Source of the DNA: Clostridia bacterium
Lineage (GTDB): Bacteria; Bacillota; TC1; UBA5767
Assembly: GCA_030625965.1 (NCBI GenBank)
Contig: DAOUPV010000006.1
Location: 1 to 64,000 of the forward strand
Length of the DNA stretch: 64,000 bases
Reading direction: 5' to 3'
Shown here: one piece after another, positions 1 through 64,000 of the stretch
Layout: every line of letters begins with the position of its first letter
Position numbering within the stretch: position 1 is the stretch's first letter
Translations under genes and position numbers: made by a program
Notes under the pieces: model-generated
Told to the model about the DNA's origin: nothing
The model's input: only the letters and a program-made list of their open reading frames with translations
Database searches by the model: none

Positions 1-90
1 TTTTTTGTCCAACTACCCAACGTACATATATTTTTTGCCTTTCAGCCGCCATATATCTATAATAAAAGGTGCATGGAGGTGACACTGTCG

Positions 91-945
91 ATGAAAGCCC
101 TAGCCAAAGCAACTCACTGGTTTCTAATTATCACAATAATGCTTATCACTTCTGGTTGTACCACGTCAGAACAGAAAGCCATTACCGTCTCCATCGCTCC
201 GCTGAAAAGCCTCACTGAAGCGATCGCCGGTGACGCCTGGCTGGTCTATTCCTTAGTTCCTCCAGGAAAGAGCCCTGAGGATTATGAACCCTCCATCCAA
301 GATATGATGCACTTGGAGGACTCCCAGATCATTTTCCACCTCTCACTTCCTGCTGAAAAGTCAACTTTGGATAAGATTCATACAAACGACCCGGATAAGC
401 TGTTGGTGAACCTCCCGGAACAAAGTGCACAATGGCTGGAACCTATCCATATCACTGAATCCCAACTCGATCCCCACATCTGGCTGTCACCCAAACGCGC
501 CTTACTGCTCACGGAAATCATCCGGGACACGCTGATTTCACTCGACTCCGACCATGCAGATACCTACATGGAAAATCAGAAGCAACTGGCATCAAAGCTA
601 ATCACTCTTCACCAAGCTTGGGAGAATTCCGTAACGGAAAATCCCGACCGTGTGTTTCTCATCTATCACCCTGCCCTGTCCTATCTTGCACTCGACTATG
701 GCTTGGAGATGATCAGTATAGAGCAACATGGAAAAGAACCGAATCTAAAGTCCCTTGAGAAAACCATCCTACTAGCCAGACAAATAGGAATAAATACCGT
801 CTTTTACCAACAGGAATTCCCCCGTGAAAAATCTGAAACCATTGCATCGGAAATCGGTGCTACGGTTGTCCCATTGTCTCTGCTGGAGGAAGATTATATT
901 GGCATGATGAACAATCTGTTGGAGATATTCGACGAAACACTATGA
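91..945 (+). CDS. Metal (zinc/manganese-type) ABC transporter substrate-binding lipoprotein, ZnuA/AdcA family
   Basis: This is the extracytoplasmic metal-binding lipoprotein of a cluster A-I ABC importer. I start it at the second ATG (91) because GGAGGTGA at 76-83 is correctly spaced for it and overlaps the ATG at 73. A signal peptide ends in a lipobox (LITSGC), so the mature protein is lipid-anchored. Family landmarks are DPHIWLSPK and IYHPALSYLALDYG, which supply two of the usual metal-binding histidines. Oddly, the first conserved histidine (usually in a HTYEPT-like motif) is replaced: the protein reads SPEDYEPS. The metal is therefore uncertain. It stands first in a three-gene operon with the ATPase and permease. 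Confidence 0.85.
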   Translation: MKALAKATHWFLIITIMLITSGCTTSEQKAITVSIAPLKSLTEAIAGDAWLVYSLVPPGKSPEDYEPSIQDMMHLEDSQIIFHLSLPAEKSTLDKIHTNDPDKLLVNLPEQSAQWLEPIHITESQLDPHIWLSPKRALLLTEIIRDTLISLDSDHADTYMENQKQLASKLITLHQAWENSVTENPDRVFLIYHPALSYLALDYGLEMISIEQHGKEPNLKSLEKTILLARQIGINTVFYQQEFPREKSETIASEIGATVVPLSLLEEDYIGMMNNLLEIFDETL

Positions 946-953
946 GGTGAAAA

Positions 954-1694
954 GTGAAGAACACACATAAACCACTAATCGTACTAAATGACGTCAGCTA
1001 TCAAGTTGGTAAAAACCGCATTCTGGATCACATCAATCTAGAAGTGATGACGGGAGATTACTGGGGATTTGTAGGCCCGAACGGCGCCGGCAAATCCACT
1101 CTGCTGAAAATCATACTCGGTCTTATCGAGCCCAGCGAAGGCAGCGTCCAGCTCGACCCCGATTTGCAGTTCGGTTATGTGCCCCAATTTTCATCGTTCA
1201 ATAAGCATTTTCCAGTAACGGCCCAGAAAATGCTCCTGCTCGGATCTAGACAATATATTGAGGGACATACCCATGACTCTAAGGTACTAGAAATGAGTGA
1301 CAGGCTACTTCTGGAAATGGACCTGCACAATCTTCGCAACCAACCGGTAAGAAACCTTTCCGGCGGCGAGATACAGCGACTGCTGGTAGCCAGAGCACTG
1401 ATGAACGATGCCAACTGCCTAATACTAGATGAACCGACTTCCAGTCTGGATGCCGAGTACCGCAATATCATCTTCGAACGTCTGCATGAGCTGAATCAAT
1501 CTGTCACCCTGATCCTAGTCAGCCATGATCTAACGGCGGTATCTTCCTATGTCAAACAGATCGGTTGCCTAAACAAGCAGCTATACTGTCACAGTGAGCC
1601 AGAGAACATCAATGAAAGCCTGGAGAAGGTATACGGTTGTCCAGTCGACCTGATCGCCCACGGTTTCCCCCATCGCGTCTATGAAAAGCACTAG
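954..1694 (+). CDS. Metal ABC transporter ATP-binding protein, ZnuC family
   Basis: This is the ATPase that powers the metal importer, a single ABC domain of 246 residues. Visible motifs are Walker A GPNGAGKST (about residues 42-50), the signature LSGGEIQRL, Walker B LILDEPTSSLD and the switch histidine in LVSHD. The start is a GTG with GAGGTGAA just upstream, overlapping the end of the binding-protein gene region, so the two are translationally linked. The C-terminal tail after the H-loop (about 60 residues) is normal for ZnuC/MntB-type ATPases. Metal specificity cannot be read from this subunit. Confidence 0.9.
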   Translation: MKNTHKPLIVLNDVSYQVGKNRILDHINLEVMTGDYWGFVGPNGAGKSTLLKIILGLIEPSEGSVQLDPDLQFGYVPQFSSFNKHFPVTAQKMLLLGSRQYIEGHTHDSKVLEMSDRLLLEMDLHNLRNQPVRNLSGGEIQRLLVARALMNDANCLILDEPTSSLDAEYRNIIFERLHELNQSVTLILVSHDLTAVSSYVKQIGCLNKQLYCHSEPENINESLEKVYGCPVDLIAHGFPHRVYEKH

Positions 1695-1703
1695 GAGGCT
1701 TCT

Positions 1704-2516
1704 ATGCTGCATTATACGTTCATTCTGACAGCTATCATAGCAACCTTGCTCACGGGGCTCCTAAGCGGCGTTCTAGGCCCCATTGTCATGGAGAAACGTC
1801 TCACCATGATCAGCGGCGGCATGGCCCATATCGCCTTCGGTGGTATCGGTCTGGGATATTATCTGGGCATCGACCCTCTTCTCAGCGGCATCTGTTTCAC
1901 TGCCCTGGTCAGTATAATCCTGGCAGCCAATGAAAGCCGGCTTTCCAATCTGCAGGATGGCTATATCGCCATGTTCTGGGCATTGGGTATGTCCTTGGGA
2001 ATCTTGTTCATCTCATCCACACCGACATACACTCCACCCATTTCCTCCTTCCTCTTCGGAAACATACTTAGCGTGACCCGCGCCGAAATCGGGGTCATGG
2101 GCATACTTGCCCTGCTGATGCTCATATTATTTCTTGCACGCAAGAGGAAATGGGAACTTTTCCTATTCGATGAGGAATACTATCGCTCCCTGGGATATAG
2201 TACCAAACACAAGCACCTGATCCTATACCTGTTCCTAGCCGTTTCCATCATCGTCCTGATCAGGATGGTGGGCATCATCCTGATTATAGCCTTGTTCTCC
2301 ATTCCGACCCTTACAGCCTATTTCTTCACCCGTTCGTTTGGACAGATGATACTCTTTTCCATCCTGTTCGCAACGATAACCGGTCTGGTGGGTTTGGTAG
2401 CCTCCTACGCCTTCAGCCTTCCCTCTGGAGCCACCATGGTGCTTGTCATGGGACTGTTCCATGGTATCGCCCTAATAATCGAAAGGATACAAAATAAGAG
2501 GTTACGTCAAAACTGA
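1704..2516 (+). CDS. Metal ABC transporter permease, ZnuB family
   Basis: This is the membrane subunit of the metal importer (ABC-3 family). The 270-residue protein is made of hydrophobic helices throughout, with the family hallmark segment ISGGMAHIAFGGIGLGYY near residues 36-53 and the conserved RMVGIILIIALFSIPT region near 187-202. It starts 9 nt after the ATPase stop with GGAGG in front. It completes the binding protein/ATPase/permease set, and a strong terminator hairpin follows at once. Confidence 0.9.
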   Translation: MLHYTFILTAIIATLLTGLLSGVLGPIVMEKRLTMISGGMAHIAFGGIGLGYYLGIDPLLSGICFTALVSIILAANESRLSNLQDGYIAMFWALGMSLGILFISSTPTYTPPISSFLFGNILSVTRAEIGVMGILALLMLILFLARKRKWELFLFDEEYYRSLGYSTKHKHLILYLFLAVSIIVLIRMVGIILIIALFSIPTLTAYFFTRSFGQMILFSILFATITGLVGLVASYAFSLPSGATMVLVMGLFHGIALIIERIQNKRLRQN

Positions 2517-2529
2517 CGTAACCTCTTTT
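2496..2529 (+). terminator. Rho-independent terminator of the metal ABC operon
   Basis: A 14-bp inverted repeat (AAGAGGTTACGTCA ... TGACGTAACCTCTT) with a 4-nt loop runs into TTTTC. It overlaps the permease stop codon. The same stem on the minus strand may also end the convergent amidohydrolase transcript, although its T-tract is poorer. Confidence 0.8.
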
Positions 2530-2547
2530 CTATTCTCTATTCTCTGC

Positions 2548-3954
2548 TTAATATGCCAAGGATTTCCATTCCCGGGTTTTGTTGGGATAGGTGCCCGCTT
2601 TGTGGGATAACTCATCAGCAAATTCCTGTGCTTTGACCAGGACTGCTCTTTCGTCATCCAGGAAGGTAGGCTTGAAATCATCCAAGATGATCTTTCCGTC
2701 TACGATCACGGTCTCCACATTCTGCTCACTGGCGGAATAAACCAGCGTGGATACCGGGTGATGCATCGGGGTCGACTTGGCGCTGGTATAGGGATCGAAA
2801 ATGAACAGGTCGGCTTTTTTGCCGATTTCCAAAGATCCGATCTCATCTTCCATGCCGATGGCTCTGGCACCATCGATGGTCGCCATTTCCAATACTTTGT
2901 CAGAAGTGATGACAGTGGGATCCTGATGGGTCACCTTCTGCATCAGGGCTGCCAATTTCAACATCTCGATCATATCATTGGAGTTGTTGGAAGCTGCGCC
3001 ATCCGTTGCCAGACCTACCGTCACACCGGTTTCGTTCAGTCTGGGAATAGGTGCTACGCCGGAAGATAAGTACATGTTGCTTCCCGGATTGTGGGATACC
3101 TTCGCATCGTGATATTTAAGCATACGGATATCACGATCTGTCAGATGCACACAGTGTACCAGGAGACAATTGGGACCCATGATGCCATAGGACGCCAACG
3201 CATCGGTATCAGGCATGCCGTGAATTACTTCACTGGCTTGACGATCAAACGGGGTTTCGGAACAGTGTACCGTAATGCCCGTGTTGTATTCTTTAGCAAT
3301 ATTGTTGCTCCACTCCAACATATCCTTGGAAGCCAACCACACGGCAGCCGGAGCCAACCATATTTTGGTTCTACCATTATCTGTGTTGTGATAGGTGTCG
3401 AGCAGACGCAGGATATCTTTTTGGATAACTTCTTTATCCTCCATCAATGCCTTGGGTGTCCCGAACTGCTCACCGCGGTCCATGTAACCCCGTCCCAGTA
3501 TGCCTCTCACACCGGTTTTCCTGAATGCCTGGATGGCACCGTCAGAAAGCTCAGGACTGGACTGGGCGTGCATATAGTCTAGAATGGTGGTCGTACCGCT
3601 GTGGATATTGTCCAAAGTGGCGACCATACCGCCATAATAAACGGCTTCCTGGCTGATTTGCGCTGCGCTTGGAAACATGCAGTTAACCAACCAATCTGAC
3701 AATACCATATCGTCACCGAGTCCTTTGAGAAGACTCTGGAACATATGGTTATGTGTGTTGATCAAACCAGGAAATACTGCTTTCCCTTCGGCGTCAATCA
3801 CTCGTGATACATCAGTGTATTTGGCCTCTAGTGCCGCACTGTCACCGATGTCCACAATCTTGTCCTCGGAAATGGCCAAAGCGGCATTCTTCAGAATTTC
3901 CCTTTTACCGTTCACCGTTACAATTGTCGTGTTTTTAATCAAAATATCTAGCAT
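2548..3954 (-). CDS. Amidohydrolase-family aminohydrolase (Atz/TrzN / 8-oxoguanine deaminase-like)
   Basis: This is a metal-dependent hydrolase of the amidohydrolase superfamily, 468 residues, probably deaminating a purine, pterin or triazine-like ring. The TIM-barrel metal ligands are clear: LINTHNHMFQ near residue 65, HCSET and HCVHL in the middle, and the late Asp in LATDGAASNNSNDM. The final segment is the usual beta-sandwich tail with KKADLFIFD. It resembles S-adenosylhomocysteine/8-oxoguanine deaminase-type enzymes more than SsnA. It is monocistronic, with its own promoter (3985-4013) and AGGGGG before the ATG. The substrate cannot be settled from sequence. Purine salvage genes elsewhere in the window make a purine plausible. 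Confidence 0.75.
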   Translation of the reverse strand: MLDILIKNTTIVTVNGKREILKNAALAISEDKIVDIGDSAALEAKYTDVSRVIDAEGKAVFPGLINTHNHMFQSLLKGLGDDMVLSDWLVNCMFPSAAQISQEAVYYGGMVATLDNIHSGTTTILDYMHAQSSPELSDGAIQAFRKTGVRGILGRGYMDRGEQFGTPKALMEDKEVIQKDILRLLDTYHNTDNGRTKIWLAPAAVWLASKDMLEWSNNIAKEYNTGITVHCSETPFDRQASEVIHGMPDTDALASYGIMGPNCLLVHCVHLTDRDIRMLKYHDAKVSHNPGSNMYLSSGVAPIPRLNETGVTVGLATDGAASNNSNDMIEMLKLAALMQKVTHQDPTVITSDKVLEMATIDGARAIGMEDEIGSLEIGKKADLFIFDPYTSAKSTPMHHPVSTLVYSASEQNVETVIVDGKIILDDFKPTFLDDERAVLVKAQEFADELSHKAGTYPNKTREWKSLAY

Positions 3955-3984
3955 AACTTACCCCCTAAAGATGTATATACCAAT

Positions 3985-4013
3985 ATTATAAATCATCAGA
4001 CGTAAGATGTAAA
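3985..4013 (-). promoter_or_regulatory. Sigma-A promoter of the amidohydrolase gene
   Basis: On the minus strand, TTTACA (4008-4013) and TATAAT (3985-3990) are separated by 17 bp. The start codon lies about 30 nt downstream of the -10 box. Confidence 0.7.
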
Positions 4014-4030
4014 TACTCATTTATAAGATA

Positions 4031-4972
4031 TTAGAACAGACCTTTCTTCCTCATTCCGAATATTGTTGCCACCGACAAAAAGAGTGATACGGCCACGATG
4101 ATATAGAATCCGAAAGGATTTCCCTGTATCGGCAGTGCTACGTTCATACCGTAGAAACTAGCGATCATCGTAGGAATCGTCAGGATGATTGTGATGCTGG
4201 TCAGCACCTTCATTACAATGTTCAGGTTGTTTGAAATGATGGAAGCGAAGGCATCCATCATACCACTCAGGATGTTCGAGTTGATCTCACTCATATCAAT
4301 CGCCTGTTTGTTTTCCGTCAACACATCTTCCAGTAGATCCTCATCTTCTTCATAAAGAGGGATGCACTTGGTGCGCAGTATCTTCTTCATCACCAGCTCG
4401 TTACTCCTGAGCGAGGTAGTGAAGTAGACCAGGGATTTTTCCATGTTGAGCAACTTGATCAGCTGTTCATTCTTCAGTGCACCATGCAGAGAATTCTCTA
4501 GCTCTAGCGACCGTCGATCAATTTTCTTAAGATACTTCAGATAATATATGGCCGTCTTATACATGATTTGGAGAGTGAAACGTGTTTTCTTCCCTGTTGA
4601 AAAGGACTTCATCCTTTTGTTTACGAAATCGGTAATGATATCCACATCCTCCAAACAGACAGTAATCACGCGATCCTCCAGATATATGATTCCCAACGGA
4701 ATGGTGTCGTAGCGGACATTATCGAGGGATTCCTCCTCCTCTACCACCGGTATGTTGATCAGAATCAAGGTCTGTTCATCCTCTATGTCAATTCTAGGAC
4801 GTTCTTCATCATCCATCGGCGCTTCCAGAAACTCAGTGAGGGCACCGGTCTCTTTGTGCACAGTTAGAATTTCTTCTTTGGTCGGTCTGACCATTTTAAT
4901 CCAACTTCTTGGCTCCTTGATGTCCACTTCCTGGACATCCATGCCTTCCTTGGCAATGTAGGCGGTAATCAT
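4031..4972 (-). CDS. corA: CorA-family magnesium transport protein
   Basis: This is a pentameric Mg2+ channel of the CorA type, 313 residues. The N-terminal two thirds form the cytosolic alpha/beta and long stalk-helix domain. Two transmembrane helices lie at the C-terminus, the first ending in the diagnostic selectivity motif YGMN and the second followed by a short basic tail (RKKGLF). AAGGAGGCC sits directly before the ATG. Expression is probably controlled by Mg2+: the upstream leader is an M-box riboswitch with its terminator, followed by a small ORF whose stop touches the corA ribosome binding site. Confidence 0.93.
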   Translation of the reverse strand: MITAYIAKEGMDVQEVDIKEPRSWIKMVRPTKEEILTVHKETGALTEFLEAPMDDEERPRIDIEDEQTLILINIPVVEEEESLDNVRYDTIPLGIIYLEDRVITVCLEDVDIITDFVNKRMKSFSTGKKTRFTLQIMYKTAIYYLKYLKKIDRRSLELENSLHGALKNEQLIKLLNMEKSLVYFTTSLRSNELVMKKILRTKCIPLYEEDEDLLEDVLTENKQAIDMSEINSNILSGMMDAFASIISNNLNIVMKVLTSITIILTIPTMIASFYGMNVALPIQGNPFGFYIIVAVSLFLSVATIFGMRKKGLF

Positions 4973-4986
4973 AATTGGCCTCCTTA

Positions 4987-5076
4987 CTAGGGCCGCAACG
5001 ACCCCCTGTGGCTATTTTGCTTTTGTTCGTTCGTCTTATCTGCCATTACGTCCTTACATAATCGCGGGTCGTCCAT
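4987..5076 (-). CDS. Small leader ORF (29 codons) between the M-box and corA
   Basis: This unrecognised short reading frame begins MDDPRLCKDVMADK and ends GSLRP. It has a full-strength GGAGGTGAGG ribosome binding site, which starts right after the U-tract of the riboswitch terminator. Its TAG stop abuts the AAGGAGG of corA. The product is hydrophilic, with no signal or membrane segment. The position suggests a leader peptide that couples or gates corA translation. It may also be an untranslated accident. The strong ribosome binding site and exact fit are what is seen; the role is inferred. Confidence 0.5.
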   Translation of the reverse strand: MDDPRLCKDVMADKTNEQKQNSHRGSLRP

Positions 5077-5088
5077 TACCTCACCTCC

Positions 5089-5297
5089 AAAAAAAAAACC
5101 GCTTCAAAATAGAAACGGTCCCCATGCGCTATACCGAAACTATCCTCGATCAGTTTTGGCTCAACATAACGTAGGGCATGCCCAGCTACATTAAGCAATA
5201 CCTTAAGCCGATATTGCCTGCTGACCCTTTGGCATCTCTCGATGTTTCAGGGCAGTAGCCTCTGTTTATGTAGTAACCTCACCTAACGATATTCTCT
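5089..5297 (-). promoter_or_regulatory. M-box (ykoK) Mg2+ riboswitch with terminator, upstream of corA
   Basis: Read on the minus strand, the leader carries the hallmark M-box blocks. These are CGTTAGGTGAGG, then CTACATAAACAGAGGCTACTG, then ATCGAGAGATGCCAAAGGGT, and further on a GTAGCTGGGCATGCCCTACG-like arm. The distal end is a hairpin (ACCGTTTC ... GAAGCGGT) followed by nine or more T residues (about 5089-5120 on the plus strand). By known M-box behaviour, high Mg2+ should favour termination and low Mg2+ read-through into corA. Ends are approximate. Confidence 0.93.
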
Positions 5298-5304
5298 TAC
5301 CCCC

Positions 5305-5332
5305 ATTATAACCTTGAACTTGGATTTTTCAA
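5305..5332 (-). promoter_or_regulatory. Promoter of the M-box/corA transcript
   Basis: On the minus strand, TTGAAA (5327-5332) and TATAAT (5305-5310) are 16 bp apart. The -35 box overlaps the recN stop codon, and the M-box begins a few bases after the expected start point. Confidence 0.7.
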
Positions 5333-7008
5333 GCTTCATCCTGGTTTTTCATTCTCACAGCAGAGTCAATAAGTAAACGTGCCTGTTCAGCGGTCCCGGT
5401 GATCTCTGCGCCCCCCAGCATACGGTGAATTTCGGATTGTCTTTGCTCTCTGTTCAATTTATCTATGAGTGTTTTGGTACGTCCGTTCTCCACGTTCTTT
5501 TCGATACGGAAATGGCAATCCGCAAAAGCAGCCAACTGGGGTGCATGCGTCACACAAAAGACCTGCTTGTTCCTAGCCAGAACACTCAAGTTTTTAGCGA
5601 CAGCCAGCAATGATTCCCCACCGACACCAGTGTCCACCTCATCGAATACAAGAATGTCGATCTCATCCTCTTTAGAAAGGATCGTCTTAATAGCCAGCAT
5701 GATCCGTGCGATTTCTCCTCCGGATGCGATTTTGGCCAGTGGTCTGGCTCCTTCTCCCACGTTAGGAGAAAAAGAAAAGACAACCCTGTCGGAACCCGAT
5801 ATAGTTTCATTCGCCGATTCCATTTCGACTGTGAGTTCAGCATTTTTCATGCTTAGCTTGCGAAGCAACTGCGTAATTCTGAGTCCGAGACCTCCTCCGG
5901 CACTAATTCTGGCATCCCGCAACTTGGCGCATAGACTCCCATACTCCTCATTGACGACCTGATATCGTTTTTTCAGCTCCGACAACGTCTCGTCCTTGTT
6001 GCTGTACCGTACCAAGCGGTCTTTGGCTTCTTGTTGGAAATTCAATATCTCTTCAATCGTAGTTCCATATTTCTTCTTCAGGAAATTGATCTCGCCCAGT
6101 CTGCGCTCCACCGAATCAAGACGGCTGTCATCATATTCCATATTCTGCAGATATCCATTCAGATCCCTAGCTGTTTCTTCCAGGCTATAGTATGCACTCT
6201 GCAAGATTTCCGCAGCCCCCTGGAAGATCGCATCGAATTCGGTTATCTTTTCCAGTTCCCTGCTCGCGGCATCAATCTTATCCAAGGCTTGATTTTGTTC
6301 CTGCAGCAGGCTATAGGTTTCTCTGGCCCTAGTGTTGATCTCATCTAGATTGCTCAGGTACCTGCTTTCGGACCTTAGCGTCTCTTCTTCTCCAGGCACC
6401 AATTTCTTTTGTTCAATTTCTTCGATCTGAAAACTCAGGAAATCTATCTCCCGTGCTGCTTCAGCCGATTCCAGCTCCAGCTCCTTCATCGCCCGCATAA
6501 GATCTTTTCTTTCCAGAAAAGATTTGGATACTCCTGTCAAAAGTGGTATGGTATCCTGCTTGCCATACCTGTCGACCAACTGCAGTTGCCGGTCAGATTT
6601 CAGCAAGGATTGCTCCTGATTCTGACCATGGATATCCAGCAGGGATTTGGCCAGTTCCGCATAAAGGTTCAGTGGAACCATTTTCCCATTGATATAGCAT
6701 TTGTTCTTACCTTTGATAGAAATCTCCCGCCTGAGCAAGATTCCTTCCTTATAGTCGAGATCCAGTCCTAGGTCTAAAACGGGGGCCTGTTGCGCGTCAA
6801 AAAGGAAAAACCCCTCTACACTGGCGGATTCTTCCCCTTTTCGAATATATTCTGTTTGAGCCCTGTTGCCCCTTAGGACACCCAGCGCCCCGATCAGGAT
6901 TGTCTTTCCCGCTCCAGTTTCACCGCTTAGCACATTCAGTCCCGGTTCTGGTTCAATGCTGATATTTTCAATCAAGGCAAAATTATTGATGATGAGTTGT
7001 TGTAACAT
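5329..7008 (-). CDS. recN: DNA repair protein RecN
   Basis: This is an SMC-like ATPase acting early in double-strand break repair, 559 residues as expected. The N-terminal Walker A is GETGAGKT (about residues 28-35), long coiled-coil arms occupy about 150-370, and the C-terminal Walker B is LVFDEVDTGVGG followed by HAPQLAAFAD. I start it at MLQQLIINNFALIE (ATG at 7008), the conserved N-terminus, 4 nt after the argR stop, rather than at an in-frame ATG inside argR. It ends the nadK-mnmM-argR-recN operon. Confidence 0.95.
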   Translation of the reverse strand: MLQQLIINNFALIENISIEPEPGLNVLSGETGAGKTILIGALGVLRGNRAQTEYIRKGEESASVEGFFLFDAQQAPVLDLGLDLDYKEGILLRREISIKGKNKCYINGKMVPLNLYAELAKSLLDIHGQNQEQSLLKSDRQLQLVDRYGKQDTIPLLTGVSKSFLERKDLMRAMKELELESAEAAREIDFLSFQIEEIEQKKLVPGEEETLRSESRYLSNLDEINTRARETYSLLQEQNQALDKIDAASRELEKITEFDAIFQGAAEILQSAYYSLEETARDLNGYLQNMEYDDSRLDSVERRLGEINFLKKKYGTTIEEILNFQQEAKDRLVRYSNKDETLSELKKRYQVVNEEYGSLCAKLRDARISAGGGLGLRITQLLRKLSMKNAELTVEMESANETISGSDRVVFSFSPNVGEGARPLAKIASGGEIARIMLAIKTILSKEDEIDILVFDEVDTGVGGESLLAVAKNLSVLARNKQVFCVTHAPQLAAFADCHFRIEKNVENGRTKTLIDKLNREQRQSEIHRMLGGAEITGTAEQARLLIDSAVRMKNQDEA

Positions 7009-7012
7009 CGGA

Positions 7013-7465
7013 CTACCCCATCTTCTTCTGTATGCGCTCACAGATCAATGGCACGTTATCCTTATCTTTCACGATGATAAGCATCGTATCGTCACCAGCG
7101 ATCGTTCCCATCATTTCTAGCCATCCTGAATGATCCAGCAAGGAAGCCAGCAAATTAGCAGATCCCGGCAAAGTCTTCACCAATACCAGATTTTCTGTTG
7201 AATCTACCTCTGTCACCGTATCCATGATGACCCGCTCTAATCGGGTCAGTTCCCGGCCGCTGCTGCTGTCCATGGGAAGAACGTATTTGTGATTGCCGTT
7301 GCTATCGGTCGATTTGACCAAGCCCAGTTCCTTGATATCCCGGCTTACAGTCGCTTGTGTTATCTGAAAGTTGCGCATGCGAAGCAGATTCGCCAGTTCC
7401 GTCTGGGTACCGATATCATATTGTGTGATAATTTCCAAAATCTCTTTATGTCTTCTGTTCTTCAT
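7013..7465 (-). CDS. argR: Arginine repressor ArgR/AhrC
   Basis: This is the transcription regulator of arginine metabolism, 150 residues. The N-terminal winged helix contains the QITQATVSRDIKELGLVK recognition region, and the C-terminal oligomerisation and arginine-binding domain contains GTIAGDDTMLII. AAAGGATC precedes the ATG. Its place just before recN and after nadK is the common Firmicute order. No arginine biosynthesis genes are in this window, so targets must lie elsewhere. Confidence 0.95.
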   Translation of the reverse strand: MKNRRHKEILEIITQYDIGTQTELANLLRMRNFQITQATVSRDIKELGLVKSTDSNGNHKYVLPMDSSSGRELTRLERVIMDTVTEVDSTENLVLVKTLPGSANLLASLLDHSGWLEMMGTIAGDDTMLIIVKDKDNVPLICERIQKKMG

Positions 7466-7477
7466 TCAAAGATCCTT

Positions 7478-8047
7478 TCACCGCAATTTTTGTATCATAA
7501 CCCCGTAAGGACTTAAATTCCTACGATTGGGAAACTTCATTTCCATAACGTCATAAACCTGTTGGTCAAGGGTCTGCCAGAACTCCTGCAGCTCCGTGTG
7601 CTCACTTAGGCCAGAATCGCTGCCGGGATATACGGTAATCAGTATAAGGCCCAGCGGTCTAAGAGCCCTTAGAGAGGCCGCAATAGCCTGGATGGTACTC
7701 TCTCCTTGGGTAGCAACCTTTTTCTCTGATCCTGGCAGATAGCCAAGATTGAACATTACCAGCGACAAGCCCACCAATCCTAACCTGTCGATTTGAGCAT
7801 GATTCATGCAGTGCAGATCAACCCGCTCCGTCAGTCCCGCCTTGATCAGGCGCTCCTCCGTCTTGCAGATAGCGGTCTGCTGCAGGTCCACAGCGTAAAC
7901 TTTGCCATCTTCTCCGACACTCTCAGCCAACAGGATCGTGTCATTCCCATTGCCTGCCGTAGCATCCAAAACATGATCCCCCGGAGAAACGTAGGTTCGA
8001 ATCATATTGTGAAACAGTTCCAATGTATTGGTTACAAGGCGTCTCAT
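7478..8047 (-). CDS. mnmM: tRNA methyltransferase MnmM (YtqB family)
   Basis: This is a class I SAM-dependent methyltransferase of the YtqB/rRNA_methylase family, 189 residues. In Bacillus, the family methylates nm5(s2)U to mnm5(s2)U at the tRNA wobble position. Motif I is VLDATAGNGNDTILLAE, a second acidic SAM-binding strand is YAVDLQQ, and the family motifs FNLGYLPG and the C-terminal PNRRNLSPYGVMIQK are present. Its ATG overlaps the nadK stop (TAATG), so translation is coupled. The exact substrate is taken from family knowledge. Confidence 0.82.
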   Translation of the reverse strand: MRRLVTNTLELFHNMIRTYVSPGDHVLDATAGNGNDTILLAESVGEDGKVYAVDLQQTAICKTEERLIKAGLTERVDLHCMNHAQIDRLGLVGLSLVMFNLGYLPGSEKKVATQGESTIQAIAASLRALRPLGLILITVYPGSDSGLSEHTELQEFWQTLDQQVYDVMEMKFPNRRNLSPYGVMIQKLR

Positions 8048-8892
8048 TATAAGCCTTTGCTCAGTTTTTCGTGTAAGATCTGGTAGAAGTTCCGTTGCTC
8101 CAATCTGGCAAATTTTATATTCTTTCTGCCTTTTGCAACCATGACCACATCCTCATCACGAATATCCACACCAATCTGTCCGTCAATGGTCAGCGTCACA
8201 TCTGATGTGGGTTGAATTACTCGGACCGAAATCACTTCATTGGGATTCACCACCATAGGCCGTGAAAACAGGTTGTGGGCGCAAATAGGTGTCAAAAGCA
8301 ACGCTTGAAGGCTAGGTTCCACAATCGGGCCACCCGCTGACAGCGAATAGGCCGTAGATCCGGTCGGTGTGGCCAATATCAATCCATCCGCCGCATACCT
8401 GTCGATTACACTCTCATTGACCGAAATCTCCATAGTGAACATACGAGCAAGTGCATTCTTGCTGACCACGGCATCATTGACCGCCGTATACGTTTCAATT
8501 ATGGTTCCTCTTCTCTCTAGGAACACATCCAATGTCATCCGTTCTTCAATCAGATACTCCCCGTTTACTATTTTTTCCAGGCCTTCATAGAGATTCGTCT
8601 GTTCGAAGCTGGTCAAAAAGCCCAGATGACCGATATTGATGCCTAGTAGCGGTGCATCGTAATCACGGAACAGATTGGCTGCATTAAGCAAGGTTCCGTC
8701 ACCGCCCAACACAATGATGACATCCACTTCCTGTAAGTAAGCATTCAGTTCCTGGTCTATATTCCCGTCTTTAACAGACGTACCGGGAAGGAAACGGGCT
8801 TCCATTCCTCTGGTTTGCAGCCAGCCTACGATCTCATTGGTAAGCTGGGCCGCTTTTTCTTTGGTTTCGTTAGCGATAATCGCAAAATTCAT
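8047..8892 (-). CDS. nadK: NAD kinase
   Basis: NAD kinase phosphorylates NAD to NADP using ATP or polyphosphate in the cytosol. The 281-residue protein shows the GGDGTLLNAA motif (about residues 63-72), NIGHLGFLT, and the NAD-binding TPTGSTAYSLSAGGP loop. AGAGGTG lies before the ATG. It leads the nadK-mnmM-argR-recN operon, and a TATAAT-like box lies about 50 nt upstream of the ATG, although I see no good -35. Confidence 0.95.
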   Translation of the reverse strand: MNFAIIANETKEKAAQLTNEIVGWLQTRGMEARFLPGTSVKDGNIDQELNAYLQEVDVIIVLGGDGTLLNAANLFRDYDAPLLGINIGHLGFLTSFEQTNLYEGLEKIVNGEYLIEERMTLDVFLERRGTIIETYTAVNDAVVSKNALARMFTMEISVNESVIDRYAADGLILATPTGSTAYSLSAGGPIVEPSLQALLLTPICAHNLFSRPMVVNPNEVISVRVIQPTSDVTLTIDGQIGVDIRDEDVVMVAKGRKNIKFARLEQRNFYQILHEKLSKGL

Positions 8893-8979
8893 GCTGCACC
8901 TCTGGCATATTGATGTTTCAATTATATCAGAAAAAGCTGTCTATTTGCTGAATAATTATGCATGCATATGTGTTTAATC

Positions 8980-9010
8980 AAAAAAGATCCGGCAAGCCGG
9001 ATCTTTTTTT
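8980..9010 (-). terminator. Rho-independent terminator after the tlyA operon
   Basis: A perfect hairpin (AAAAGATCCGGC-AA-GCCGGATCTTTT) flanked by A- and T-tracts. On the minus strand it overlaps the stop codon of the 30-residue ORF at 9009-9101, so it closes the tlyA-small membrane protein transcript. It could work in both directions. Confidence 0.8.
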
Positions 9011-9101
9011 AGCTCAGTCTGGAGAGAATTAATCCCCAAAACACAGCTATGGTCAGCGCTCGGCCAACACGTTTGTGCTGTATCAAATCTTCAACTACCA
9101 T
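9009..9101 (-). CDS. Small protein of 30 residues (unrecognised)
   Basis: A short frame begins MVVEDLIQHKRVGRAL and continues with a hydrophobic stretch (TIAVFWGLILSRLS). It has an excellent AGGAGG seven bases before the ATG, and its TAA sits exactly at the 5' A-tract of the operon terminator. It follows the DUF2007 gene by about 55 nt. The sequence suggests a basic/hydrophobic peptide that may touch the membrane. No family is recognised. Translation is inferred from the ribosome binding site and packing only. Confidence 0.5.
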   Translation of the reverse strand: MVVEDLIQHKRVGRALTIAVFWGLILSRLS

Positions 9102-9157
9102 AATACGCCTCCTTCTCCTCACGACATTATAAACGAAGAAGATTGAGGTTGAAAGCC

Positions 9158-9382
9158 TTATTCAATTTCCTGTAGCAGTTTTTTTGCCTTTTCTTCATCC
9201 TCTGGCAAGACCCAAATCTCAGCTCCCAACGCTCCGGGTGAAGAAGTATAGAGCTTGAGCAATTCACCTTCTTGAGAGATCTTTTCGATATACTCGATGT
9301 TCGCCTCTTCAAGCATAGGCTTCACAACGATGAGTTCTGCTCCCGCATAGGTTCCTAGATAAACACATTTCTTATCCTGCAT
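9158..9382 (-). CDS. DUF2007-type putative signal-transducing protein
   Basis: This is a 74-residue protein of the DUF2007 type (small alpha/beta domain). It has the family pattern of an initial beta strand followed by GAELIVVKPMLEEANIEY, then a second strand, EIWVLPEDEEKAKKLLQEI. Two ATGs are adjacent (9385 and 9382); the second is better spaced from the GGGGGAT ribosome binding site. The start overlaps the stop of the preceding membrane-protein gene. The molecular role of the family is not established. Confidence 0.7.
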   Translation of the reverse strand: MQDKKCVYLGTYAGAELIVVKPMLEEANIEYIEKISQEGELLKLYTSSPGALGAEIWVLPEDEEKAKKLLQEIE

Positions 9383-9912
9383 CATATCCCCCTTATCTTC
9401 CACCAAAGAACCGTCACTGCAACGCCCACCACAAAGGTCAGTAGACGATATCCTCTTTCTCTGCCGAACATACGGTAATCCTTGTGTCTGGACCATCGGT
9501 GCCCGATTGGCAAAATCCTTGCATTACTTACCGTAACATGCAACATACCGTCTGAAGGGAAGCTCTCACTGATAAGCATCAGTTTTTCACGTGCATCCAC
9601 CGTGTGCAGCTTCTCCTTGTCGGATTTGGCCATCAGCACCAGATACCTCTTGATACCCTTGCGAACCAGCAGATCGTAGTTTACATCCCTCTCGTACTGC
9701 TTCTGATTGATGCTTTGCAGCACATTTTTCTTTTTAGGGCCTCCCAGGTAATGAAATCCGGCTTCCTCCAATATTTCCAGCGCTTTTATGCTCTTGCGAT
9801 TTGCTGACCGTACAAAGGCACTACGCCTGGCACCCGTCAGCTTCGAGATCATATAGGCCAAAACGACCACCACCAGGATTATCAGTATTATTATTCCATC
9901 CGTTGCTCTCAT
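9382..9912 (-). CDS. Conserved hypothetical membrane protein
   Basis: I do not recognise this 176-residue protein. It has an N-terminal transmembrane helix (IIILIILVVVVLAYMIS), then a basic soluble domain (about residues 28-150) with a nuclease-holin-like charged pattern but no motif I can name, and a final hydrophobic segment (LLTFVVGVAVTVLWW). AAGGAAGTGAT precedes the ATG, only a few bases after the tlyA stop. It is probably anchored in the cytoplasmic membrane with the domain inside. Confidence 0.6.
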   Translation of the reverse strand: MRATDGIIILIILVVVVLAYMISKLTGARRSAFVRSANRKSIKALEILEEAGFHYLGGPKKKNVLQSINQKQYERDVNYDLLVRKGIKRYLVLMAKSDKEKLHTVDAREKLMLISESFPSDGMLHVTVSNARILPIGHRWSRHKDYRMFGRERGYRLLTFVVGVAVTVLWWKIRGI

Positions 9913-9916
9913 AATA

Positions 9917-10729
9917 TCACTTCCTTAACGCCCTGGCTTCATCGATGACACTATCAATTTTCAGTGTCAGTTCCAGCTGCTCCGCTGTCTCACAAGGACT
10001 CTTTGCCAGATATAGCAAATACTCGATGTTCCCTTTCGGCCCAGTAATCGGAGAAAAGCTCAGGTCCCTGAAGCAGAATCCTTCATCCTCAGCTGACTGC
10101 ACCACCCGCTCGATGACTTGTCGGTGCACCTTGAAATCAGATACCACACCTCTTTTGCCGACATTGTCCTTCCCCGCTTCAAATTGTGGCTTGATCAGGG
10201 CAACCATCTCGCCTCTATCACGTAAGATTCTTACCGCCGCTGGAAATATTTTGGTTAAGGAAATAAAGGATACGTCGGTGACCACCAGATCGACGGACTC
10301 TGAAAAGTCCTTCTGTTCCAAGTAGCGAGCATTGGTTCGCTCCATTACTATTACCCGCTCATCCTGCCTCAGGCTCCAGGCCAATTGTCCGTAACCGACA
10401 TCTACGGCATATACCTTTGTTGCCCCATTGATCAGTGCAACGTCGGTAAACCCTCCTGTTGAGGCCCCGAGGTCCGATACCACTTTATCCTGAAAATCAA
10501 GTTCAAAGATCGTCCTGGCCTTATCCAACTTTAGTCCTCCCCGGCTTACAAAGGGTATTGAATTGCCACTGATACGAATTTGCGAGTCCTCGGGCACCAT
10601 GGTGCCCGCTTTGTCCACAACCTGGTCATTCACCAACACATTGCCCGCCATGATTTCGGCTTTCGCTCTCTGTCTGGAGGAAAATAAACCTTGCTCTACC
10701 AATAATTGATCTATTCTGCTTTTTGCCAT
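9917..10729 (-). CDS. tlyA: TlyA-family rRNA 2'-O-methyltransferase / hemolysin-like protein
   Basis: This S4-domain plus FtsJ-like methyltransferase belongs to the TlyA/YqxC family, which 2'-O-methylates cytidines in 16S and/or 23S rRNA. The N-terminal S4 RNA-binding domain spans about residues 4-60 (RIDQLLVEQGLFSSRQRAK). The SAM motif DLGASTGGFTDVAL lies near 82-95, and KPQFEAG appears later as in FtsJ relatives. The length, 270 residues, is typical. It is the first gene after a good promoter (10760-10788). In many Firmicutes it follows dxs directly; here a plus-strand gene intervenes. Confidence 0.9.
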   Translation of the reverse strand: MAKSRIDQLLVEQGLFSSRQRAKAEIMAGNVLVNDQVVDKAGTMVPEDSQIRISGNSIPFVSRGGLKLDKARTIFELDFQDKVVSDLGASTGGFTDVALINGATKVYAVDVGYGQLAWSLRQDERVIVMERTNARYLEQKDFSESVDLVVTDVSFISLTKIFPAAVRILRDRGEMVALIKPQFEAGKDNVGKRGVVSDFKVHRQVIERVVQSAEDEGFCFRDLSFSPITGPKGNIEYLLYLAKSPCETAEQLELTLKIDSVIDEARALRK

Positions 10730-10759
10730 ACTACACTCCTGTCTACTTGAGTTGTCTAT

Positions 10760-10788
10760 AGTATAGCAGAAGCATCTGCCAAGACCAA
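10760..10788 (-). promoter_or_regulatory. Sigma-A promoter of the tlyA operon
   Basis: On the minus strand, TTGGTC (10783-10788) and TATACT (10760-10765) are separated by 17 bp, about 30 nt before the tlyA ATG. Confidence 0.65.
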
Positions 10789-10838
10789 TGTCATTGATAC
10801 TTCTTGCAACATAATGATGCCTCCTCTATTATAGGAAT

Positions 10839-11519
10839 ATGAAACTATTGAATGAATCCATATGTAAACTTATGCGCTTTCTGATTACGATTACCATAGT
10901 GGCCGTCGTATCCTTCACCGCCATTAACCTTTATATCCTGCAAACTGCCAGAGCAGACTGTCATACCATTGAGAACTTCGGACCGGATGATTCTGTGGAT
11001 GCCATCATCGTATTGGGCGCCGCCATGTATAACAGCGGTCCTTCCCTGATGCTTCGAGATCGTCTGGAAGCCGCCATATCACTCTATGATGCCGGGGTGT
11101 CAGAAAGGATACTGGTAAGCGGTGATCATGGACGAAATGATTATAATGAGGTCGAAGGCATGAGAACCTATCTGCTCGCCGCCGGCATTCCGGATGAGCA
11201 CATCTTCATGGACCACGCCGGTTTCGATACGTACAGCAGCATGTACCGGGCCAATGACGTCTTTATGATAAAGACCGCCGTTATATCCACTCAGGAATTC
11301 CATCTGTCCCGAGCGGTCTATCTAGCCAGACGTCTCGGGCTTGACGCATCCGGCGTCATCTGCGACCAGCATGATTATTTGTTCATGGGCAGGAACGAGA
11401 TACGTGAATCTCTTGCCCGCGTTAAGGCCTGGTTGCAGGCTGAACTATTCCACAGCAAACCTCGATATCTAGGGGATGTCATAGACATCCGCGGGTCCGG
11501 ATTGAATACCCATGATTAA
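10839..11519 (+). CDS. YdcF/SanA-like DUF218 membrane protein
   Basis: This is a 226-residue protein of the DUF218 (YdcF/SanA/ElyC) family, linked in other bacteria to envelope integrity. An N-terminal membrane anchor (about residues 11-32) is followed by the domain with DAIIVLGAAMYNSGPSLMLRDRLEAA-type sequence, ERILVSGDHG, and TAVISTQEFHLSRAVYLARRLG near 145-166. No convincing ribosome binding site precedes the ATG; an alternative start is the next in-frame ATG at 10872. It is alone on the plus strand between two minus-strand operons and interrupts the usual dxs-tlyA order. Confidence 0.8.
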   Translation: MKLLNESICKLMRFLITITIVAVVSFTAINLYILQTARADCHTIENFGPDDSVDAIIVLGAAMYNSGPSLMLRDRLEAAISLYDAGVSERILVSGDHGRNDYNEVEGMRTYLLAAGIPDEHIFMDHAGFDTYSSMYRANDVFMIKTAVISTQEFHLSRAVYLARRLGLDASGVICDQHDYLFMGRNEIRESLARVKAWLQAELFHSKPRYLGDVIDIRGSGLNTHD

Positions 11520-11550
11520 AAAAAAGACCTCAGTCAATGAGGTCTTTCTT
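11518..11550. terminator. Bidirectional terminator between the SanA-like gene and dxs
   Basis: An inverted repeat AAAGACCTCA-GTCAA-TGAGGTCTTT has an A-tract on one side and T residues on the other. It overlaps the convergent 3' ends of the plus-strand gene and dxs. Confidence 0.75.
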
Positions 11551-13386
11551 CAACTCTATGCAGGCGTTGATGACACTTACGTCATCAATACCGAATTTCT
11601 TCCTTAAATCCTGTGTCTCTCCATGCTCGATGAAGGCATCTGGCAATGCAAGGCGTCGCACTGGAATCTGGCAGTTGACAGCTTGCAGGATGCTGGCTCC
11701 CAGGCCGTTTTCCTGACAATTCTCTTCAACCACCAACACAGCCTTGTATTTTTCTATGAGGTCTGCGAATTCTTCGCTTGAAAAAGGTTTCGCTTTTCTG
11801 AGACCCATCAGGGCGACAGATATCCCCTGCTCCTTCAATTGCTCTCTAGCTTTGATGCAGGTAATCATCGAATTGCTGGCTGAAACCACTAGTATGTCCC
11901 CTTCTTTTTCAATCCAGGAGTAATCGCCTTCGATGGTCTTCAATTCATGAATCCTTGGCAATACGATGTCGCGTGGATAGCGGATCATGACCGGGCCGTC
12001 TTTTTCCATGGCCTCGTTCATCATCAGTTCCATGTCCTCTTCATCGCATGGCAGGAGTATTTCTAGATTAGGAACGGATTTGAATATCCCCAAATCCATA
12101 ATTCCCTGATGCGTTTCCCCATCCTGACCGACTAAACCGGCCCGATCGACACAGAAAACCACTGGTAGATTCTGCATGCAGACATCGTGGATAACCTGAT
12201 CCACCGCCCGCTGCATGAATGTCGCATATATGGCGACCACCGGCTTCAATCCAGCAGTTGCCAATCCTGCGGCAAAGGTCACGGCGTGCTGTTCTGCAAT
12301 GGCCGTATCATAAAACCGAGTTGGATATCTTTGCTGGAACTCGCTCAGTCCTGTTCCCTTGGCCATGGCTGCCGTTATGGCCACCAATTCCTCACGTTTT
12401 TCAGCCTGCTTCAACAGTTGCTCGGAAAAGCACTGGGTAAAGGTCTTTCTATCCTTCTTCACAATTGTACCGTCCGATACTTGGAATGATCCCACGCCGT
12501 GGAATTTCTCCGGATGATCCATAGCCGGCGTATAACCGCGGCCTTTTTGGGTAATCACATGAAGCATGACCGGTCCTTCCAAAGACTTGATGCGCTCCAG
12601 ATGATCGATCAGCGCCCTGAGATCATGTCCGTCGACCGGCCCAAGGTACGTGAATCCCAATTCTTCAAACAAGATTCCAGAGATGAAGAAGTATTTCAGT
12701 CTGTCTTTAAATCGTTCAATCCCGCGTTTCAGCGGTTTTCCCAGCATAGGTATCTTCTCGATCCAACTGGCTACTCCCCGCTTTGTGCTCAGATACATAG
12801 ACCCGGTACGCACCCGATCCAGATAATTGGACAATGCCCCTACATTGCTGTCTATAGACATTTCATTGTCATTTAGAATGACCAAGAAATCCGTATCGAG
12901 ATGTCCGGCATGGTTGATGGCCTCAAATGCCATGCCTCCAGTCAATGCGCCATCGCCGATAACAGCTGTGACGTTTTGTTCTATTCCTTTAAGCTTGTAC
13001 GCTTCCGCTATGCCCATGGCCGCCGATATGGACGTGGCGCTATGTCCGGTCTCGAAGATATCATGTTCCGACTCACAGCGTTTGGGGAATCCTGAAAGGC
13101 CCCCCAGCTGACGTAAGGTGCAGAATTTATCTTTTCTTCCGGTAATCAACTTATGGGCATAGCTCTGGTGTCCTACATCCCAGATTACCTGATCCTTCGG
13201 TGAAGAAAAAACATAATGCCAAGCCAATGTGATTTCGACTGTCCCTAGACTGGATGCCAGATGTCCACCGGTTCTGGAAACTGAAGAGATGATCTCTTCC
13301 CGGATTTCCTTTGCCAGTGCTTCCAGCTGATTTATATTCAGATGCTTCAATTGTTCCGGTCCGTCTATCTGTTCCAGAATGCTCAT
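11530..13386 (-). CDS. dxs: 1-deoxy-D-xylulose-5-phosphate synthase
   Basis: This is the first enzyme of the MEP isoprenoid pathway: thiamine-diphosphate-dependent condensation of pyruvate and glyceraldehyde 3-phosphate. At 618 residues, it has the transketolase-type N-terminal domain with the GHQSYAHKLITGR region and the ThDP motif GDGALTGGMAFEAINHAG (about 145-162). The pyrimidine-binding domain shows AIAEQHAVTFAAGLA and DRAGLVGQDGETHQG, and a C-terminal domain completes it. It starts one base after the oapA stop with GAGGAAACG in front. It is the last gene of the folD...ispA-OLE-oapA-dxs unit. Confidence 0.96.
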   Translation of the reverse strand: MSILEQIDGPEQLKHLNINQLEALAKEIREEIISSVSRTGGHLASSLGTVEITLAWHYVFSSPKDQVIWDVGHQSYAHKLITGRKDKFCTLRQLGGLSGFPKRCESEHDIFETGHSATSISAAMGIAEAYKLKGIEQNVTAVIGDGALTGGMAFEAINHAGHLDTDFLVILNDNEMSIDSNVGALSNYLDRVRTGSMYLSTKRGVASWIEKIPMLGKPLKRGIERFKDRLKYFFISGILFEELGFTYLGPVDGHDLRALIDHLERIKSLEGPVMLHVITQKGRGYTPAMDHPEKFHGVGSFQVSDGTIVKKDRKTFTQCFSEQLLKQAEKREELVAITAAMAKGTGLSEFQQRYPTRFYDTAIAEQHAVTFAAGLATAGLKPVVAIYATFMQRAVDQVIHDVCMQNLPVVFCVDRAGLVGQDGETHQGIMDLGIFKSVPNLEILLPCDEEDMELMMNEAMEKDGPVMIRYPRDIVLPRIHELKTIEGDYSWIEKEGDILVVSASNSMITCIKAREQLKEQGISVALMGLRKAKPFSSEEFADLIEKYKAVLVVEENCQENGLGASILQAVNCQIPVRRLALPDAFIEHGETQDLRKKFGIDDVSVINACIELKKDLID

Positions 13387-13387
13387 A

Positions 13388-13945
13388 TCAACGTTTCCTC
13401 TTTATCATTAAATCTATTCTGAATTTAGCAATGACCCGGGCCACAACATGAATGATCTTGTTGGCCTGATGCATGGCGTAGTTTTTGCCTAAGGCTTTTC
13501 CGCCCACTGTTAGTCCTGCGATACTGCTGGTTATGAGGATTTCCACAAAGAGATTGTCCAAGCTTGACCTAACGATCAGAATCGCCAAGCCGGCGCCTAA
13601 GGCACCACTGATGGCTGAACTGACGTCACCTACCACATCGTTACAGATATTGGCTACCCGATCCGCGTTACGCACCAGATAGGCCCCTTGTACTCCACCC
13701 GGAACCCTTTTGGCAGCCATGGCATGAAAAACATCCTCATCGGCTGCTGTTACTGCTGTGCCGACCAGATCGAATAGTATCCCAAATACAATAATCAGCA
13801 AAAGAATCACAGTCGCCGCCAAAACAGACGTCAACTTCTCCATGACACCCTTGCTGATAAAACTGACCATAAGCGCAAGAAAAAAGGCTCCAACGCCCAC
13901 GATAATCGCTCTTCTAATAATTTTTGCTTTCGCTTCTCTAGCCAT
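13388..13945 (-). CDS. oapA: OLE-associated membrane protein OapA
   Basis: This 185-residue membrane protein lies directly downstream of the OLE RNA region and directly upstream of dxs, the diagnostic place of OapA. OapA is known in Bacillus halodurans to bind OLE RNA and bring it to the membrane. The sequence has a basic N-terminus, two adjacent hydrophobic segments (about residues 13-32 and 38-63), a middle region with AADEDVFHAMAAKRVPGG and RNADRVANICNDVVGDVSSAISG, another hydrophobic stretch (about 112-148), and a very basic tail ending MIKRKR. Its relatives are often mislabelled CorB-like or DUF21-like. AAAGGAAGACAC precedes the ATG. Confidence 0.82.
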   Translation of the reverse strand: MAREAKAKIIRRAIIVGVGAFFLALMVSFISKGVMEKLTSVLAATVILLLIIVFGILFDLVGTAVTAADEDVFHAMAAKRVPGGVQGAYLVRNADRVANICNDVVGDVSSAISGALGAGLAILIVRSSLDNLFVEILITSSIAGLTVGGKALGKNYAMHQANKIIHVVARVIAKFRIDLMIKRKR

Positions 13946-13949
13946 GTGT

Positions 13950-14578
13950 CTTCCTTTAAGTAAATTGGTGGCCGTCGACGCAGTAAACTTTACGGCTTAG
14001 GTCCAGTTGGATTTCCCCTTGCTCTACAGTCCGTCACCGTGGCTGTGGTTTCCCATTAAAGAGCAATCTGATGCGTTACCGCCATCATCACTAGATCGCC
14101 ACTTAGCTCGTACTTTAATCCTACGTCAACAGTCAGTCTAGAAGTTTTCCTTAGCAGATCATGCTGATTCCTAGCCTCTTTTGCAATTGAAGTTTCATCG
14201 TATTTGCAGCGCCTACGGCCGTAGGCAATTGCAAACCTTGTTAGACCCCTCTCCAACCACTCAAGGCAGGCTACTCTGCAGCAAGCATTATGCTACCAAC
14301 TGCAGGTTTCTACCCCATGTCATACCCCTGATCAGTTAACCAGAGCCACAAGCATGGGCCTCCACGAAGGTAGGGTCATCGCCCGCATGCCCTTGCGGAT
14401 CGCCCCAGCCTTCTTAACCTCCACCATATGCCCTCGCGGTGCATCGAAAGCAAGTGCCAGAGACTTCATCGCTGTGCCCATGACGGATTTTTAGGCCCGC
14501 CTTCAAAATCAATACGCCTGACTAGAATACTGTGCCACCAAACCACATTATACAGCACCAACCTCTCAGTTAGCAAAT
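13950..14578 (-). ncRNA. ole: OLE RNA (ornate, large, extremophilic RNA)
   Basis: A 634-nt gap between ispA and oapA holds no credible gene, while its size and place (ispA-OLE-oapA-dxs) match the OLE RNA locus exactly. The minus-strand sequence is rich in helices. One is GGG-CCGCA...TGCGG-CCC (about 14373-14407), with an internal loop containing GCGAT/GCGATGA that resembles a kink-turn. Another is a perfect GCCTACGGCCGTAGGC palindrome at 14211-14226. By known biology, OLE forms a membrane RNP with OapA, plus OapB/OapC encoded elsewhere, and influences stress and Mg2+ responses. Identification rests on context and size; exact ends are not determined. Confidence 0.85.
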
Positions 14579-14579
14579 G

Positions 14580-15467
14580 TTAATAGGCTCTGCGTAAGAT
14601 GAAATCACATAGTCCGGCAAAAAATCTGACATCGAATCCTACCAGTTTGCTGAGTTCGAGCTCGGCATTGGCGATCTCATCCTCCGCCCGTTCTTTGGCC
14701 GCCTGCATACCCAACAAGGCCGGATAGGTCATTTTCCCTGATGCCTCATCGGATCCCACAGGCTTGCCAAGCACATCCTCCTCGCCTTCTACATCCAGAA
14801 TGTCATCTGTTATCTGGAAGGCAAGTCCCAGATGGGTCGCATATTTCTCCAACAGGTCCATCGTTGCGGAATCGGCATTCGCCAGTCTGGCGCCGCATTG
14901 GATGGATACCCTGATCAGGTCCGCTGTCTTATGGTTATGGATATACGAAAGCAAATCCTCAGTAGGTTGTTTCCCTTCTGAGAGGATATCAACCACCTGT
15001 CCACCAATCACACCTCTGGGTCCGATAGCCTTCGCGATGTCCCCAATCACGGCAACAGTAGTGGCCGCAGGTATCGTTTTATTCTCCTGGCTGACCAGGG
15101 AGAAGGCGGCAAATACCAGAGCATCACCTGCCAACACTGCAATATCTTCACCAAATACTTTGTGACAAGTCGGAACGCCTCTTCTGAAATCGTCATCATC
15201 CATACAAGGCAGATCATCATGAATCAGTGTGAAGGTATGGATCATCTCCAAAGCAAGTGCCACATTCTTACCCTGCTCCGGATCAGCCCCCAGCATCTTC
15301 ATCGTCTCATAGAGCAGAATCGGTCTGAGCCGCTTTCCGCCAGCCATCAGGCTATGCTCCATGGCCTTCCCGAGAATCTCGGCATACGGATCAACATTAG
15401 GGATGGCATCCTTCAGCCAGGAATCGACCAAGCTTTTTCTATCGGCAAGTTCCTTTCTGATATCCAT
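14580..15467 (-). CDS. ispA: Farnesyl diphosphate synthase (polyprenyl synthetase)
   Basis: This enzyme makes C15 farnesyl diphosphate from DMAPP and IPP. I start it at MDIRKELADRK (ATG 15467), one base after the xseB stop, giving the usual 295 residues. The first aspartate-rich motif reads DDLPCMDDDDFRRG (about 83-96) and the second DDILDVEGEEDVLGK (about 223-237), with GGKRLRP near residue 42 for IPP binding. It is co-transcribed with xseAB upstream and OLE-oapA-dxs downstream. Confidence 0.95.
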   Translation of the reverse strand: MDIRKELADRKSLVDSWLKDAIPNVDPYAEILGKAMEHSLMAGGKRLRPILLYETMKMLGADPEQGKNVALALEMIHTFTLIHDDLPCMDDDDFRRGVPTCHKVFGEDIAVLAGDALVFAAFSLVSQENKTIPAATTVAVIGDIAKAIGPRGVIGGQVVDILSEGKQPTEDLLSYIHNHKTADLIRVSIQCGARLANADSATMDLLEKYATHLGLAFQITDDILDVEGEEDVLGKPVGSDEASGKMTYPALLGMQAAKERAEDEIANAELELSKLVGFDVRFFAGLCDFILRRAY

Positions 15468-15468
15468 A

Positions 15469-15702
15469 TCAGTCCTCTTCCCCGCCCATATTCTCAGTCG
15501 TGAAGCGTCCACTCTTTTCCTTCAACAATACGAGCTGTTTCTCCGCACCATCCAGACGGCCGCGACAATCCAAGAGCAACACCATAGCCTGCTCATAAGT
15601 GCTTATCGCCTCCTCAAGTGGCAAAGCGCCCTGTTCCAGGTTTTTGGTCTTGTCTTCAAGCTCCTCTAAAAGCTCTTCGAATGTTCTTTCCTCTTTTTTC
15701 AC
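15469..15702 (-). CDS. xseB: Exodeoxyribonuclease VII small subunit
   Basis: This is the small helical subunit of ExoVII, which degrades single-stranded DNA from both ends. The 77-residue protein shows the family pattern TFEELLEELEDKTKNLEQGALPLEEA (split over residues 8-33) and a second helix. It starts at GTG, overlapping the xseA stop by 4 nt (GTGA), so it is translationally coupled to the large subunit. Confidence 0.92.
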   Translation of the reverse strand: MKKEERTFEELLEELEDKTKNLEQGALPLEEAISTYEQAMVLLLDCRGRLDGAEKQLVLLKEKSGRFTTENMGGEED

Positions 15703-16895
15703 GCTTCTTCCTCCTTGACCATAACAGTCACCACGCCGTCCTGGAAACGGACCGTAAAGGGCTCGTCCTGTCTCAGATCGGCATACCGGGATACCACGCT
15801 GTCCCGCTGTTCAACCACTGTGTATCCTCGTTCCAAGGTGGCTAAAGGATTCAACCCGCCAAGCCGTCCCTGGATCAACGCCAAACGTTCCTTATGTTTG
15901 TCGCATGCCGACTGGAAACTCTGGATCATCCGGTCCTGTATCGAATCCAGTCTCTCATTTTCCTTGTCAACCAGCAGTCGCGGATCGGCCAGTATGCTAT
16001 CTGCGCTGAGCCGTTCTAACTTTTCCTTGGAATCCTCCAGCTTTCGTCCGATCTGGTTCCCGCTTTGCATTAGACGTTCTTCCATCTGATTGAGTTGCAA
16101 CTGCACATCAGGCACTGCCACCTCAGCCGCAGCCGAAGGGGTTGGCGCTCTTAAATCGGCCACAAAATCAGTGATGGTAAAATCTGTTTCATGTCCTACT
16201 GCGGAAATGACCGGGATATCCGACGCATATATGGCCCGGGCGACTTCCTCCGTATTGAAAGCCCATAACTCCTCTAGAGAACCCCCTCCACGGCCAACTA
16301 TGATCAGATCCACTTCACCATAACGATTCAGCATGTCTATGGCTGCCACAATCTCTCCTGGGGCGTCTTTCCCTTGAACAGACGCTTTGGCCAACACCAG
16401 ACTGACAGAGGGATTCCGACGGCCCGCAACATGCCGGATATCGTGCAAAACCGACCCGGTCGCAGACGTGACAATACCGATCCTGCCAGGCAGCATCGGT
16501 ATTGTTCTTTTTCTAGCAAACAAGCCTTGTTCTTCCAATCTTTCTTTCAATTGGGTGTACGCTAGATACAATGCGCCCTGACCCAGTGGAAGAATTGAGT
16601 TGACATAGAGCTGTACGCTGCCCTGCGCTTCGAAAACCGATACGCGGCCTTGCACCAGCACTTCCATGCCGTCCTCCAGGTCAAACGTCAGTTTGGCGCT
16701 ATTGCTGGCGAACATGACACTTCTCAAGCTTGCTTTATCGTCTTTAATGGTGAAATAGATATGCCCTGAATAAGCTTTTTTGGCGTTAGATATCTCCCCT
16801 TTGACCCATAAGCGGGCCAGCTTGGGATCCTCCTCCAAGTCACTTTTGATCAAGCGAAGAACTTGGCTGACTTCCAAATAACTTTTGGGCAACAT
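15699..16895 (-). CDS. xseA: Exodeoxyribonuclease VII large subunit
   Basis: This is the catalytic subunit of ExoVII, 398 residues. The N-terminal OB-fold spans about 1-100 (LWVKGEISNAKKAYSGHIYF). The nuclease domain has GIVTSATGSVLHDI, DLIIVGRGGGSLEELWAFN and the catalytic-region sequence ISAVGHETDFTITDFVADLRAPTPSAA. A coiled coil follows, and GLNPLATLERGYTVV lies near the C-terminus. The gene lies between fchA and xseB with very short spacing. Confidence 0.95.
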   Translation of the reverse strand: MLPKSYLEVSQVLRLIKSDLEEDPKLARLWVKGEISNAKKAYSGHIYFTIKDDKASLRSVMFASNSAKLTFDLEDGMEVLVQGRVSVFEAQGSVQLYVNSILPLGQGALYLAYTQLKERLEEQGLFARKRTIPMLPGRIGIVTSATGSVLHDIRHVAGRRNPSVSLVLAKASVQGKDAPGEIVAAIDMLNRYGEVDLIIVGRGGGSLEELWAFNTEEVARAIYASDIPVISAVGHETDFTITDFVADLRAPTPSAAAEVAVPDVQLQLNQMEERLMQSGNQIGRKLEDSKEKLERLSADSILADPRLLVDKENERLDSIQDRMIQSFQSACDKHKERLALIQGRLGGLNPLATLERGYTVVEQRDSVVSRYADLRQDEPFTVRFQDGVVTVMVKEEEA

Positions 16896-16897
16896 TT

Positions 16898-17524
16898 CTA
16901 CAGTCTGCCTTTAACGATCTCTACTGCTTCATTCATCAGCTTCTCAGATTTTTCAATCTGTGCGTCGCGTCTTGTTGCTGCTTCGTTTACAAAATCTTTA
17001 TCCTTGATGCCAGGCAGGTTAATATCTACCGCCAGAAGAACACCTTTCAAAGATGCATCAGCGATGATAGCACCAACGCCTACATCGGAAATAGCGGATT
17101 TGTTGCCAATAGGCGCCAAGCGCAAAGCCATCTCGTTGGCTTTTATGCAGGTGTCAGCGATTTCCAAAGGTGAAAGCGTTGCTTTCTTGTATGCGTCCTG
17201 CAATGCTGCAGTACGTACGGCCTTCTCTTCATCGTTGGTCTTAGGCATCTTCAAAGCATCCATAAACGCTCCGAATACGGCCATGTCATCGTCTACCTGT
17301 TTCTCCAGATCAACCATGACCTGAGAGATTTCAGCAAGAATCGCATCGATTTCAGATTGAACCTCGGCGTACTTATCGCCTTTGGACAGGTTAGCAACCA
17401 TGGAAACCATAGCGGCTCCAAAACATCCCGCCATAGCGGCTACACTACCACCACCTGGAGTAGGTGAGTTGGAAGCTGATTCTTCTAAAACTTGTGCAAA
17501 CGGTTTATCGAAATATCTAGACAT
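16898..17524 (-). CDS. fchA: Cyclodeaminase/cyclohydrolase family protein (FchA-like methenyl-THF cyclohydrolase)
   Basis: This is a 208-residue all-helical protein of the FTCD_C family. Members hydrolyse 5,10-methenyl-THF (FchA) or deaminate formimino-THF. The signature SPTPGGGSVAAMAGCFGAAMVSMV lies near residues 20-43, and GNKSAISDVGVGA near 139-151. Of two adjacent ATGs, the second (17524) is better spaced from AAGGAGGAT. Immediately upstream is folD, so the pair handles methylene/methenyl-THF interconversion. Since FolD is usually bifunctional, FchA may add cyclohydrolase capacity, or act as cyclodeaminase in purine/glycine fermentation. The choice is not decided by the sequence. Confidence 0.82.
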   Translation of the reverse strand: MSRYFDKPFAQVLEESASNSPTPGGGSVAAMAGCFGAAMVSMVANLSKGDKYAEVQSEIDAILAEISQVMVDLEKQVDDDMAVFGAFMDALKMPKTNDEEKAVRTAALQDAYKKATLSPLEIADTCIKANEMALRLAPIGNKSAISDVGVGAIIADASLKGVLLAVDINLPGIKDKDFVNEAATRRDAQIEKSEKLMNEAVEIVKGRL

Positions 17525-17539
17525 CATATCCTCCTTGGA

Positions 17540-18388
17540 CTACTTTCCTTGCAATCCCATGCCTTTGATCAGGTTTCTGAACAATAGCACAGTGGTCAAA
17601 GAACCAACACCACCCGGTACCGGGGAGATATGGCTTGCAACTTTTTCAGCGCTTTCGTAATCTACGTCGCCGACATAACCGCCGCCTTCGACTTCATTCA
17701 CACCAGCGTCAACTACGATGGCGCCTTCTTTGATCATATCTCCTGTAATCAATCCGGCTCTTCCTACAGCAGCGATAACCACATCAGCGGATTTCACTTC
17801 TTCAGCCAGGTTTTTGGTTCTGGAGTGGCATACGGTGATAGTAGGATTATACTTCAGAAGCATGAATACCAACGGCTTACCAACAGTCTCTCCACGACCA
17901 ACGATGACAGCTTTCTTGCCAGTCATGTCAATGCCGGTGCTCAGTACGCACTCGATGCAGGACTCTGGAGTTGCCGGGAACAGCCCTTCGGATCCCTGCA
18001 GGATGTATCCACGGTTGATGGGATTCACACCATCCACGTCCTTCAAAGGATCAACCATGCCCATAATCTTGTCTTTGTCGAGCTGAGCCGGTAGGGGAAG
18101 CTCGATCATGATGCCGTGCACGTTTTCGTCCTGGTTCAGTCTGTCCACCAGAATCTCAACTTCTTCTTGTTCTGTTTCGCTAGACAGCTCATAGAAATCG
18201 TATAGGATGCCAACCTTTTCAGCAGCCTTCTTCTTTGACTTAGCGTACCATACGGAAGCGGGATCATTTCCGACCAATACTACTGCCAGTCTCGGCTCTA
18301 CGCCTTTCGCTTTAAACGCCTCAACATCCAGAGCCACTTTTTCGCGAATCTCTTTTGCAATCAGTTTACCATCAATAATGTTTGCCAT
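17540..18388 (-). CDS. folD: Bifunctional methylene-THF dehydrogenase/methenyl-THF cyclohydrolase
   Basis: FolD interconverts 5,10-methylene-, methenyl- and 10-formyl-THF with NAD(P). I start it at MANIIDGKLIAKEI (ATG 18388), because the earlier in-frame ATG is itself part of the GGAGG site. It has 282 residues with YAKSKKKAAEKVGI, including the catalytic Lys region near residues 53-66, the PLPAQLDKDKIM stretch, the Rossmann motif VIVGRGETVGKP, and C-terminal PVPGGVGSLTTVLLFRN. It is the first gene of the operon that runs through OLE to dxs, after the promoter at 18437-18465. Confidence 0.96.
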   Translation of the reverse strand: MANIIDGKLIAKEIREKVALDVEAFKAKGVEPRLAVVLVGNDPASVWYAKSKKKAAEKVGILYDFYELSSETEQEEVEILVDRLNQDENVHGIMIELPLPAQLDKDKIMGMVDPLKDVDGVNPINRGYILQGSEGLFPATPESCIECVLSTGIDMTGKKAVIVGRGETVGKPLVFMLLKYNPTITVCHSRTKNLAEEVKSADVVIAAVGRAGLITGDMIKEGAIVVDAGVNEVEGGGYVGDVDYESAEKVASHISPVPGGVGSLTTVLLFRNLIKGMGLQGK

Positions 18389-18436
18389 TTTAACCTCCAT
18401 TAATTATATACATTAAACTTTTTCTATCCAATTCAA

Positions 18437-18465
18437 ATATTATTTAATATTTGGACGTTCGTCAA
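18437..18465 (-). promoter_or_regulatory. Sigma-A promoter of the folD-fchA-xseAB-ispA-OLE-oapA-dxs unit
   Basis: On the minus strand, TTGACG (18460-18465) and TAATAT (18437-18442) are exactly 17 bp apart, about 50 nt upstream of the folD start. No terminator is obvious between here and the one at 11518-11550. Confidence 0.7.
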
Positions 18466-18502
18466 TAGCCTAGAGGGCTTATTTCTGTGAAATTATGCAC
18501 AT

Positions 18503-18534
18503 TAAAAAAAATGACCGGCAGATTCCTGCCGGTC
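18503..18534 (-). terminator. Rho-independent terminator of nfnAB
   Basis: The minus strand shows GGACCGGCAG-GAAT-CTGCCGGTCA followed by eight T residues, just beyond the nfnB stop. Confidence 0.85.
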
Positions 18535-18540
18535 CTATGA

Positions 18541-19929
18541 TTACTTGTTGCTTAAATACTCATTCATGGCTTTGGCTGCATCTTTACCAGCACCCATTGC
18601 AAGGATTACCGTCGCTGCACCAGTCACGATATCGCCGCCAGCGTAAACGCCTTCAATTGAAGTTTTTCCAGATTCATCGGCAACCACGTTGCCCCATTTG
18701 TTGAGTTCCAGACCATCGATGGTCTCCAGCAATACCGGGTTGGGTCCTTGGCCGATAGCCATAACCACAGTATCCACTTCAACCAGATGCTCACTACCTT
18801 CGATGACTACTGGGCGTCTTCTGCCGGAATCATCCGGTTCACCCAATTCGTAGCTCAGGCAAGTCATGCCGGTTACCCAGCCTTCTTCATTGCCCAAAAT
18901 TTCGGTCGGAGAAGTAAGAAGCTTCAATTCCACACCTTCTTCGATGGCATGCTCCAGCTCTTCTTTTCTGGCCGGTACCTGTTCAATCGCTCTACGGTAT
19001 ACGATGTAAGACTTCTTAGCACCAAGACGCAGAGCCGTACGGGCCGCGTCCATAGCCACGTTACCAGCGCCGACAACTGCAACCGCATCACCCACCATGA
19101 TCGGAGTGACGTTATTGGGGAAGTCATAAGCTTTCATCAGGTTGGTACGGGTCAGGAACTCGTTGGCGGAGTATACGCCGTTATAGTTCTCACCCGGGAT
19201 ATTCAGGAAGTAAGGCAGGCCTGCGCCGGTTCCGATGAATACTGCATCGAATCCTTCTTCCTTCATCAACTCGTCTACAGTATTGATTTTGCCGGCAATA
19301 TTATTCACTTTGATTTCAACGCCCAACTCTTCGATAGCGCTGATTTCAGTTTGTACAATATCCTTGGGCAAACGGAACTCAGGAATACCATACATCAAAA
19401 CGCCGCCAGCACAATGCAAGGCTTCATAGATCGTTACAGCATGTCCTTCTTTAGCCAGCTCTGATGCACAAGTAAGACCCGCTGGGCCACCACCGAGAAT
19501 GGCAACCTTCTTGCCAGTACTTGGTTTCTTGCCCATTTTGAAATCACCACGCTCGATTTGAAGATCTGCAGCGTATCTTTCCAGACGGCCGATGGCAACA
19601 GGTGCACCTTTTTTGTTCAATACGCAAGCGCCTTCACATTGGCTCTCCTGGGGGCAAACACGTCCACATACTGCCGGCAGTGCGTTGGTGTCTTTCAAAG
19701 TTTCACCAGCAGCTGCTACATTGCCTTCGGCAATTTCAGCAATAAATTTTGGAATGTTGATATTAACAGGGCAAGCGGGAACACAAAGTGGTTTCTTGCA
19801 TTGCAAGCAACGATCCGCCTCTTCTTTTGCCATAGCAGCTGTGTAGCCAGTTGCTACCTCTTTAAAGTTCTTATTCCTTACGTCGGCATCTTGAGTCGGC
19901 ATCGGAACACGATTCAAATTCAAAGCCAT
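18541..19929 (-). CDS. nfnB: NADH-dependent reduced ferredoxin:NADP+ oxidoreductase, large subunit NfnB
   Basis: This GltA-like flavoprotein has 462 residues. The N-terminal iron-sulfur domain shows CLQCKKPLCVPACPVNINIPKF (about residues 40-61) and CGRVCPQESQCEGAC, ligating [4Fe-4S] clusters. FAD/NADPH Rossmann motifs follow: AILGGGPAGLTCASELA near 150 and AVVGAGNVAMDAARTALRLGA near 280. It would also match a glutamate synthase small subunit, but its partner here is the NfnA-type subunit and no GltB is nearby. The pair bifurcates electrons between ferredoxin, NADH and NADP in the cytosol of anaerobes. Its ATG shares a base with the nfnA stop. Confidence 0.88.
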   Translation of the reverse strand: MALNLNRVPMPTQDADVRNKNFKEVATGYTAAMAKEEADRCLQCKKPLCVPACPVNINIPKFIAEIAEGNVAAAGETLKDTNALPAVCGRVCPQESQCEGACVLNKKGAPVAIGRLERYAADLQIERGDFKMGKKPSTGKKVAILGGGPAGLTCASELAKEGHAVTIYEALHCAGGVLMYGIPEFRLPKDIVQTEISAIEELGVEIKVNNIAGKINTVDELMKEEGFDAVFIGTGAGLPYFLNIPGENYNGVYSANEFLTRTNLMKAYDFPNNVTPIMVGDAVAVVGAGNVAMDAARTALRLGAKKSYIVYRRAIEQVPARKEELEHAIEEGVELKLLTSPTEILGNEEGWVTGMTCLSYELGEPDDSGRRRPVVIEGSEHLVEVDTVVMAIGQGPNPVLLETIDGLELNKWGNVVADESGKTSIEGVYAGGDIVTGAATVILAMGAGKDAAKAMNEYLSNK

Positions 19930-20771
19930 TACAGGTTCCCTCCCTTCGCATTACGCTCGGTAATCAAGCGTTCTTTTTCTACGAAAATATTCATTCTGCG
20001 CATAGCTAAATCCCAGTCGATCTGATGTCCATCAAATTCAGGACCATCAACACAGGCGAACTTGGTTTTATCACCAACAGCTACACGGCATGCACCGCAC
20101 ATACCTGTTCCATCCACCATGATCGGATTCATGGATACGGTAGTCGGTACTTCATACTTTTTGGTCAGGCTTGCACAGAACTTCATCATGATCACAGGAC
20201 CGATAGCCCAGATGTGTTTCACATCGTTGCTGGGATCGTCCAGGATTTCCTTGATCTTGTCAGTAACGAAACCCTTCATACCATAATTGCAGGATCCGTC
20301 ATCTGTTGTGATATGCAGTTCAGTGCTGGCTTCTCTCATCTCATCTTCCAGAATCAACAAATCCTGGCAACGTGCGCCGATGATGGAAATAACATTGTTG
20401 CCTGCTTCTTTCAGCGCCTTAGCAATTGGAAGTACAGGTGCTACACCCACACCACCGCCTACACATAGGACCGTGCCATAGTCTTCGATTTCTGTTGCTT
20501 GACCCAAAGGTCCTACGAAGTCCAGTACTTCATCTCCCACGTTGTAGTTACCCAACTGCTTGGTTGAATAACCCACTTCTTGGAAAATAATGGTAATCGT
20601 TCCTTCTTCTCTGTCAAAATCCGCAACAGTCAAAGGGATTCTCTCCCCTTTACTGTCCGTCCGAATGATGATAAACTGTCCCGCCTGTACTTTCTTAGCT
20701 ATTTCTGGAGACAAAATCTTCATTAGCTTAACAGTTGGTGCTAATTCTCTCTTCTCAACTATTTTGTACAT
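19929..20771 (-). CDS. nfnA: NADH-dependent reduced ferredoxin:NADP+ oxidoreductase, small subunit NfnA
   Basis: This 280-residue subunit is of the dihydroorotate dehydrogenase electron-transfer (PyrK/SudB) type. I start it at MYKIVEKREL (20771) after GGGGAGGTT. The FAD domain shows GQFIIIRTDSKGERIPLTVA; the NAD domain shows VLCVGGGVGVAPVLPIAKAL. The C-terminal [2Fe-2S] cysteines are in MCGACRVAVGDKTKFACVDGPEFDG. The same enzyme pair is well known in Clostridium kluyveri and Moorella. Expression follows from the promoter at 20861-20889. Confidence 0.9.
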   Translation of the reverse strand: MYKIVEKRELAPTVKLMKILSPEIAKKVQAGQFIIIRTDSKGERIPLTVADFDREEGTITIIFQEVGYSTKQLGNYNVGDEVLDFVGPLGQATEIEDYGTVLCVGGGVGVAPVLPIAKALKEAGNNVISIIGARCQDLLILEDEMREASTELHITTDDGSCNYGMKGFVTDKIKEILDDPSNDVKHIWAIGPVIMMKFCASLTKKYEVPTTVSMNPIMVDGTGMCGACRVAVGDKTKFACVDGPEFDGHQIDWDLAMRRMNIFVEKERLITERNAKGGNL

Positions 20772-20860
20772 TGCAACCTCCCCGATTATATTCAAACACT
20801 TTTTTTTATTTAAATTGCATGCCACGTAAGCATTCAATCCAAATTAACCCACCGTAACAT

Positions 20861-20889
20861 AGTATATCAGATAAGCAGTTTTTTTTGAA
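20861..20889 (-). promoter_or_regulatory. Probable promoter of nfnAB
   Basis: On the minus strand, TTCAAA (20884-20889) and TATACT (20861-20866) are 17 bp apart. The ATG is about 90 nt downstream. No Rex-type TTGTGAA...TTCACAA operator is visible. Confidence 0.5.
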
Positions 20890-20933
20890 CCAACAAATTT
20901 TGTCAGTTTTTCCAAGATATTCATTAATTTTTA

Positions 20934-20970
20934 GAAAAAAGAAAAAGGGACCGGTTCCCCGTTCCCTTTC
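20934..20970 (-). terminator. Terminator after nusB
   Basis: The minus strand shows AAAGGGAACGGGGAACCGGTCCCTTT followed by TTCTTTTTTC, directly after the nusB stop. It closes the long ireB...nusB transcript. Confidence 0.75.
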
Positions 20971-20973
20971 TTG

Positions 20974-21363
20974 CTAACCAATCTTATCCAATATCCCGTT
21001 CACCAGCTTCTTGGATTTCACATCCGCAAACCGTTTTGCCAATTCAATAGCTTCGTTAATGGCAACTTTCTTGGGTACATCCTCCTGGTATAGTATCTCT
21101 AAGACACCAAGACGCAGAATCGCTCTTTCTACACTACCGAGACGATCCAAAGTCCACTGCTTGTTTAAATGATCCGAAATCAGTTGATCTATCTCCGTTT
21201 GATGTTCAAGGAACAACTCCAATATTTGCTTAACATATTGCACATCCTTAGAATGCAATCCGTTCTCTTCCGTTACCATGGATATGGTTTCGGCGTAATC
21301 ATCATTACCTTGATCGAGTCCGAACAGCACTTGGAAAGCGCCCATTCTTGCATCTTTTCTCAA
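20974..21363 (-). CDS. nusB: Transcription antitermination factor NusB
   Basis: This is a 129-residue all-helical RNA-binding protein needed for rRNA antitermination with NusE. It shows the family's N-terminal RKDARMGAFQVLFGLD and the C-terminal PKKVAINEAIELAKRFADVKSKKLVNGILDKI. It is the last gene of the operon and overlaps nothing. The amaP gene ends 3 nt before its start. Confidence 0.93.
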   Translation of the reverse strand: MRKDARMGAFQVLFGLDQGNDDYAETISMVTEENGLHSKDVQYVKQILELFLEHQTEIDQLISDHLNKQWTLDRLGSVERAILRLGVLEILYQEDVPKKVAINEAIELAKRFADVKSKKLVNGILDKIG

Positions 21364-21366
21364 TGA

Positions 21367-21915
21367 TTAATCCTCTCTATAGGGAATGGTAGTATCCACA
21401 ATCCCCAACGATTTGACCAGCACTTGAACTTCAATGACCGACACGCCGATGCCTTTTTCAAAGCGCTCTTTGATGCGGGTCTGCAAGTTCTTGGTCGTCG
21501 CTTGTATATTTTCTCCTGCTGGGGTCTCAATCTCCACAATGATTTTGACACCCTTTTTCCTCGGTTCCACAAAAACCCGGGAATCATCGACGCCAGCTGT
21601 CTGTTCCGCCAACATCAACGCTGTCTTTTCCAACGCCGAGATATTGATATTAACCTGACCTATACCATTCTTGGCTGCAACGGCCGCCATGTATGGGCTT
21701 ACCCGCTGGGTCGTATCCAGGATGATCTTGATTGAGACGATGATAATCACCAATGAAATGGCTACAATCACCATCTTGTTGCCAATACCACCGAAGAACA
21801 GCTCTGTCATGAACGTCAGCAGCGCTTCGTTCAGAGTAAAGAATATCAAGAAGGTAGCCATTGCTATGGCTATCAGAGATCCAGTCAATATCAGTATTTT
21901 GTCAGCTCGAATCAT
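21367..21915 (-). CDS. amaP: Alkaline shock response membrane anchor protein AmaP
   Basis: This 182-residue protein has two N-terminal transmembrane helices (about residues 8-30 and 45-66). They are followed by a soluble domain resembling Asp23 itself (NINISALEKTALMLAEQ, then VEIETPAGENIQATT). In Staphylococcus, AmaP anchors Asp23 to the membrane. Here it follows the asp23 gene immediately, which supports the assignment. Confidence 0.88.
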   Translation of the reverse strand: MIRADKILILTGSLIAIAMATFLIFFTLNEALLTFMTELFFGGIGNKMVIVAISLVIIIVSIKIILDTTQRVSPYMAAVAAKNGIGQVNINISALEKTALMLAEQTAGVDDSRVFVEPRKKGVKIIVEIETPAGENIQATTKNLQTRIKERFEKGIGVSVIEVQVLVKSLGIVDTTIPYRED

Positions 21916-21916
21916 G

Positions 21917-22315
21917 TTATTCCGCCTCTTCGATCTTAGCCAGTTCTTTCTGTTCCGGGAAATCTATCCCTGAGATATTGACATTGACTTCCCTTACCGG
22001 AATGTCCGTCATGTTCTCAACGGATTTCTTAACGCTCTCTTGGATGCGCTTGGCCACATCGACCAACACCTCACCATAGCGAACGGAAATGGACATCTCA
22101 ATGACAGCTTCATCATTGTCGAGTGTAATCTTGATTCCCTTACCCAGTGACTTCTTGCCACCTAGGAAAGAATTCTGTTTCGCTCCGATAATCTCAGCCA
22201 CACCTTCAACTTCTTTAGTAGCCAAACTTGCAATCGCCGCTAAAACCTCTTCGGATATTTTCACAGTTCCTACATCATGCACATCGCTGTTGATTTCTTT
22301 GACATTGTCTACCAT
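21917..22315 (-). CDS. Asp23/Gls24 family envelope stress protein
   Basis: This 132-residue Asp23-domain protein has the characteristic VKISEEVLAAIASLATKEVEGV (residues about 17-38) and a second half with ISVRYGEVLVDVAKRIQESVKKSVE. I start it at MVDNVKEINS (22315), which has AAAGGAG at good spacing, rather than an upstream GTG that overlaps efp. It probably forms membrane-associated assemblies through AmaP next door. Confidence 0.88.
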   Translation of the reverse strand: MVDNVKEINSDVHDVGTVKISEEVLAAIASLATKEVEGVAEIIGAKQNSFLGGKKSLGKGIKITLDNDEAVIEMSISVRYGEVLVDVAKRIQESVKKSVENMTDIPVREVNVNISGIDFPEQKELAKIEEAE

Positions 22316-22344
22316 TTCATTCACTCCTTTACTGATATCGGGCA

Positions 22345-22902
22345 CTATGCTCTAGATACATAATCTCCAGTTCTGGTATCGATAATCAATTCATCGCCTT
22401 CATTGACAAACAAAGGTACTTGAACCGAGGCGCCTGTCTCCAAAGTTGCAGCTTTGGTCACATTGTTGGCCGTATCACCTTTAACGCCAGGCTCTGTTTC
22501 CGCTACTTTAAGCACAACTGTAGTAGGCAATTCCACACCGATGGGTTCATCTTTGTAGAACTGAACATGAATATTCATGTTGTCTTTCAGGAATTTCAGA
22601 CCGTCACCAAGATTTGCGGCCGTCAGATGTACCTGATCATAAGTCTCGGTGTTCATAAATACATAGAAATCCCCGTCCAGATACAGGTATTGCATTTCCA
22701 AACGCTCGATATGCGCTTTTTCCACTTTTTCAGTCGTACGGAAGGTTCTCTCCACAACTGCACCAGTTCTCTTGTTCCTTAATTTGGTACGCACAAAGGC
22801 TGCACCTTTACCTGGCTTAACATGTTGGAATTCAATAATCTGGTATAATCCACCATCCCACTCTATCGTCAGGCCTGTCTTAAAATCGCTCGTAGTAATC
22901 AT
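22345..22902 (-). CDS. efp: Translation elongation factor P
   Basis: EF-P relieves ribosome stalling at polyproline. The 185-residue protein has three beta-barrel domains, with the modification loop [16 protein letters not shown] near residues 26-41 (lysine at position 32, as in many Firmicutes) and the C-terminal signature [23 protein letters not shown] good TAGGAGGAAATT ribosome binding site precedes the ATG. Confidence 0.96.
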
Positions 22903-22911
22903 AATTTCCTC

Positions 22912-23991
22912 CTAGAAATGTATTATTTGTAATTCCTTGGTAGCGTGATTCATCAGCTCGTAGCCATGATCCTTTACACAAACCAAATCTTCAATCCGCA
23001 CCCCGAACTGTCCATCCAGATATATCCCGGGTTCGATGGTGATGATCATATCCTGAGTCAGCAATGTAGTATCACTACCAGCGATGCGCGGTGCCTCATG
23101 AATCTCCAGACCTACACCGTGGCCCAGTGAATGGCCGAACTGCTCGCCATAGCCTAAATCGCATATATGCTTTCTGGCTATCTCATCCAGTGCTGAAGCA
23201 GTCATTCCGGATTTAGTGGCTTCCAATGCCTTCTGTTGCGCATCTTTCACAATACCATAGATTTCCTTCTGCTCATCGCTTAAGGAACCAATCCCGATGG
23301 TTCTGGTCATATCTGAACAATAGTAGTCATAAATACAACCGAAATCCATTACCACCAAGTCCCCAGCATGTAATATTCTATCAGATGCAACGCCATGAGG
23401 TAAAGAGGAACGTTCGCCTGAAGCGATAATTGTTTCAAAAGATACGTCCTGTGCGCCCTCCCGCTTCATAAAGCATTCCAATTCTACAGCAATATGTCGC
23501 TCACTCATACCAGGTTTAATGCTATCCAGCATAAACTGGAATCCTTTGTCCCCGATAGCAGCAGCCGAACGTATGGCAGCGATTTCCGACCCTGATTTTA
23601 CCTCTCTGACATCCCGTATCAAATGATCGACAACCGCTAGATCAGCGTTATTCTCTTTCGCTACTTTCGACAGATGCCTGAAGAAGAGATAGCTGTCTTC
23701 TTCTTCAAAACCGATCCTATCTGGTGCCTGTTCCCCTACCAGGGCTGAAATCTCCAGGAAGATGTCCTTTTTGTGCTCTATGACGGTGAACTCCGTTGCC
23801 TCCTTGGCAGCCTGCTCCATATAGCGAAAATCCGTAACGAGCACGGCTTTTTCCTGGTCAATGTAGAGCAAAGCAGATGAACCCGAAAAGCCACTGAGAT
23901 AGTAGCGATTGTGCTTGGTGGATATGACTGAAGCGCCGATTCCCTGATCTTTCATCAAACGCCGGAAGCGCTCTAGCTTATTGAATTCCAT
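22912..23991 (-). CDS. Xaa-Pro aminopeptidase (M24 family)
   Basis: This cytosolic metallopeptidase releases N-terminal residues before proline. At 359 residues it has a creatinase-like N-terminal domain and a pita-bread domain with metal ligands in VMDFGCIYDYYCSDMTRT, GHSLGHGVGLEIHEAPR, TIEPGIY and GVRIEDLV. The start lies inside the end of aroQ (14-nt overlap). Being directly before efp is the standard Firmicute arrangement, and both deal with proline-containing peptides. Confidence 0.92.
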   Translation of the reverse strand: MEFNKLERFRRLMKDQGIGASVISTKHNRYYLSGFSGSSALLYIDQEKAVLVTDFRYMEQAAKEATEFTVIEHKKDIFLEISALVGEQAPDRIGFEEEDSYLFFRHLSKVAKENNADLAVVDHLIRDVREVKSGSEIAAIRSAAAIGDKGFQFMLDSIKPGMSERHIAVELECFMKREGAQDVSFETIIASGERSSLPHGVASDRILHAGDLVVMDFGCIYDYYCSDMTRTIGIGSLSDEQKEIYGIVKDAQQKALEATKSGMTASALDEIARKHICDLGYGEQFGHSLGHGVGLEIHEAPRIAGSDTTLLTQDMIITIEPGIYLDGQFGVRIEDLVCVKDHGYELMNHATKELQIIHF

Positions 23992-24409
23992 CTTCAGTCA
24001 AAGCCTCCACCGCAAGCCGGTAGCCGGTAAATCCCAACCCGGAGATCTGCCCCTTGCAAACTGGGGCGATCACAGATTCACGGCGAAATGTCTCCCGAGC
24101 GTGCACGTTGGAAATATGGACCTCGATTGAAGGAAATTCCATCGAAGACACACAGTCCCTGATGGCATACGAATAATGGGTGAAGGCACCAGGGTTGATA
24201 ACCAGGCCCCCAGCATCACTTTCCTTCTGAATAAAGTCTATGATATCCCCTTCTCCATTGGCTTGGAAAAAGCATAGCTCTAAATCCCGTCCCACTACCT
24301 GACGCGACAGGTATTCTTCTAAATCCGCCAGTGTCTGGTCCCCATATACGTCCGGTTCTCTTTTCCCCAACCAGTTAAGGTTCGGTCCGTTCACAATCAA
24401 TATCTTCAT
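23978..24409 (-). CDS. aroQ: Type II 3-dehydroquinate dehydratase
   Basis: This enzyme catalyses the third step of the shikimate pathway, dehydrating 3-dehydroquinate. The 143-residue protein has the dodecameric type II motifs NGPNLNWLGKREPDVYG (active-site Tyr), NPGAFTHYSYAIRDC and EVHISNVHARETFR. Two other shikimate genes (aroK, aroE) lie about 3-4 kb upstream in the same operon, separated by tldD/tldE. Confidence 0.95.
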   Translation of the reverse strand: MKILIVNGPNLNWLGKREPDVYGDQTLADLEEYLSRQVVGRDLELCFFQANGEGDIIDFIQKESDAGGLVINPGAFTHYSYAIRDCVSSMEFPSIEVHISNVHARETFRRESVIAPVCKGQISGLGFTGYRLAVEALTEDGIQ

Positions 24410-24418
24410 CTTGATACC

Positions 24419-25747
24419 TCAATTCCCGCTAACAGTGATTTTCCCGGTCAGCATGCTTGGCGCACCTTTTCCGGCAAAGAAAGTCAAGTCGTTTCCTACC
24501 GCTTCCACCTCTTTAAATAGAGTAAGCAGGTTGCCGGAGATAACTACACCACGGACCGGACTAGATTTTTTTCCGTCTTCAATCATCATACCTGTAGCCC
24601 CGATGGAGAAATCACCGCTGATGGGATTGGCTGTATGTACGCCAAGCAACCCTGTCACCAACAGGCCCCGTTCCATGGAAGATATCAGCTCATCTGGTGA
24701 GGATGTCCCCTTTTCGATATAAAGGTTGGTGCTGCCCACACCGATGCCTGCTGAGTAACCGGCCCTGGATGCATTCCCGGTAGTCACTGTACCCGACCGT
24801 TTGGAGGTGTAGCTGTTATGCAGATATGTCTCAAGTTTGCCTTCTCGTACAAGTTCTGTACGCTGACTTGGCATTCCCTCTCCATCTGATGGGGAACTCA
24901 TGACTCCTGCTTCCAGGGTCGCATCATCGACAATATTGATACATGTCGCCATAACACTGTCCCCGAGTCTGTCCTTCAGCATGGATTTGCCCTTCAGCAC
25001 ATTCTCGCCGGAGAAAGAAGATGCCAGGACACCCAGCAAATTGGTCGATGTATACGGATCGAAAAGAAGTGGAATCCGCTCTGTAGATATTGTCTTAGCT
25101 CCCAACATATCCAGTGCCTGAGCCGCTGCCTTGCGACCACATTCCTCAGCATCCAGTTCATTATAGCTTCTCTTGAAATCCATGGCGAAACCGGTCTGTA
25201 CATCACCGTTCTCCTTGGCAATCAGGGATACATATAGACCGCAATAGCTTGATTTGCTGATTACTTCCACGTCTCTGGTACTCAGTATGATTTCCGTAGC
25301 AATCACATCTTCATAACCACAGGCCTCGATCTTGTCTATCCGCTTGTCGCATTCCTTGGCTGCCTTTTCACCGATAAGGGCTAGGGCGATTTTTTCTTCC
25401 ACGGCTGTCTTCTCGATAGTCTCGTCATACGGGATGGCGGGATAATCACCGAGAGGTTTATCCGGTAGTCCGCTGAACTCATCTCCCTGCGTATAGCGGG
25501 CATTCTTAACAGCCTTCTCGACTGTCCTTTCAATTGATTCTTCACTAAGGTCCGACGTGAAAGAGAATCCCAGATTGGATCCAAGAAATACACGGACGCC
25601 CAAACCTCTGGATTCTGCCTCCTTCAAGGTCTCCACCTTGGCATCATGCACCTCAATGCTCAATTCCCTTACACTGCTTATATATATTTCTGCTTCATCC
25701 GCCTGGCTTTTGGCCAGCGCTAAAGCCTTTTTTCCCTGAGTTAGCAT
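24419..25747 (-). CDS. tldE: TldE/PmbA-family metalloprotease subunit
   Basis: This is the non-catalytic or regulatory partner of the TldD/TldE heterodimer. In enterobacteria the complex matures microcin B17 and degrades CcdA. I start it at MLTQGKKALALAK (25747), where TAATG couples it to tldD. The 442-residue protein has the family RSGTVTTGNASRAGYSAGIG-like stretch and C-terminal VRGVVISGNLLTLFKEVEAVGNDL, and lacks the HEXXXH of TldD, as expected. Confidence 0.87.
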   Translation of the reverse strand: MLTQGKKALALAKSQADEAEIYISSVRELSIEVHDAKVETLKEAESRGLGVRVFLGSNLGFSFTSDLSEESIERTVEKAVKNARYTQGDEFSGLPDKPLGDYPAIPYDETIEKTAVEEKIALALIGEKAAKECDKRIDKIEACGYEDVIATEIILSTRDVEVISKSSYCGLYVSLIAKENGDVQTGFAMDFKRSYNELDAEECGRKAAAQALDMLGAKTISTERIPLLFDPYTSTNLLGVLASSFSGENVLKGKSMLKDRLGDSVMATCINIVDDATLEAGVMSSPSDGEGMPSQRTELVREGKLETYLHNSYTSKRSGTVTTGNASRAGYSAGIGVGSTNLYIEKGTSSPDELISSMERGLLVTGLLGVHTANPISGDFSIGATGMMIEDGKKSSPVRGVVISGNLLTLFKEVEAVGNDLTFFAGKGAPSMLTGKITVSGN

Positions 25748-27147
25748 TATTCCTCCTCTTCGACTACGCCGCCGACAACCAATTCCGGAATACGAATGGT
25801 CGGTTGGGCATCTGCTACCGGAACACCCTGCCCATCTTTTCCGCAAGTCCCGATGGAGTATCCCAAATCGTTTCCTACCCTGTCAATGTTCATCAGCACT
25901 TCTGGACCATTGCCAGTGAGGGTCGCCCCCTTCACAGCTTTGCCGATTTTTCCGTCTTCGATCAGATATCCCTCGGATACTTCGAACACGAAATCTCCGG
26001 TCGCAGTGTTAACTTGTCCTCCACCCATCTTTCTGGCGAAGAATCCTTTTTTAACCTCTTTTATGATTTCTTCGGGATCATGCAAACCGGGTGCTATATA
26101 GGTATTGGTCATCCTTGTCACTGGCTTATGCTTGTAAGATTCACGTCTGCCGTTCCCGCTTAGTTCTACGCCTAGCTTTTTGGCACTTAGCCTATCGTTC
26201 ATGTAGCCTTTCAAAATCCCGTTTTCAATCAGTACGTTTTTCTGACAGGGTACACCCTCATCGTCATATCCCGCACTGCCATATCGTTCCTCCATGGTGC
26301 CGTCATCAATGACGGTAACCAGCGCACTGGCCACCTGTTCTCCGATCTTACCTCCATACACACTAAGGCCTTTTTCCACCAGATCCGCTTCCAATCCATG
26401 CCCGCATGCCTCATGGACCATCGTACCACCTGCTTCAGATGACATAACTACCGTCATTTTTCCAGCCGGGGCCGGTGAAGCCGTTAGCGTCAGCAAGACG
26501 CGTCTGACAGCCTGTTCAGCTACAGCCTCTGGATCATTGGAACGCATGAATTCAAAACCGGCAGATGCGCCCAATGCATCGTAGCCGGATTGGATATTTC
26601 CTTCATCATCTTGTGCGATGATCTGAACAATCAGCTTGGTTCTTATTCTAGTGTCCAATATATGGATTCCGTCGCTGTTTGCGATTTCCACATCCTGCGT
26701 CACGTCTCCATATATCACCTTGACCTGTACAATACGTTCATCCCTGCTCCAGCTATATGCATCAGCTTTCTTGATGAGATTGATCTTTTCATCCATCTCT
26801 ACCTTGTCCGGGGCAATCACTGAAGCTGGTCTTTTATTCAGGTTGGCTTTGTTCAGATTGATTTCCGCACCCGATGTCTCCTGGTTCTGGGTCTGGGCCA
26901 CGGTCTTCGCGCAATGCTCCACAGCATCAAAAGTGAACTCACTGGTATAGGCATAGTACGTCTGGTCGTTTGCGATCAGTCTGACACCTACACCGCCTAC
27001 CGTTCCTGAGGAGACATCCTCAACTTTTTTCTCCTCCATAGAACAGACATTCACAGATTTCTTTTCTACATAAATTTCCGCGAAATCTCCACCACGTTCC
27101 AAGGCAACGCCCAGGAGTCGCTCCAACTGCTGTTTGCTAAACGTCAT
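25747..27147 (-). CDS. tldD: TldD-family metalloprotease (catalytic subunit)
   Basis: This is the catalytic partner of TldE, 466 residues. The zinc site HEACGH (in MVHEACGHGLEADLVEKG, about residues 244-261) is intact, with further family motifs GSAGYDDEGVPCQKN and MTNTYIAPG. A CGKDGQGVPVADAQPTIRI segment near the C-terminus is typical. The ribosome binding site is GGAAGGAAGG. The natural substrate in Clostridia is not known. Confidence 0.9.
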   Translation of the reverse strand: MTFSKQQLERLLGVALERGGDFAEIYVEKKSVNVCSMEEKKVEDVSSGTVGGVGVRLIANDQTYYAYTSEFTFDAVEHCAKTVAQTQNQETSGAEINLNKANLNKRPASVIAPDKVEMDEKINLIKKADAYSWSRDERIVQVKVIYGDVTQDVEIANSDGIHILDTRIRTKLIVQIIAQDDEGNIQSGYDALGASAGFEFMRSNDPEAVAEQAVRRVLLTLTASPAPAGKMTVVMSSEAGGTMVHEACGHGLEADLVEKGLSVYGGKIGEQVASALVTVIDDGTMEERYGSAGYDDEGVPCQKNVLIENGILKGYMNDRLSAKKLGVELSGNGRRESYKHKPVTRMTNTYIAPGLHDPEEIIKEVKKGFFARKMGGGQVNTATGDFVFEVSEGYLIEDGKIGKAVKGATLTGNGPEVLMNIDRVGNDLGYSIGTCGKDGQGVPVADAQPTIRIPELVVGGVVEEEE

Positions 27148-27150
27148 TGC

Positions 27151-27669
27151 TTACCTTCCTTCCAAATCCTGTAATGCCTGACGCACCAACTGAACGGTCT
27201 CATCGACATTTTGTATACCTGTATCAATCCGTATATCGGCTACATCGTAATATTTCCTTCTGGCCTGGTAACGCGTTTCAATGTCCTCCAAGGATGCACC
27301 CTGGACCAGTGGCCTGTTGCTGTTCTTTTTAACCCGCTCCAATATTATCCTGGAATCCGCATACATTTCTATCAGTATGCCGGTTTCTTTTAAGGCCGCT
27401 ACGTTCTCCTCTTTCAGAACGACGCCGCCACCGCTGCTGATTACTGTATTACTCCGCGAAGCCGCTTTTTTCACCATCAGCGTTTCTTCGCTACGGAATC
27501 TCTTTTCCCCGTAAAGGCTGAAAATGTCCTTGATTTTCATACCGACCAACTCTTCAATCTCCTGGTCGATATCCAGATAGGCCATTTTTAGCTCCCTGGC
27601 AAGGCTCCGCCCTACAGCGCTCTTTCCGGTGCCCATGAATCCGATCAATACGATATTGCTTTTCTTCAT
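27151..27669 (-). CDS. aroK: Shikimate kinase
   Basis: Shikimate kinase phosphorylates shikimate with ATP. The 172-residue P-loop protein has Walker A GFMGTGKSAVG (about residues 9-19), the shikimate-binding DIDQEIE, SSGGG and NRPL...R segments, all in family order. Its ATG overlaps the aroE stop (ATGA), so the two successive pathway enzymes are coupled. Confidence 0.94.
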   Translation of the reverse strand: MKKSNIVLIGFMGTGKSAVGRSLARELKMAYLDIDQEIEELVGMKIKDIFSLYGEKRFRSEETLMVKKAASRSNTVISSGGGVVLKEENVAALKETGILIEMYADSRIILERVKKNSNRPLVQGASLEDIETRYQARRKYYDVADIRIDTGIQNVDETVQLVRQALQDLEGR

Positions 27670-28511
27670 TCCCCTCGCAGCGCCTCCAATAAACTTTCAC
27701 GCATCACATCGATAGGTGGTTCAGTACCCAACCAGATGGCAAGGCTTTCAGCACCCTGATAGAGCAGCATATCCAAGCCGTCTACAACCTTAAGTCCACG
27801 GTCCTTTCCTTCCTGTAAAAATCCAGTCAGGCGAGGACGATAAATCAGGTCCGACAAAACTTGGTGTTTCTCCAATTCTTCGTAGGGGAACGGTAACTTC
27901 TCAGATCCCCTGGGATGCATACCCACTGGTGTCGTGTTAATGATGAGGTGATAACGGGAAATATCCGTCCGCATCAGTGCCTTGAAATCGATCCATGATG
28001 ACTTAGCATTACCGACAGCCGAGAGTATATCCATCAATGACTTACCACGGTTCTTTTTACGGTTGCATACATCAATGCGGTTCGCTCCTGCTCCGAGCAA
28101 TGCTGTGGCCACACCTCTGGCAGCTCCACCGGCACCCATAATCAGAATATCCTTGCCATCGACCTGAATATCTTTTTCACGCAGGCTCCGTAGATACCCG
28201 AGACCATCCGTATTGGTACCGATCATTCGGCCGTCTTTTATCGTGATGGTATTAATGGCACCTGCAATCCGTGCTTCATAGGATACTTCCTGAACCCATG
28301 GCATGATTTTTTCCTTGTAGGGGATCGTCACGTTGATACCGATGAAATCCCTTTTTATTTCTTCAATGGCTGCTTGCAGCTCGTGATAGTCTTTTTCTAT
28401 CTTTACGTATTCCAGCTCGTCTCGACCCATGGCTTTCAAGGCCGCATTGTGCATCACCGGTGACAAGGTATGTCCCAAAGGATATCCCAGTACGCCTAAT
28501 TTAGTCCTCAT
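27666..28511 (-). CDS. aroE: Shikimate dehydrogenase (NADP+)
   Basis: This enzyme reduces 3-dehydroshikimate to shikimate. The 281-residue protein has the substrate site LGYPLGHTLSPVMHN, catalytic Lys in NVTIPYKEKIMPWV, NTDGLGYLRSL, NADP motif IMGAGGAARGVATALLGAGA with a following CNRKKNR, and the C-terminal VDGLDMLLYQGAESLAIW. The start has GGAGGAAGATT and overlaps yqeG by 11 nt. Confidence 0.95.
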   Translation of the reverse strand: MRTKLGVLGYPLGHTLSPVMHNAALKAMGRDELEYVKIEKDYHELQAAIEEIKRDFIGINVTIPYKEKIMPWVQEVSYEARIAGAINTITIKDGRMIGTNTDGLGYLRSLREKDIQVDGKDILIMGAGGAARGVATALLGAGANRIDVCNRKKNRGKSLMDILSAVGNAKSSWIDFKALMRTDISRYHLIINTTPVGMHPRGSEKLPFPYEELEKHQVLSDLIYRPRLTGFLQEGKDRGLKVVDGLDMLLYQGAESLAIWLGTEPPIDVMRESLLEALRGE

Positions 28512-29013
28512 AATCTTCCTCCGTCATGCTTAGATGTGATAAAACCAACCGCTCCATGGCGCGCAATACTTTGGTCCCGATGAACTCTTTCGATGCCATA
28601 GGCTCTACCAAAATAGTATGCAACCCGACCATGTTTCCTCCCAGGATATCCGTAAAAATCTGGTCCCCGATGACCACAGTCTGGTCTTTCTGAATCTTCA
28701 TCATTCCCATGGCCCGGATGAAAGCGGCTCGAAGCGGCTTGGTGGCACTGGCGATATATGGTACATCAATCAGCTGTGAGAAGCCCCCAACCCGTTCTTT
28801 CGTATTGTTGGATACCAGCACAATCTGGATTTCGTTGTCTTTCACCAGATGCAACCAGTTTGAAAACTCCTTATCGATCTGATCAGAATTCCAAGGTGCG
28901 ATAGTATTGTCTAAATCAATGACAATCCCTTTGATGTTGTTCTGTTTCAGGTACTTCAGCGGAATATTGTATATTCTTTTCACATACAGATCCGGTATCA
29001 ATCGTTTTAGCAT
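28501..29013 (-). CDS. YqeG-family HAD-IIIA phosphatase
   Basis: This 170-residue HAD phosphatase belongs to the YqeG/Gep4 family; relatives dephosphorylate phosphatidylglycerophosphate or remain uncharacterised. The nucleophile motif is VIDLDNTIAPW (about residues 32-42), motif II VLVSNNTKERV, and motif III region VIGDQIFTDILGGNMVGL. It is adjacent to aroE with overlap and follows the U32 gene without a gap. Confidence 0.88.
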   Translation of the reverse strand: MLKRLIPDLYVKRIYNIPLKYLKQNNIKGIVIDLDNTIAPWNSDQIDKEFSNWLHLVKDNEIQIVLVSNNTKERVGGFSQLIDVPYIASATKPLRAAFIRAMGMMKIQKDQTVVIGDQIFTDILGGNMVGLHTILVEPMASKEFIGTKVLRAMERLVLSHLSMTEEDYED

Positions 29014-30243
29014 TCAGTCCTCCCTGCACACTCGTATCAATGTTCCTTCAGGTAGCGGCTCCCGGTAGGGTACACGGATTATCTGCCGGGGATGAGGGCA
29101 ATAGTCAATTTCCTGATCCTTATCATCCCACATCCTGTCCACTTCGAAGGTAGTATTGAAGCCGGTAATCCTTAGTATCTCTAATCGGTCACCGACAAAA
29201 AATCTGTTTCTCTGCTCTAGGACCAGCGACATTCTTTCCTCGTCGTATCCGATCACTTTGGCGCAGAACTTGACCGTACGCTCTACGTCATAATCCCCAT
29301 AGTTATGGTCATCTCCTGTAGGAGGGCCAAAATAGAAACCTGTACAGTAGTCCCGGTCGCTGACTATCTTAAGTTCGCGTATCCATTGGTCATTGGCCTG
29401 GAAATCTTCTGGTGCCTGATAATAGGCATCGATGGCCTGTCGGTAAGCTTTACATACCGTCGCAACATAGTGTACGCTCTTCATCCGTCCTTCCACCTTT
29501 AGGCTGCTAACCCCTGTACCGATCAGTTGATCCAGTTCGTAGATGGTGCAAAGGTCTTTGGAGTTGAAGATATATGTGCCCCGTTCATCTTCCTCCACCG
29601 GAATAAATTCACCAGGTCGTTGTTGTTCCACGACATGATACTGCCAACGGCAAGGGTGGGTACACTCCCCTCTGTTGGCGCTACGGTTGGTCATGAACAT
29701 GGACATCATGCAACGCCCTGAGTAGGACATGCACATGGCGCCATGTACAAAAATTTCAATATCCAGCTCACACTTATCTACAGTTTCCCGAATCTCATCC
29801 AAACCCAACTCCCGCGCCAGAACCACACAACTGGCTCCCAGATCCGCTAGCATCTGGCAGCTCTCATAATTGGTGACATTGGCTTGGGTAGAGACATGTA
29901 TAGGAACTTCTGGAGCTTCCTGCTTGGCAATCCGCATCAAGCCCAGATCTGAAATAATCAGCGCATCCGGTTTTATCACGGCCAAGGAACGAAAATACTC
30001 CCTAGCTGCATCCAGGTCCATGTTCTGTGCGTAGATATTGGTCGTGATATATACTTTCTTTTCTATGGAGTGAGCGTAATCGATTGCTTCCGCCATTTCC
30101 TCCAATGTAAAATTACCTGCTTTGGCCCGTAATCCCAACAAGGGACCACCCAAATAGACCGCATCCGCCCCATACAGAAAAGCTGTTTTCATCTTTTCCA
30201 TGTTGCCGGCAGGTAAAAGCAGTTCCACTCGTTTCTTAGTCAT
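29014..30243 (-). CDS. Peptidase U32 family protein, TrhP-like (tRNA U34 hydroxylation)
   Basis: This 409-residue protein has the U32 signature EIFVHGAMCMSYSGRC and MFMTNRSANRGECTHPCRW, giving the cysteines of an iron-sulfur site, with an N-terminal LLLPAGNMEKMKTAFLYGADAVYLGG. U32 members of this type (TrhP/YrrO) act in prephenate-dependent 5-hydroxyuridine formation in tRNA rather than as peptidases; this is family knowledge. I start at MTKKRVELLL (30243) after GGAGGATAAG, overlapping the mltG end by 8 nt. The shikimate genes downstream fit a link to prephenate. Confidence 0.82.
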   Translation of the reverse strand: MTKKRVELLLPAGNMEKMKTAFLYGADAVYLGGPLLGLRAKAGNFTLEEMAEAIDYAHSIEKKVYITTNIYAQNMDLDAAREYFRSLAVIKPDALIISDLGLMRIAKQEAPEVPIHVSTQANVTNYESCQMLADLGASCVVLARELGLDEIRETVDKCELDIEIFVHGAMCMSYSGRCMMSMFMTNRSANRGECTHPCRWQYHVVEQQRPGEFIPVEEDERGTYIFNSKDLCTIYELDQLIGTGVSSLKVEGRMKSVHYVATVCKAYRQAIDAYYQAPEDFQANDQWIRELKIVSDRDYCTGFYFGPPTGDDHNYGDYDVERTVKFCAKVIGYDEERMSLVLEQRNRFFVGDRLEILRITGFNTTFEVDRMWDDKDQEIDYCPHPRQIIRVPYREPLPEGTLIRVCRED

Positions 30244-31240
30244 TCTTATCCTCCACATGCTCGGAGAAAGTCCTGTTGAAATCATGACTTCCATCGTCAT
30301 TGGCAACAAAATACAAGTAATCGTGTTCCTCCGGCCACAAAGCCGCTTCCAGGGACTCACGTCCTGGACTGGCTATGGGGCCTGGTGGTAAACCGGCCAC
30401 CTGATAGGTATTGTAGGGGGAATCGATTTCTAGGTCCTTGTTGAAAAGCCGCTCTTTAGGCTCTTCGAACAAGAATTGTATTGTTGCACAAGACTGGAAA
30501 GCCATACCCAGTTCCAATCTGTTGTAGAATACTCCGGCGATGGTAGCACGCTCTCTATCCAGCTTCGCCTCTTTCTCCACAATCGATGCCATAGTCAGAA
30601 CCTGGTAATCCGAATATCCCAGTTCCTCAGCCCGTGCCCGATAGTCTTCGGAATAGATCTCCTGAAACCTCGTAAGCAACTTATCCAGAACTTGCTCTTC
30701 TGTCGCATCCAGAAAAAATTCATAAGTATCCGGGAACAGATACCCTTCCATCAGATACTCCGTATTTGGCACTGCTTCATTCGGCAGAAATTCATACTCC
30801 CCGAAGTTGCGCTTACAGAGTTCCCTATATACATCTGCTGATCCCAGACCGTGGCTGGACAGAATCTCAATGGTCTCTTCCACTTTAAGACCTTCCGGAA
30901 TGGTGATTCGGACACTCTCTTCCTGAATGATCCCTTTTTTCAGCATATCCAAGAGCTCTTCTTTGGCAATAGGCAGCTCGATATCATAGTTTCCCGCCTT
31001 GATGGCAGCAGGATCGTCAAAATACCTCATCCAATAGTAGAAAAGGTCCGCATTTCTTATCACTTTCATATCTTCCAGATTATCAGCAACCTGTCTTGGT
31101 GACTCCCCCATCTCTACAGATACAGTCACTGGACCTTCAGTTCCTGGGGAAGACAACTGCTGATTTACATAGAAAAACAGTCCCGCAATAACCAGGACTC
31201 CAATCAAAACAAATGTCATTAATATTTTAAGTATCTTCAA
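30236..31240 (-). CDS. mltG: Endolytic murein transglycosylase MltG (YceG family)
   Basis: This membrane-anchored lytic transglycosylase cleaves nascent glycan strands during peptidoglycan synthesis. It has an N-terminal transmembrane helix, a LysM-like region (VSVEMGESPRQVADNLEDMKVI) and the catalytic domain with EGYLFPDTYEF, MASIVEKEAKLDRERATIAGVFYNRL (catalytic Glu) and YNTYQVAGLPPGPIASPG. The start is not an ATG. TTG at 31240 has GAGGTG well placed; a GTG three codons upstream is the alternative. Confidence 0.92.
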   Translation of the reverse strand: MKILKILMTFVLIGVLVIAGLFFYVNQQLSSPGTEGPVTVSVEMGESPRQVADNLEDMKVIRNADLFYYWMRYFDDPAAIKAGNYDIELPIAKEELLDMLKKGIIQEESVRITIPEGLKVEETIEILSSHGLGSADVYRELCKRNFGEYEFLPNEAVPNTEYLMEGYLFPDTYEFFLDATEEQVLDKLLTRFQEIYSEDYRARAEELGYSDYQVLTMASIVEKEAKLDRERATIAGVFYNRLELGMAFQSCATIQFLFEEPKERLFNKDLEIDSPYNTYQVAGLPPGPIASPGRESLEAALWPEEHDYLYFVANDDGSHDFNRTFSEHVEDKND

Positions 31241-31264
31241 TGGTTGCACCTCATCCTGAATACC

Positions 31265-31537
31265 CTAGGATTCCAATATTTCCCCGATGGAATTCACAAC
31301 CAAGTCCCATTCATCTTCGTCGTCAATTGTGATCAGGATATCGTTGCCTGTTTCGTCCCTATCAAATTTCAATATTACAGCTGATTCCTCGTCACCTTCG
31401 GTAGGCTCCAATACGGCATACTTATAGCCTTCTATCTCCACTACTTCTTGGATGATGAACTGATGTTCATTGTTTTCTTCGTCAAGCAGAACAACCAAAT
31501 CGCTGATTTCCGCTTCTCCGTTCTTTCTTTCTTCCAT
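31265..31537 (-). CDS. DUF1292 family protein
   Basis: This 90-residue acidic protein of the DUF1292 (YrzB) family has ISDLVVLLDEENNEHQFII and the terminal DEDEWDLVVNSI. It is small, soluble and of unknown function, and usually sits between ruvX and mltG as here. GGAGGAATAGTC precedes the ATG. Confidence 0.88.
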   Translation of the reverse strand: MEERKNGEAEISDLVVLLDEENNEHQFIIQEVVEIEGYKYAVLEPTEGDEESAVILKFDRDETGNDILITIDDEDEWDLVVNSIGEILES

Positions 31538-31596
31538 GACTATTCCTCCCGTTCTTAGTACTATTATTCCATAACACCTAGTTAATATCTAGTCTT

Positions 31597-32022
31597 TTAG
31601 CGGCTCTGGCCCTTCTTCCAATCCATCCAACTTTGTAAAATAATGACGGCAGCAAGTTGGTCTACCACGCCTTTTCGCTTTTTCCGTGATACGTCACCTT
31701 CCAATAAAGCTCGCTGCGCTGAAACGGTCGTCAATCTCTCATCGAAATACTCGGTTTCCACATCTGCGTATTCCATCAGCTCAGCAACGAAATTCTTAAC
31801 CTTTTCGGCCTGTGGTCCCAACGTACCATTCATATTACGCGGCAAACCAACTACAAGCATTTCCGCATTCTCATCCTTTATAATCTGGGCGATCTGTTCA
31901 TACGTCTTCTCAATCTTTGATTTTACGTATACCACACCAACCCCCTGAGCTGTAATGTTCAGGGCATCCGTCTTGGCAACACCTATGCGCCGGTCCCCGA
32001 CGTCCAGTCCAATTGCTTTCAT
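31597..32022 (-). CDS. ruvX: Holliday junction resolvase RuvX/YqgF
   Basis: This 141-residue RNase H-fold nuclease is of the YqgF/RuvX family, implicated in Holliday junction or rRNA precursor processing. Active-site acidic positions are in IGLDVGDRRIGVAKTD, VVGLPRNMNGTLG, FDERLTTVSAQR and KGVVDQLAAVIILQSW. GGAGGAAAG lies before the ATG. Its place after ireB is the conserved order alaS-ireB-ruvX. Confidence 0.93.
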   Translation of the reverse strand: MKAIGLDVGDRRIGVAKTDALNITAQGVGVVYVKSKIEKTYEQIAQIIKDENAEMLVVGLPRNMNGTLGPQAEKVKNFVAELMEYADVETEYFDERLTTVSAQRALLEGDVSRKKRKGVVDQLAAVIILQSWMDWKKGQSR

Positions 32023-32045
32023 CTTTCCTCCAAAAAAACAGCCTC

Positions 32046-32315
32046 TTACTCAGAGGCTGTCTTGTTTCTCAAATAGCTGTTCAGCAGCACCTTTACGATT
32101 TCATCTCTTTCTAAAGTCGAGATGATAGTTCTGGCGTTGTTGTAGCTGGTTATATAGGCGGGATCGCCGGATAAAAGATACCCTACCAGCTGGTTCGCCG
32201 GGGAATACCCTTTCTCCTCCAAAGCTTCAAACACCTTTTTGATGACTTCTCTTACCTTTTCTTCTTGTAGCTCTTCGCTTGAGAACTGCATTGTGCTTTC
32301 AAATTCTTCAGGCAT
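32046..32315 (-). CDS. IreB family regulatory phosphoprotein
   Basis: This 89-residue protein of the DUF965/YrzL family is a substrate of the PASTA kinase in Enterococcus (IreB). It shows MQFSSEELQEEKVREVIKKVFEAL and GYLLSGDPAYITSYNNAR. I start it at MPEEFESTM (32315) because the upstream in-frame ATG merely begins the GGAGGTG site. It lies between alaS and ruvX. Confidence 0.9.
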   Translation of the reverse strand: MPEEFESTMQFSSEELQEEKVREVIKKVFEALEEKGYSPANQLVGYLLSGDPAYITSYNNARTIISTLERDEIVKVLLNSYLRNKTASE

Positions 32316-32353
32316 AAGAAACACCTCCATCTGTCATTCTATTCTACCATATA

Positions 32354-35011
32354 TTATTCGGATTTGAGTTGTTTTTCCACAATCTCGCTACTTTTCTCTA
32401 GGGCGAATTTCAGTTTCTCAGGTTTTTTTCCGCCGGCTTGTGCCATGTTCGGCTTGCCTCCGCCGCCCCCACCTGCCAGTTGTGCAATCTCTTTAACCAG
32501 CTTTCCGGCATGCAGCCCACGTTCCAGAGCTTCTCCAAAAACCATCACCAAGAAATTGACCTTGCCATCACTTTTGGTGCCTAAAACAAGCACCCCATTA
32601 TCCATTTCTTGTTTCAGTGCATCGCCTTTTTTGCGAAGCCCATCCATATCTGTGGACTCAACCTCAGTAACCAGAAGGTTCACACCTGAGATATCCTGAA
32701 TGTCTTTAACCATTTGTCCGGACTGGATCTCATTCAGCTTAGCATGAAGATTCGCCAGCTCGTTTTCCTTGCTTCTCAGCTCATCCAACATTGCTTTGAC
32801 ACGCGTCTCTGCATCCTGTGGTGCAACCTTGAGGACTCCGGCCACTTTCTCCAGTCGGTTCTCAATGTTCTTGTATTCCTTCAAGGTTTCTTCCCCGGTA
32901 AGAGCCTCAATCCGTCTTAATCCGGCTCCGATTCCTGCTTCAGATATGATTTTTAGTGGTCCTATATTACCGGTGCGTCCAACGTGGGTACCACCGCAGA
33001 ATTCCATACTATCTTCACCCATCCGGACAACACGCACACTAGTTCCGTACTTTTCACCGAATAAAGCTGTAGCGCCCATGTCTTTTGCTTCATCAATCGG
33101 CATGACGCGCGTATCAACGGCATCGTTGTGCATGATGGCTCTGTTCACCAGGGTTTCCACCAGGGCCAACTCTTCAGCAGTCACTGCTGAAAAATGGTTG
33201 AAGTCGAAACGCAACTTCTCCGCGGTCACCAACGAACCTTTCTGGTTTGCATGCGTGCCTAGCACCTTCTTGAGTGCGCTGTGAAGCAAGTGGGTAGCAG
33301 AGTGGTTGCGTGCAATCCGTTCCCTGCGGCTCGCAGATACTTCGGCCACTATGCTTTGGCCTGTCTCCAGCTGTTTCTTCGGAGACACGCGGCTATATAT
33401 CCTGCCGTCTACTGCTTTCTTGGTCTCCAGCACCTCGGCAACGAGTTCTCCCTCCAGCACCAGATCCCCCGTATCGCCAACCTGACCGCCGGCCTCTCCG
33501 TAGAACGGGGAGTAATCGAGCACGACATAGCCCTGCTCCCCAGCTTTCAACGATTCTGTTTTTACAGCTTGCTCATCCGCCAGCAAAAGCACTTTTGCCT
33601 CGTAACTGGCTGAATCGTAACCAACAAATTCTGTTGCCTGTAGCTCCTTAAACAAGCTTGCCAATTTGGTAGCGGTTGCAAAGGCATCTTCAGTCCCACC
33701 AGCTTTTCTGGCTCGGTCTTTCTGCTCGGCCATAGCGGCCTCGAATCCATCCTTTTCCACTTCCAAACCGTTCTCCAGGGCGATGTCTTCCGCCAAGTCA
33801 AACGGGAATCCATATGTATCGTAGAGTTGGAAAGCCAGTGCCCCGTCCAGAACGGTCCGACCCTCTTTCTTGATGTCTGCAACCATTTCTGAGGCCATCT
33901 TCATGCCACTGTCAATGGTTTCCTGGAATCGTTCTTCCTCCAGGCGTATGATTTTTTTGATAAATGCCTGATCCTCCACAATCTGAGGATAGGTCTCACC
34001 CATCAGAGACACTACAGTGTCCACCATATCGTTCAGGAACAGTCCCTCAATGCTAATCACCTTGCCGAAACGGATGGCCCGTCTCAAAATCCGGCGTAAA
34101 ACGTATCCACGCCCCTCGTTGCTGGGCATGATGCCGTCGCCGATTAGGAAGGTGCAGCTTCTGGCGTGGTCTGCTATGACCCGCATCGGGAAGCCAACCT
34201 CACCAGGCTCGTATGACTTACCTGCAATCTCTTCTACTTTGGTAATCAACGGGCGGATCAGATCCACCTCGTAATTGGTATCCTTGTGCTGTATGACGCT
34301 GGTGATGCGCTCCAGTCCCATTCCAGTATCAATACTCGGTTTGGGCAGGGGTGTCATATTTCCTTGGGCATCACGGTCAAATTCCATGAATACCAGATTC
34401 CAGACTTCAAGCCAGCGATCGCAGTCGCAACCGCCGATGGAGCAGGGCTCTTCGGAACAGGCATAGGAATCGCCGCGGTCATATATGATTTCACTACAGG
34501 GTCCGCAAGGGCCGACTTCGCCCATGGACCAGAAGTTATCCTTCTCTCCCAGTCTGACGATTTTCTTGGGATCTGCATCCGTGTGTTCAAGCCATAGTCT
34601 CTCTGCTTCGTCATCGTCCCTGAAGACAGTGATCCACAAACGGTCTTTGGGGATCTCCAGCACTACAGTCAGGAATTCCCACGCATATTCGATGGCTTCC
34701 TTCTTGAAGTAGTCTCCGAAGGAAAAATTACCCAGCATTTCAAAAAAGGTATTGTGACGCGCCGTTTTTCCAACGGTGTCCAAATCGTTATGTTTTCCAC
34801 CGGCCCGTACACACTTTTGTGAGCTTGTAGCCCGGCTATACGGCCTCTTGTCCAACCCTAAAAAGACGTCCTTGAATTGGTTCATACCGGCATTGGTGAA
34901 CAACAGGGTAGGGTCATCATGAGGCACCAACGATGATGACTCCACGATACTGTGTCCCTTCTGTTCAAAGTATTGTAAAAATTTCTCTCTTATTTGATCT
35001 CCGCTTAGCAT
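32354..35011 (-). CDS. alaS: Alanyl-tRNA synthetase
   Basis: This class II synthetase charges tRNA-Ala. The 885-residue protein starts at MLSGDQIREKFLQYFEQKGH (35011), since the earlier ATG lies in the GGAGG site. The aminoacylation domain has SLVPHDDPTLLFTNAGMNQFKD and GMGLERITSV. The editing domain has HSATHLLHSAL with the matching CGGTHVGRTGNIGP, and the C-Ala domain contains GGGGGGKPNMAQAGG. A promoter (35047-35075) lies close upstream. No alanine T-box is visible. Confidence 0.97.
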   Translation of the reverse strand: MLSGDQIREKFLQYFEQKGHSIVESSSLVPHDDPTLLFTNAGMNQFKDVFLGLDKRPYSRATSSQKCVRAGGKHNDLDTVGKTARHNTFFEMLGNFSFGDYFKKEAIEYAWEFLTVVLEIPKDRLWITVFRDDDEAERLWLEHTDADPKKIVRLGEKDNFWSMGEVGPCGPCSEIIYDRGDSYACSEEPCSIGGCDCDRWLEVWNLVFMEFDRDAQGNMTPLPKPSIDTGMGLERITSVIQHKDTNYEVDLIRPLITKVEEIAGKSYEPGEVGFPMRVIADHARSCTFLIGDGIMPSNEGRGYVLRRILRRAIRFGKVISIEGLFLNDMVDTVVSLMGETYPQIVEDQAFIKKIIRLEEERFQETIDSGMKMASEMVADIKKEGRTVLDGALAFQLYDTYGFPFDLAEDIALENGLEVEKDGFEAAMAEQKDRARKAGGTEDAFATATKLASLFKELQATEFVGYDSASYEAKVLLLADEQAVKTESLKAGEQGYVVLDYSPFYGEAGGQVGDTGDLVLEGELVAEVLETKKAVDGRIYSRVSPKKQLETGQSIVAEVSASRRERIARNHSATHLLHSALKKVLGTHANQKGSLVTAEKLRFDFNHFSAVTAEELALVETLVNRAIMHNDAVDTRVMPIDEAKDMGATALFGEKYGTSVRVVRMGEDSMEFCGGTHVGRTGNIGPLKIISEAGIGAGLRRIEALTGEETLKEYKNIENRLEKVAGVLKVAPQDAETRVKAMLDELRSKENELANLHAKLNEIQSGQMVKDIQDISGVNLLVTEVESTDMDGLRKKGDALKQEMDNGVLVLGTKSDGKVNFLVMVFGEALERGLHAGKLVKEIAQLAGGGGGGKPNMAQAGGKKPEKLKFALEKSSEIVEKQLKSE

Positions 35012-35046
35012 ACGTTCCTCCATACTTTAAAACCTAAATCTATTCC

Positions 35047-35075
35047 ATTTTAGCCTATTCAAATACATGTGTAAA
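35047..35075 (-). promoter_or_regulatory. Sigma-A promoter of alaS
   Basis: On the minus strand, TTTACA (35070-35075) and TAAAAT (35047-35052) are 17 bp apart, immediately after the terminator-like end of the candidate RNA at 35081-35257. Confidence 0.7.
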
Positions 35076-35080
35076 CAGAC

Positions 35081-35257
35081 AAAAAAATCCCACTAGTGGT
35101 TACTGCTTGTTTAAACCCTGCGCAGCAGGTGGGTATTCTGTTTACTACTTCTGTATTCCGGATTAACGGCTGCACATAGATAGCAAAACTCCGAATTCCC
35201 AAGGTCATAGTGTCGGTTTAAATATCACAGCACCATCTCTAGCAGGAAATGGTTATC
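35081..35257 (-). ncRNA. Candidate structured RNA upstream of alaS (possible 6S RNA)
   Basis: This roughly 177-nt gene-less transcript has its own promoter (35264-35292) and a T7 tract at the 3' end. The two ends can pair over distance: CTGCT with AGCAG, then a perfect TTTAAACC with GGTTTAAA, enclosing a rod with TTCGGA/TCCGGAA and, on the 3' side, a small CTGCGCAG hairpin. A long closed rod with a 3' central hairpin is what 6S RNA looks like. In Bacillus subtilis, 6S-1 RNA lies in the same broad neighbourhood as alaS. The RNA is fairly well supported; the 6S identity is a guess. Confidence 0.45.
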
Positions 35258-35263
35258 TTTTAT

Positions 35264-35292
35264 ATAACATATGATACCACGCGAAAAGCCAA
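35264..35292 (-). promoter_or_regulatory. Possible promoter of the RNA upstream of alaS
   Basis: On the minus strand, TTGGCT (35287-35292) and TGTTAT (35264-35269) are 17 bp apart, within an AT-rich stretch. Confidence 0.45.
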
Positions 35293-35330
35293 AAAGGAAA
35301 TATTATGCTTTTCAAACGCAATATTTATAT

Positions 35331-36101
35331 CTATATAATTTCGCGTATCTTCTCAATATTCGTACATTTCCCTTTATTGTCCAGAGTGAACCGGATTCCA
35401 CAGACCCGGGCCCGCCCGGTTGCCGTCTGCAGTCTTACTGGAATTCCATATAGGAATCGCTCAATGCACTCTTCCTTTTTCATCCCGATAATTGAATCAA
35501 TAGGACCGCTCATTCCCACATCGCTGATATATCCCATACCACTCTCACTGATCTCATCATCGTTGGTCTGAACATGGGTATGCGTACCGGCTATTACACT
35601 GGCCATACCATCCACATAAGAGCGGAAAGCCAACTTCTCAGAGGTAGCCTCAGCATGAAAATCCACGAAAACAAATGGTGTACGATCCTGCGCTTTCTTC
35701 AGCAGTTGTTTGCCCATGCGGAATGGGCAGTCCAGGTTGTCAAGAAAAGCCCTACCCGACAGGTTCACGACCGCAATTTCCTTACCAGCCTTGGTCGGAA
35801 AGAAAGAAAGTCCCTTTCCTGGCAAACCTTCAGGATAGTTGGCAGGACGCACGATCCTGCTTTCCACCTTGATAAGAGCCTTTGCTTCCATTTTATCCCA
35901 AACATGGTTTCCCATGGTCAGGACATCGATACCGGCATAAAACAATTCCGCTGCCGTATCCTTGGTTATACCTCTACCGCCGGCGGCATTTTCCCCATTG
36001 GCAATGACGATATCGTATCGCTCTTTATGACGGGCCAGATAGTCCTTGACCGCTGAACGACCTACCCTACCCACGATGTCCCCTATAAACAAAACTTCCA
36101 T
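35331..36101 (-). CDS. ymdB: YmdB-family metallophosphoesterase (2',3'-cyclic nucleotide phosphodiesterase)
   Basis: This 256-residue protein of the TIGR00282/YmdB family works in Bacillus on cyclic nucleotides and affects biofilm and motility decisions. Metal ligands are in MEVLFIGDIVGRVGR, IANGENAAGGRGIT, TMGNHVWD, VDFHAEATSEK and AGTHTHVQTNDDEI. GGAGGAATT precedes the ATG. It follows rny across a terminator hairpin, the usual Firmicute neighbourhood. Confidence 0.93.
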   Translation of the reverse strand: MEVLFIGDIVGRVGRSAVKDYLARHKERYDIVIANGENAAGGRGITKDTAAELFYAGIDVLTMGNHVWDKMEAKALIKVESRIVRPANYPEGLPGKGLSFFPTKAGKEIAVVNLSGRAFLDNLDCPFRMGKQLLKKAQDRTPFVFVDFHAEATSEKLAFRSYVDGMASVIAGTHTHVQTNDDEISESGMGYISDVGMSGPIDSIIGMKKEECIERFLYGIPVRLQTATGRARVCGIRFTLDNKGKCTNIEKIREII

Positions 36102-36117
36102 AATTCCTCCAAAAGAG

Positions 36118-36145
36118 AAAAAAAGGCGGTTAACCGCCTTTTATC
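36118..36145 (-). terminator. Hairpin terminator between rny and ymdB
   Basis: The minus strand shows AAAAGGCGGTTAACCGCCTTTT followed by a T-run, placed between the rny stop and the ymdB start. It is a near-perfect palindrome, so it may work partially and set lower ymdB expression. Confidence 0.75.
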
Positions 36146-36147
36146 TT

Positions 36148-37686
36148 TTATTTCGCATAATCCACTGCCCTAGTCTCTCGGATGACAACCACTTTGATCT
36201 GTCCTGGATAATCCATCTCCGATTCGATCTGCTTGACAATTTTCCGTGAAAGTTGCACGGATCCAGCATCATCAATCTTCTCAGGTTTAACCATAATCCT
36301 TACTTCACGTCCTGCCTGAATGGCGAAGGATTTCTCCACTCCATCGTTGGCTTCGGCTATCTCTTCCAGTTTCTTGAGTCGCTTGATATATGTCTCCAGT
36401 GTTTCGCGCCTTGCACCTGGTCTTGCCGCCGATATGGAATCAGCCGCCTGTACCAAGAATGCCTCAACCGTCTGTGGCTCGGTATCTCCATGGTGGGCTG
36501 CAATACAGTGGATCACTTCTGGTGATTCCTTGTATTTTCTAGCCAGATCCACACCGATGTCTACGTGAGTTCCTTCAATCTCGTGGTCGACTGCTTTACC
36601 AATATCGTGAAGCAGGCCGGCCCGTTTCGCAAGTTGAGGATCCGCACCAAGTTCCAGTGCCATGTTGGATGCTACCAATGCAACCTCAATGGAATGCTTC
36701 AATACATTCTGGCCATAACTGGTACGATACTTCAGACGTCCCAGTAGACGGATCAGCTCTGGGTGGATACCGGTAACTCCAGTGTCAAAGGTTGCTTGCT
36801 CCCCTTCTTCACGGATTCCTTCTTCCACTTCTTTCTTGGCCTTTTCGTACATTTCCTCGATACGACCAGGATGAATTCTACCGTCAGCAATCAGTTTCTC
36901 TAGCGTCAGACGTGCGATTTCACGACGTACTGGATCGAAACCTGACAAAACGACTGCCTCAGGCGTATCGTCGATTATCAAATCGATACCGGTCAATGTT
37001 TCCATAGCCCGGATATTTCTTCCCTCACGACCAATGATACGGCCTTTCATCTCATCGTTAGGCAGGTTGACTACAGATACCGTGGTTTCCGCTACATGGT
37101 CTGCAGCACATCTCTGTATTGCCAAGGTGATAATGTTCCTAGCCTTCTTGTCTGCATCCATCTTGGCCTGCATTTCAATTTCCTTGATCATCATGGCAGT
37201 TTCATGCCGGATCTCGTCTTCCACATTCTGCAGAAGCATGGTTCGCGCTTCTTCAAATGACAGACTGGATATTCTCTCCAATTCAACAATTTGTTTGTCA
37301 TGCGCTTCATCTGTCTTGCGTCGAATGTTATCGATTTCATCCATTCGACGTTGGATTTTTTCTTCTTTCTTTTCGATACCGCCTTGTTTCTTGTCTAGAT
37401 TTTCTTCTTTCTGAACCAGCCTCTTTTCCTGCTGGGCCAGCTCGCCGCGGCGAGATTTCATCTCCCGATCTAATTCCTGCCGCATGGAATGTACTTCTTC
37501 TTTCGCCTCCAACACAGCTTCACGTTTTTTTGCCTCTGCATCCTTGCTCGCAGTATTTAACATATCTGTTGCCAATGTTTCGGCGTTCTTCAGCTTGCCT
37601 TCTGCAAGATATTTCCTGATCATGTATCCGATTATTATAGCCACTACAGCAGTAGCGCCTATAATTGCATAAGTTACTGGGGTCAT
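36148..37686 (-). CDS. rny: Ribonuclease Y
   Basis: This is the membrane-anchored endoribonuclease that initiates mRNA decay in Gram-positive bacteria. It has 512 residues from [15 protein letters not shown] (37686), which has AGGAGGG at proper spacing. There is one N-terminal transmembrane helix, a long charged coiled coil (about residues 30-190), and a KH domain with [21 protein letters not shown]. The HD domain follows with [34 protein letters not shown] and AAHHGD. The 170-nt leader contains a terminator-like hairpin (37725-37758). Confidence 0.95.
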
Positions 37687-37724
37687 ATCCATCCCTCCTA
37701 TTTTTTTGTTTAAAGAACAGATTT

Positions 37725-37758
37725 CTAAAAAAGAAAAACCGAGCAACGGCTCGGTTTA
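37725..37758 (-). terminator. Terminator-like hairpin inside the rny leader
   Basis: The minus strand shows AAACCGAGC-CGTT-GCTCGGTTT followed by TTCTTTTTT. It lies about 105-140 nt after the promoter at 37869-37897 and about 40 nt before the rny start, so it either ends recX transcripts or acts as an rny attenuator. A second hairpin (GGGCG...CGCCC at 37775-37789) precedes it. Confidence 0.75.
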
Positions 37759-37868
37759 TTCACAAATTGGCTTGGGGCGTAAAGCGCCCTAATATATGTA
37801 TTCTACGTCGAAAGAAACGTGCAATATATCGCAAACCCACTTGGAAATAACCTTTATGTCCTTTCTAT

Positions 37869-37897
37869 ATTATAAGGAAAGGTTCAAGGGGTGTCAA
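37869..37897 (-). promoter_or_regulatory. Consensus sigma-A promoter for the rny leader
   Basis: On the minus strand, perfect TTGACA (37892-37897) and TATAAT (37869-37874) are separated by 17 bp. The -35 box lies in the last codons of recX. This is among the strongest promoters in the window. Confidence 0.85.
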
Positions 37898-38399
37898 GGA
37901 AACCTTGCTCGTCAGGCAGTTCATTCAAAGCCCTCATGGCCAGCGCAGGGGCATACCCCTTCTGGATTAGTTTCCGTATCAGCTGCTGCTCAGTATAATC
38001 TGCACTGCTACGCCTCCATTTATCAATCAATGCAGTCACATTCTCCCACTGCAAGGTCTCAGTGTATTGCTCGGAGAGCACTTGGTTGATGGTCTCATAA
38101 GCTACCTTTTTGCCGATCAATTCAGCCCGAATCATGTTCGGCCCTTTTCTGCGCAGATGCATTTGATCACGAATATAGGCTCGCGCATATGCCTGATCGT
38201 CGAGATATCCCATCTCGACCAAACGCGCCAGAGTTTCATCGATTTCCTCAGATTCGTAAGAAGCACTCACTAATTTACGGCGCATCTCTTGAATCCCATA
38301 GCTTCTGCGGGCAAGCAAGCTAACCGCTTTATGCAGGGAACTGACGCTACTTTGCTTCTTTTGCTTGTTTTGCTTCTGTTTCTTCCAGTTTTGGTTCAT
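37884..38399 (-). CDS. recX: Regulatory protein RecX
   Basis: RecX modulates RecA filaments. The 171-residue protein has three-helix repeats with [40 protein letters not shown] and [20 protein letters not shown]. The first 17 residues are almost all K/Q/N and overlap the end of recA by 53 nt with a weak ribosome binding site, so the true start could be a little downstream at a non-ATG codon. It is directly downstream of recA, as is usual. Confidence 0.87.
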
Positions 38400-39390
38400 C
38401 TTTAATTATACCCGTTTCAATGCGGATTTTTCGTTCTATCTCCGCGGCCATATCTGGATTTTCGGCCATAAACAGCTTCACATTCTCCCGGCCCTGTCCC
38501 AGGCGCTCTTCCTGGTAAGAATACCAAGCGCCGCTCTTCTGGATGATGCCCATTTCCGATCCCAGATCCACAATACAACCTTCTCGTGAAATGCCCGTTC
38601 CGTACATAATATCGAACTCAGCAAGTTTGAACGGTGGCGCCACTTTGTTTTTCACCACCTTGGCCCTGGTTCTTGAACCGATCATATCCTGGCCTTTTTT
38701 CAAAGTCTCGATCCTACGCACGTCAAGACGTATGGACGAATAGAATTTTAACGCCCGTCCGCCTGTAGTGACTTCCGGACTTCCGAACATTACGCCTACT
38801 TTCTCCCGCAACTGGTTTATAAAGATAATCAGGCAATTGGATTTACTTACAGCACCGGCAATCTTTCGCATAGCTTGGGACATCAGTCTAGCATGCAGAC
38901 CCACGAATGAGTCACCCATCTCGCCTTCGATTTCCGCCCGAGGAACAAGAGCAGCTACAGAATCCACGACAATGATCTCTACAGCTCCGCTACGAATCAA
39001 TGCTTCTGCGATTTCCAAGCCCTGTTCTCCTGTATCTGGTTGGGATACCAGCAAATTCTGTATATCTACCCCCAGATTCGCCGCATATCCGGGATCCAAG
39101 GCGTGTTCTGCGTCGATGAAGGCTGCGGTGCCCCCCAATTTCTGGGCTTCCGCTATCACATGCAGTGCAACCGTCGTCTTACCCGATGATTCCGGTCCGT
39201 AGAGCTCCATGATCCGGCCTTTGGGCAGTCCCCCTATGCCAAGCGCTATATCCAAGGATAGAGCACCTGTCGGAATGGAGTCAATCTCCTTATTGAGAGG
39301 GCCTTCGCCCAACTTCATGATTGAACCGTTTCCATACTGTTTCTTGATTTGTGTTAACGCGATCTCTAATGCCTTGTCTTTTCCTGCCAT
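38347..39390 (-). CDS. recA: Recombinase RecA
   Basis: This is the central recombinase and SOS co-protease. I start it at [20 protein letters not shown] (39390) after GAGGAGG; it has 347 residues. Walker A is GPESSGKTT, Walker B region [17 protein letters not shown], the DNA-binding loops [15 protein letters not shown] and [20 protein letters not shown] are intact, and the C-terminal tail is acidic/lysine-rich ([12 protein letters not shown]). A LexA box and strong promoter stand upstream, so it should be DNA-damage inducible. Confidence 0.98.
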
Positions 39391-39402
39391 GTTTGCCTCC
39401 TC

Positions 39403-39416
39403 AGAACATTTGTTCG
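39403..39416 (-). promoter_or_regulatory. LexA (DinR) SOS box of recA
   Basis: The minus strand reads CGAACAAATGTTCT, matching the Gram-positive LexA consensus CGAACRNRYGTTYC at nearly all positions. It lies at the expected transcription start, between the -10 box and the recA ribosome binding site. Confidence 0.85.
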
Positions 39417-39421
39417 CTTTT

Positions 39422-39450
39422 ATTGTACGATAAAATAAACCTTCTGTCAA
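39422..39450 (-). promoter_or_regulatory. Sigma-A promoter of recA
   Basis: On the minus strand, TTGACA (39445-39450) and TACAAT (39422-39427) are 17 bp apart, followed directly by the LexA box. Confidence 0.85.
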
Positions 39451-39475
39451 ACACTATCCTTATTCTTTCTGTAGA

Positions 39476-39507
39476 AAAGATTCCCTGCTAAACAAGGAAT
39501 CCTTTCG
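39476..39507 (-). terminator. Terminator after yedF
   Basis: The minus strand shows GGATTCCTTGTTTAGCAGGGAATC followed by TTTTCT, about 25 nt beyond the yedF stop. The stem has one mismatch. Confidence 0.65.
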
Positions 39508-39529
39508 GTAATTTCATTTTGATTTGACG

Positions 39530-40132
39530 TTAGATAGTGATGGTCTTGACACCCTGTCTGGTCAGATGGTCAACAGCCGTGTACATGTTGGTAATGCTGC
39601 CGATGGCCAATCGGTCCTTGATGCCATAGAAATCCAGGCAGGTACCACAACTTAGGATCTCAGTGCCGCTCTTCTCCAGGTTGGACAAGGTACCCAGCAC
39701 CTCGGAATCAGCCAGTGTCAGATGGACGGCGCTGTTCATGAAGATGATAGCTTTGATGGGATTATCACTTTCCTGCAACGTAAACAGGAACGAACGCATC
39801 AAAATACGTCCCAGCTCGGGATCCCCATCACCGAAAAGCTTGCTCTTGATCAGAAAGACCACAGGTTTTTTCTGATTCTGAGCAAACAGTCCCTGAGCCC
39901 CATTGGTAGTCACATTCATTTTCTTGGTGATACTGACAGCATATCCAGCGGATTTCCTCTCACTTTTAGCCTTGTATCCTGAGGAACTGGCGTAACGGAT
40001 TACATTGTCTCTTGCGACCTCGTTGTCCACCAACACTTCCAGCTCACCTTCCTTTAATGCTTCCAACGCTTTCTTGGTGGCCACGACCGGCATGGGACAT
40101 GACAACCCTCTGGCATCAACGACTTTTTGCAT
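39530..40132 (-). CDS. yedF: Sulfurtransferase-like selenium metabolism protein YedF
   Basis: This 200-residue fusion combines an N-terminal TusA/SirA domain (VVDARGLSCPMPVVATKKAL, with the CPMP motif) and a C-terminal DsrE-like domain containing LSCGTCLDFYGIKDRLAIGSI. In Clostridia the family co-occurs with selenium-dependent enzymes. I start at MQKVVDARG (40132) with GAGGAGG in front. It follows the amidohydrolase gene with no gap, and no selD or selA is in the window. Confidence 0.88.
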   Translation of the reverse strand: MQKVVDARGLSCPMPVVATKKALEALKEGELEVLVDNEVARDNVIRYASSSGYKAKSERKSAGYAVSITKKMNVTTNGAQGLFAQNQKKPVVFLIKSKLFGDGDPELGRILMRSFLFTLQESDNPIKAIIFMNSAVHLTLADSEVLGTLSNLEKSGTEILSCGTCLDFYGIKDRLAIGSITNMYTAVDHLTRQGVKTITI

Positions 40133-40133
40133 C

Positions 40134-41375
40134 CTAATCCTCCTCAATCATTTTGGTAGAGCGTCTGTTTTCGCAGACAATCCGGCCTCTCTTGAACACA
40201 TATCTTTTGTTGCTCTGACTCAGAATGGCCTCTTCCGCGGAAGGCGCCTCCAGAAGCACCAAGTCCGCTGGGGCCCCTTCCACTGTGCCGTATTTCTCCA
40301 TACCCATGGCCTTGGCGGGATTCATAGTCGCCATACGGTAAACAGACCTGAGATCGGAATAGGTACCCATCTGAGCTACCTGGGCAGTTAGCAGAGTCTC
40401 CTCCAACATGTCACCGTTGCCGAAAGGACGGAACGGATCGCGTATATTGTCCGAAGCCAAGGAAATGTTGACCCCAGCCTGGTATAGCTGCTTTACTCTG
40501 GTCGTTCCCCGCCGTATGGTGCCCTTGTCATCTCTGCCCATCAGATAAAGGTTGCAGGATGGCAGTGTAATCACGTGCATCTCCGAAGCCAGGATTTTCC
40601 CTATGGTTTCTTCAGCCTTTTGTTCATCTACTGCAGATAAAGCGCAGAGATGGCCGGCGCTACAGCGCCCCACCATGCCTCTAGCGATAATCTGGTCGGC
40701 AAAATAGTCGATGGTTTCTACATTGGGCTGATCGTGTTCATCGGCATGGATGTCCACAAATTTCCCATGCTTTTCCGCCAAATCGAACATCTTGTCGATG
40801 ATTTTCTTAGGTTCGTCGCACACAGAGGGTGCCGATCCGAAACCGTCGATGCCCATCGTCCCCGATTTGTCGAAATAGGCATAGGCCTCATCGGAGAAGG
40901 TCAAAGCGGAAAGCATAGCTATGATCTGGATATCCAGCTTGTCGCGATACTTCTCCTTGATTCTCAACATGACCTCTGTCGGCATTGTACCCAGTGTCTC
41001 ATCGACGGAAATATGCGTGCGAAGGGATGTAGTCCCATGGCAGATCAAGGTATCCAGGGTCTTTTCTATCCGGCGTTCAACGTCTTCCACGCTGATGTGT
41101 TCTTCAACATATTGACGGAATCCCATAATTGCATCTAGCAATCCCGGATACTCGTTGTCCCCAATAGTGTGCGTTTTCTCCAAATGCATATGCAGGTCAA
41201 CGAAACCAGCGGACAGGAAGCCCTCCTCACCGTCAATGCAACGCATCTGTTGATCCGAATCCTTCATACCACCAAACGGAACAATTTTCTCAATCAGGCC
41301 ACTACCAAGTTGCACGTCGTATAGCCCTTCACGCTCAAATAAATGTACGTTTTGAATTAGTGTCTTTCGTGTCAT
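40134..41375 (-). CDS. Cytosine deaminase-like amidohydrolase
   Basis: This 413-residue amidohydrolase starts at MTRKTLIQNVHLFE (41375) after GGAGAAGAG. The metal and catalytic motifs are VDLHMHLEKTHTIGD (about residues 64-78), VDIHADEHDQ, GHLCALSA and LASDNIRDPFRPFGNGDML, the order and spacing of the cytosine deaminase/isopropylammelide hydrolase clade. It is coupled to yedF downstream and DUF308 upstream. The substrate is unproven; a nucleobase or a related cyclic amide fits the clade. Confidence 0.78.
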   Translation of the reverse strand: MTRKTLIQNVHLFEREGLYDVQLGSGLIEKIVPFGGMKDSDQQMRCIDGEEGFLSAGFVDLHMHLEKTHTIGDNEYPGLLDAIMGFRQYVEEHISVEDVERRIEKTLDTLICHGTTSLRTHISVDETLGTMPTEVMLRIKEKYRDKLDIQIIAMLSALTFSDEAYAYFDKSGTMGIDGFGSAPSVCDEPKKIIDKMFDLAEKHGKFVDIHADEHDQPNVETIDYFADQIIARGMVGRCSAGHLCALSAVDEQKAEETIGKILASEMHVITLPSCNLYLMGRDDKGTIRRGTTRVKQLYQAGVNISLASDNIRDPFRPFGNGDMLEETLLTAQVAQMGTYSDLRSVYRMATMNPAKAMGMEKYGTVEGAPADLVLLEAPSAEEAILSQSNKRYVFKRGRIVCENRRSTKMIEED

Positions 41376-41385
41376 CTCTTCTCCT

Positions 41386-41913
41386 TTAATATAATCCTTT
41401 ATGTATTTTCCACACACTGATGCCGTTGGCGATCATGATACCACCCAGGATAATCAATATGATTCCCAGCAACATGACTGTCAGTCCCGCTATTACCTTG
41501 GGATAAAAGAGCAGAAACAGACCAAAAAGCATCAACAAAATATTCCCAGTTAAAGTATGTACCGATAACGCTCTGTGAAAACGGTTGGACAGGAACCTAA
41601 ATGTTCCCACAGACAACAACCAGATTCCCAGTATGCTGTTCAGCAACAGCACCGATGCCGGATTCACTAAAATGATTATGGCCAATAGGATGTATAAGAA
41701 TCCTTCGCCTAGCGGAAGATACCAGTATTTATCAATCTTTCTTTCTCCGAAAGCCCCCCAGGCATACACAGCCCCGAAAATCAGCAAGTACAATCCGAAG
41801 ATCTTACCTAGTGTCAGGATAGCCATTTCCGGGCGGGTGAAACAATACCAACCCAATGCCAGCACCATAAAACCTGTTACGACGTCAAACCACCAATTCT
41901 GTCTGATATTCAT
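41386..41913 (-). CDS. DUF308/HdeD-like membrane protein
   Basis: This 175-residue protein of six hydrophobic helices follows the HdeD/DUF308 pattern of paired three-helix repeats (LTLGKIFGLYLLIFGAVYAWGAF, then LLNSILGIWLLSVGTFRFL). I choose ATG 41913 for its spacing to GAGGGGG; ATG 41919 is possible. It is an integral membrane protein of unknown role and sits between a DprA-like gene and the deaminase-like gene. Confidence 0.75.
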   Translation of the reverse strand: MNIRQNWWFDVVTGFMVLALGWYCFTRPEMAILTLGKIFGLYLLIFGAVYAWGAFGERKIDKYWYLPLGEGFLYILLAIIILVNPASVLLLNSILGIWLLSVGTFRFLSNRFHRALSVHTLTGNILLMLFGLFLLFYPKVIAGLTVMLLGIILIILGGIMIANGISVWKIHKGLY

Positions 41914-41924
41914 ACTCATCCCCC

Positions 41925-43010
41925 TCAACACAGCATGCTATCGCTATCGCCATTCATATAATCCAACCAGTTCTGAAATACCTCTCCGTCAGTAACACCG
42001 ATGATATGCGAATCCCTATAGGTATCATAGGAAAAGGCACTGTTCGCTCCTTCATTGGATTTCAGGGACAGAAGCAGCTCGTTCCCTGAAACAGTTGTCG
42101 TTTTTTCCAGTGGAGAGCCCGCCGGATCGAAAACAAATATGGTTTTCTTGTTCTTCAGACTATGATCGACCGTAATCAGTGTGTTGCTGATCAAATCCGT
42201 CTCCAAGACAAAGAGCGCAGTAGTGATGGCACTCTGAATGCGGTTTCGTAAAACGATGCTGATATGGTTCGCCTCCATTGACGGAATCGTCTCCGAAAGC
42301 AAAAATCCACCCCGGTCCACAATGGCATCGGCCAGCAATGTATTCTCCAGCGGATGAACGGATGTGGCCAATCCATATGGAACGACAGCCCCCGTTTTCC
42401 CGCCATGTTCCAACGAGGCGATATGGGCATGGGTATCACAACCTGCCGAGAGACCGGAGATGTTCCACCATCCCTTATCTTTCAACACCAAGGCCACATA
42501 CTGGGCCATCTGTGGTGCCATATCAGCATCTGGTTTATGCATCCCGATTACGGCGACTGATTGTTCCAGGTCCTTGAAATTTGGTAGTATCCCTTTGCAA
42601 AACAACGTAGGAGCTGGTGACTCGATTTGTCTGGCCTTCATGGGATAATTCGGATCTTCCAGCTGCAGAATCTGAATATCATGTTCTCCACACAATATGA
42701 TCTCCGATTCCACTCGTTGTTCCAGATCCTCGTCCGTCTTAGCATCGGTAAGAACTTGAACTAGTTTGTCCTTATATTGCTTTATCTGTTCCTCATTATA
42801 TTTCTTCGCGGTAAACAGTTTTTCCAGTGTGTCAAAATAATCGATGACAGTCGCTGGGTTTTCCAAAAGGGATATCTGCATTCGAACAGACGTGTCGACT
42901 GCTTTGGCAAACAGACTCTTGTATAGGATTTTTTCCGTCCAAGACCCTTCAATTTCGGAAGTACAATAAAGTACGCTCAATCTCATCGAATCTCTCAAGC
43001 TGTAAAGCAT
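41925..43010 (-). CDS. DprA/Smf-like DNA-processing protein, divergent
   Basis: The 361-residue protein has a C-terminal Rossmann (SLOG/DprA) domain from about residue 150: AVIGMHKPDADMAPQMAQYVA, NISGLSAGCDTHAHIASLEHGG, LLSETIPSM, LRNRIQSAITTALFVLE and SNTLITVDHSLKNKKTIFVFDP. All are recognisable DprA landmarks. The N-terminal 100 or more residues are unlike the usual SAM-like domain, and no topA or smf neighbourhood is present. A role in binding ssDNA for RecA loading is the family expectation. A SLOG nucleotide-sensing role is an alternative. Confidence 0.72.
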   Translation of the reverse strand: MLYSLRDSMRLSVLYCTSEIEGSWTEKILYKSLFAKAVDTSVRMQISLLENPATVIDYFDTLEKLFTAKKYNEEQIKQYKDKLVQVLTDAKTDEDLEQRVESEIILCGEHDIQILQLEDPNYPMKARQIESPAPTLFCKGILPNFKDLEQSVAVIGMHKPDADMAPQMAQYVALVLKDKGWWNISGLSAGCDTHAHIASLEHGGKTGAVVPYGLATSVHPLENTLLADAIVDRGGFLLSETIPSMEANHISIVLRNRIQSAITTALFVLETDLISNTLITVDHSLKNKKTIFVFDPAGSPLEKTTTVSGNELLLSLKSNEGANSAFSYDTYRDSHIIGVTDGEVFQNWLDYMNGDSDSMLC

Positions 43011-43035
43011 AGTTGTTTCCCCCTCTGCAATTCAT

Positions 43036-43593
43036 CTAGGGCAAGTAATCTTCGATTCTCTCAAAACTGGCCCCGGCCTCTTTGAGCCTCGGGATGGCCA
43101 GCTCCAATGCTTCCGGTACAATTGGTACATGGTCGTGCAATACGGCCACAACGTAATCAGCACGGCAGTCACACAATCGATTGGCCAGAACTTCAGCCGA
43201 CGGTGCTTCAAAATCCTTAACGGAGACGTTCCAGCAGCACATTACATATCCGCGGCTAGCTAGTTCTTCCGACACTTCAGTCGAAATCTTTCCCCAAGGC
43301 GGTCTGAAAGCCCTGGTTTTTTTCCCGCAAGCTCTTAGGATTTCCAGATTGCAGCGCTCCACATCACGAACGGCTTCATCCGCTTCTAATTCGGTCAACA
43401 CATCATGGGAATAGGTATGGTTTCCCAGTCCATGCCCCTCCTCGATGATGCGGCCAATCAATTCCTCGTTTCCCCTGATCCGATGACCCTCGAGAAAGAA
43501 TGTAGCATGTATATTTTCCTTAGAAAGCACGTCCAGAATACACTCAGTATGCGGAGGATGTGGCGCCCCGTCGAAGGTCAAAAAATACTTCAT
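43036..43593 (-). CDS. Polysaccharide deacetylase (NodB domain) with altered first motif
   Basis: This 185-residue carbohydrate esterase 4 domain starts at MKYFLTFDGAPHPPH (43593, AAAAGGAG before it). The motifs are TFDGA in place of TFDDG, the metal-binding NHTYSHD, RPPWG, the WNVSVKDFEAP region and VAVLHDH near the C-terminus. The second Asp of TFDDG, normally a metal ligand, is Gly here, so activity or metal binding may differ. There is no signal peptide, so it is apparently cytosolic, unlike peptidoglycan deacetylases. Confidence 0.78.
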   Translation of the reverse strand: MKYFLTFDGAPHPPHTECILDVLSKENIHATFFLEGHRIRGNEELIGRIIEEGHGLGNHTYSHDVLTELEADEAVRDVERCNLEILRACGKKTRAFRPPWGKISTEVSEELASRGYVMCCWNVSVKDFEAPSAEVLANRLCDCRADYVVAVLHDHVPIVPEALELAIPRLKEAGASFERIEDYLP

Positions 43594-43621
43594 ATCGTTC
43601 TCCTTTTCCTCCATTATAACC

Positions 43622-43668
43622 AAAAAAAGGGCCTTTTGTAGTATTACCCTACATTAGGCCCTCATCTT
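43622..43668 (-). terminator. Terminator after the LacI-ADH-UbiD operon
   Basis: The minus strand shows GAGGGCCT ... AGGCCC with a 24-nt apical part, followed by seven T residues, directly after the ubiD-like stop. Confidence 0.7.
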
Positions 43669-43670
43669 TT

Positions 43671-45005
43671 TTAGAAATACTGTGTCAGGTCTACGGAATC
43701 GTATACAACGCGTTCCATACCCTTGCTGTCCTCATTCAAAGTGGCATCGATACCCATCTTGGTTTGGACACCACGGCTGTCTGAAGTGGGATCCAATTCG
43801 TGTCCCTGAGAGTTGGGAACGTAGAAGATATCTTTTTCCGGTACTACCCTGTTGCTCATCGCCCAGAGGATGTCGGCTGGGTTGTAGATGTCGATATCCT
43901 CATCCACAACGATTACGTTCTTGATGTTCACATAGCTGATCATAGCAGCCATGGCCACGTTCTTCGGCTCTCCCGGATTGGATTTTTTCATCTTGACCAA
44001 TGCTAGGAATCCGCTACCGTATGGTGCCAAATGCACGTCCTTAACACCATCGGATACATATTTGCAATTCTTCATCACCAAAGGTTCTCTGGGTACTACA
44101 CCACCCAGGTTGACATGTTCCATACCGGCGCCAGCGATGGTCTGGTAAATAGCGCCGTTTCTATGAGTGATGGCAGTAACTTTCAGCACCGGGGATAACC
44201 ACGGTTCACTATAGTGGCCTGTGAATTCGCCCAAGGGGCCTTCCTTTTCACGGATATCCGGAAGGATTTCAGCCTCAACAACGATTTCAGCAGTTGCAGG
44301 AACGTAGATGTCGTTGGTAATCGATTTCACTACTTCAACCGGTTCGCCGCGGATAGCTCCCACCACTTCTAATTCGTCTCCGTCATAGCGCAATCCACCA
44401 CCCATGTATACCATGGGGTCGGCGCCGATGACGATGGAAATCGGGAGAGCTTTGCCTTCACTCTCAGCTGCATCATAGAATTCTTTCAGATGGCGCCACT
44501 CGTTGATCATGATACCCAGCTTGTTTTTGCCTTTTTTCTGCATTCTCTGGAAGGAAAGGTTCTGCTTGGTACCGTTCAACTCCTTGGACACGATCACACC
44601 ACCAGTGATGAATGGTCCGCCATCCTTAGGTGCATGGATTGGGATGGGGAGAATATCCAAATTTACGTCATCTCCGGTAATCACATTTTCATGACAGGGA
44701 CCGTCTTCAACCTTAACCGGTTCAATCGGGTTTTCCAAGGCATACATCAGCTTCTCGATGATTTCTTCCTTGGTACATTCCATTGCCAGCGCGATACGGT
44801 CCATGCTGGACAATACGGCTCCAATCAGGGTAAAAGAGGATTCCTCAATGTTCTCAAAATAGGGCGCACCCGTATTTTCATTCTCGCAGGCTCGGATCAC
44901 GTTGCCGATTTCATGATTCAACGTAACTTCCTTTTTGATGCGGGCCAGCTGCTTATTCTCTTCCATGACTTCCATGAAAGAACGTAAATCCTTGATTCTT
45001 GACAT
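43671..45005 (-). CDS. UbiD-family (de)carboxylase
   Basis: This is a prenylated-FMN-dependent decarboxylase of the UbiD family, 444 residues, normally acting on aromatic or alpha,beta-unsaturated acids. Family features are DLDILPIPIHAPKDGGPFITGG-like sequence after residue 110, KNKLGIMINEWRHLK, IGADPMVYMGGGLRYDG, the conserved REKEGPLGEFTGHY glutamate region and DEDIDIYNPADILWAMSNR. No ubiX for the cofactor is in the window. It is last in an operon with a LacI-type repressor and an iron-dependent alcohol dehydrogenase, which suggests inducible breakdown of one compound. The substrate is unknown. Confidence 0.85.
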   Translation of the reverse strand: MSRIKDLRSFMEVMEENKQLARIKKEVTLNHEIGNVIRACENENTGAPYFENIEESSFTLIGAVLSSMDRIALAMECTKEEIIEKLMYALENPIEPVKVEDGPCHENVITGDDVNLDILPIPIHAPKDGGPFITGGVIVSKELNGTKQNLSFQRMQKKGKNKLGIMINEWRHLKEFYDAAESEGKALPISIVIGADPMVYMGGGLRYDGDELEVVGAIRGEPVEVVKSITNDIYVPATAEIVVEAEILPDIREKEGPLGEFTGHYSEPWLSPVLKVTAITHRNGAIYQTIAGAGMEHVNLGGVVPREPLVMKNCKYVSDGVKDVHLAPYGSGFLALVKMKKSNPGEPKNVAMAAMISYVNIKNVIVVDEDIDIYNPADILWAMSNRVVPEKDIFYVPNSQGHELDPTSDSRGVQTKMGIDATLNEDSKGMERVVYDSVDLTQYF

Positions 45006-45008
45006 AGT

Positions 45009-46154
45009 CTACTCCTTCAAAATTGCTTCAAATATAGGAATCAATTCCTCTGGTCTGGGTTTTCTGGGATTGTTCCGCATCAGGAACATATCGCAGGCAG
45101 CCTGTGCAAATACAGGAATGTCCTCTTCCTTTTCAAAGTAGTCAAACAAACCTTCCGGGATGTTCAGATCACTTAAGAACAAGCATACTGCATCGATGGC
45201 CAGTTCAGCAGCTTCTCTTTTACTGAGACCGGTCGTATCCATACCAAACATCTCTGCTATCGCTACATGCTTGTCTAATTTGGCCAGCATGTTGAACCGC
45301 AGCGCATAGGGTAGAAATACAGCGTTAGAAAGACCGTGAGGCACATTGTAATAGCTGGCTACTGGACCGGAACAGCTGTGGATGAATCCAAGTCCGGCCT
45401 GATCCATGGCTACGCCTGCCAATACGGCTGCCAATGCTACATTTTCTCTCGCTTCGATGTCTTGACCGTTCACGAAAGCTCTGGGCAGAAACTCTACCAG
45501 CAGTTGCATGGCTTCTACAGCCCAGGCATCTGTCACTGGATTGGAGCCTAGGCCCACAAACGCTTCATAGGCATGGGTAAAAGCATCGATACCGGTTGTG
45601 GAGGTGATGTGCGGCGGCATGGTCACCATCAGAGACGGATCAATGATGGCAGCAAAGGCAAACAGATCGTCTCGTTTAATACCCTTCTTGGTGTTACGGC
45701 TGATAATAACAGCTGTAGCAGTCACTTCGCTACCTGTTCCTGCAGTTGTCGGGATGTTGACCAATTTAGCCATAGGCGCTTCTGTAGCTTTGTTGTCCCA
45801 CTGGTACTCTTCCAGGGTGCCGGAGTTGGTCATAAGGAATGCGACCATCTTACCTACGTCTAGCGGAGAACCACCACCCAATGCGATGACTGCGTTGCAC
45901 TCGTTCTTTTTGGCCAGAACCAGGGCTTTCTCAACTGCCTCTTCGTGCGGGTTCACTGGAACATCATCAAATACAGTGTACTTGACCTTGTTCGCCTCAA
46001 GGATGTCCATAACTTTTTTAGCGATACCGATGCTAACCAAGACCTTGTCCGTCACGATGAAGACCTTGTCGTTTTCACCGAATAGATTGTTCAGTTCACT
46101 AAGACTTCCGAGACCATGATGTACTCTGGTCGGCATAAAGAATTTTTTACTCAT
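45009..46154 (-). CDS. Iron-containing alcohol dehydrogenase
   Basis: This group III NAD(P)-dependent dehydrogenase has 381 residues. Nucleotide site: ALGGGSPLDVGKMVAFLM, with PTTAGTGSEVTATAVI. Metal ligands lie in the TSTTGIDAFTHAYEAFVG, HSCSGPVASYYNVPHGLSNAVFLP region and match the family. The ATG overlaps the lacI stop (ATGA). It is placed between the repressor and the UbiD-like decarboxylase, so it probably reduces the aldehyde or oxidises the alcohol in the same catabolic route. Confidence 0.9.
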   Translation of the reverse strand: MSKKFFMPTRVHHGLGSLSELNNLFGENDKVFIVTDKVLVSIGIAKKVMDILEANKVKYTVFDDVPVNPHEEAVEKALVLAKKNECNAVIALGGGSPLDVGKMVAFLMTNSGTLEEYQWDNKATEAPMAKLVNIPTTAGTGSEVTATAVIISRNTKKGIKRDDLFAFAAIIDPSLMVTMPPHITSTTGIDAFTHAYEAFVGLGSNPVTDAWAVEAMQLLVEFLPRAFVNGQDIEARENVALAAVLAGVAMDQAGLGFIHSCSGPVASYYNVPHGLSNAVFLPYALRFNMLAKLDKHVAIAEMFGMDTTGLSKREAAELAIDAVCLFLSDLNIPEGLFDYFEKEEDIPVFAQAACDMFLMRNNPRKPRPEELIPIFEAILKE

Positions 46155-47185
46155 TTTTCTTCCCCCTTACTATAATCAAAAGGTTCCTCTTCATGGATGA
46201 TAGAGTTCCTTTTCGCTACATCAACTGCCAATATCAGTTCTTTGAGTTCCCCGCCGTTTTCCAGACGGTCAAGAATCATTTCCGCTGCCTTCTTCCCAAG
46301 TCTGAAAGGTGAAAATTTCAGCGTGGTCAGTGAAGGAATGGTATATTTACTGATCATCGAATCATCCATGCCGCAGATCGCAATATCTTCTGGAACACGC
46401 AATCCGTTGTTGCTGGCCGCCTTGATGGCACCGAAAGCAACCATGTCCGAAACGCAGACCACGACTTGTGGGTTCGCCTTTTCCCTTTTTAGGATATCCT
46501 GCATGGCCTGGTAGCCGGAATTCGGTGTCCAGTTGGCATAGAAGATATCTTCATCATCTAGATTGAGTCCGGTAGACCGGGCGGTCTCTTGGAATAAGCT
46601 GGACATCCGCCTAGCATTTTCATCCTCTTGACCGTTGACAAGGCACAGATCAGTCATACCCAGATTCTTGATATATTCACTAAGCAAGCGATACCCTTGT
46701 GCATAGTCGGCGCCGACATAATCCGCACGATATCCCTCTGGTCGGTCTCCGACGCAAACCACGGGTTTCTTGCTGCTGAGCATCTCAATCTCTTCGGTTG
46801 CCGAATTGTAACAATTGATGATGCCATCCACCAGTTGGTTGGACAACGGCTTATGTACATGTGACTGTGGACCGAAGTTCTCTGAAGAATCCACGGTGAC
46901 TACCGAATATCCGTATTTGCTTAGAGTGCTGATTACGCCCCTGGTGACCTGACTGATATGTATAGATTCGGTGTTCGGAACCACGATGGCAATGGTTTTA
47001 GTAGATGAGACCGAAAGCGCCTTCGCCAGAGGATTGGGTTCGTATCCCAATTCTTCTGCCACGCGCAATACTTTTTCCTTTGTGGCCGTGGAAACCGACT
47101 CGCCTTCCGTGAAGGTCCTTGATACCGTCGATTTGGCTACCCCGGCTTTGCGGGCCACATCATTGATGGTTACCTTCTTGTTCAA
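46151..47185 (-). CDS. LacI family transcriptional regulator
   Basis: The 344-residue regulator has an N-terminal LacI helix-turn-helix (VTINDVARKAGVAKSTVSRTF) with hinge NPLAKALSVSSTKTI and a periplasmic-binding-protein-like effector domain (IAIVVPNTESIHISQVTRGV ... DIAICGMDDSMISKYTIPSLTT). The start is TTG with AAAGGTG upstream. It is the first gene of its own operon and the GAACCGGTTC palindrome lies in its promoter, so autoregulation together with the ADH and UbiD genes is likely. Confidence 0.9.
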   Translation of the reverse strand: MNKKVTINDVARKAGVAKSTVSRTFTEGESVSTATKEKVLRVAEELGYEPNPLAKALSVSSTKTIAIVVPNTESIHISQVTRGVISTLSKYGYSVVTVDSSENFGPQSHVHKPLSNQLVDGIINCYNSATEEIEMLSSKKPVVCVGDRPEGYRADYVGADYAQGYRLLSEYIKNLGMTDLCLVNGQEDENARRMSSLFQETARSTGLNLDDEDIFYANWTPNSGYQAMQDILKREKANPQVVVCVSDMVAFGAIKAASNNGLRVPEDIAICGMDDSMISKYTIPSLTTLKFSPFRLGKKAAEMILDRLENGGELKELILAVDVAKRNSIIHEEEPFDYSKGEEK

Positions 47186-47210
47186 TATGTCTCACACCTT
47201 TCATGTTTTT

Positions 47211-47222
47211 GGAACCGGTTCT
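47211..47222. promoter_or_regulatory. Probable LacI-type operator of the repressor/ADH/UbiD operon
   Basis: GGAACCGGTTCT contains a perfect 10-bp palindrome GAACCGGTTC with the central CG typical of LacI/GalR operators. It follows a TAAAAT -10-like box on the minus strand and lies about 25-35 nt before the repressor start codon. Confidence 0.7.
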
Positions 47223-47251
47223 ATTTTACCATAAATACGAGCATTGTGCCA

Positions 47252-47278
47252 CAAAAAATGAGGGCTATATGCCCTCAT
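47252..47278 (-). terminator. Terminator of the kinase/aldolase/HAD operon
   Basis: The minus strand shows ATGAGGGC-ATATA-GCCCTCAT followed by TTTTTG. The stem covers the HAD gene stop codon. Confidence 0.85.
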
Positions 47279-48068
47279 CTACAATCCTCATGAAATATTG
47301 CATGTCCGGAACTATGAAATCCGGATGGATTCCCTTGGCCTCCACACTCTGCCTGGTGTCCACACCCGTTTCCACCAGCACAGAATATATCCCTGCCTGT
47401 CTGGCACCCTTGATGTCCGTATCCAGACGATCGCCGACCATAAGCACCTGTTCTGGCAACAGCCCCATCTTCTCCACTGCCATCTGAAACAAGATCGGTT
47501 CAGGCTTCCCGATGATTATCGGATGCATGCCTGTGGCAGCCTCTATGGCCGCCAGGGTCGTACCGGCTTCCGGCAACAACCCCTCCTCCGTTGGAATCAG
47601 GATGTCCGGATTGGTACCGATTAGCCTGGCACCATCCTGTATATGCAAAATAGCGTTTTTAAGTTTCTCATAGGTCAGGTCGAAGTCGCCACCGACAACA
47701 ACGATGTCTGCTTGTTTCTCCCGCCCGGTTAGCACCTCGAAGCCCCTGATCCGTATCTCCTCTTTCAGGGCCTCTTTGCCTATCACGTAGACGGTGTGTC
47801 TTTTCGGATGGTTCTTCGCCAAATATTCAGCAGTTGCTTCAGCGCAGGTCAAAATATGCTCTGCCTCCACATGAATCCCTTGCTCCAAAAACCGTTTCTG
47901 GTATTCCTTCGCGGACTTGGTATTGTTGGTGGCCACCACAAATCCCCAATGCTTCTTTTCGAAAAGGCTGAACAGGGCCTGGAGGTCTACCAAGGGATCC
48001 TTACCCTTGAACAGCGTACCGTCGATATCCAGGATAACACCTTTTATTCGCGGCAGCACCTTAATCAT
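47265..48068 (-). CDS. HAD-IIA family phosphatase (NagD-like)
   Basis: This 267-residue HAD hydrolase has nucleophile motif VILDIDGTLFKG (about residues 11-22), motif II FVVATNNTKSAKEYQKRF, the capping domain between, and GKPEPILFQMAVEKMG plus MVGDRLDTDIKGARQAGI for motifs III/IV. It is the third gene after the sugar kinase and aldolase, overlapping the aldolase by 8 nt, so it probably removes phosphate from a sugar phosphate in that route. Confidence 0.88.
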   Translation of the reverse strand: MIKVLPRIKGVILDIDGTLFKGKDPLVDLQALFSLFEKKHWGFVVATNNTKSAKEYQKRFLEQGIHVEAEHILTCAEATAEYLAKNHPKRHTVYVIGKEALKEEIRIRGFEVLTGREKQADIVVVGGDFDLTYEKLKNAILHIQDGARLIGTNPDILIPTEEGLLPEAGTTLAAIEAATGMHPIIIGKPEPILFQMAVEKMGLLPEQVLMVGDRLDTDIKGARQAGIYSVLVETGVDTRQSVEAKGIHPDFIVPDMQYFMRIVDEGI

Positions 48069-48843
48069 TTAACAATTCCATAGCCTGCTCCGCGGTCCAG
48101 TCCTCATGCACAATATGACGAATAGCCTTGGTCATGGCTTCAGGCGAATCTGCCTGCCAGACGTTTCTTCCTACCGTGGCGCCACTACCGCCCGCTTTCA
48201 TTCCTTGTTCAATCATGCGCAGTACAGCCAGTTTATCCGGATTGTTCGTACCGCCCAAAACCACTACCGGTACATAGCAGCTGTCTATGACTTCCTGGAA
48301 ATCCTCACAATAAGGAATTTTTACCCAGTCTGCACCCAATTCCGCCGCTACTCGCGCCGTCGTCTTCATGTGGTGAAGCGTTCTCTTTTCAGGGCCGGCA
48401 TCAAAACCACCCGGCATCATTTCTGCCATGACCGGGATTCCCCATTCATGACCTTTACGAATGATGTGCGCCAAGGCCTTCAGATGATCTTCCTCATATT
48501 CTGTTGCCGTAAACGAGGTCACGCACAATGCTTCAGCGCCGACTCGCAATGCATCTTCAATCGAGTACCATTCAGAACCTGCTCCAGGTGTAGGTGCCAG
48601 CACGCTCGAAGTTCCGTCGATTCGCAGCACTAGCCCAACTTTTGCCAGTTTTTCCGGAAATCGGACGGCTGTTCCATAGGTCGCCATAATACCATCCGCA
48701 CCACCGGCGATAACCTGATCCAAACACCACCCCATGTCCTTGACACCTTTTATGGGACCGCTGATCATACCATGGTCGCAGGCCACTACAAAGGATTTGC
48801 CATTCTTGAAAATTCTATTCATTCTTCTGCTTACATCACTCAT
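48061..48843 (-). CDS. Class I aldolase of the DhnA/LsrF type
   Basis: This 260-residue TIM-barrel aldolase/thiolase-type enzyme starts at MSDVSRRMNRIF (48843). It has FVVACDHGMISGPIKGVKDMG, the Schiff-base strand around ADWVKIPYCEDF (lysine near residue 175), and VVVLGGTNNPD followed by GMKAGGSGATVGRNVWQ, which binds phosphate. This matches the DhnA/LsrF/archaeal class I FBA group. The gene overlaps the kinase by 8 nt. Together kinase, aldolase and HAD resemble the downstream half of the Lsr autoinducer-2 route, but no Lsr transporter is present. Confidence 0.82.
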   Translation of the reverse strand: MSDVSRRMNRIFKNGKSFVVACDHGMISGPIKGVKDMGWCLDQVIAGGADGIMATYGTAVRFPEKLAKVGLVLRIDGTSSVLAPTPGAGSEWYSIEDALRVGAEALCVTSFTATEYEEDHLKALAHIIRKGHEWGIPVMAEMMPGGFDAGPEKRTLHHMKTTARVAAELGADWVKIPYCEDFQEVIDSCYVPVVVLGGTNNPDKLAVLRMIEQGMKAGGSGATVGRNVWQADSPEAMTKAIRHIVHEDWTAEQAMELLND

Positions 48844-50281
48844 ATCTATTTTTCTCCTCATATCTTCTAAATAAACTCATATACGATTCATGCTTGCCCG
48901 CTTCTGGCTTCAGCGCTCTTTCCTCAAGAGAGAAACGTTCTCTGGCCTCTCCCAGATTTTCTACCTCACCTAACGCCATCATAGCCAGCATGGCAGCACC
49001 CAAAGCCGGTCCATGTGAATAGGAAGTCATGCGTACTTCCAGGCCAAGTCCATCTGCAATCATCTGTGGTAGTAGTACGTTGCGGCTAGCACCGCCAATA
49101 AGCCAGAGCTCCTTCAGATCAACACCCATTCCCTTGAGCCTGTCGACAGACCGATGAACCTGGTACGTCAACCCTTCCAATAGTGCCCGGGACAGATCCC
49201 CGATATCCTGTCCGGGTCCCACATCCAGGAATCTTCCACGCTGGGCATCATAGAGCGCTCCGGAAGAACCCAGCACTGTCCCCTCAAGCCGGCTGTTGAA
49301 GGCCTTATATAGGCCATCCCGGTCAACCTCAGATGCTAGCCCAGAGGCTACGTCGGAGACCCACCACTCAATCTGTTTCCCGTACCCACCCAAGAACTCT
49401 GAAGCAATATAGAAGTCGGGTATCACATGGTAATTCAAATCCATGGTTGCTGGTACTAAATTCATATCCTTGTCCTGCATGGCTACATTGAGCACCCAAG
49501 CCGTACCACAGGCCAGCATGCCGGTCCCCTTTTCACGGACACCCAGCGCCAAGGCCTCACAGCTATGGTCCTGGCCTCCGTTAACCACCGGAAGCTCCCT
49601 GTCTAATCCCAGCTTTGCCTTCAGCTCACTGGTGAGATATCCTGCTATGCTTGCGGAATCACGGATTTCTGATAATAAATCACGCTTGATTCCCGCCCAA
49701 CTGCTAATTCGCTCACTCCAGTTGTCTGTCTCCAGATCAACAAGCATCATCTCTGCAGCGCAAGAAAGATTGGTGATACAATCCCCGGTTAGATGATGTA
49801 CTACGAAATCGTTTACGCTCATCCAGCGCTCGGTTTTCTCAAACAGATCCTTACCATACTGCTTGTACCAGAAGATCAGGGATAGCGGCAGACCTGGTTG
49901 CGGCGCCCAGCCACATTCGCGTCTCAATCTACTTGAAACACCATCTTGTTCCCACTTATCCACGATTTGGCTGGCTCTGGTATCCATCCAGGTAACTACA
50001 TTCCCCGTGGGGACACCTTCTGCATCCGCTGGTACCAGGCTCCCACCCTGGGCTGAAATGCTTATTGCCAAAACCCCTGTAGCATCCTGACTCATGATTG
50101 CCTGCAGCAACACTTGGTCGCAAGCCTGGAGGAGTTCCTTGGGATCTTGCTCCACATGACCTTCTTGCGGATGAATCAGGGAAAGTGGTTGCTCATATAC
50201 CGCCAGTTCTTTTCCGAACAGCGAAAAAACCACGGTTTTCACTACCGTCGTTCCTATATCCAAACTGATAATTGTTTTCAT
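48836..50281 (-). CDS. FGGY-family carbohydrate kinase
   Basis: This ATP-dependent sugar kinase is 481 residues, of the actin-like FGGY fold (xylulokinase, gluconokinase, LsrK). The N-terminal phosphate motif is SLDIGTTVVKTVVF. Substrate-side WMDTRASQIVDKW and VNGGQDHSCEALALGV follow, and the C-terminal adenosine motif is ELWLIGGASRNVLLPQMIADGLG with GPALGAAMLAM. AAAGGAG precedes the ATG. It is first of three overlapping genes (kinase-aldolase-HAD) after a 37-residue leader ORF and a strong promoter. The sugar is not identifiable. Confidence 0.88.
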   Translation of the reverse strand: MKTIISLDIGTTVVKTVVFSLFGKELAVYEQPLSLIHPQEGHVEQDPKELLQACDQVLLQAIMSQDATGVLAISISAQGGSLVPADAEGVPTGNVVTWMDTRASQIVDKWEQDGVSSRLRRECGWAPQPGLPLSLIFWYKQYGKDLFEKTERWMSVNDFVVHHLTGDCITNLSCAAEMMLVDLETDNWSERISSWAGIKRDLLSEIRDSASIAGYLTSELKAKLGLDRELPVVNGGQDHSCEALALGVREKGTGMLACGTAWVLNVAMQDKDMNLVPATMDLNYHVIPDFYIASEFLGGYGKQIEWWVSDVASGLASEVDRDGLYKAFNSRLEGTVLGSSGALYDAQRGRFLDVGPGQDIGDLSRALLEGLTYQVHRSVDRLKGMGVDLKELWLIGGASRNVLLPQMIADGLGLEVRMTSYSHGPALGAAMLAMMALGEVENLGEARERFSLEERALKPEAGKHESYMSLFRRYEEKNRYE

Positions 50282-50305
50282 TTTCGTCTCCTTTCAATTT
50301 TATGA

Positions 50306-50419
50306 TCAGAGACGTTCATCACCTACAATTGCAAGTCTCATATTGAGGATCTCCACAAATATAGTTGCGACTTGAGACAAGTATATGACAAACCCTACGC
50401 CTATAAACATTGCTGCCAT
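50306..50419 (-). CDS. Small single-span membrane protein (37 residues) leading the kinase operon
   Basis: An unrecognised short ORF begins MAAMFIGVGFVIYLSQVATIF and ends VGDERL. GGAAGGGGTGAT precedes its ATG. Residues about 4-25 are hydrophobic enough for one membrane helix, and the tail is charged. It lies 40 nt after a strong promoter and ends 25 nt before the kinase start, so it is very likely transcribed with the kinase operon. Its ribosome binding site and composition suggest a real small membrane protein. Its function is unknown. Confidence 0.55.
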   Translation of the reverse strand: MAAMFIGVGFVIYLSQVATIFVEILNMRLAIVGDERL

Positions 50420-50457
50420 GCAGATCACCCCTTCCGTTAACTTGTATATACGACTAC

Positions 50458-50486
50458 ATTATAAGCCAATCAGTAAAAATCGTCAA
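50458..50486 (-). promoter_or_regulatory. Strong promoter of the kinase/aldolase/HAD operon
   Basis: On the minus strand, TTGACG (50481-50486) and TATAAT (50458-50463) are 17 bp apart, directly behind the terminator of the upstream stress-protein gene. Confidence 0.8.
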
Positions 50487-50516
50487 AAAAAAATAAGAGG
50501 ATGACTCCCCTTATTT
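50486..50516 (-). terminator. Terminator after xpt-usp
   Basis: The minus strand shows AATAAGGGG-AGTCAT-CCTCTTATT followed by T8 (one mismatch in the stem), overlapping the end of the universal stress gene. Confidence 0.75.
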
Positions 50517-50936
50517 CACAACCAACACGGAAATATCCGTATGGTAAATCACTTTTGAGGCCACGCTGCCCATGGAAAAGAGTCCCCTGTGGCTGCTGCC
50601 GTGCGCACCAAGGACCAGCAGATCATACCCGTTCTTGGCACACTCTATAATTTCCGTTGCCGGATCCCCATGTAGTAATATATAATCCACCCGGTCGTAA
50701 TCACCGAATATTTCCTTCATGTCCTCCAATACCGCTCTGCCGATATCGTCATATACTTCGTTGGCCTGAGGTACCATGGTAAAGATACGCTCATAGTGAG
50801 CGACCCCTCCTATGGGAACCACAACATTGACAACATGGATTTCAGCATTGTTCAACTCGGCCAGTTTTAACGTCTTCTCAGCCGCTTTCCTAGCATACTC
50901 TGAGTCATCTACGGACAAAAGAATCTTATTATACAT
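50511..50936 (-). CDS. Universal stress protein, UspA family
   Basis: This 141-residue UspA-fold protein has ILLSVDDSEYARKAAEKTLKLAE at the N-terminus and the ATP-binding signature LVLGAHGSSHRGLFSMGSVASKVIYH (G-2x-G-9x-GS pattern) at the C-terminus, followed by DISVLVVK. The gene starts right after xpt and shares its transcript. Confidence 0.92.
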   Translation of the reverse strand: MYNKILLSVDDSEYARKAAEKTLKLAELNNAEIHVVNVVVPIGGVAHYERIFTMVPQANEVYDDIGRAVLEDMKEIFGDYDRVDYILLHGDPATEIIECAKNGYDLLVLGAHGSSHRGLFSMGSVASKVIYHTDISVLVVK

Positions 50937-50938
50937 CT

Positions 50939-51514
50939 CTATTCCTCTCCGAATATGATTTCTTCTTCATTCATCTCAACAATGCGCGCCAGAGAATCTA
51001 CCCGATATCCGCTATCTCTCAAAATACTGCCGCCTTCCTGGAAGTCTTTCTCAATCACGATGCCGATCCCTTCCACGGTTGCTCCGGCCTGGTCGCAAAT
51101 TTCCGCCAGTCCCAGTGCAGCCTGGCCTTTGGCCAGAAAGTCATCGATAATCAACACATGATCTTCTTCGTTCAGGAATTTCTTTGCGACACGGATGTTG
51201 TAATCTATCTTCTTGGTAAAAGAGTGTACTTGTGCTTCATACATCTCTTCATTCAAGGTTTTTGACTGCAATTTCTTAGCAAACAATACGGGAACACCAA
51301 AATACATGGCGGTCAGTACCGCAATGGCGATTCCGGACACCTCGACTGTCAGAATTTTATCTATTCTTTGTGATTTGTAACGTTCGTAGAACTCCTTGGC
51401 TACTCTATCTAAAAAGGCCACATCCAGCTGGTGATTAAGAAAACAGTCCACCTTCAGGATCTCCGTGCCAATCACTTGTCCTTCATTAATGATTTTTTGC
51501 TTCAACTCTTCCAT
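50939..51514 (-). CDS. xpt: Xanthine phosphoribosyltransferase
   Basis: This enzyme makes XMP from xanthine and PRPP in purine salvage. The 191-residue type I PRTase has ILTVEVSGIAIAVLTAMYFGVPVLFA, the flexible segment and the PRPP motif VLIIDDFLAKGQAALGLAEI (about residues 126-145). Promoter TTGGTA-17-TATACT lies upstream. I looked for a purine riboswitch in the leader and see none, since only about 55 nt separates promoter from gene. It fits the purine salvage genes at 54.8-64 kb. Confidence 0.93.
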   Translation of the reverse strand: MEELKQKIINEGQVIGTEILKVDCFLNHQLDVAFLDRVAKEFYERYKSQRIDKILTVEVSGIAIAVLTAMYFGVPVLFAKKLQSKTLNEEMYEAQVHSFTKKIDYNIRVAKKFLNEEDHVLIIDDFLAKGQAALGLAEICDQAGATVEGIGIVIEKDFQEGGSILRDSGYRVDSLARIVEMNEEEIIFGEE

Positions 51515-51569
51515 AATACTCCCTTTCCTATACGCTCTTCGTCTGTTAATTCATACTTATATTATCAAC

Positions 51570-51598
51570 AGTATACAGCCCCTAGGCGAAAATACCAA
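51570..51598 (-). promoter_or_regulatory. Promoter of xpt-usp
   Basis: On the minus strand, TTGGTA (51593-51598) and TATACT (51570-51575) are 17 bp apart. Confidence 0.65.
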
Positions 51599-51680
51599 TG
51601 CCAAAAAGTACATTTAATAGGAAATTGAAATCTCAGGGTTTCTATCCTTCTGATTAATTTTCCTTCTGGGTTATTCTTCC

Positions 51681-51736
51681 TTTACAAGCAGGTCCAATAC
51701 TGGTATTATGTGCTAAATGCCTACTTCTTTAGTAGG
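51681..51736 (+). promoter_or_regulatory. Promoter and 5' hairpin of metY-metA
   Basis: TTTACA (51681-51686) and TATTAT (51704-51709) are 17 bp apart. Near the expected transcript start, CCTACT-TCTTT-AGTAGG (51720-51736) forms a small perfect hairpin. The leader is too short for an S-box or methionine T-box. The role of the hairpin (operator or mRNA stabiliser) is open. Confidence 0.6.
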
Positions 51737-51764
51737 GTATTAAAATTAAGTGAGGAGGTTCACG

Positions 51765-53063
51765 ATGAAAAACGATTACAAGCTGGCAACACTTGCAGTT
51801 CGAGGCGGATACACTCCGGATGGTACAGGTGCAGCCAACATGCCGATCCATCCTTCAACCGCCTTCCACTTCGATGATGCGGATCATGCCGCAGATCTAT
51901 TCGACTTAAAGGTTTCCGGCAACATCTATACCAGAATTAATAATCCTACCATGGATGCTTTTGCTGAAAGAGTAAACCTACTGGATGGTGGTATTGGAGC
52001 ACTGGCCACGTCCAGCGGTCAGGCGGCAATTACCATAGCCCTTACTAATATCGCAGAAAACGGCGATCATATACTGGCGATGAGCACCCTCTACGGTGGT
52101 ACTCACAGCTTACTGACCCATACATTCAAGAAATATGGTATTGCGGTGGACTTCATCGATCCGGAGCTACCCCTTGACCAAATCTTAGGACTGGTTCGCC
52201 CCAACACCAAAGCCATCTACGCAGAAACCATAGGCAATCCCAGGATGAACGTACTGGATGTGGAAAAAATAGCCAAAGCAGCCAATTCTGCCGGCGTTCC
52301 CTTCGTTCTTGACAACACCTTCGCTACACCGGCGCTATTCCGCGCCAAAGACCAGGGTGTCAATATCGTAGTCTACTCGGCCACCAAATATCTCGGTGGT
52401 CATGGAAACGCGCTTGGTGGTGTCATCGTCGATTTGGGTAACTTCCCCTGGGATAATGGCAAGTTCGAGAAGCTTACAGCGCCAGATCCCAGCTATCATG
52501 GAATCAGCTATTGGGATTCTTTCAAGGAAGCCGCCTATATCGTTAAAGCCAGAGTAGGTGTTCTCAGAGACGTGGGATCTTCCTTGAGTCCTTTCAATGC
52601 CTGGATTCTGGCCATGGGTTTGGAGACACTCCCTCTTCGCATCAAGAAGCATAGTGAAAATGCACTAGAACTGGCCAAGTTCTTGGAAGGCCATCCCAAT
52701 GTTAGCTATGTTCTGTACCCCGGACTCGAAAGCAGTCCTGATTATGACCGCACTAAACGCTACCTGCCAATGGGCGCGTCTGGCATGCTCGCTTTCGGTG
52801 TGAAAGGTGGCAGCGAGGCTGGAAAATCCTTTATCAATCATGTTGAACTGGCCAACCTGGTCGCTAACCTGGGCGATACGAGAACCATCGTGACCCATCC
52901 GGCCAGCACAACGCACAGGCAACTGAACGAAGAGGAACAGATTCAAGCCGGCGTTCAGCCGGATATGATCCGTGTGTCTGTCGGTATAGAGGATATTGAT
53001 GATTTGAAAGAAGATTTCGATCAGGCGCTTAAGAAATGTGAGGTAGACTCATGTCACCAGTAG
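51765..53063 (+). CDS. metY: O-acetylhomoserine sulfhydrylase
   Basis: This PLP enzyme makes homocysteine from O-acetylhomoserine and sulfide, 432 residues. I use ATG 51765 (GAGGAGG in front) rather than the GTG that overlaps that site. Key segments are TLAVRGGYTPDGTGA, ATSSGQAAITIALTNIAENGDH, FVLDNTFATPALF, the PLP lysine in VYSATKYLGGHGNALGG (about residues 205-221) and THPASTTHRQL. It overlaps metA, so acetylation and sulfhydrylation of homoserine are coupled in direct homocysteine synthesis. Confidence 0.95.
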   Translation: MKNDYKLATLAVRGGYTPDGTGAANMPIHPSTAFHFDDADHAADLFDLKVSGNIYTRINNPTMDAFAERVNLLDGGIGALATSSGQAAITIALTNIAENGDHILAMSTLYGGTHSLLTHTFKKYGIAVDFIDPELPLDQILGLVRPNTKAIYAETIGNPRMNVLDVEKIAKAANSAGVPFVLDNTFATPALFRAKDQGVNIVVYSATKYLGGHGNALGGVIVDLGNFPWDNGKFEKLTAPDPSYHGISYWDSFKEAAYIVKARVGVLRDVGSSLSPFNAWILAMGLETLPLRIKKHSENALELAKFLEGHPNVSYVLYPGLESSPDYDRTKRYLPMGASGMLAFGVKGGSEAGKSFINHVELANLVANLGDTRTIVTHPASTTHRQLNEEEQIQAGVQPDMIRVSVGIEDIDDLKEDFDQALKKCEVDSCHQ

Positions 53064-53971
53064 TAATCCCAAAACATCTACCTGCCAACCAGATTCTCAG
53101 AAGTGAAAACATATTTGTTATGAACCGTGAGCGTGCACTGCACCAGGATATTCGTCCTTTGCATATTCTGATCGTCAATCTAATGCCTCTAAAAGAAGTC
53201 ACGGAAGCCCAACTGCTACGCCTTTTGGGCAATACAACACTGCAGGTGGAAATCACACTGCTGCACATGGCCACACATGCATCGAAGAATACAAGCAGGG
53301 ATCATCTGAACGCCTTTTATCATACGCTAGAGGATGTCAAAACACATCGTTACGACGCCATGATTGTCACTGGGGCACCGGTCGAGACGCTTCCATTCGA
53401 AGCAGTAACCTACTGGAATGAGTTCCGTGACATCATGGAATGGGCTGAGACCAATGTCTTCTCAACCATGTATATCTGTTGGGCAGCCCAAGCGGGTCTC
53501 TACGCACGGTATGGCATTGACAAGCACGGACTGGATGAAAAGCTCTTCGGTGTTTTTGAACATAAGATCCACGTGACCAATGAGCCTTTGTTCCGAGGAT
53601 TCGACGACAGATTCCATGCACCACATTCCAGACACACGGAAGTAAATACGGAGGACATACAAAATCACGAAGACTTAGATATCTTGGCTACTTCAAAAGA
53701 TGCAGGTCTATATATCGTTGCCGACAAAGCCAGAAAGCATTTCTTTGTAACTGGTCATCCAGAATACGACAGGGATACGCTGGCCCGTGAGTTTTTCCGC
53801 GACCGGGACAAAGGTATGAACATCGACGTACCTTCCAGCTATTTCGAGGATGACGATCCCGATCATCCGATTCGCATGAGCTGGAAAGGACACGCACACC
53901 TATTGTTTTCCAACTGGCTGAACTATTATGTCTACCAGCTGACGGACTACGATTTTATCGAGAAGAAATAA
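53051..53971 (+). CDS. metAA: Homoserine O-acetyltransferase, MetA family
   Basis: This 306-residue MetA-type acyltransferase has IRPLHILIVNLMPLKEVTEAQ, catalytic Cys in YICWAAQAGLYARYGI, and the later HPEYDRDTLAREFFRD with the catalytic His and Glu. The acyl-CoA choice in this family depends on one residue (Gly in the E. coli succinyltransferase, Glu in acetyltransferases). Here TGAPVETLPFE has Glu at that place (residue 112), so acetyl-CoA is predicted, which agrees with the O-acetylhomoserine-using partner metY that it overlaps by 13 nt. Confidence 0.92.
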   Translation: MSPVVIPKHLPANQILRSENIFVMNRERALHQDIRPLHILIVNLMPLKEVTEAQLLRLLGNTTLQVEITLLHMATHASKNTSRDHLNAFYHTLEDVKTHRYDAMIVTGAPVETLPFEAVTYWNEFRDIMEWAETNVFSTMYICWAAQAGLYARYGIDKHGLDEKLFGVFEHKIHVTNEPLFRGFDDRFHAPHSRHTEVNTEDIQNHEDLDILATSKDAGLYIVADKARKHFFVTGHPEYDRDTLAREFFRDRDKGMNIDVPSSYFEDDDPDHPIRMSWKGHAHLLFSNWLNYYVYQLTDYDFIEKK

Positions 53972-53987
53972 ATATAGTACAGAAATG

Positions 53988-54022
53988 AAAGTGGAGGCCC
54001 ATGGCCTCCACTTTGTCATTTC
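53988..54022 (+). terminator. Terminator of metY-metA
   Basis: AAAGTGGAGGCC-CAT-GGCCTCCACTTT is a perfect 12-bp stem followed by GTCATTTCT. Its symmetry lets it also serve the minus-strand gene ending at 54040. Confidence 0.8.
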
Positions 54023-54039
54023 TATTTACACTTCTAGCC

Positions 54040-54762
54040 TTACTCGATACTGGATTGGGGATACAGGATGTTGCTCTCCTCCGTACGTATCGACTGGCCC
54101 CCGAATGATCCCAAGATAGCCATACCGTTTTCCACACCCACTTTGAAAACGGTCATGTCCTCTTCCAGTACGGTCTCTTGTTCACCTTCTAGCGTGCTTT
54201 TATATATCACACTACCCGCAGGTAAAGTCAGCGGGTTAATGACCTGGTTCTCCAGATCCGGGGTGAAGTACACAGCACTCTCCTTCTTAATGTACCCTCT
54301 GGTATTTTCCGGCTCGGCATAATTTACAATCTCTACGTAGAGATAGTCCTTACCGGTCATGTTGCTATGGGTTTCTTGGATGACCCGTACCAAGGTACCG
54401 GCATCTATGGTACCCATACTGGCTTGATCCTCTCCCGGCAGGAACCAGAAATCCGTTTCTACATTTATAAAGCGTCGGCTAGCATCCGAATCCTTATGGA
54501 CCAGGGTGATAAATTCTGGTTTCAAGGCCTCAGCAAGTTCAGCTTTCAACGAAACGATATCCTCCCGCAACTGCACAGTTTTGGCTTCCTCCTCAACCAG
54601 TTGGACCAATACTTCATTATGTTCCTCTTCCAGATCCAGGATGTCTTGCTGCAGCAGATCCATCTGCTCTTGCTCTGCCTGGTATGTGAGCCACAAATCT
54701 GAATAGAACCAGGCACCAGCCACCACTATGGCTGAAAAGACTATAAATACTAATTTTTTCAT
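54040..54762 (-). CDS. Membrane-anchored coiled-coil protein with SH3-like region
   Basis: I do not recognise a named family. The 240-residue protein has an N-terminal signal/anchor (KKLVFIVFSAIVVAGAWFYSDLW), a heptad-rich coiled coil (about residues 30-78, LLQQDILDLEEEHNEVLVQL), and a beta-rich C-terminal part. In that part, GTIDAGTLVRVIQETHSN and DYLYVEIVNYAEPENTRGYIKKE read like an SH3b repeat, with a second partial one after it. It is probably outside the membrane and wall-associated. It directly follows deoD, but no functional link is apparent. Confidence 0.6.
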   Translation of the reverse strand: MKKLVFIVFSAIVVAGAWFYSDLWLTYQAEQEQMDLLQQDILDLEEEHNEVLVQLVEEEAKTVQLREDIVSLKAELAEALKPEFITLVHKDSDASRRFINVETDFWFLPGEDQASMGTIDAGTLVRVIQETHSNMTGKDYLYVEIVNYAEPENTRGYIKKESAVYFTPDLENQVINPLTLPAGSVIYKSTLEGEQETVLEEDMTVFKVGVENGMAILGSFGGQSIRTEESNILYPQSSIE

Positions 54763-54776
54763 GTCTGCCTCCTTTA

Positions 54777-55511
54777 CTACAGCTTGAACGCCGTCTCCAG
54801 GCCAAGTTTCATCATGTTTGTAAAGGCATTCTCACGTTGCTCCGCAGTTGTCGCCTCTCCACTGGTGAAGGAGTCTGAAACCGTCAGGATGCAGGCTGAA
54901 TTTTTGCCCAAAAGATTGCTGTTGGCGAACAAAGCGAACGCTTCCATCTCAACTGCCTTGATCTTCATATCTAACATCCTAGCAACCAGCTCATCGCTGT
55001 TTTCCACGTAGAATACATCGGAAGAATTGATATTTATTTCCTTCACTTCAATACTCTGCTCTGAGGCCACCTGCTCGATTATCCCATTGATTTTCTGGGA
55101 GGGGAATATGAGCTGATCTTCATAGCCGCTCTGCACTTTGGCATAGGTAGAATCACTGTAGGCAGCACGTACTATGACGGTATCGAATACTTTCAAATCA
55201 TTGGAATAGGCACCGCAGGAACCGACACGAATGATGGTGTCCACCCCATAGTACTTGAACAGTTCATAGGAATAGATGCCAATCGACGGCATTCCCATTC
55301 CAGACCCCATAACAGATACTTTCTTTCCCTTATAGGTTCCAGTGAAACCAAACATATTGCGCACCCGGTTGAACTGCACAACGTCCTGTAGAAAGTTATC
55401 TGCGATATATTTGGCTCGCAAAGGATCTCCCGGCATCAGGACAGTCTTGGCGATCTCCCCCATTTCTGCTTCTATGTGAGGCGTTGGGATGTATTTCATT
55501 TCTTGACTCAT
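54777..55511 (-). CDS. deoD: Purine-nucleoside phosphorylase, DeoD type
   Basis: This enzyme splits purine (deoxy)ribonucleosides with phosphate into base and (deoxy)ribose 1-phosphate. The 244-residue protein starts at MSQEMKYIPTPHIEAEMG (55511), with AAAGGAGAT placed for it. Motifs are VLMPGDPLRAKYIAD, GSGMGMPSIGIYSYELF, RVGSCGAY, KAVEMEAFALFANS and TVSDSFTSGEATTAEQR. The nucleoside ABC transporter and deaminase remnant nearby supply its context. Confidence 0.95.
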   Translation of the reverse strand: MSQEMKYIPTPHIEAEMGEIAKTVLMPGDPLRAKYIADNFLQDVVQFNRVRNMFGFTGTYKGKKVSVMGSGMGMPSIGIYSYELFKYYGVDTIIRVGSCGAYSNDLKVFDTVIVRAAYSDSTYAKVQSGYEDQLIFPSQKINGIIEQVASEQSIEVKEININSSDVFYVENSDELVARMLDMKIKAVEMEAFALFANSNLLGKNSACILTVSDSFTSGEATTAEQRENAFTNMMKLGLETAFKL

Positions 55512-55842
55512 TGGCATCTCCTTTGTCATTTAATATACTCTTATTATACCTTATTCTATCCTTATTCTTACATCCCTGCTAAAAAAAACCGTCGTTATCA
55601 TTCTTCTCAGCACTTACTACTCCCTCCATGTGGATCTACGCGTATATCTCTTCTACTCCTTCCAGCTTCGCTTTTTCACCATCAGTCCCTGTTGTCGCAC
55701 TACACGCTGCACGCTTGATTCAGTCTGAAACTAAAAAAAGATAGGCGAAAGAATCGCCTATCTTAAAATCATGCTATGTTGGTTCAACCACATGGCTAAG
55801 CGAAAAGAGCTCGGCACAGGAGACCTTCAGATCCTCATCAAC
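55512..55842. other. Intergenic region between deoD and the nucleoside transporter
   Basis: It carries a TATAAT box on the minus strand (55543-55548) that probably serves deoD without a good -35, and the transporter terminator at 55732-55766. I see no further gene, repeat or riboswitch in the rest. Confidence 0.5.
55732..55766 (-). terminator. Terminator of the nucleoside ABC transporter operon
   Basis: The minus strand shows AAGATAGGCGAT-TCTTT-CGCCTATCTT followed by TTTTTAG. Confidence 0.85.
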
Positions 55843-56775
55843 TCATCGCTCTTCCCGGTCATAGGGCTTACCCAATGATTCCGGTTCACCCACATGGCTA
55901 CTCTGGCTACTGATGGTCACAAGAATAAGCACCCCTATGGTCAGCAGATACGGCATCATGTTCAGGATGAAAGGTGATACGGTCACCCCAACAGCCTGAA
56001 GCCTGTATCCCAATGCTTCCACACCACCGAAGAGGTAGGCACCCAGAATAGCTCTGGATGGATTCCAAACAGCGAAGATAACCAAAGCGATGGCGATCCA
56101 ACCACGTCCTCCTGACATATTCTCAACCCAGCTTGGGGCCGAGGCCAAGGACAGGTACGCTCCACCGATACCAGCAAGCATACCACCGAAGATTGTGTAT
56201 GCGTAGCGTAATCTGAACACGTTGACGCCTAGAGAGTCCGCTGCTCCTGGATTTTCACCAGTCGCCCGCAGATTCAATCCGAAGTTGGTCCTGTATACGA
56301 AGAACCATAGCAGGAACACCAGCAGGTATGAAAAATATACCAGGATGTTGTGATTGAAGAATATCGTACCTACAATGGGAATCTCAGATAACAATGGTAT
56401 GGGTATACGACCAAAGGTTACCGGTGCCGGCATACCGACATAAGGTTTTCCCAGGTAACCGGATAGTCCGGTACCAAAGATGGTCAACGCCAAACCACTA
56501 ACTACTTGGTTGGCTTTCAGATTGATGGTGATAAAACTGTGTAACGCGGCCAATAAGCCACCGCCTATGGCTGCCGCAATAATGGCAGCAAACAGGTTCA
56601 GTGTGGAAAAGCCTACGATGAAACCGGTAACTGCTCCGACCAGCATCATGCCCTCCAGTCCCAAATTCTGCACGCCAGATTTTTCTGCAATGATTTCACC
56701 CAGCGCTACGAAAAGTATGGGAGTACCAGTGGAAATCGCAGCTGCCAATATGGCAATTAACAATTCTAAAGTCAT
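55843..56775 (-). CDS. BMP-type nucleoside ABC transporter permease (second subunit)
   Basis: This 310-residue permease of the branched-chain/BMP type (YufQ/NupC-like) has multiple transmembrane segments, an N-terminal TPILFVALGEIIAEKSGVQNLGLEGMMLVGA and the family cytoplasmic loop NLRATGENPGAADSLGVNVFRLRYAYTIFGGMLAGIGGAYLSL (split over about residues 180-225). It is last in the lipoprotein-ATPase-permease-permease operon. A purine nucleoside substrate is inferred from homologues and adjacent deoD. Confidence 0.88.
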   Translation of the reverse strand: MTLELLIAILAAAISTGTPILFVALGEIIAEKSGVQNLGLEGMMLVGAVTGFIVGFSTLNLFAAIIAAAIGGGLLAALHSFITINLKANQVVSGLALTIFGTGLSGYLGKPYVGMPAPVTFGRIPIPLLSEIPIVGTIFFNHNILVYFSYLLVFLLWFFVYRTNFGLNLRATGENPGAADSLGVNVFRLRYAYTIFGGMLAGIGGAYLSLASAPSWVENMSGGRGWIAIALVIFAVWNPSRAILGAYLFGGVEALGYRLQAVGVTVSPFILNMMPYLLTIGVLILVTISSQSSHVGEPESLGKPYDREER

Positions 56776-56786
56776 AATTTCCTCCC

Positions 56787-57863
56787 TTACTTGATAATCT
56801 TAATGCGGTAGCGGGCCATAACATCCCCACCCAGCACGAAGAACAATATTGCACCTTGAAGCATGGTTGCTGTAGCCGCCGGTATTCCGTACATCTGGAT
56901 GGAAAAACCACCATTGATCAGGCCACCAAACAGCATGGAAACCAAAACAATCACGAAAGGATTGAGTCTTGACAACCAGGCAACGATAATAGCGGAGTAA
57001 CCGAGTCCTATGGACAAATGTGGATCCAGTTTATGTACAACACCGGAGACTTCCATCATACCGCCCAAACCTGCCAGAGCTCCGGAAACCAACATCACTA
57101 GGATGATGTTCTTCTTGATGTTCATACCGGCATAGCGGGCAACATTACGGCTCTCGCCAATGATCTTCACTTCATATCCCCAACGGGTACGGTTCAAGAC
57201 GATGAACAGCACAACTGCAATCAGCAGTGCGATAACCAATCCCAGGTGAACCCTAGTCGTTCCGTAGGTCGGCAACCAGGCATTGGCAGAGAAAGTAGCT
57301 GTCTGTGGAAATCCAAATCCAGCCTTATCTTTCCAAGGTCCATAGACGAAGTAGTCGAGCACATTGATGGCTACATAATTCAGAAGCAACGAAGTGATTA
57401 CTTCATTTACGTTCCATTGTGCTTTTGCGATACCGGGGATAAGCGCCCACAGTCCGCCTACCAGCATAGCCGCCAACATCATGACGATAATCAGCAACAC
57501 GCGTGGCATATCAGGGAAAGCCAAGGCCATGCCAGTCGCCGCCAAGGCTCCTAGCAGCAGTTGTCCTTCAGCACCGATGTTCCAGATAACCATTTTGAAG
57601 GCCATGGCCACACCGAAACTACACAACATCAGCGGTATGGCTTTCACCCATGTTTCGGAGAATCCATAGGCACTACCGAATGCACTTCGGTACATGACCG
57701 CATAAACCTCCATGGGATTCTGACCTGTCAGTTTAAGAAAGATTCCGCTGAAGACCAAGGCGAGAAACACAGAGATTATGGGAACGACGATATTGATCCA
57801 TGCCGGGATCTGAAGTCGTTTTTCCATCACAAATTTTGTTTTAGCTTCTTTCTTGTCTGTCAT
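56787..57863 (-). CDS. BMP-type nucleoside ABC transporter permease (first subunit)
   Basis: This 358-residue permease (YufP/NupB-like) has a cytoplasmic N-terminus rich in lysine, about eight to ten hydrophobic helices, NIGAEGQLLLGALAATGMAL, the NEVITSLLLNYVAI stretch, and the permease loop YEVKIIGESRNVARYAGMNIKKNIILVMLVSGALAGLGG (about residues 226-265). GGAGGAAGCGTAG precedes the ATG. It pairs with the downstream permease to form the channel. Confidence 0.88.
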   Translation of the reverse strand: MTDKKEAKTKFVMEKRLQIPAWINIVVPIISVFLALVFSGIFLKLTGQNPMEVYAVMYRSAFGSAYGFSETWVKAIPLMLCSFGVAMAFKMVIWNIGAEGQLLLGALAATGMALAFPDMPRVLLIIVMMLAAMLVGGLWALIPGIAKAQWNVNEVITSLLLNYVAINVLDYFVYGPWKDKAGFGFPQTATFSANAWLPTYGTTRVHLGLVIALLIAVVLFIVLNRTRWGYEVKIIGESRNVARYAGMNIKKNIILVMLVSGALAGLGGMMEVSGVVHKLDPHLSIGLGYSAIIVAWLSRLNPFVIVLVSMLFGGLINGGFSIQMYGIPAATATMLQGAILFFVLGGDVMARYRIKIIK

Positions 57864-59378
57864 CTACGCTTCCTCCTTCCTGGTTGCACCAGCCATCATC
57901 ATACCAATCTCGCCGATGTCCGCTTGCTCAACAGGCAATTCGCCCATCAATTTACCTTCATACATGACTGCAATACGGTCGGCCATCTTGTAGATTTCGT
58001 CTAAATCCTCAGAAATCAAGAGAACGGCGGCGCCGGAATTCTTTTGCTCGATGAGTACATCATGTACGAAATCCGTAGCCCCGATGTCCAGTCCGCGGAT
58101 GGGATAAACAGCAACCACGAGCTTGGGATCGATGCTAGTTTCTCTAGCCAGCAATAACTTCTGCAGGTTACCACCTGACATCAGTTTCACTGGGCAGTCG
58201 ATGTTGGGAATCTTGACATCAAAATCATCCACCAGGCATTGAGCTTTCTCCCGCAAGGCCTTTTGGTTCAGGAGCACAGACCCGTACTTGTTGGAGCGAT
58301 ATTCTTTGAGCAAAGCATTGTCAATAACCGTGAGATTGGCGGCAAGACCCATTCCATGACGGTCTTCCGGGATGAATGCTACACCTTGGTCAATGATTTC
58401 CTGAATAGACTTTTTCGCCAGATCTTCACCGTCCAGTTCAATGGAACCACCGGTGATCGGTCTGAGACCAGTGATGACTTCAGAGAGCTCACGTTGTCCG
58501 TTACCCGCAACTCCAGCGATTCCCACGATTTCTCCGCTACAGACATGTAAGGAAAATTCTGTCAAAGCAGGCAACCCCTTATCGTTCAATGCTGAGACAC
58601 CCTTGATATGTAAGGATTTCTCACCACAAGTATTCGTAGTGTTTTTCCGACCGGTTACGAACTCTTTGCCCACCATGAGCTTACCGAGTTCTGCTGCGCT
58701 CGTCTCCGTTTTCATCAAGGTATTGATGCTTAGCCCATTACGCAATACTGTGATGCGGTCTGCGAAATCCATCACTTCATGCATTTTGTGTGTTATGAAT
58801 ACAATGGCTTTTCCATCATCAGCCATTCCTCGTAAGATACCGAATAAATCATTAACCTCCTGCGGCGTCAGTACGGCCGTAGGTTCGTCCAAAATGAGGA
58901 TATCTGTCCCTTTATAGAGCATCTTGATGATCTCAACACGCTGTTGTTCACCGACAGATAACTGCCATATTTTCGAGTTGGGATGAACTTCCAGTCCGAA
59001 TTTCTCCGAAATGGCTTCAATTTTCTTTTCTGTCTCGTCCATTTTGAGAATGGCAGACTTCTTCTGTCCCAACATTACATTCTCAGTAACAGTAAACGGT
59101 TTTACCAGACGGAAATTCTGGTGAACCATACCGATGCCTGATTCAATGGCATCCTTCGGCGATTTGAAATCGCGCACCTCACCATTGATAAATACATTCC
59201 CTTTTTCCTGTTGGTATAAGCCGGTCAGGATATTCATCAGTGTACTTTTCCCTGCTCCGTTTTCTCCCAACAGAGCGTGTATCTCTCCCCGGTAGATTTC
59301 CAGATTGACCTGATCATTGGCGACTACTCCTGGAAATGTTTTGCGTATATCCACCATTTTTACAGCCAATTGCGACAT
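57864..59378 (-). CDS. BMP-type nucleoside ABC transporter ATP-binding protein (two ABC domains)
   Basis: This 504-residue tandem ATPase is of the YufO/NupA/RbsA type. The first domain is complete: Walker A GENGAGKST, LSVGEQQRVEI, ILDEPTAVLTPQE. The second has a degenerate Walker A (GVAGNGQRE), signature LMSGGNLQKLLLARE and modified Walker B VYPIRGLD, as is normal for the family. It follows the lipoprotein gene across a hairpin (59392-59422) and has AAAAGGAGGGG before the ATG. Confidence 0.92.
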   Translation of the reverse strand: MSQLAVKMVDIRKTFPGVVANDQVNLEIYRGEIHALLGENGAGKSTLMNILTGLYQQEKGNVFINGEVRDFKSPKDAIESGIGMVHQNFRLVKPFTVTENVMLGQKKSAILKMDETEKKIEAISEKFGLEVHPNSKIWQLSVGEQQRVEIIKMLYKGTDILILDEPTAVLTPQEVNDLFGILRGMADDGKAIVFITHKMHEVMDFADRITVLRNGLSINTLMKTETSAAELGKLMVGKEFVTGRKNTTNTCGEKSLHIKGVSALNDKGLPALTEFSLHVCSGEIVGIAGVAGNGQRELSEVITGLRPITGGSIELDGEDLAKKSIQEIIDQGVAFIPEDRHGMGLAANLTVIDNALLKEYRSNKYGSVLLNQKALREKAQCLVDDFDVKIPNIDCPVKLMSGGNLQKLLLARETSIDPKLVVAVYPIRGLDIGATDFVHDVLIEQKNSGAAVLLISEDLDEIYKMADRIAVMYEGKLMGELPVEQADIGEIGMMMAGATRKEEA

Positions 59379-59391
59379 AACACCCCTCCTT

Positions 59392-59422
59392 TTAAAAATA
59401 GAGGCTGGCTAATGCCAGCCTC
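59392..59422 (-). terminator. Intercistronic hairpin between lipoprotein and ATPase genes
   Basis: The minus strand shows GAGGCTGG-CATTAG-CCAGCCTC followed by TATTTTTAAAA. Such a leaky terminator or stabiliser after the binding-protein gene would give an excess of the lipoprotein over the membrane complex, as is known in several ABC operons. Confidence 0.7.
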
Positions 59423-59439
59423 CAGTGGGTTTCCATTAC

Positions 59440-60597
59440 TTATTGAGGAATTACCCCATTTACACCTTCTACAAACCACATCATGGATAGCAGTGCTCCA
59501 TCATCCATCATTTCACCGTCTGCAACCATCTCGTTACCGTCTTGGTCATTCAAAGGACCAGCGAATACATGGAAAGAACCATCCATAATTACAGCTTTCT
59601 TGGCATCAACATCAGCCAGAACATCAGCCGGAACGATAGCGTTCATCGGAGCTAAGTCCACAATGCCATCTTCCATGCCGCCCCAGTATTGGCCTTCTGC
59701 ATAGGATCCATCAAGCGCTGCTTGTACTGCAGACACATAATAGGGGCCCCAATTCCAGACTGCTGAAGTCAGGTTGGCATCAGGAGCGAAGGTACTCATA
59801 TCTGTGTTGTAACCGATAGCAAATGCACCTGCATCTTGAGCTGCCTGTTGCGGGCCAGGAGTATCCTGGTGCTGGGCAATCACGTCAACACCGGCGTCCA
59901 AAGAACCTTGTGCGGCGTCTTTTTCTTTTGCAGGATCGTACCAGGTATTGGTCCAAACTACATTCACATTCGCATCCGGATTGGCATCACGTACACCAAT
60001 GGTGAAAGCGTTGATTCCACGGATAACCTCGGGGATTGGGTGAGCAGCGATGTAGCCGATTTCATTGGCTTCAGTCATCGCTCCTGCTACAAGACCTGTG
60101 AGATATCTGGCTTGATAAATTCTACCGAAGTAAGTGCTCATGTTGGCTGCTGTCTTGTAGCCTGAGCAATGGTAGAACGTAACATCAGGATATTTATTGG
60201 CTACATTCAGCATGAAGTCCATATATCCGAAACTTGTGGCGAATACTACGGAACATCCCTGCTCTACCAATTCAGTCATAACCCGTTCAGAGTCAGAGGA
60301 TTCAGCTACAGACTCAACGTAAATTACTTCTACATTGGGCATCTGGTCTTCCAGATACTGTCTGCCTTGATCGTGTGCATAAGTCCAACCAGCATCTCCC
60401 GGAGGTCCGATATAGATCATGCCGACCTTAACCATTTCATCAGCAGGCTCATCAGCAGGCTCATCACCGGGTTCTTCCACAGCAGGCTCATCACCGGGCT
60501 CTTCAACAGGCTCTTCCTCAGCGCCGTTACAGCCGATCATGGAAAATACCATGGCTAGTACTAGTAAAACAACGAGATACTTTTTCATTTCTTTCAT
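59440..60597 (-). CDS. BMP-family nucleoside-binding lipoprotein
   Basis: This 385-residue lipoprotein has a signal peptide with lipobox FSMIGC, a low-complexity Glu/Pro/Asp linker built from repeated EEPGDEPA units (about residues 27-55), then the PnrA/BMP domain. The domain has GMIYIGPPGDAGWTYAHDQG, FATSFGYMDFMLNVANKYPDV, GYIAAHPIPEVIRGINAFTIG and the WGPYYVSAVQAALDG region. It is the first gene of the ABC operon and the likely purine nucleoside receptor. GGGAGGAAGAC precedes the ATG. A palindromic operator-like element lies upstream. Confidence 0.9.
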   Translation of the reverse strand: MKEMKKYLVVLLVLAMVFSMIGCNGAEEEPVEEPGDEPAVEEPGDEPADEPADEMVKVGMIYIGPPGDAGWTYAHDQGRQYLEDQMPNVEVIYVESVAESSDSERVMTELVEQGCSVVFATSFGYMDFMLNVANKYPDVTFYHCSGYKTAANMSTYFGRIYQARYLTGLVAGAMTEANEIGYIAAHPIPEVIRGINAFTIGVRDANPDANVNVVWTNTWYDPAKEKDAAQGSLDAGVDVIAQHQDTPGPQQAAQDAGAFAIGYNTDMSTFAPDANLTSAVWNWGPYYVSAVQAALDGSYAEGQYWGGMEDGIVDLAPMNAIVPADVLADVDAKKAVIMDGSFHVFAGPLNDQDGNEMVADGEMMDDGALLSMMWFVEGVNGVIPQ

Positions 60598-60644
60598 GTC
60601 TTCCTCCCATTTTGTTTACTGCAAAAATATGCAACATAGCGTAT

Positions 60645-60671
60645 TGACCAGTTGGTTTGTCCAACTTGTCA
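60645..60671. promoter_or_regulatory. Operator-like inverted repeat upstream of the nucleoside transporter operon
   Basis: TGACCAGTTGG-TTTGT-CCAACTTGTCA has 11-nt arms with one mismatch and a 5-nt centre. It lies about 50 nt upstream of the lipoprotein start and just downstream of a minus-strand TATAAT (60688-60693), a place where a repressor would block transcription. The cognate regulator is not in the window. Confidence 0.55.
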
Positions 60672-60899
60672 GACATCTACACTATATATTATATTCGCTA
60701 ATACTATTCCTTTTCCTTCAAGCAAACGAAAACTTTGCCTGAATTGTTTTCCCTATCAAAGGAATATTTTATGCTTATTCCGGTCCATAATTAGCAAAAT
60801 CCGATAGAATGATCAGACGATGCAATCAACCCCCTTTTCCTGTATAGAACTAGATTCTTCACAAGTGCTGCCTAAACCTTTGTTGCAAGACCCAGTATT

Positions 60900-61040
60900 T
60901 GCTTAGATTAGTTGGATCTTGGATACAAGAAGATATAGCTTCCACTTCGTCGGACTACCATCATTCTACCTAAAAGCCTCTCTGTGACATGGCTTCAGTC
61001 TACACAACTTAAGCCATCATCACTTGGCGTAGTCCCGGCA
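60900..61040. other. Gene-less region with nested complementary segments (possible structured RNA or element remnant)
   Basis: The 590-nt space between the lipoprotein gene and the helix-hairpin-helix gene has no ORF I trust. Within it, CGGACTAC (60951-60958) can pair with GTAGTCCCG (61029-61037, one bulge). Between them, ATGGCTT (60989-60995) pairs exactly with AAGCCAT (61011-61017). This makes a nested stem pattern that could fold on either strand. GC content here is above the AT-rich flanks. I cannot match it to a known RNA or transposon, and no clear terminator flanks it. The rest of the space (about 60700-60900) shows nothing I can name. Confidence 0.35.
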
Positions 61041-61081
61041 TGAACATCAAACTTACCTCTTCCATTTGTTCAACCCTTTTT

Positions 61082-61173
61082 CGCCAATCAAATGCCAAGG
61101 ATTTTTATATTTAATGTTTATTTGATATTATTTTACTAGAAGATTTACCTGGTGCATGATGCAATGATTGGCG
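61082..61173. repeat. Inverted repeat pair flanking the promoter zone of the helix-hairpin-helix gene
   Basis: CGCCAATCA (61082-61090) is repeated as the exact reverse complement TGATTGGCG (61165-61173), with partial similarity extending on both sides. The 74 nt between are very AT-rich, and the right arm ends at the AAAGGAG of the next gene. Confidence 0.5.
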
Positions 61174-61187
61174 AAAGGAGATTTACA

Positions 61188-61592
61188 ATGTCAAAACTGA
61201 CTCTCATTGAAGGAATTGGTCCAAAATACGAAGAAGCTCTAAAAGCTATTAGTGTAACTTCAATTGATAAACTACTGGATTCTGGTAAAACAAAGTCCGG
61301 TCGCAAAAAACTGGCTGAGGAAAGCGGACTTTCCGACAAGCTGATTCTTACATGGGTCAACCACGCCGATCTTATGCGCATCAAAGGCATCGGAGGTGAG
61401 TATGCCGAGTTGCTTGAAGCATCAGGTGTAGATACCGTTCCCGAACTTGCTCATAGAAATGCTGAGAACTTGACGGCCAAAATGGAAGAGCTCAATGAGA
61501 AAAAAGCCTTGGTACGTCGACTGCCTACTTTGGATATGATTTCCGAATGGATTGCAGAGGCCAAAACGTTACCGAGAGTATTGGAATATTGA
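61188..61592 (+). CDS. Helix-hairpin-helix protein, DUF4332 type
   Basis: This 134-residue protein has two helix-hairpin-helix units: TLIEGIGPKYEEALKAISVTSIDKLL near the N-terminus, and MRIKGIGGEYAELLEASGVDTVPELAHR (about residues 61-88). That is the DUF4332 pattern of glycine-rich GIG turns as in DNA-binding HhH motifs. I start at MSKLTLIEG (61188), with AAAGGAG well placed. It is a lone gene on the plus strand, ending at a strong terminator. DNA binding is likely from the fold. The biological role is unknown. Confidence 0.78.
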   Translation: MSKLTLIEGIGPKYEEALKAISVTSIDKLLDSGKTKSGRKKLAEESGLSDKLILTWVNHADLMRIKGIGGEYAELLEASGVDTVPELAHRNAENLTAKMEELNEKKALVRRLPTLDMISEWIAEAKTLPRVLEY

Positions 61593-61614
61593 TTGGCCGT
61601 TTAGAATACAATTT

Positions 61615-61660
61615 GACAGCATTAAAAAAACCGGATCATTCCGGTTTTTTTAATGCTGTC
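61615..61660. terminator. Exceptionally long bidirectional terminator
   Basis: GACAGCATTAAAAAAACCGG (61615-61634) is matched by its exact reverse complement at 61641-61660, with loop ATCATT. The A7/T7 runs lie inside the 20-bp stem, so either strand yields a GC-short hairpin (CCGG) followed by T7. It separates the convergent helix-hairpin-helix and BMP lipoprotein genes. Confidence 0.85.
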
Positions 61661-61721
61661 AGCTGCTTTCATTTTAGTTGCTTCACTGCGCTGTGGTTTG
61701 GGCGTTTCCACCCTTCATCCT

Positions 61722-62786
61722 CTATTCTAGGCCTAACTCCAGCATCACCTGATTGACATCCAAAGCCCCGCTGATGATATCAGCTTTAACAGTCTCAATA
61801 GCCGCTTTTTCCTCATCGCTCAGCTTATTCTCGAATCCATGATATGGAGCCAGATCCACTACTCCCTCAACCAGCCCATACTTCTTGGTGCCGGCCTCCC
61901 AGATACCGTTTTTGACGTCTTGCGCTACCAACATGAATGCCAACGGATAGTTAACAGTAGTGCTGGTCACGATCGTATCCGGTGCCAATACGTTTTGGTC
62001 ACTGTTCGTACCGATAATCAGCGCATCAGAATCCTGTGCCGCTTCTATTGCCCCTAATCCGGAGACATCCGCCATAATATATATGATATCTATATTCTCA
62101 TCAATCAACGAGTAGGTAATTTCTTTTGCCTTACCGGCATCGGCGAAACTTCCAGTATACACAGATGTAATCTCCAAGTCAGGATTGATGTATCTGGCAC
62201 CAGCTTCAAAACCTGTACCGGCTAGTATGATGGGCGGTATTTCCAAACCACCCAGGTAAGCAACATGGTCTGTCTCAGTCAAGGTTGCCGCCACTATACC
62301 CGCTAGGAAACCTTTCATCAAACCATCATCGGTCACAGAACCCATATTGGGTGGCTCATCAACTTCGCAACTGCTGCATATGAACGTCGTGTCCGGAAAA
62401 TCTTTAGATACAGTTCTTGCCGCATCAAGAAACTTGAATCCATGGCCGATTACTAAATCGAATCCTTGTGATGCATAGGATCTGAATACCTCTTCATTAT
62501 CCGATTGTTGTACACTTTCTGAATAGGCCACAGTTGCTCCCAGCTCCGCTTCAATCTTCATCAGTCCGTTGTAGGCGGTTGCATTCCATCCTTGGTCATT
62601 GATCGAGCCACTCATCAGCAGACCGACTTTGAACTCTTGCTCTACCGTCAGTTCTTCAGAAGCATCCATTTCAGAGGAGACTTCAGCTTCTTTCGAGACA
62701 GCTCCCGGGGCACATCCTGTCACTAATATCGCGCTTGCCATCAATATCGTCAAAAATACATAGAAAAACCTATTCACTCTTAACAT
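61722..62786 (-). CDS. BMP-family nucleoside-binding lipoprotein (paralogue 2)
   Basis: This 354-residue lipoprotein has a signal peptide and lipobox ILVTGC, a short acidic linker, then the BMP/PnrA domain with KVGLLMSGSINDQGWNATAYNG, SYASQGFDLVIGHGFKFLDAA, AYLGGLEIPPIILAGTGFEAGARY and GTNSDQNVLAPDTIVTSTTVNYPLAF. The C-terminal 77 residues are clearly related to the partial gene at the window end (VVDLAPYHGFE shared almost exactly). No ATPase or permease accompanies it, so it may deliver to the transporter at 55.8-59.4 kb. AAGGAG is about 9 nt before the ATG. Confidence 0.88.
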   Translation of the reverse strand: MLRVNRFFYVFLTILMASAILVTGCAPGAVSKEAEVSSEMDASEELTVEQEFKVGLLMSGSINDQGWNATAYNGLMKIEAELGATVAYSESVQQSDNEEVFRSYASQGFDLVIGHGFKFLDAARTVSKDFPDTTFICSSCEVDEPPNMGSVTDDGLMKGFLAGIVAATLTETDHVAYLGGLEIPPIILAGTGFEAGARYINPDLEITSVYTGSFADAGKAKEITYSLIDENIDIIYIMADVSGLGAIEAAQDSDALIIGTNSDQNVLAPDTIVTSTTVNYPLAFMLVAQDVKNGIWEAGTKKYGLVEGVVDLAPYHGFENKLSDEEKAAIETVKADIISGALDVNQVMLELGLE

Positions 62787-62916
62787 CCCAAAAATCTCCT
62801 TAATCTGTCATTAAATCGCACTCTTCATTCCTAATAGGGCGGCTTAAATCCAATTACTTCAGTGTCTAAGTATTCAATTGTAATTCACAGAATACTCTAC
62901 GTTTTAGGACAAGAAG

Positions 62917-63450
62917 TTACCAGAATCTTTTATGACCTTCCAGTATCTCGTCAGCTACTTCGTCGATCGGACCTACGACCACCATATCCTTTTGGCCTCC
63001 CATAACGATAGTACGGCATGGGATGTTGAATGTCGGATTTCTCTCGTCATCAGCGGTCATTTCCAATAACAGGGTCTCTTCGATTCCGTAGACGATTCGT
63101 CCTATGTTTCCCTAGTAGATTGCTCCCGTGCACATGACACACGGCTCAACCGTGGTGTACAGACTGCAGTTCCACAAGAATTCCGGTTCATAGATGCCTG
63201 AAGCTTTTCTGGCCAGTGCGGTCTCGGCATGGGCGGTACAGTCCCTGATATGAGCCTGATCATTGGTCTGCTCCATGAGAACCTGTCCCTTGTCATCGAC
63301 CAGGATGGCCCCGAACGGCATGCTGCCACTATCGATGGAGCGAATGGCCACCTCGTTGCATTTGCGCATCAGTTCCACATCACGTTCATGAGTGAAATAG
63401 GAATAACGTTCAGCTGAATCTTTTACCATTGCCGTATCATCATACTCCAA
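62917..63450 (-). pseudogene. Nucleoside deaminase (guanine/tRNA-adenosine deaminase family) interrupted by an in-frame amber codon
   Basis: The zinc-dependent deaminase domain is present: RKCNEVAIRSIDSGSMPFGAI, zinc histidine and proton-shuttle Glu in TAHAETALARKA, and PCVMCTGAIY. A TAG then occurs at 63112-63114, and the same frame continues as GNIGRIVYGIEETLLLEM to a TAA at 62917-62919, ending GHKRFW. In the family, a Trp (TGG) usually stands where the TAG is, so one base change explains it. Without the C-terminal 65 residues the fold is unlikely to be complete. The start is uncertain (TTG 63450 or ATG 63429). Confidence 0.8.
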
Positions 63451-63613
63451 TAATATATTGTTCTATCTACCAGAAATCAGGGTAAGGGTTCTACATGCTC
63501 TTTGAACACCATCATGCAACCAGGATAGTATATTATGACTATTATACACTATAATCCCCTTCCAATTGCATATAGTTCTGTACTTCAGCTCGCATAGAAC
63601 GTTCTCTATTCCA

Positions 63614-63670
63614 ACAAAAAAACCCTTTTGATGGACAACTCCGCTGAGGATGCCCACCATAAGGGTTTTT
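63614..63670 (-). terminator. Terminator after the partial BMP lipoprotein gene
   Basis: The minus strand shows AAAACCCTTATGG ... CCATCAAAAGGGTT followed by T5-7, with a long apical part. The following 150 nt (63451-63613) holds a TATAAT-like box and no gene I trust. Confidence 0.7.
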
Positions 63671-63757
63671 ACCATTACAGTATTTTCATCTAGATGTTTC
63701 TTTCTTTTTCGGATACATCATGATGCTCAAAAAGCATTTAAGATGCACCGACATTCC

Positions 63758-64000
63758 TTACTGCAAGCCCAGATCCAACATCACCTGCTGCACATCGATC
63801 TTTCCGCTGATGATATCGGATTTCACCGCATCAATAGTAGCCTTGTCTTCAGCGCTGATTTTATCCTCAAATCCGTGGTATGGTGCGAGGTCAAGTACAG
63901 TGTCAGCAAAGCCATACAGCTTGGAGCTGACTTCCCAGCTTCCATCCTTGACTTCCTGAGCCACCAATGAGAAGGCCAGCGGGTAATCCACAGTAGTGCT
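63758..64000 (-). CDS. BMP-family nucleoside-binding lipoprotein (paralogue 3), partial
   Basis: Only the C-terminal 80 or so residues lie in the window; the gene continues beyond base 64000. It reads STTVDYPLAFSLVAQEVKDG and then VLDLAPYHGFEDKISAED, ending VQQVMLDLGLQ. This is very similar to the end of the lipoprotein at 61722-62786, so the two are tandem duplicates on the same strand with the broken deaminase between them. Confidence 0.85.
   Translation of the reverse strand, partial: STTVDYPLAFSLVAQEVKDGSWEVSSKLYGFADTVLDLAPYHGFEDKISAEDKATIDAVKSDIISGKIDVQQVMLDLGLQ

Follow-up and report, generated by a model that had tools for sequence, protein, structure and literature searches.

Identification of an OLE RNA gene

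The region between ispA and oapA in the 64,000-nt stretch of Clostridia bacterium DNA analyzed here (contig DAOUPV010000006.1, positions 1 to 64,000; referred to as the window) is very probably an intact ole gene encoding a noncoding RNA of ~600 nt. The copy is complete and unremarkable for this large, already known RNA; it lies beside the gene for its membrane partner, an arrangement shared by most relatives of the bacterium. The initial annotation had placed an OLE RNA in this region and named a search with the Rfam OLE covariance model as a check. When all of Rfam 15 was searched with cmscan, the minus strand matched OLE (RF01071) from 13952 to 14554 along the complete model (positions 1-616 of 616), with a score of 430.6 bits (E = 4.1e-123) against an Rfam gathering score of 50 bits. 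The score also lies above the 390 bits taken as the threshold for "full-length" OLE RNAs in PMC11332333, where a different model was used. A genome search showed this to be the single OLE copy in the genome.

The 634-nt gap between the stop codon of ispA (14580) and the start codon of oapA (13945), i.e. 14579-13946, had been described as free of genes, and no plausible gene was found inside it: apart from a 66-codon TTG frame, that strand carries no open reading frame (ORF) of 60 or more amino acids there. The window ole keeps the P1 to P15 layout of the known OLE RNAs (e.g. those of Halalkalibacterium halodurans, Clostridium acetobutylicum, and C. botulinum) together with their A-rich P4 loop and GGCC L9.3 loop, and the gene order ispA-ole-oapA-dxs is common to the window and the known loci. 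It differs from them in the P5.1 loop, which has 8 nt (AUGC[A/U]CCG) instead of 5 nt (GCCCA), and in the kink-turn, which has G as the equivalent of nt 84.

On the upstream side, folD (17540-18400; PF00763, PF02882), fchA (16898-17527; PF04961, with an NF045657 match below its cut-off), xseA (15699-16895; TIGR00237), xseB (15469-15702; TIGR01280), and ispA, the gene of a polyprenyl/farnesyl diphosphate synthase (14580-15512; PF00348, NF045485), are nearly contiguous and all on the minus strand. On the downstream side, also on the minus strand, oapA (13388-13945) starts 6 nt beyond the end of the OLE model and is followed by dxs (11530-13386; TIGR00204). The identities originally assigned to these neighbors from the letters of the DNA were right according to Pfam and NCBIfam. 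Between dxs and tlyA lies an ORF on the opposite strand (10839-11519, plus strand; 226 codons, ElyC/YdcF-like by eye), which makes dxs the probable last gene of the ole operon.

A total of 44 OapA homologs were found. OLE lies directly upstream of oapA in 43 of the 44 loci, and the contig of the remaining one begins ~300 nt before the gene; this recurrence, together with the E-value, excludes a chance match. Since dxs is also present at 40 of these 44 loci, with folD nearby at 16 and fchA at 12, the OLE-oapA arrangement, initially called a signature layout, is indeed the standard one. When the phylum was sampled evenly, 181 of the 250 genomes contained OLE.

In one genome of the same taxonomic order (L053; G006:C15:391342-391998), OLE is strongly diverged and scores 170 bits over the full model, and several sister species of that genome are without OLE; the diverged copy possibly represents decay or a variant class. 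The window also holds a 6S RNA (35083-35251, minus strand) whose score of 51.4 bits is just over the gathering score.

OapA and the other protein partners

The membrane-protein gene before dxs had been proposed to be oapA, and three lines of evidence agree with this: a DxxxD motif, the synteny, and a CNNM/CorB-like predicted fold. The encoded protein has 185 amino acids and is 67% identical to its closest relative, from Peptococcaceae bacterium UBA5767 (L005), the closest named relative of the window organism, and 34-47% identical to the others. Its DxxxD motif (D103/D107) is invariant in 45 of 45 sequences. The AlphaFold2 model (pLDDT 81) is a four-helix membrane protein whose nearest folds in the PDB are the CNNM/CorB Mg2+ transporters 7m1t and 7m1u (probability 1.00 and TM 0.47-0.55, with an E-value of only 0.035). 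A CNNM/CorB-like fold has already been published for the OapA of H. halodurans (PMC11332333).

The window protein thus resembles the OapA of known OLE complexes in adjoining ole, in its four-helix membrane architecture, in the invariant DxxxD, and in the CNNM-like fold, with no notable difference between them. The MpfA/CorB CNNM transporters, although the nearest solved folds to the model, differ from it in that the window OapA has no CBS or CorC domains and carries the DxxxD motif. Pfam, CNNM included, gave no match for the protein, and the comparison of its sequence with solved structures returned nothing useful. A sub-threshold NCBIfam match to XrtH_assoc was ignored. The window genome also encodes one CNNM/MpfA homolog. 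This does not contradict the OLE reading, because OLE genomes typically carry at most one such homolog.

A search of the genome for oapB and oapC, likewise suggested at the outset, found both. The oapB gene sits between map and infA, and its product matches PDB 7k9b, "OLE-associated protein B" (E = 8e-8). The oapC gene sits between rpoC and rpsL, and its product of 87 amino acids matches solved YbxF (E = 4e-14). A gene for bS21, recently reported as an OLE partner (PMC12054373), is present as well.

Predicted promoter and transcript of ole

According to the initial annotation, the OLE RNA shares a transcript with the surrounding operon. This is plausible but incomplete, as a conserved promoter-like site lies directly upstream of ole. 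In the window, a predicted sigma-70-type promoter (TTGCTA-18-TATAAT, 10 of 12 matches) occupies 14547-14576 on the minus strand and ends, at 14547, just ahead of the 5' strand of P1. The best upstream promoter-like match reached at least 9 of 12 positions in 36 of 42 OLE loci (the window included) versus 7 of 168 control windows. Given this conservation, ole probably also makes its own transcript, and the signal suggests that it most likely has its own promoter beside operon read-through. Both modes have been reported for the ole of H. halodurans (PMC9723947).

With the ribosome-binding site of oapA directly behind P1, the 3' end of OLE might, beside acting in trans, also control oapA translation in cis. 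We consider this improbable. In P1, UUGGUGGC (14534-14541) is complementary to GCCACCAA (13965-13972), and the latter strand stops a few nucleotides ahead of the AAAGGA Shine-Dalgarno sequence of oapA (about 13952-13957), but the spacing between ole and the oapA start ranges from ~10 to several hundred nt among relatives, and such control would therefore be no general OLE feature. An ole gene encoding a noncoding RNA, probably from a promoter of its own, remains the preferred reading.

Kink-turn and dimer contacts

A kink-turn-like loop that OapC could bind had been pointed out at 14373-14407. A loop does exist there, namely the P6/P6.1 internal loop and hairpin (minus strand, placed by the covariance-model match), and its P6.1 loop is a partner in dimer bridge B2; the mapped OapC site, however, is J4a/5. 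As a kink-turn, the segment was rejected: its strands (GGGC-GA-U / CGAU-GA-CCC) have opposed GA steps, but the bulge is 1 or 4 nt, not 3. Published mapping puts the OapC site in J4a/5 with J5/6 (PMC9723947), the kink-turn seen by cryo-EM is formed by J4a/5 with J6/7 (PMC12286853), and nt 83-96 plus 136-147 of the H. halodurans RNA, which make up the minimal OapC construct, do not include the P6/P6.1 loop (PMC9723947). The corresponding elements of the window, all on the minus strand, are the J4a/5 segment at 14463-14476 (CACAGC-GAU-GAAGU, 5' strand of the published OapC kink-turn; assigned by position and PMC9723947, PMC12286853) and the J6/7 segment at 14357-14369 (CUUCGUGGAGGCC, 3' strand of the cryo-EM kink-turn; assigned by position and PMC12286853).

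The OapC kink-turn is characterized by a C-helix, a 3-nt bulge, and tandem G-A. The window J4a/5 has the GAU bulge, the GA, and the C85-G pair, while the nt-84 equivalent is a G without a standard partner in either published form. Among 68 parsed OLE rows, 57 have U or C here and can make a standard pair in one or both of these forms; the other 11, the window's family among them, have G or A without such a partner (several rows are the same genome twice, so that row counts overstate independence somewhat). All four family genomes share the G, which L058, L059, L067, and L082 have as well. Judged from the sequence, an unpaired G at this position predicts weaker or different OapC binding.

Of the published dimer contacts, B1 and B3 are kept in the window ole. 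The former is made by the A-rich P4 loop (CCUAAAAAUCC, 14485-14495, minus strand; assigned by sequence position), for which 71 of 77 OLE rows have a comparable A-rich loop; the latter is the palindromic GGCC of loop L9.3 (14214-14223, minus strand; PMC12286853). Bridge B2 is a pairing of P5.1 with P6.1 of the other subunit (PMC12265935, PMC12412911), and it is its P5.1 apical loop (AUGCACCG, 14437-14444, minus strand) that is remodelled in the window's family: its four genomes have AUGC[A/U]CCG, and every other readable row has a GCCC-type loop. The new loop can still pair with the P6.1 loop AAGGGCAU, giving duplex energies of -7.4 and -7.8 kcal/mol, compared with -4.9 to -8.9 kcal/mol for the usual combinations. 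As a single ancestral change is involved, the retained complementarity of P5.1 to P6.1 is suggestive rather than proof. Given the G at the nt-84 equivalent and the changed P5.1 loop, the window OLE may differ in how tightly it binds OapC or in how its dimer is arranged.

The same two changes, AUGC[A/U]CCG for GCCCA and the G, both present in all four family genomes, could also be taken as decay of an ole copy whose complex no longer forms. Such decay is very unlikely, however, in view of the full-length match at 430 bits, the retention of OapA, OapB, and OapC, the persistence of the variant across two genera of the family, the remaining capacity of the new P5.1 loop to pair with the P6.1 loop, and the recurrence of the nt-84 G in the four further loci named above. 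Less credible still is that the ole segment is a mere untranslated spacer or leader of oapA-dxs, since for all that it sits within a tight operon and has the oapA Shine-Dalgarno sequence inside the last bases of the RNA model, it matches the whole 616-position model (E = 4e-123) and is directly preceded by a promoter-like site in 36 of 42 loci.

Proposed function of the OLE complex

What the analysis itself shows for the window locus is its RNA family and synteny, the presence of the partner genes, a promoter signal, and a predicted fold for OapA. The functional picture comes from the OLE RNAs of H. halodurans and clostridia, in which OapA-dependent membrane localization, the binding sites of OapB, OapC, and bS21, and a dimer structure have been described, and knockouts are sensitive to cold, alcohol, Mg2+, and poor carbon sources (PMC9723947, PMC12054373, PMC12265935, PMC12286853; further support in PMC11332333). 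We infer by analogy that these binding sites, the dimer, and the stress roles hold in the window organism too.

The promoter at 14547-14576 would drive the ~600-nt RNA, and transcription running on from the folD-ispA operon would probably yield it as well. Homology to the studied OLE RNAs suggests that it folds into the OLE dimer and is anchored in the membrane through OapA, which would bind P2 and P4a, with OapC on the J4a/5 kink-turn, OapB on P12.2/P13, and bS21 on P6. The resulting ribonucleoprotein would serve in the stress response and be linked to Mg2+ homeostasis. Its most likely action would be the gating or sensing of ion flux through OapA with its CNNM-like fold, the ion-flux step itself being conjectural.

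Short ORFs behind M-box riboswitches

An M-box riboswitch was found by cmscan at 5135-5297 (140 bits), with a promoter-like site at 5332-5305 and a terminator-like hairpin at 5123-5094. Between this terminator and corA (4031-4972; PF01544) lies a 29-codon ORF (4987-5076, minus strand; MDDPRLCKDVMADKTNEQKQNSHRGSLRP) that has a strong GGAGG Shine-Dalgarno sequence and starts with MDDPR. Its start is kept in relatives and the rest of it little (MDDPRLCMDYKKYD... in G009, MDDPRDHKND... in UBA5767).

We analyzed the stretches behind the 89 M-boxes of the phylum sample, the window's included, some of which come from the same family and are not all independent. ORFs were counted if they had an ATG start, a Shine-Dalgarno sequence, D or E as residue 2, and three or more D/E/P/G residues from position 2 through 7. 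Such acidic/Pro/Gly starts were found behind 41 of the 89 M-boxes compared with 1.3 in dinucleotide shuffles (sd 1.1, maximum 5 in 100), a contrast somewhat inflated by the criterion having been set after the first sequences had been seen, with the same criterion applied to the shuffles. Zero ORFs met it on the reverse strand behind the same M-boxes, and a version restricted to D/E/P gave 27 of 89 versus 0.5 in shuffles. The starts include MDDPDADL, MDDPYPG, MEDPYPG, MDADPEPQ, MDADPDDL, MDGDPYPA, and MDSGPY; because the codons vary, the signal lies in the peptide.

With their acidic/Pro/Gly starts, these ORFs resemble the MgtL leader of E. coli, which senses low Mg2+ by ribosome drop-off at an EPDP motif (PMC11282234). 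A mycobacterial M-box followed by a uORF with a conserved proline, of unknown function, has been published (PMC12810186), and a literature search, with most subscription journals outside its scope, found no paper tying clostridial M-boxes to such ORFs. We give a slightly better than even chance to the idea that the short ORF behind many clostridial M-boxes, the window's included, senses Mg2+ a second time, at the level of translation and in the manner of MgtL, making up a two-stage Mg2+ switch before the transporter gene. Ribosome drop-off in low Mg2+ would then act between the riboswitch and that gene.

The M-box, short ORF, and corA form a separate transcription unit downstream of recN, and the opposite-strand gene at 10839-11519 between dxs and tlyA places corA outside the ole operon. 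A functional link between OLE and M-box/corA was considered and rejected: a spacing of 8.8-9.2 kb was seen only in the window's genus, in three genomes, more than 230 kb separate the two in 17 further genomes that carry them on a single contig, and corA adjoins the cluster in only 1 of 44 OapA loci. On these distances and counts, they are neighbors and not associated. Also near M-box/corA, at 73-2516 on the plus strand, is a metal-type ABC transporter (substrate-binding protein, ATPase, and permease), recognized by eye from the translations.

Discussion

Few structured bacterial RNAs that lack a known biochemical role are as large as OLE, which makes each well-characterized locus a comparison point. 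The window locus alone leaves the existing knowledge of OLE unchanged; its natural variant of the P5.1 dimer loop and the kink-turn could be used to test whether those contacts matter. The association of M-boxes with short ORFs may matter more than the window OLE, as it suggests that MgtL-like nascent-peptide sensing of Mg2+ recurs in clostridia with a different riboswitch.
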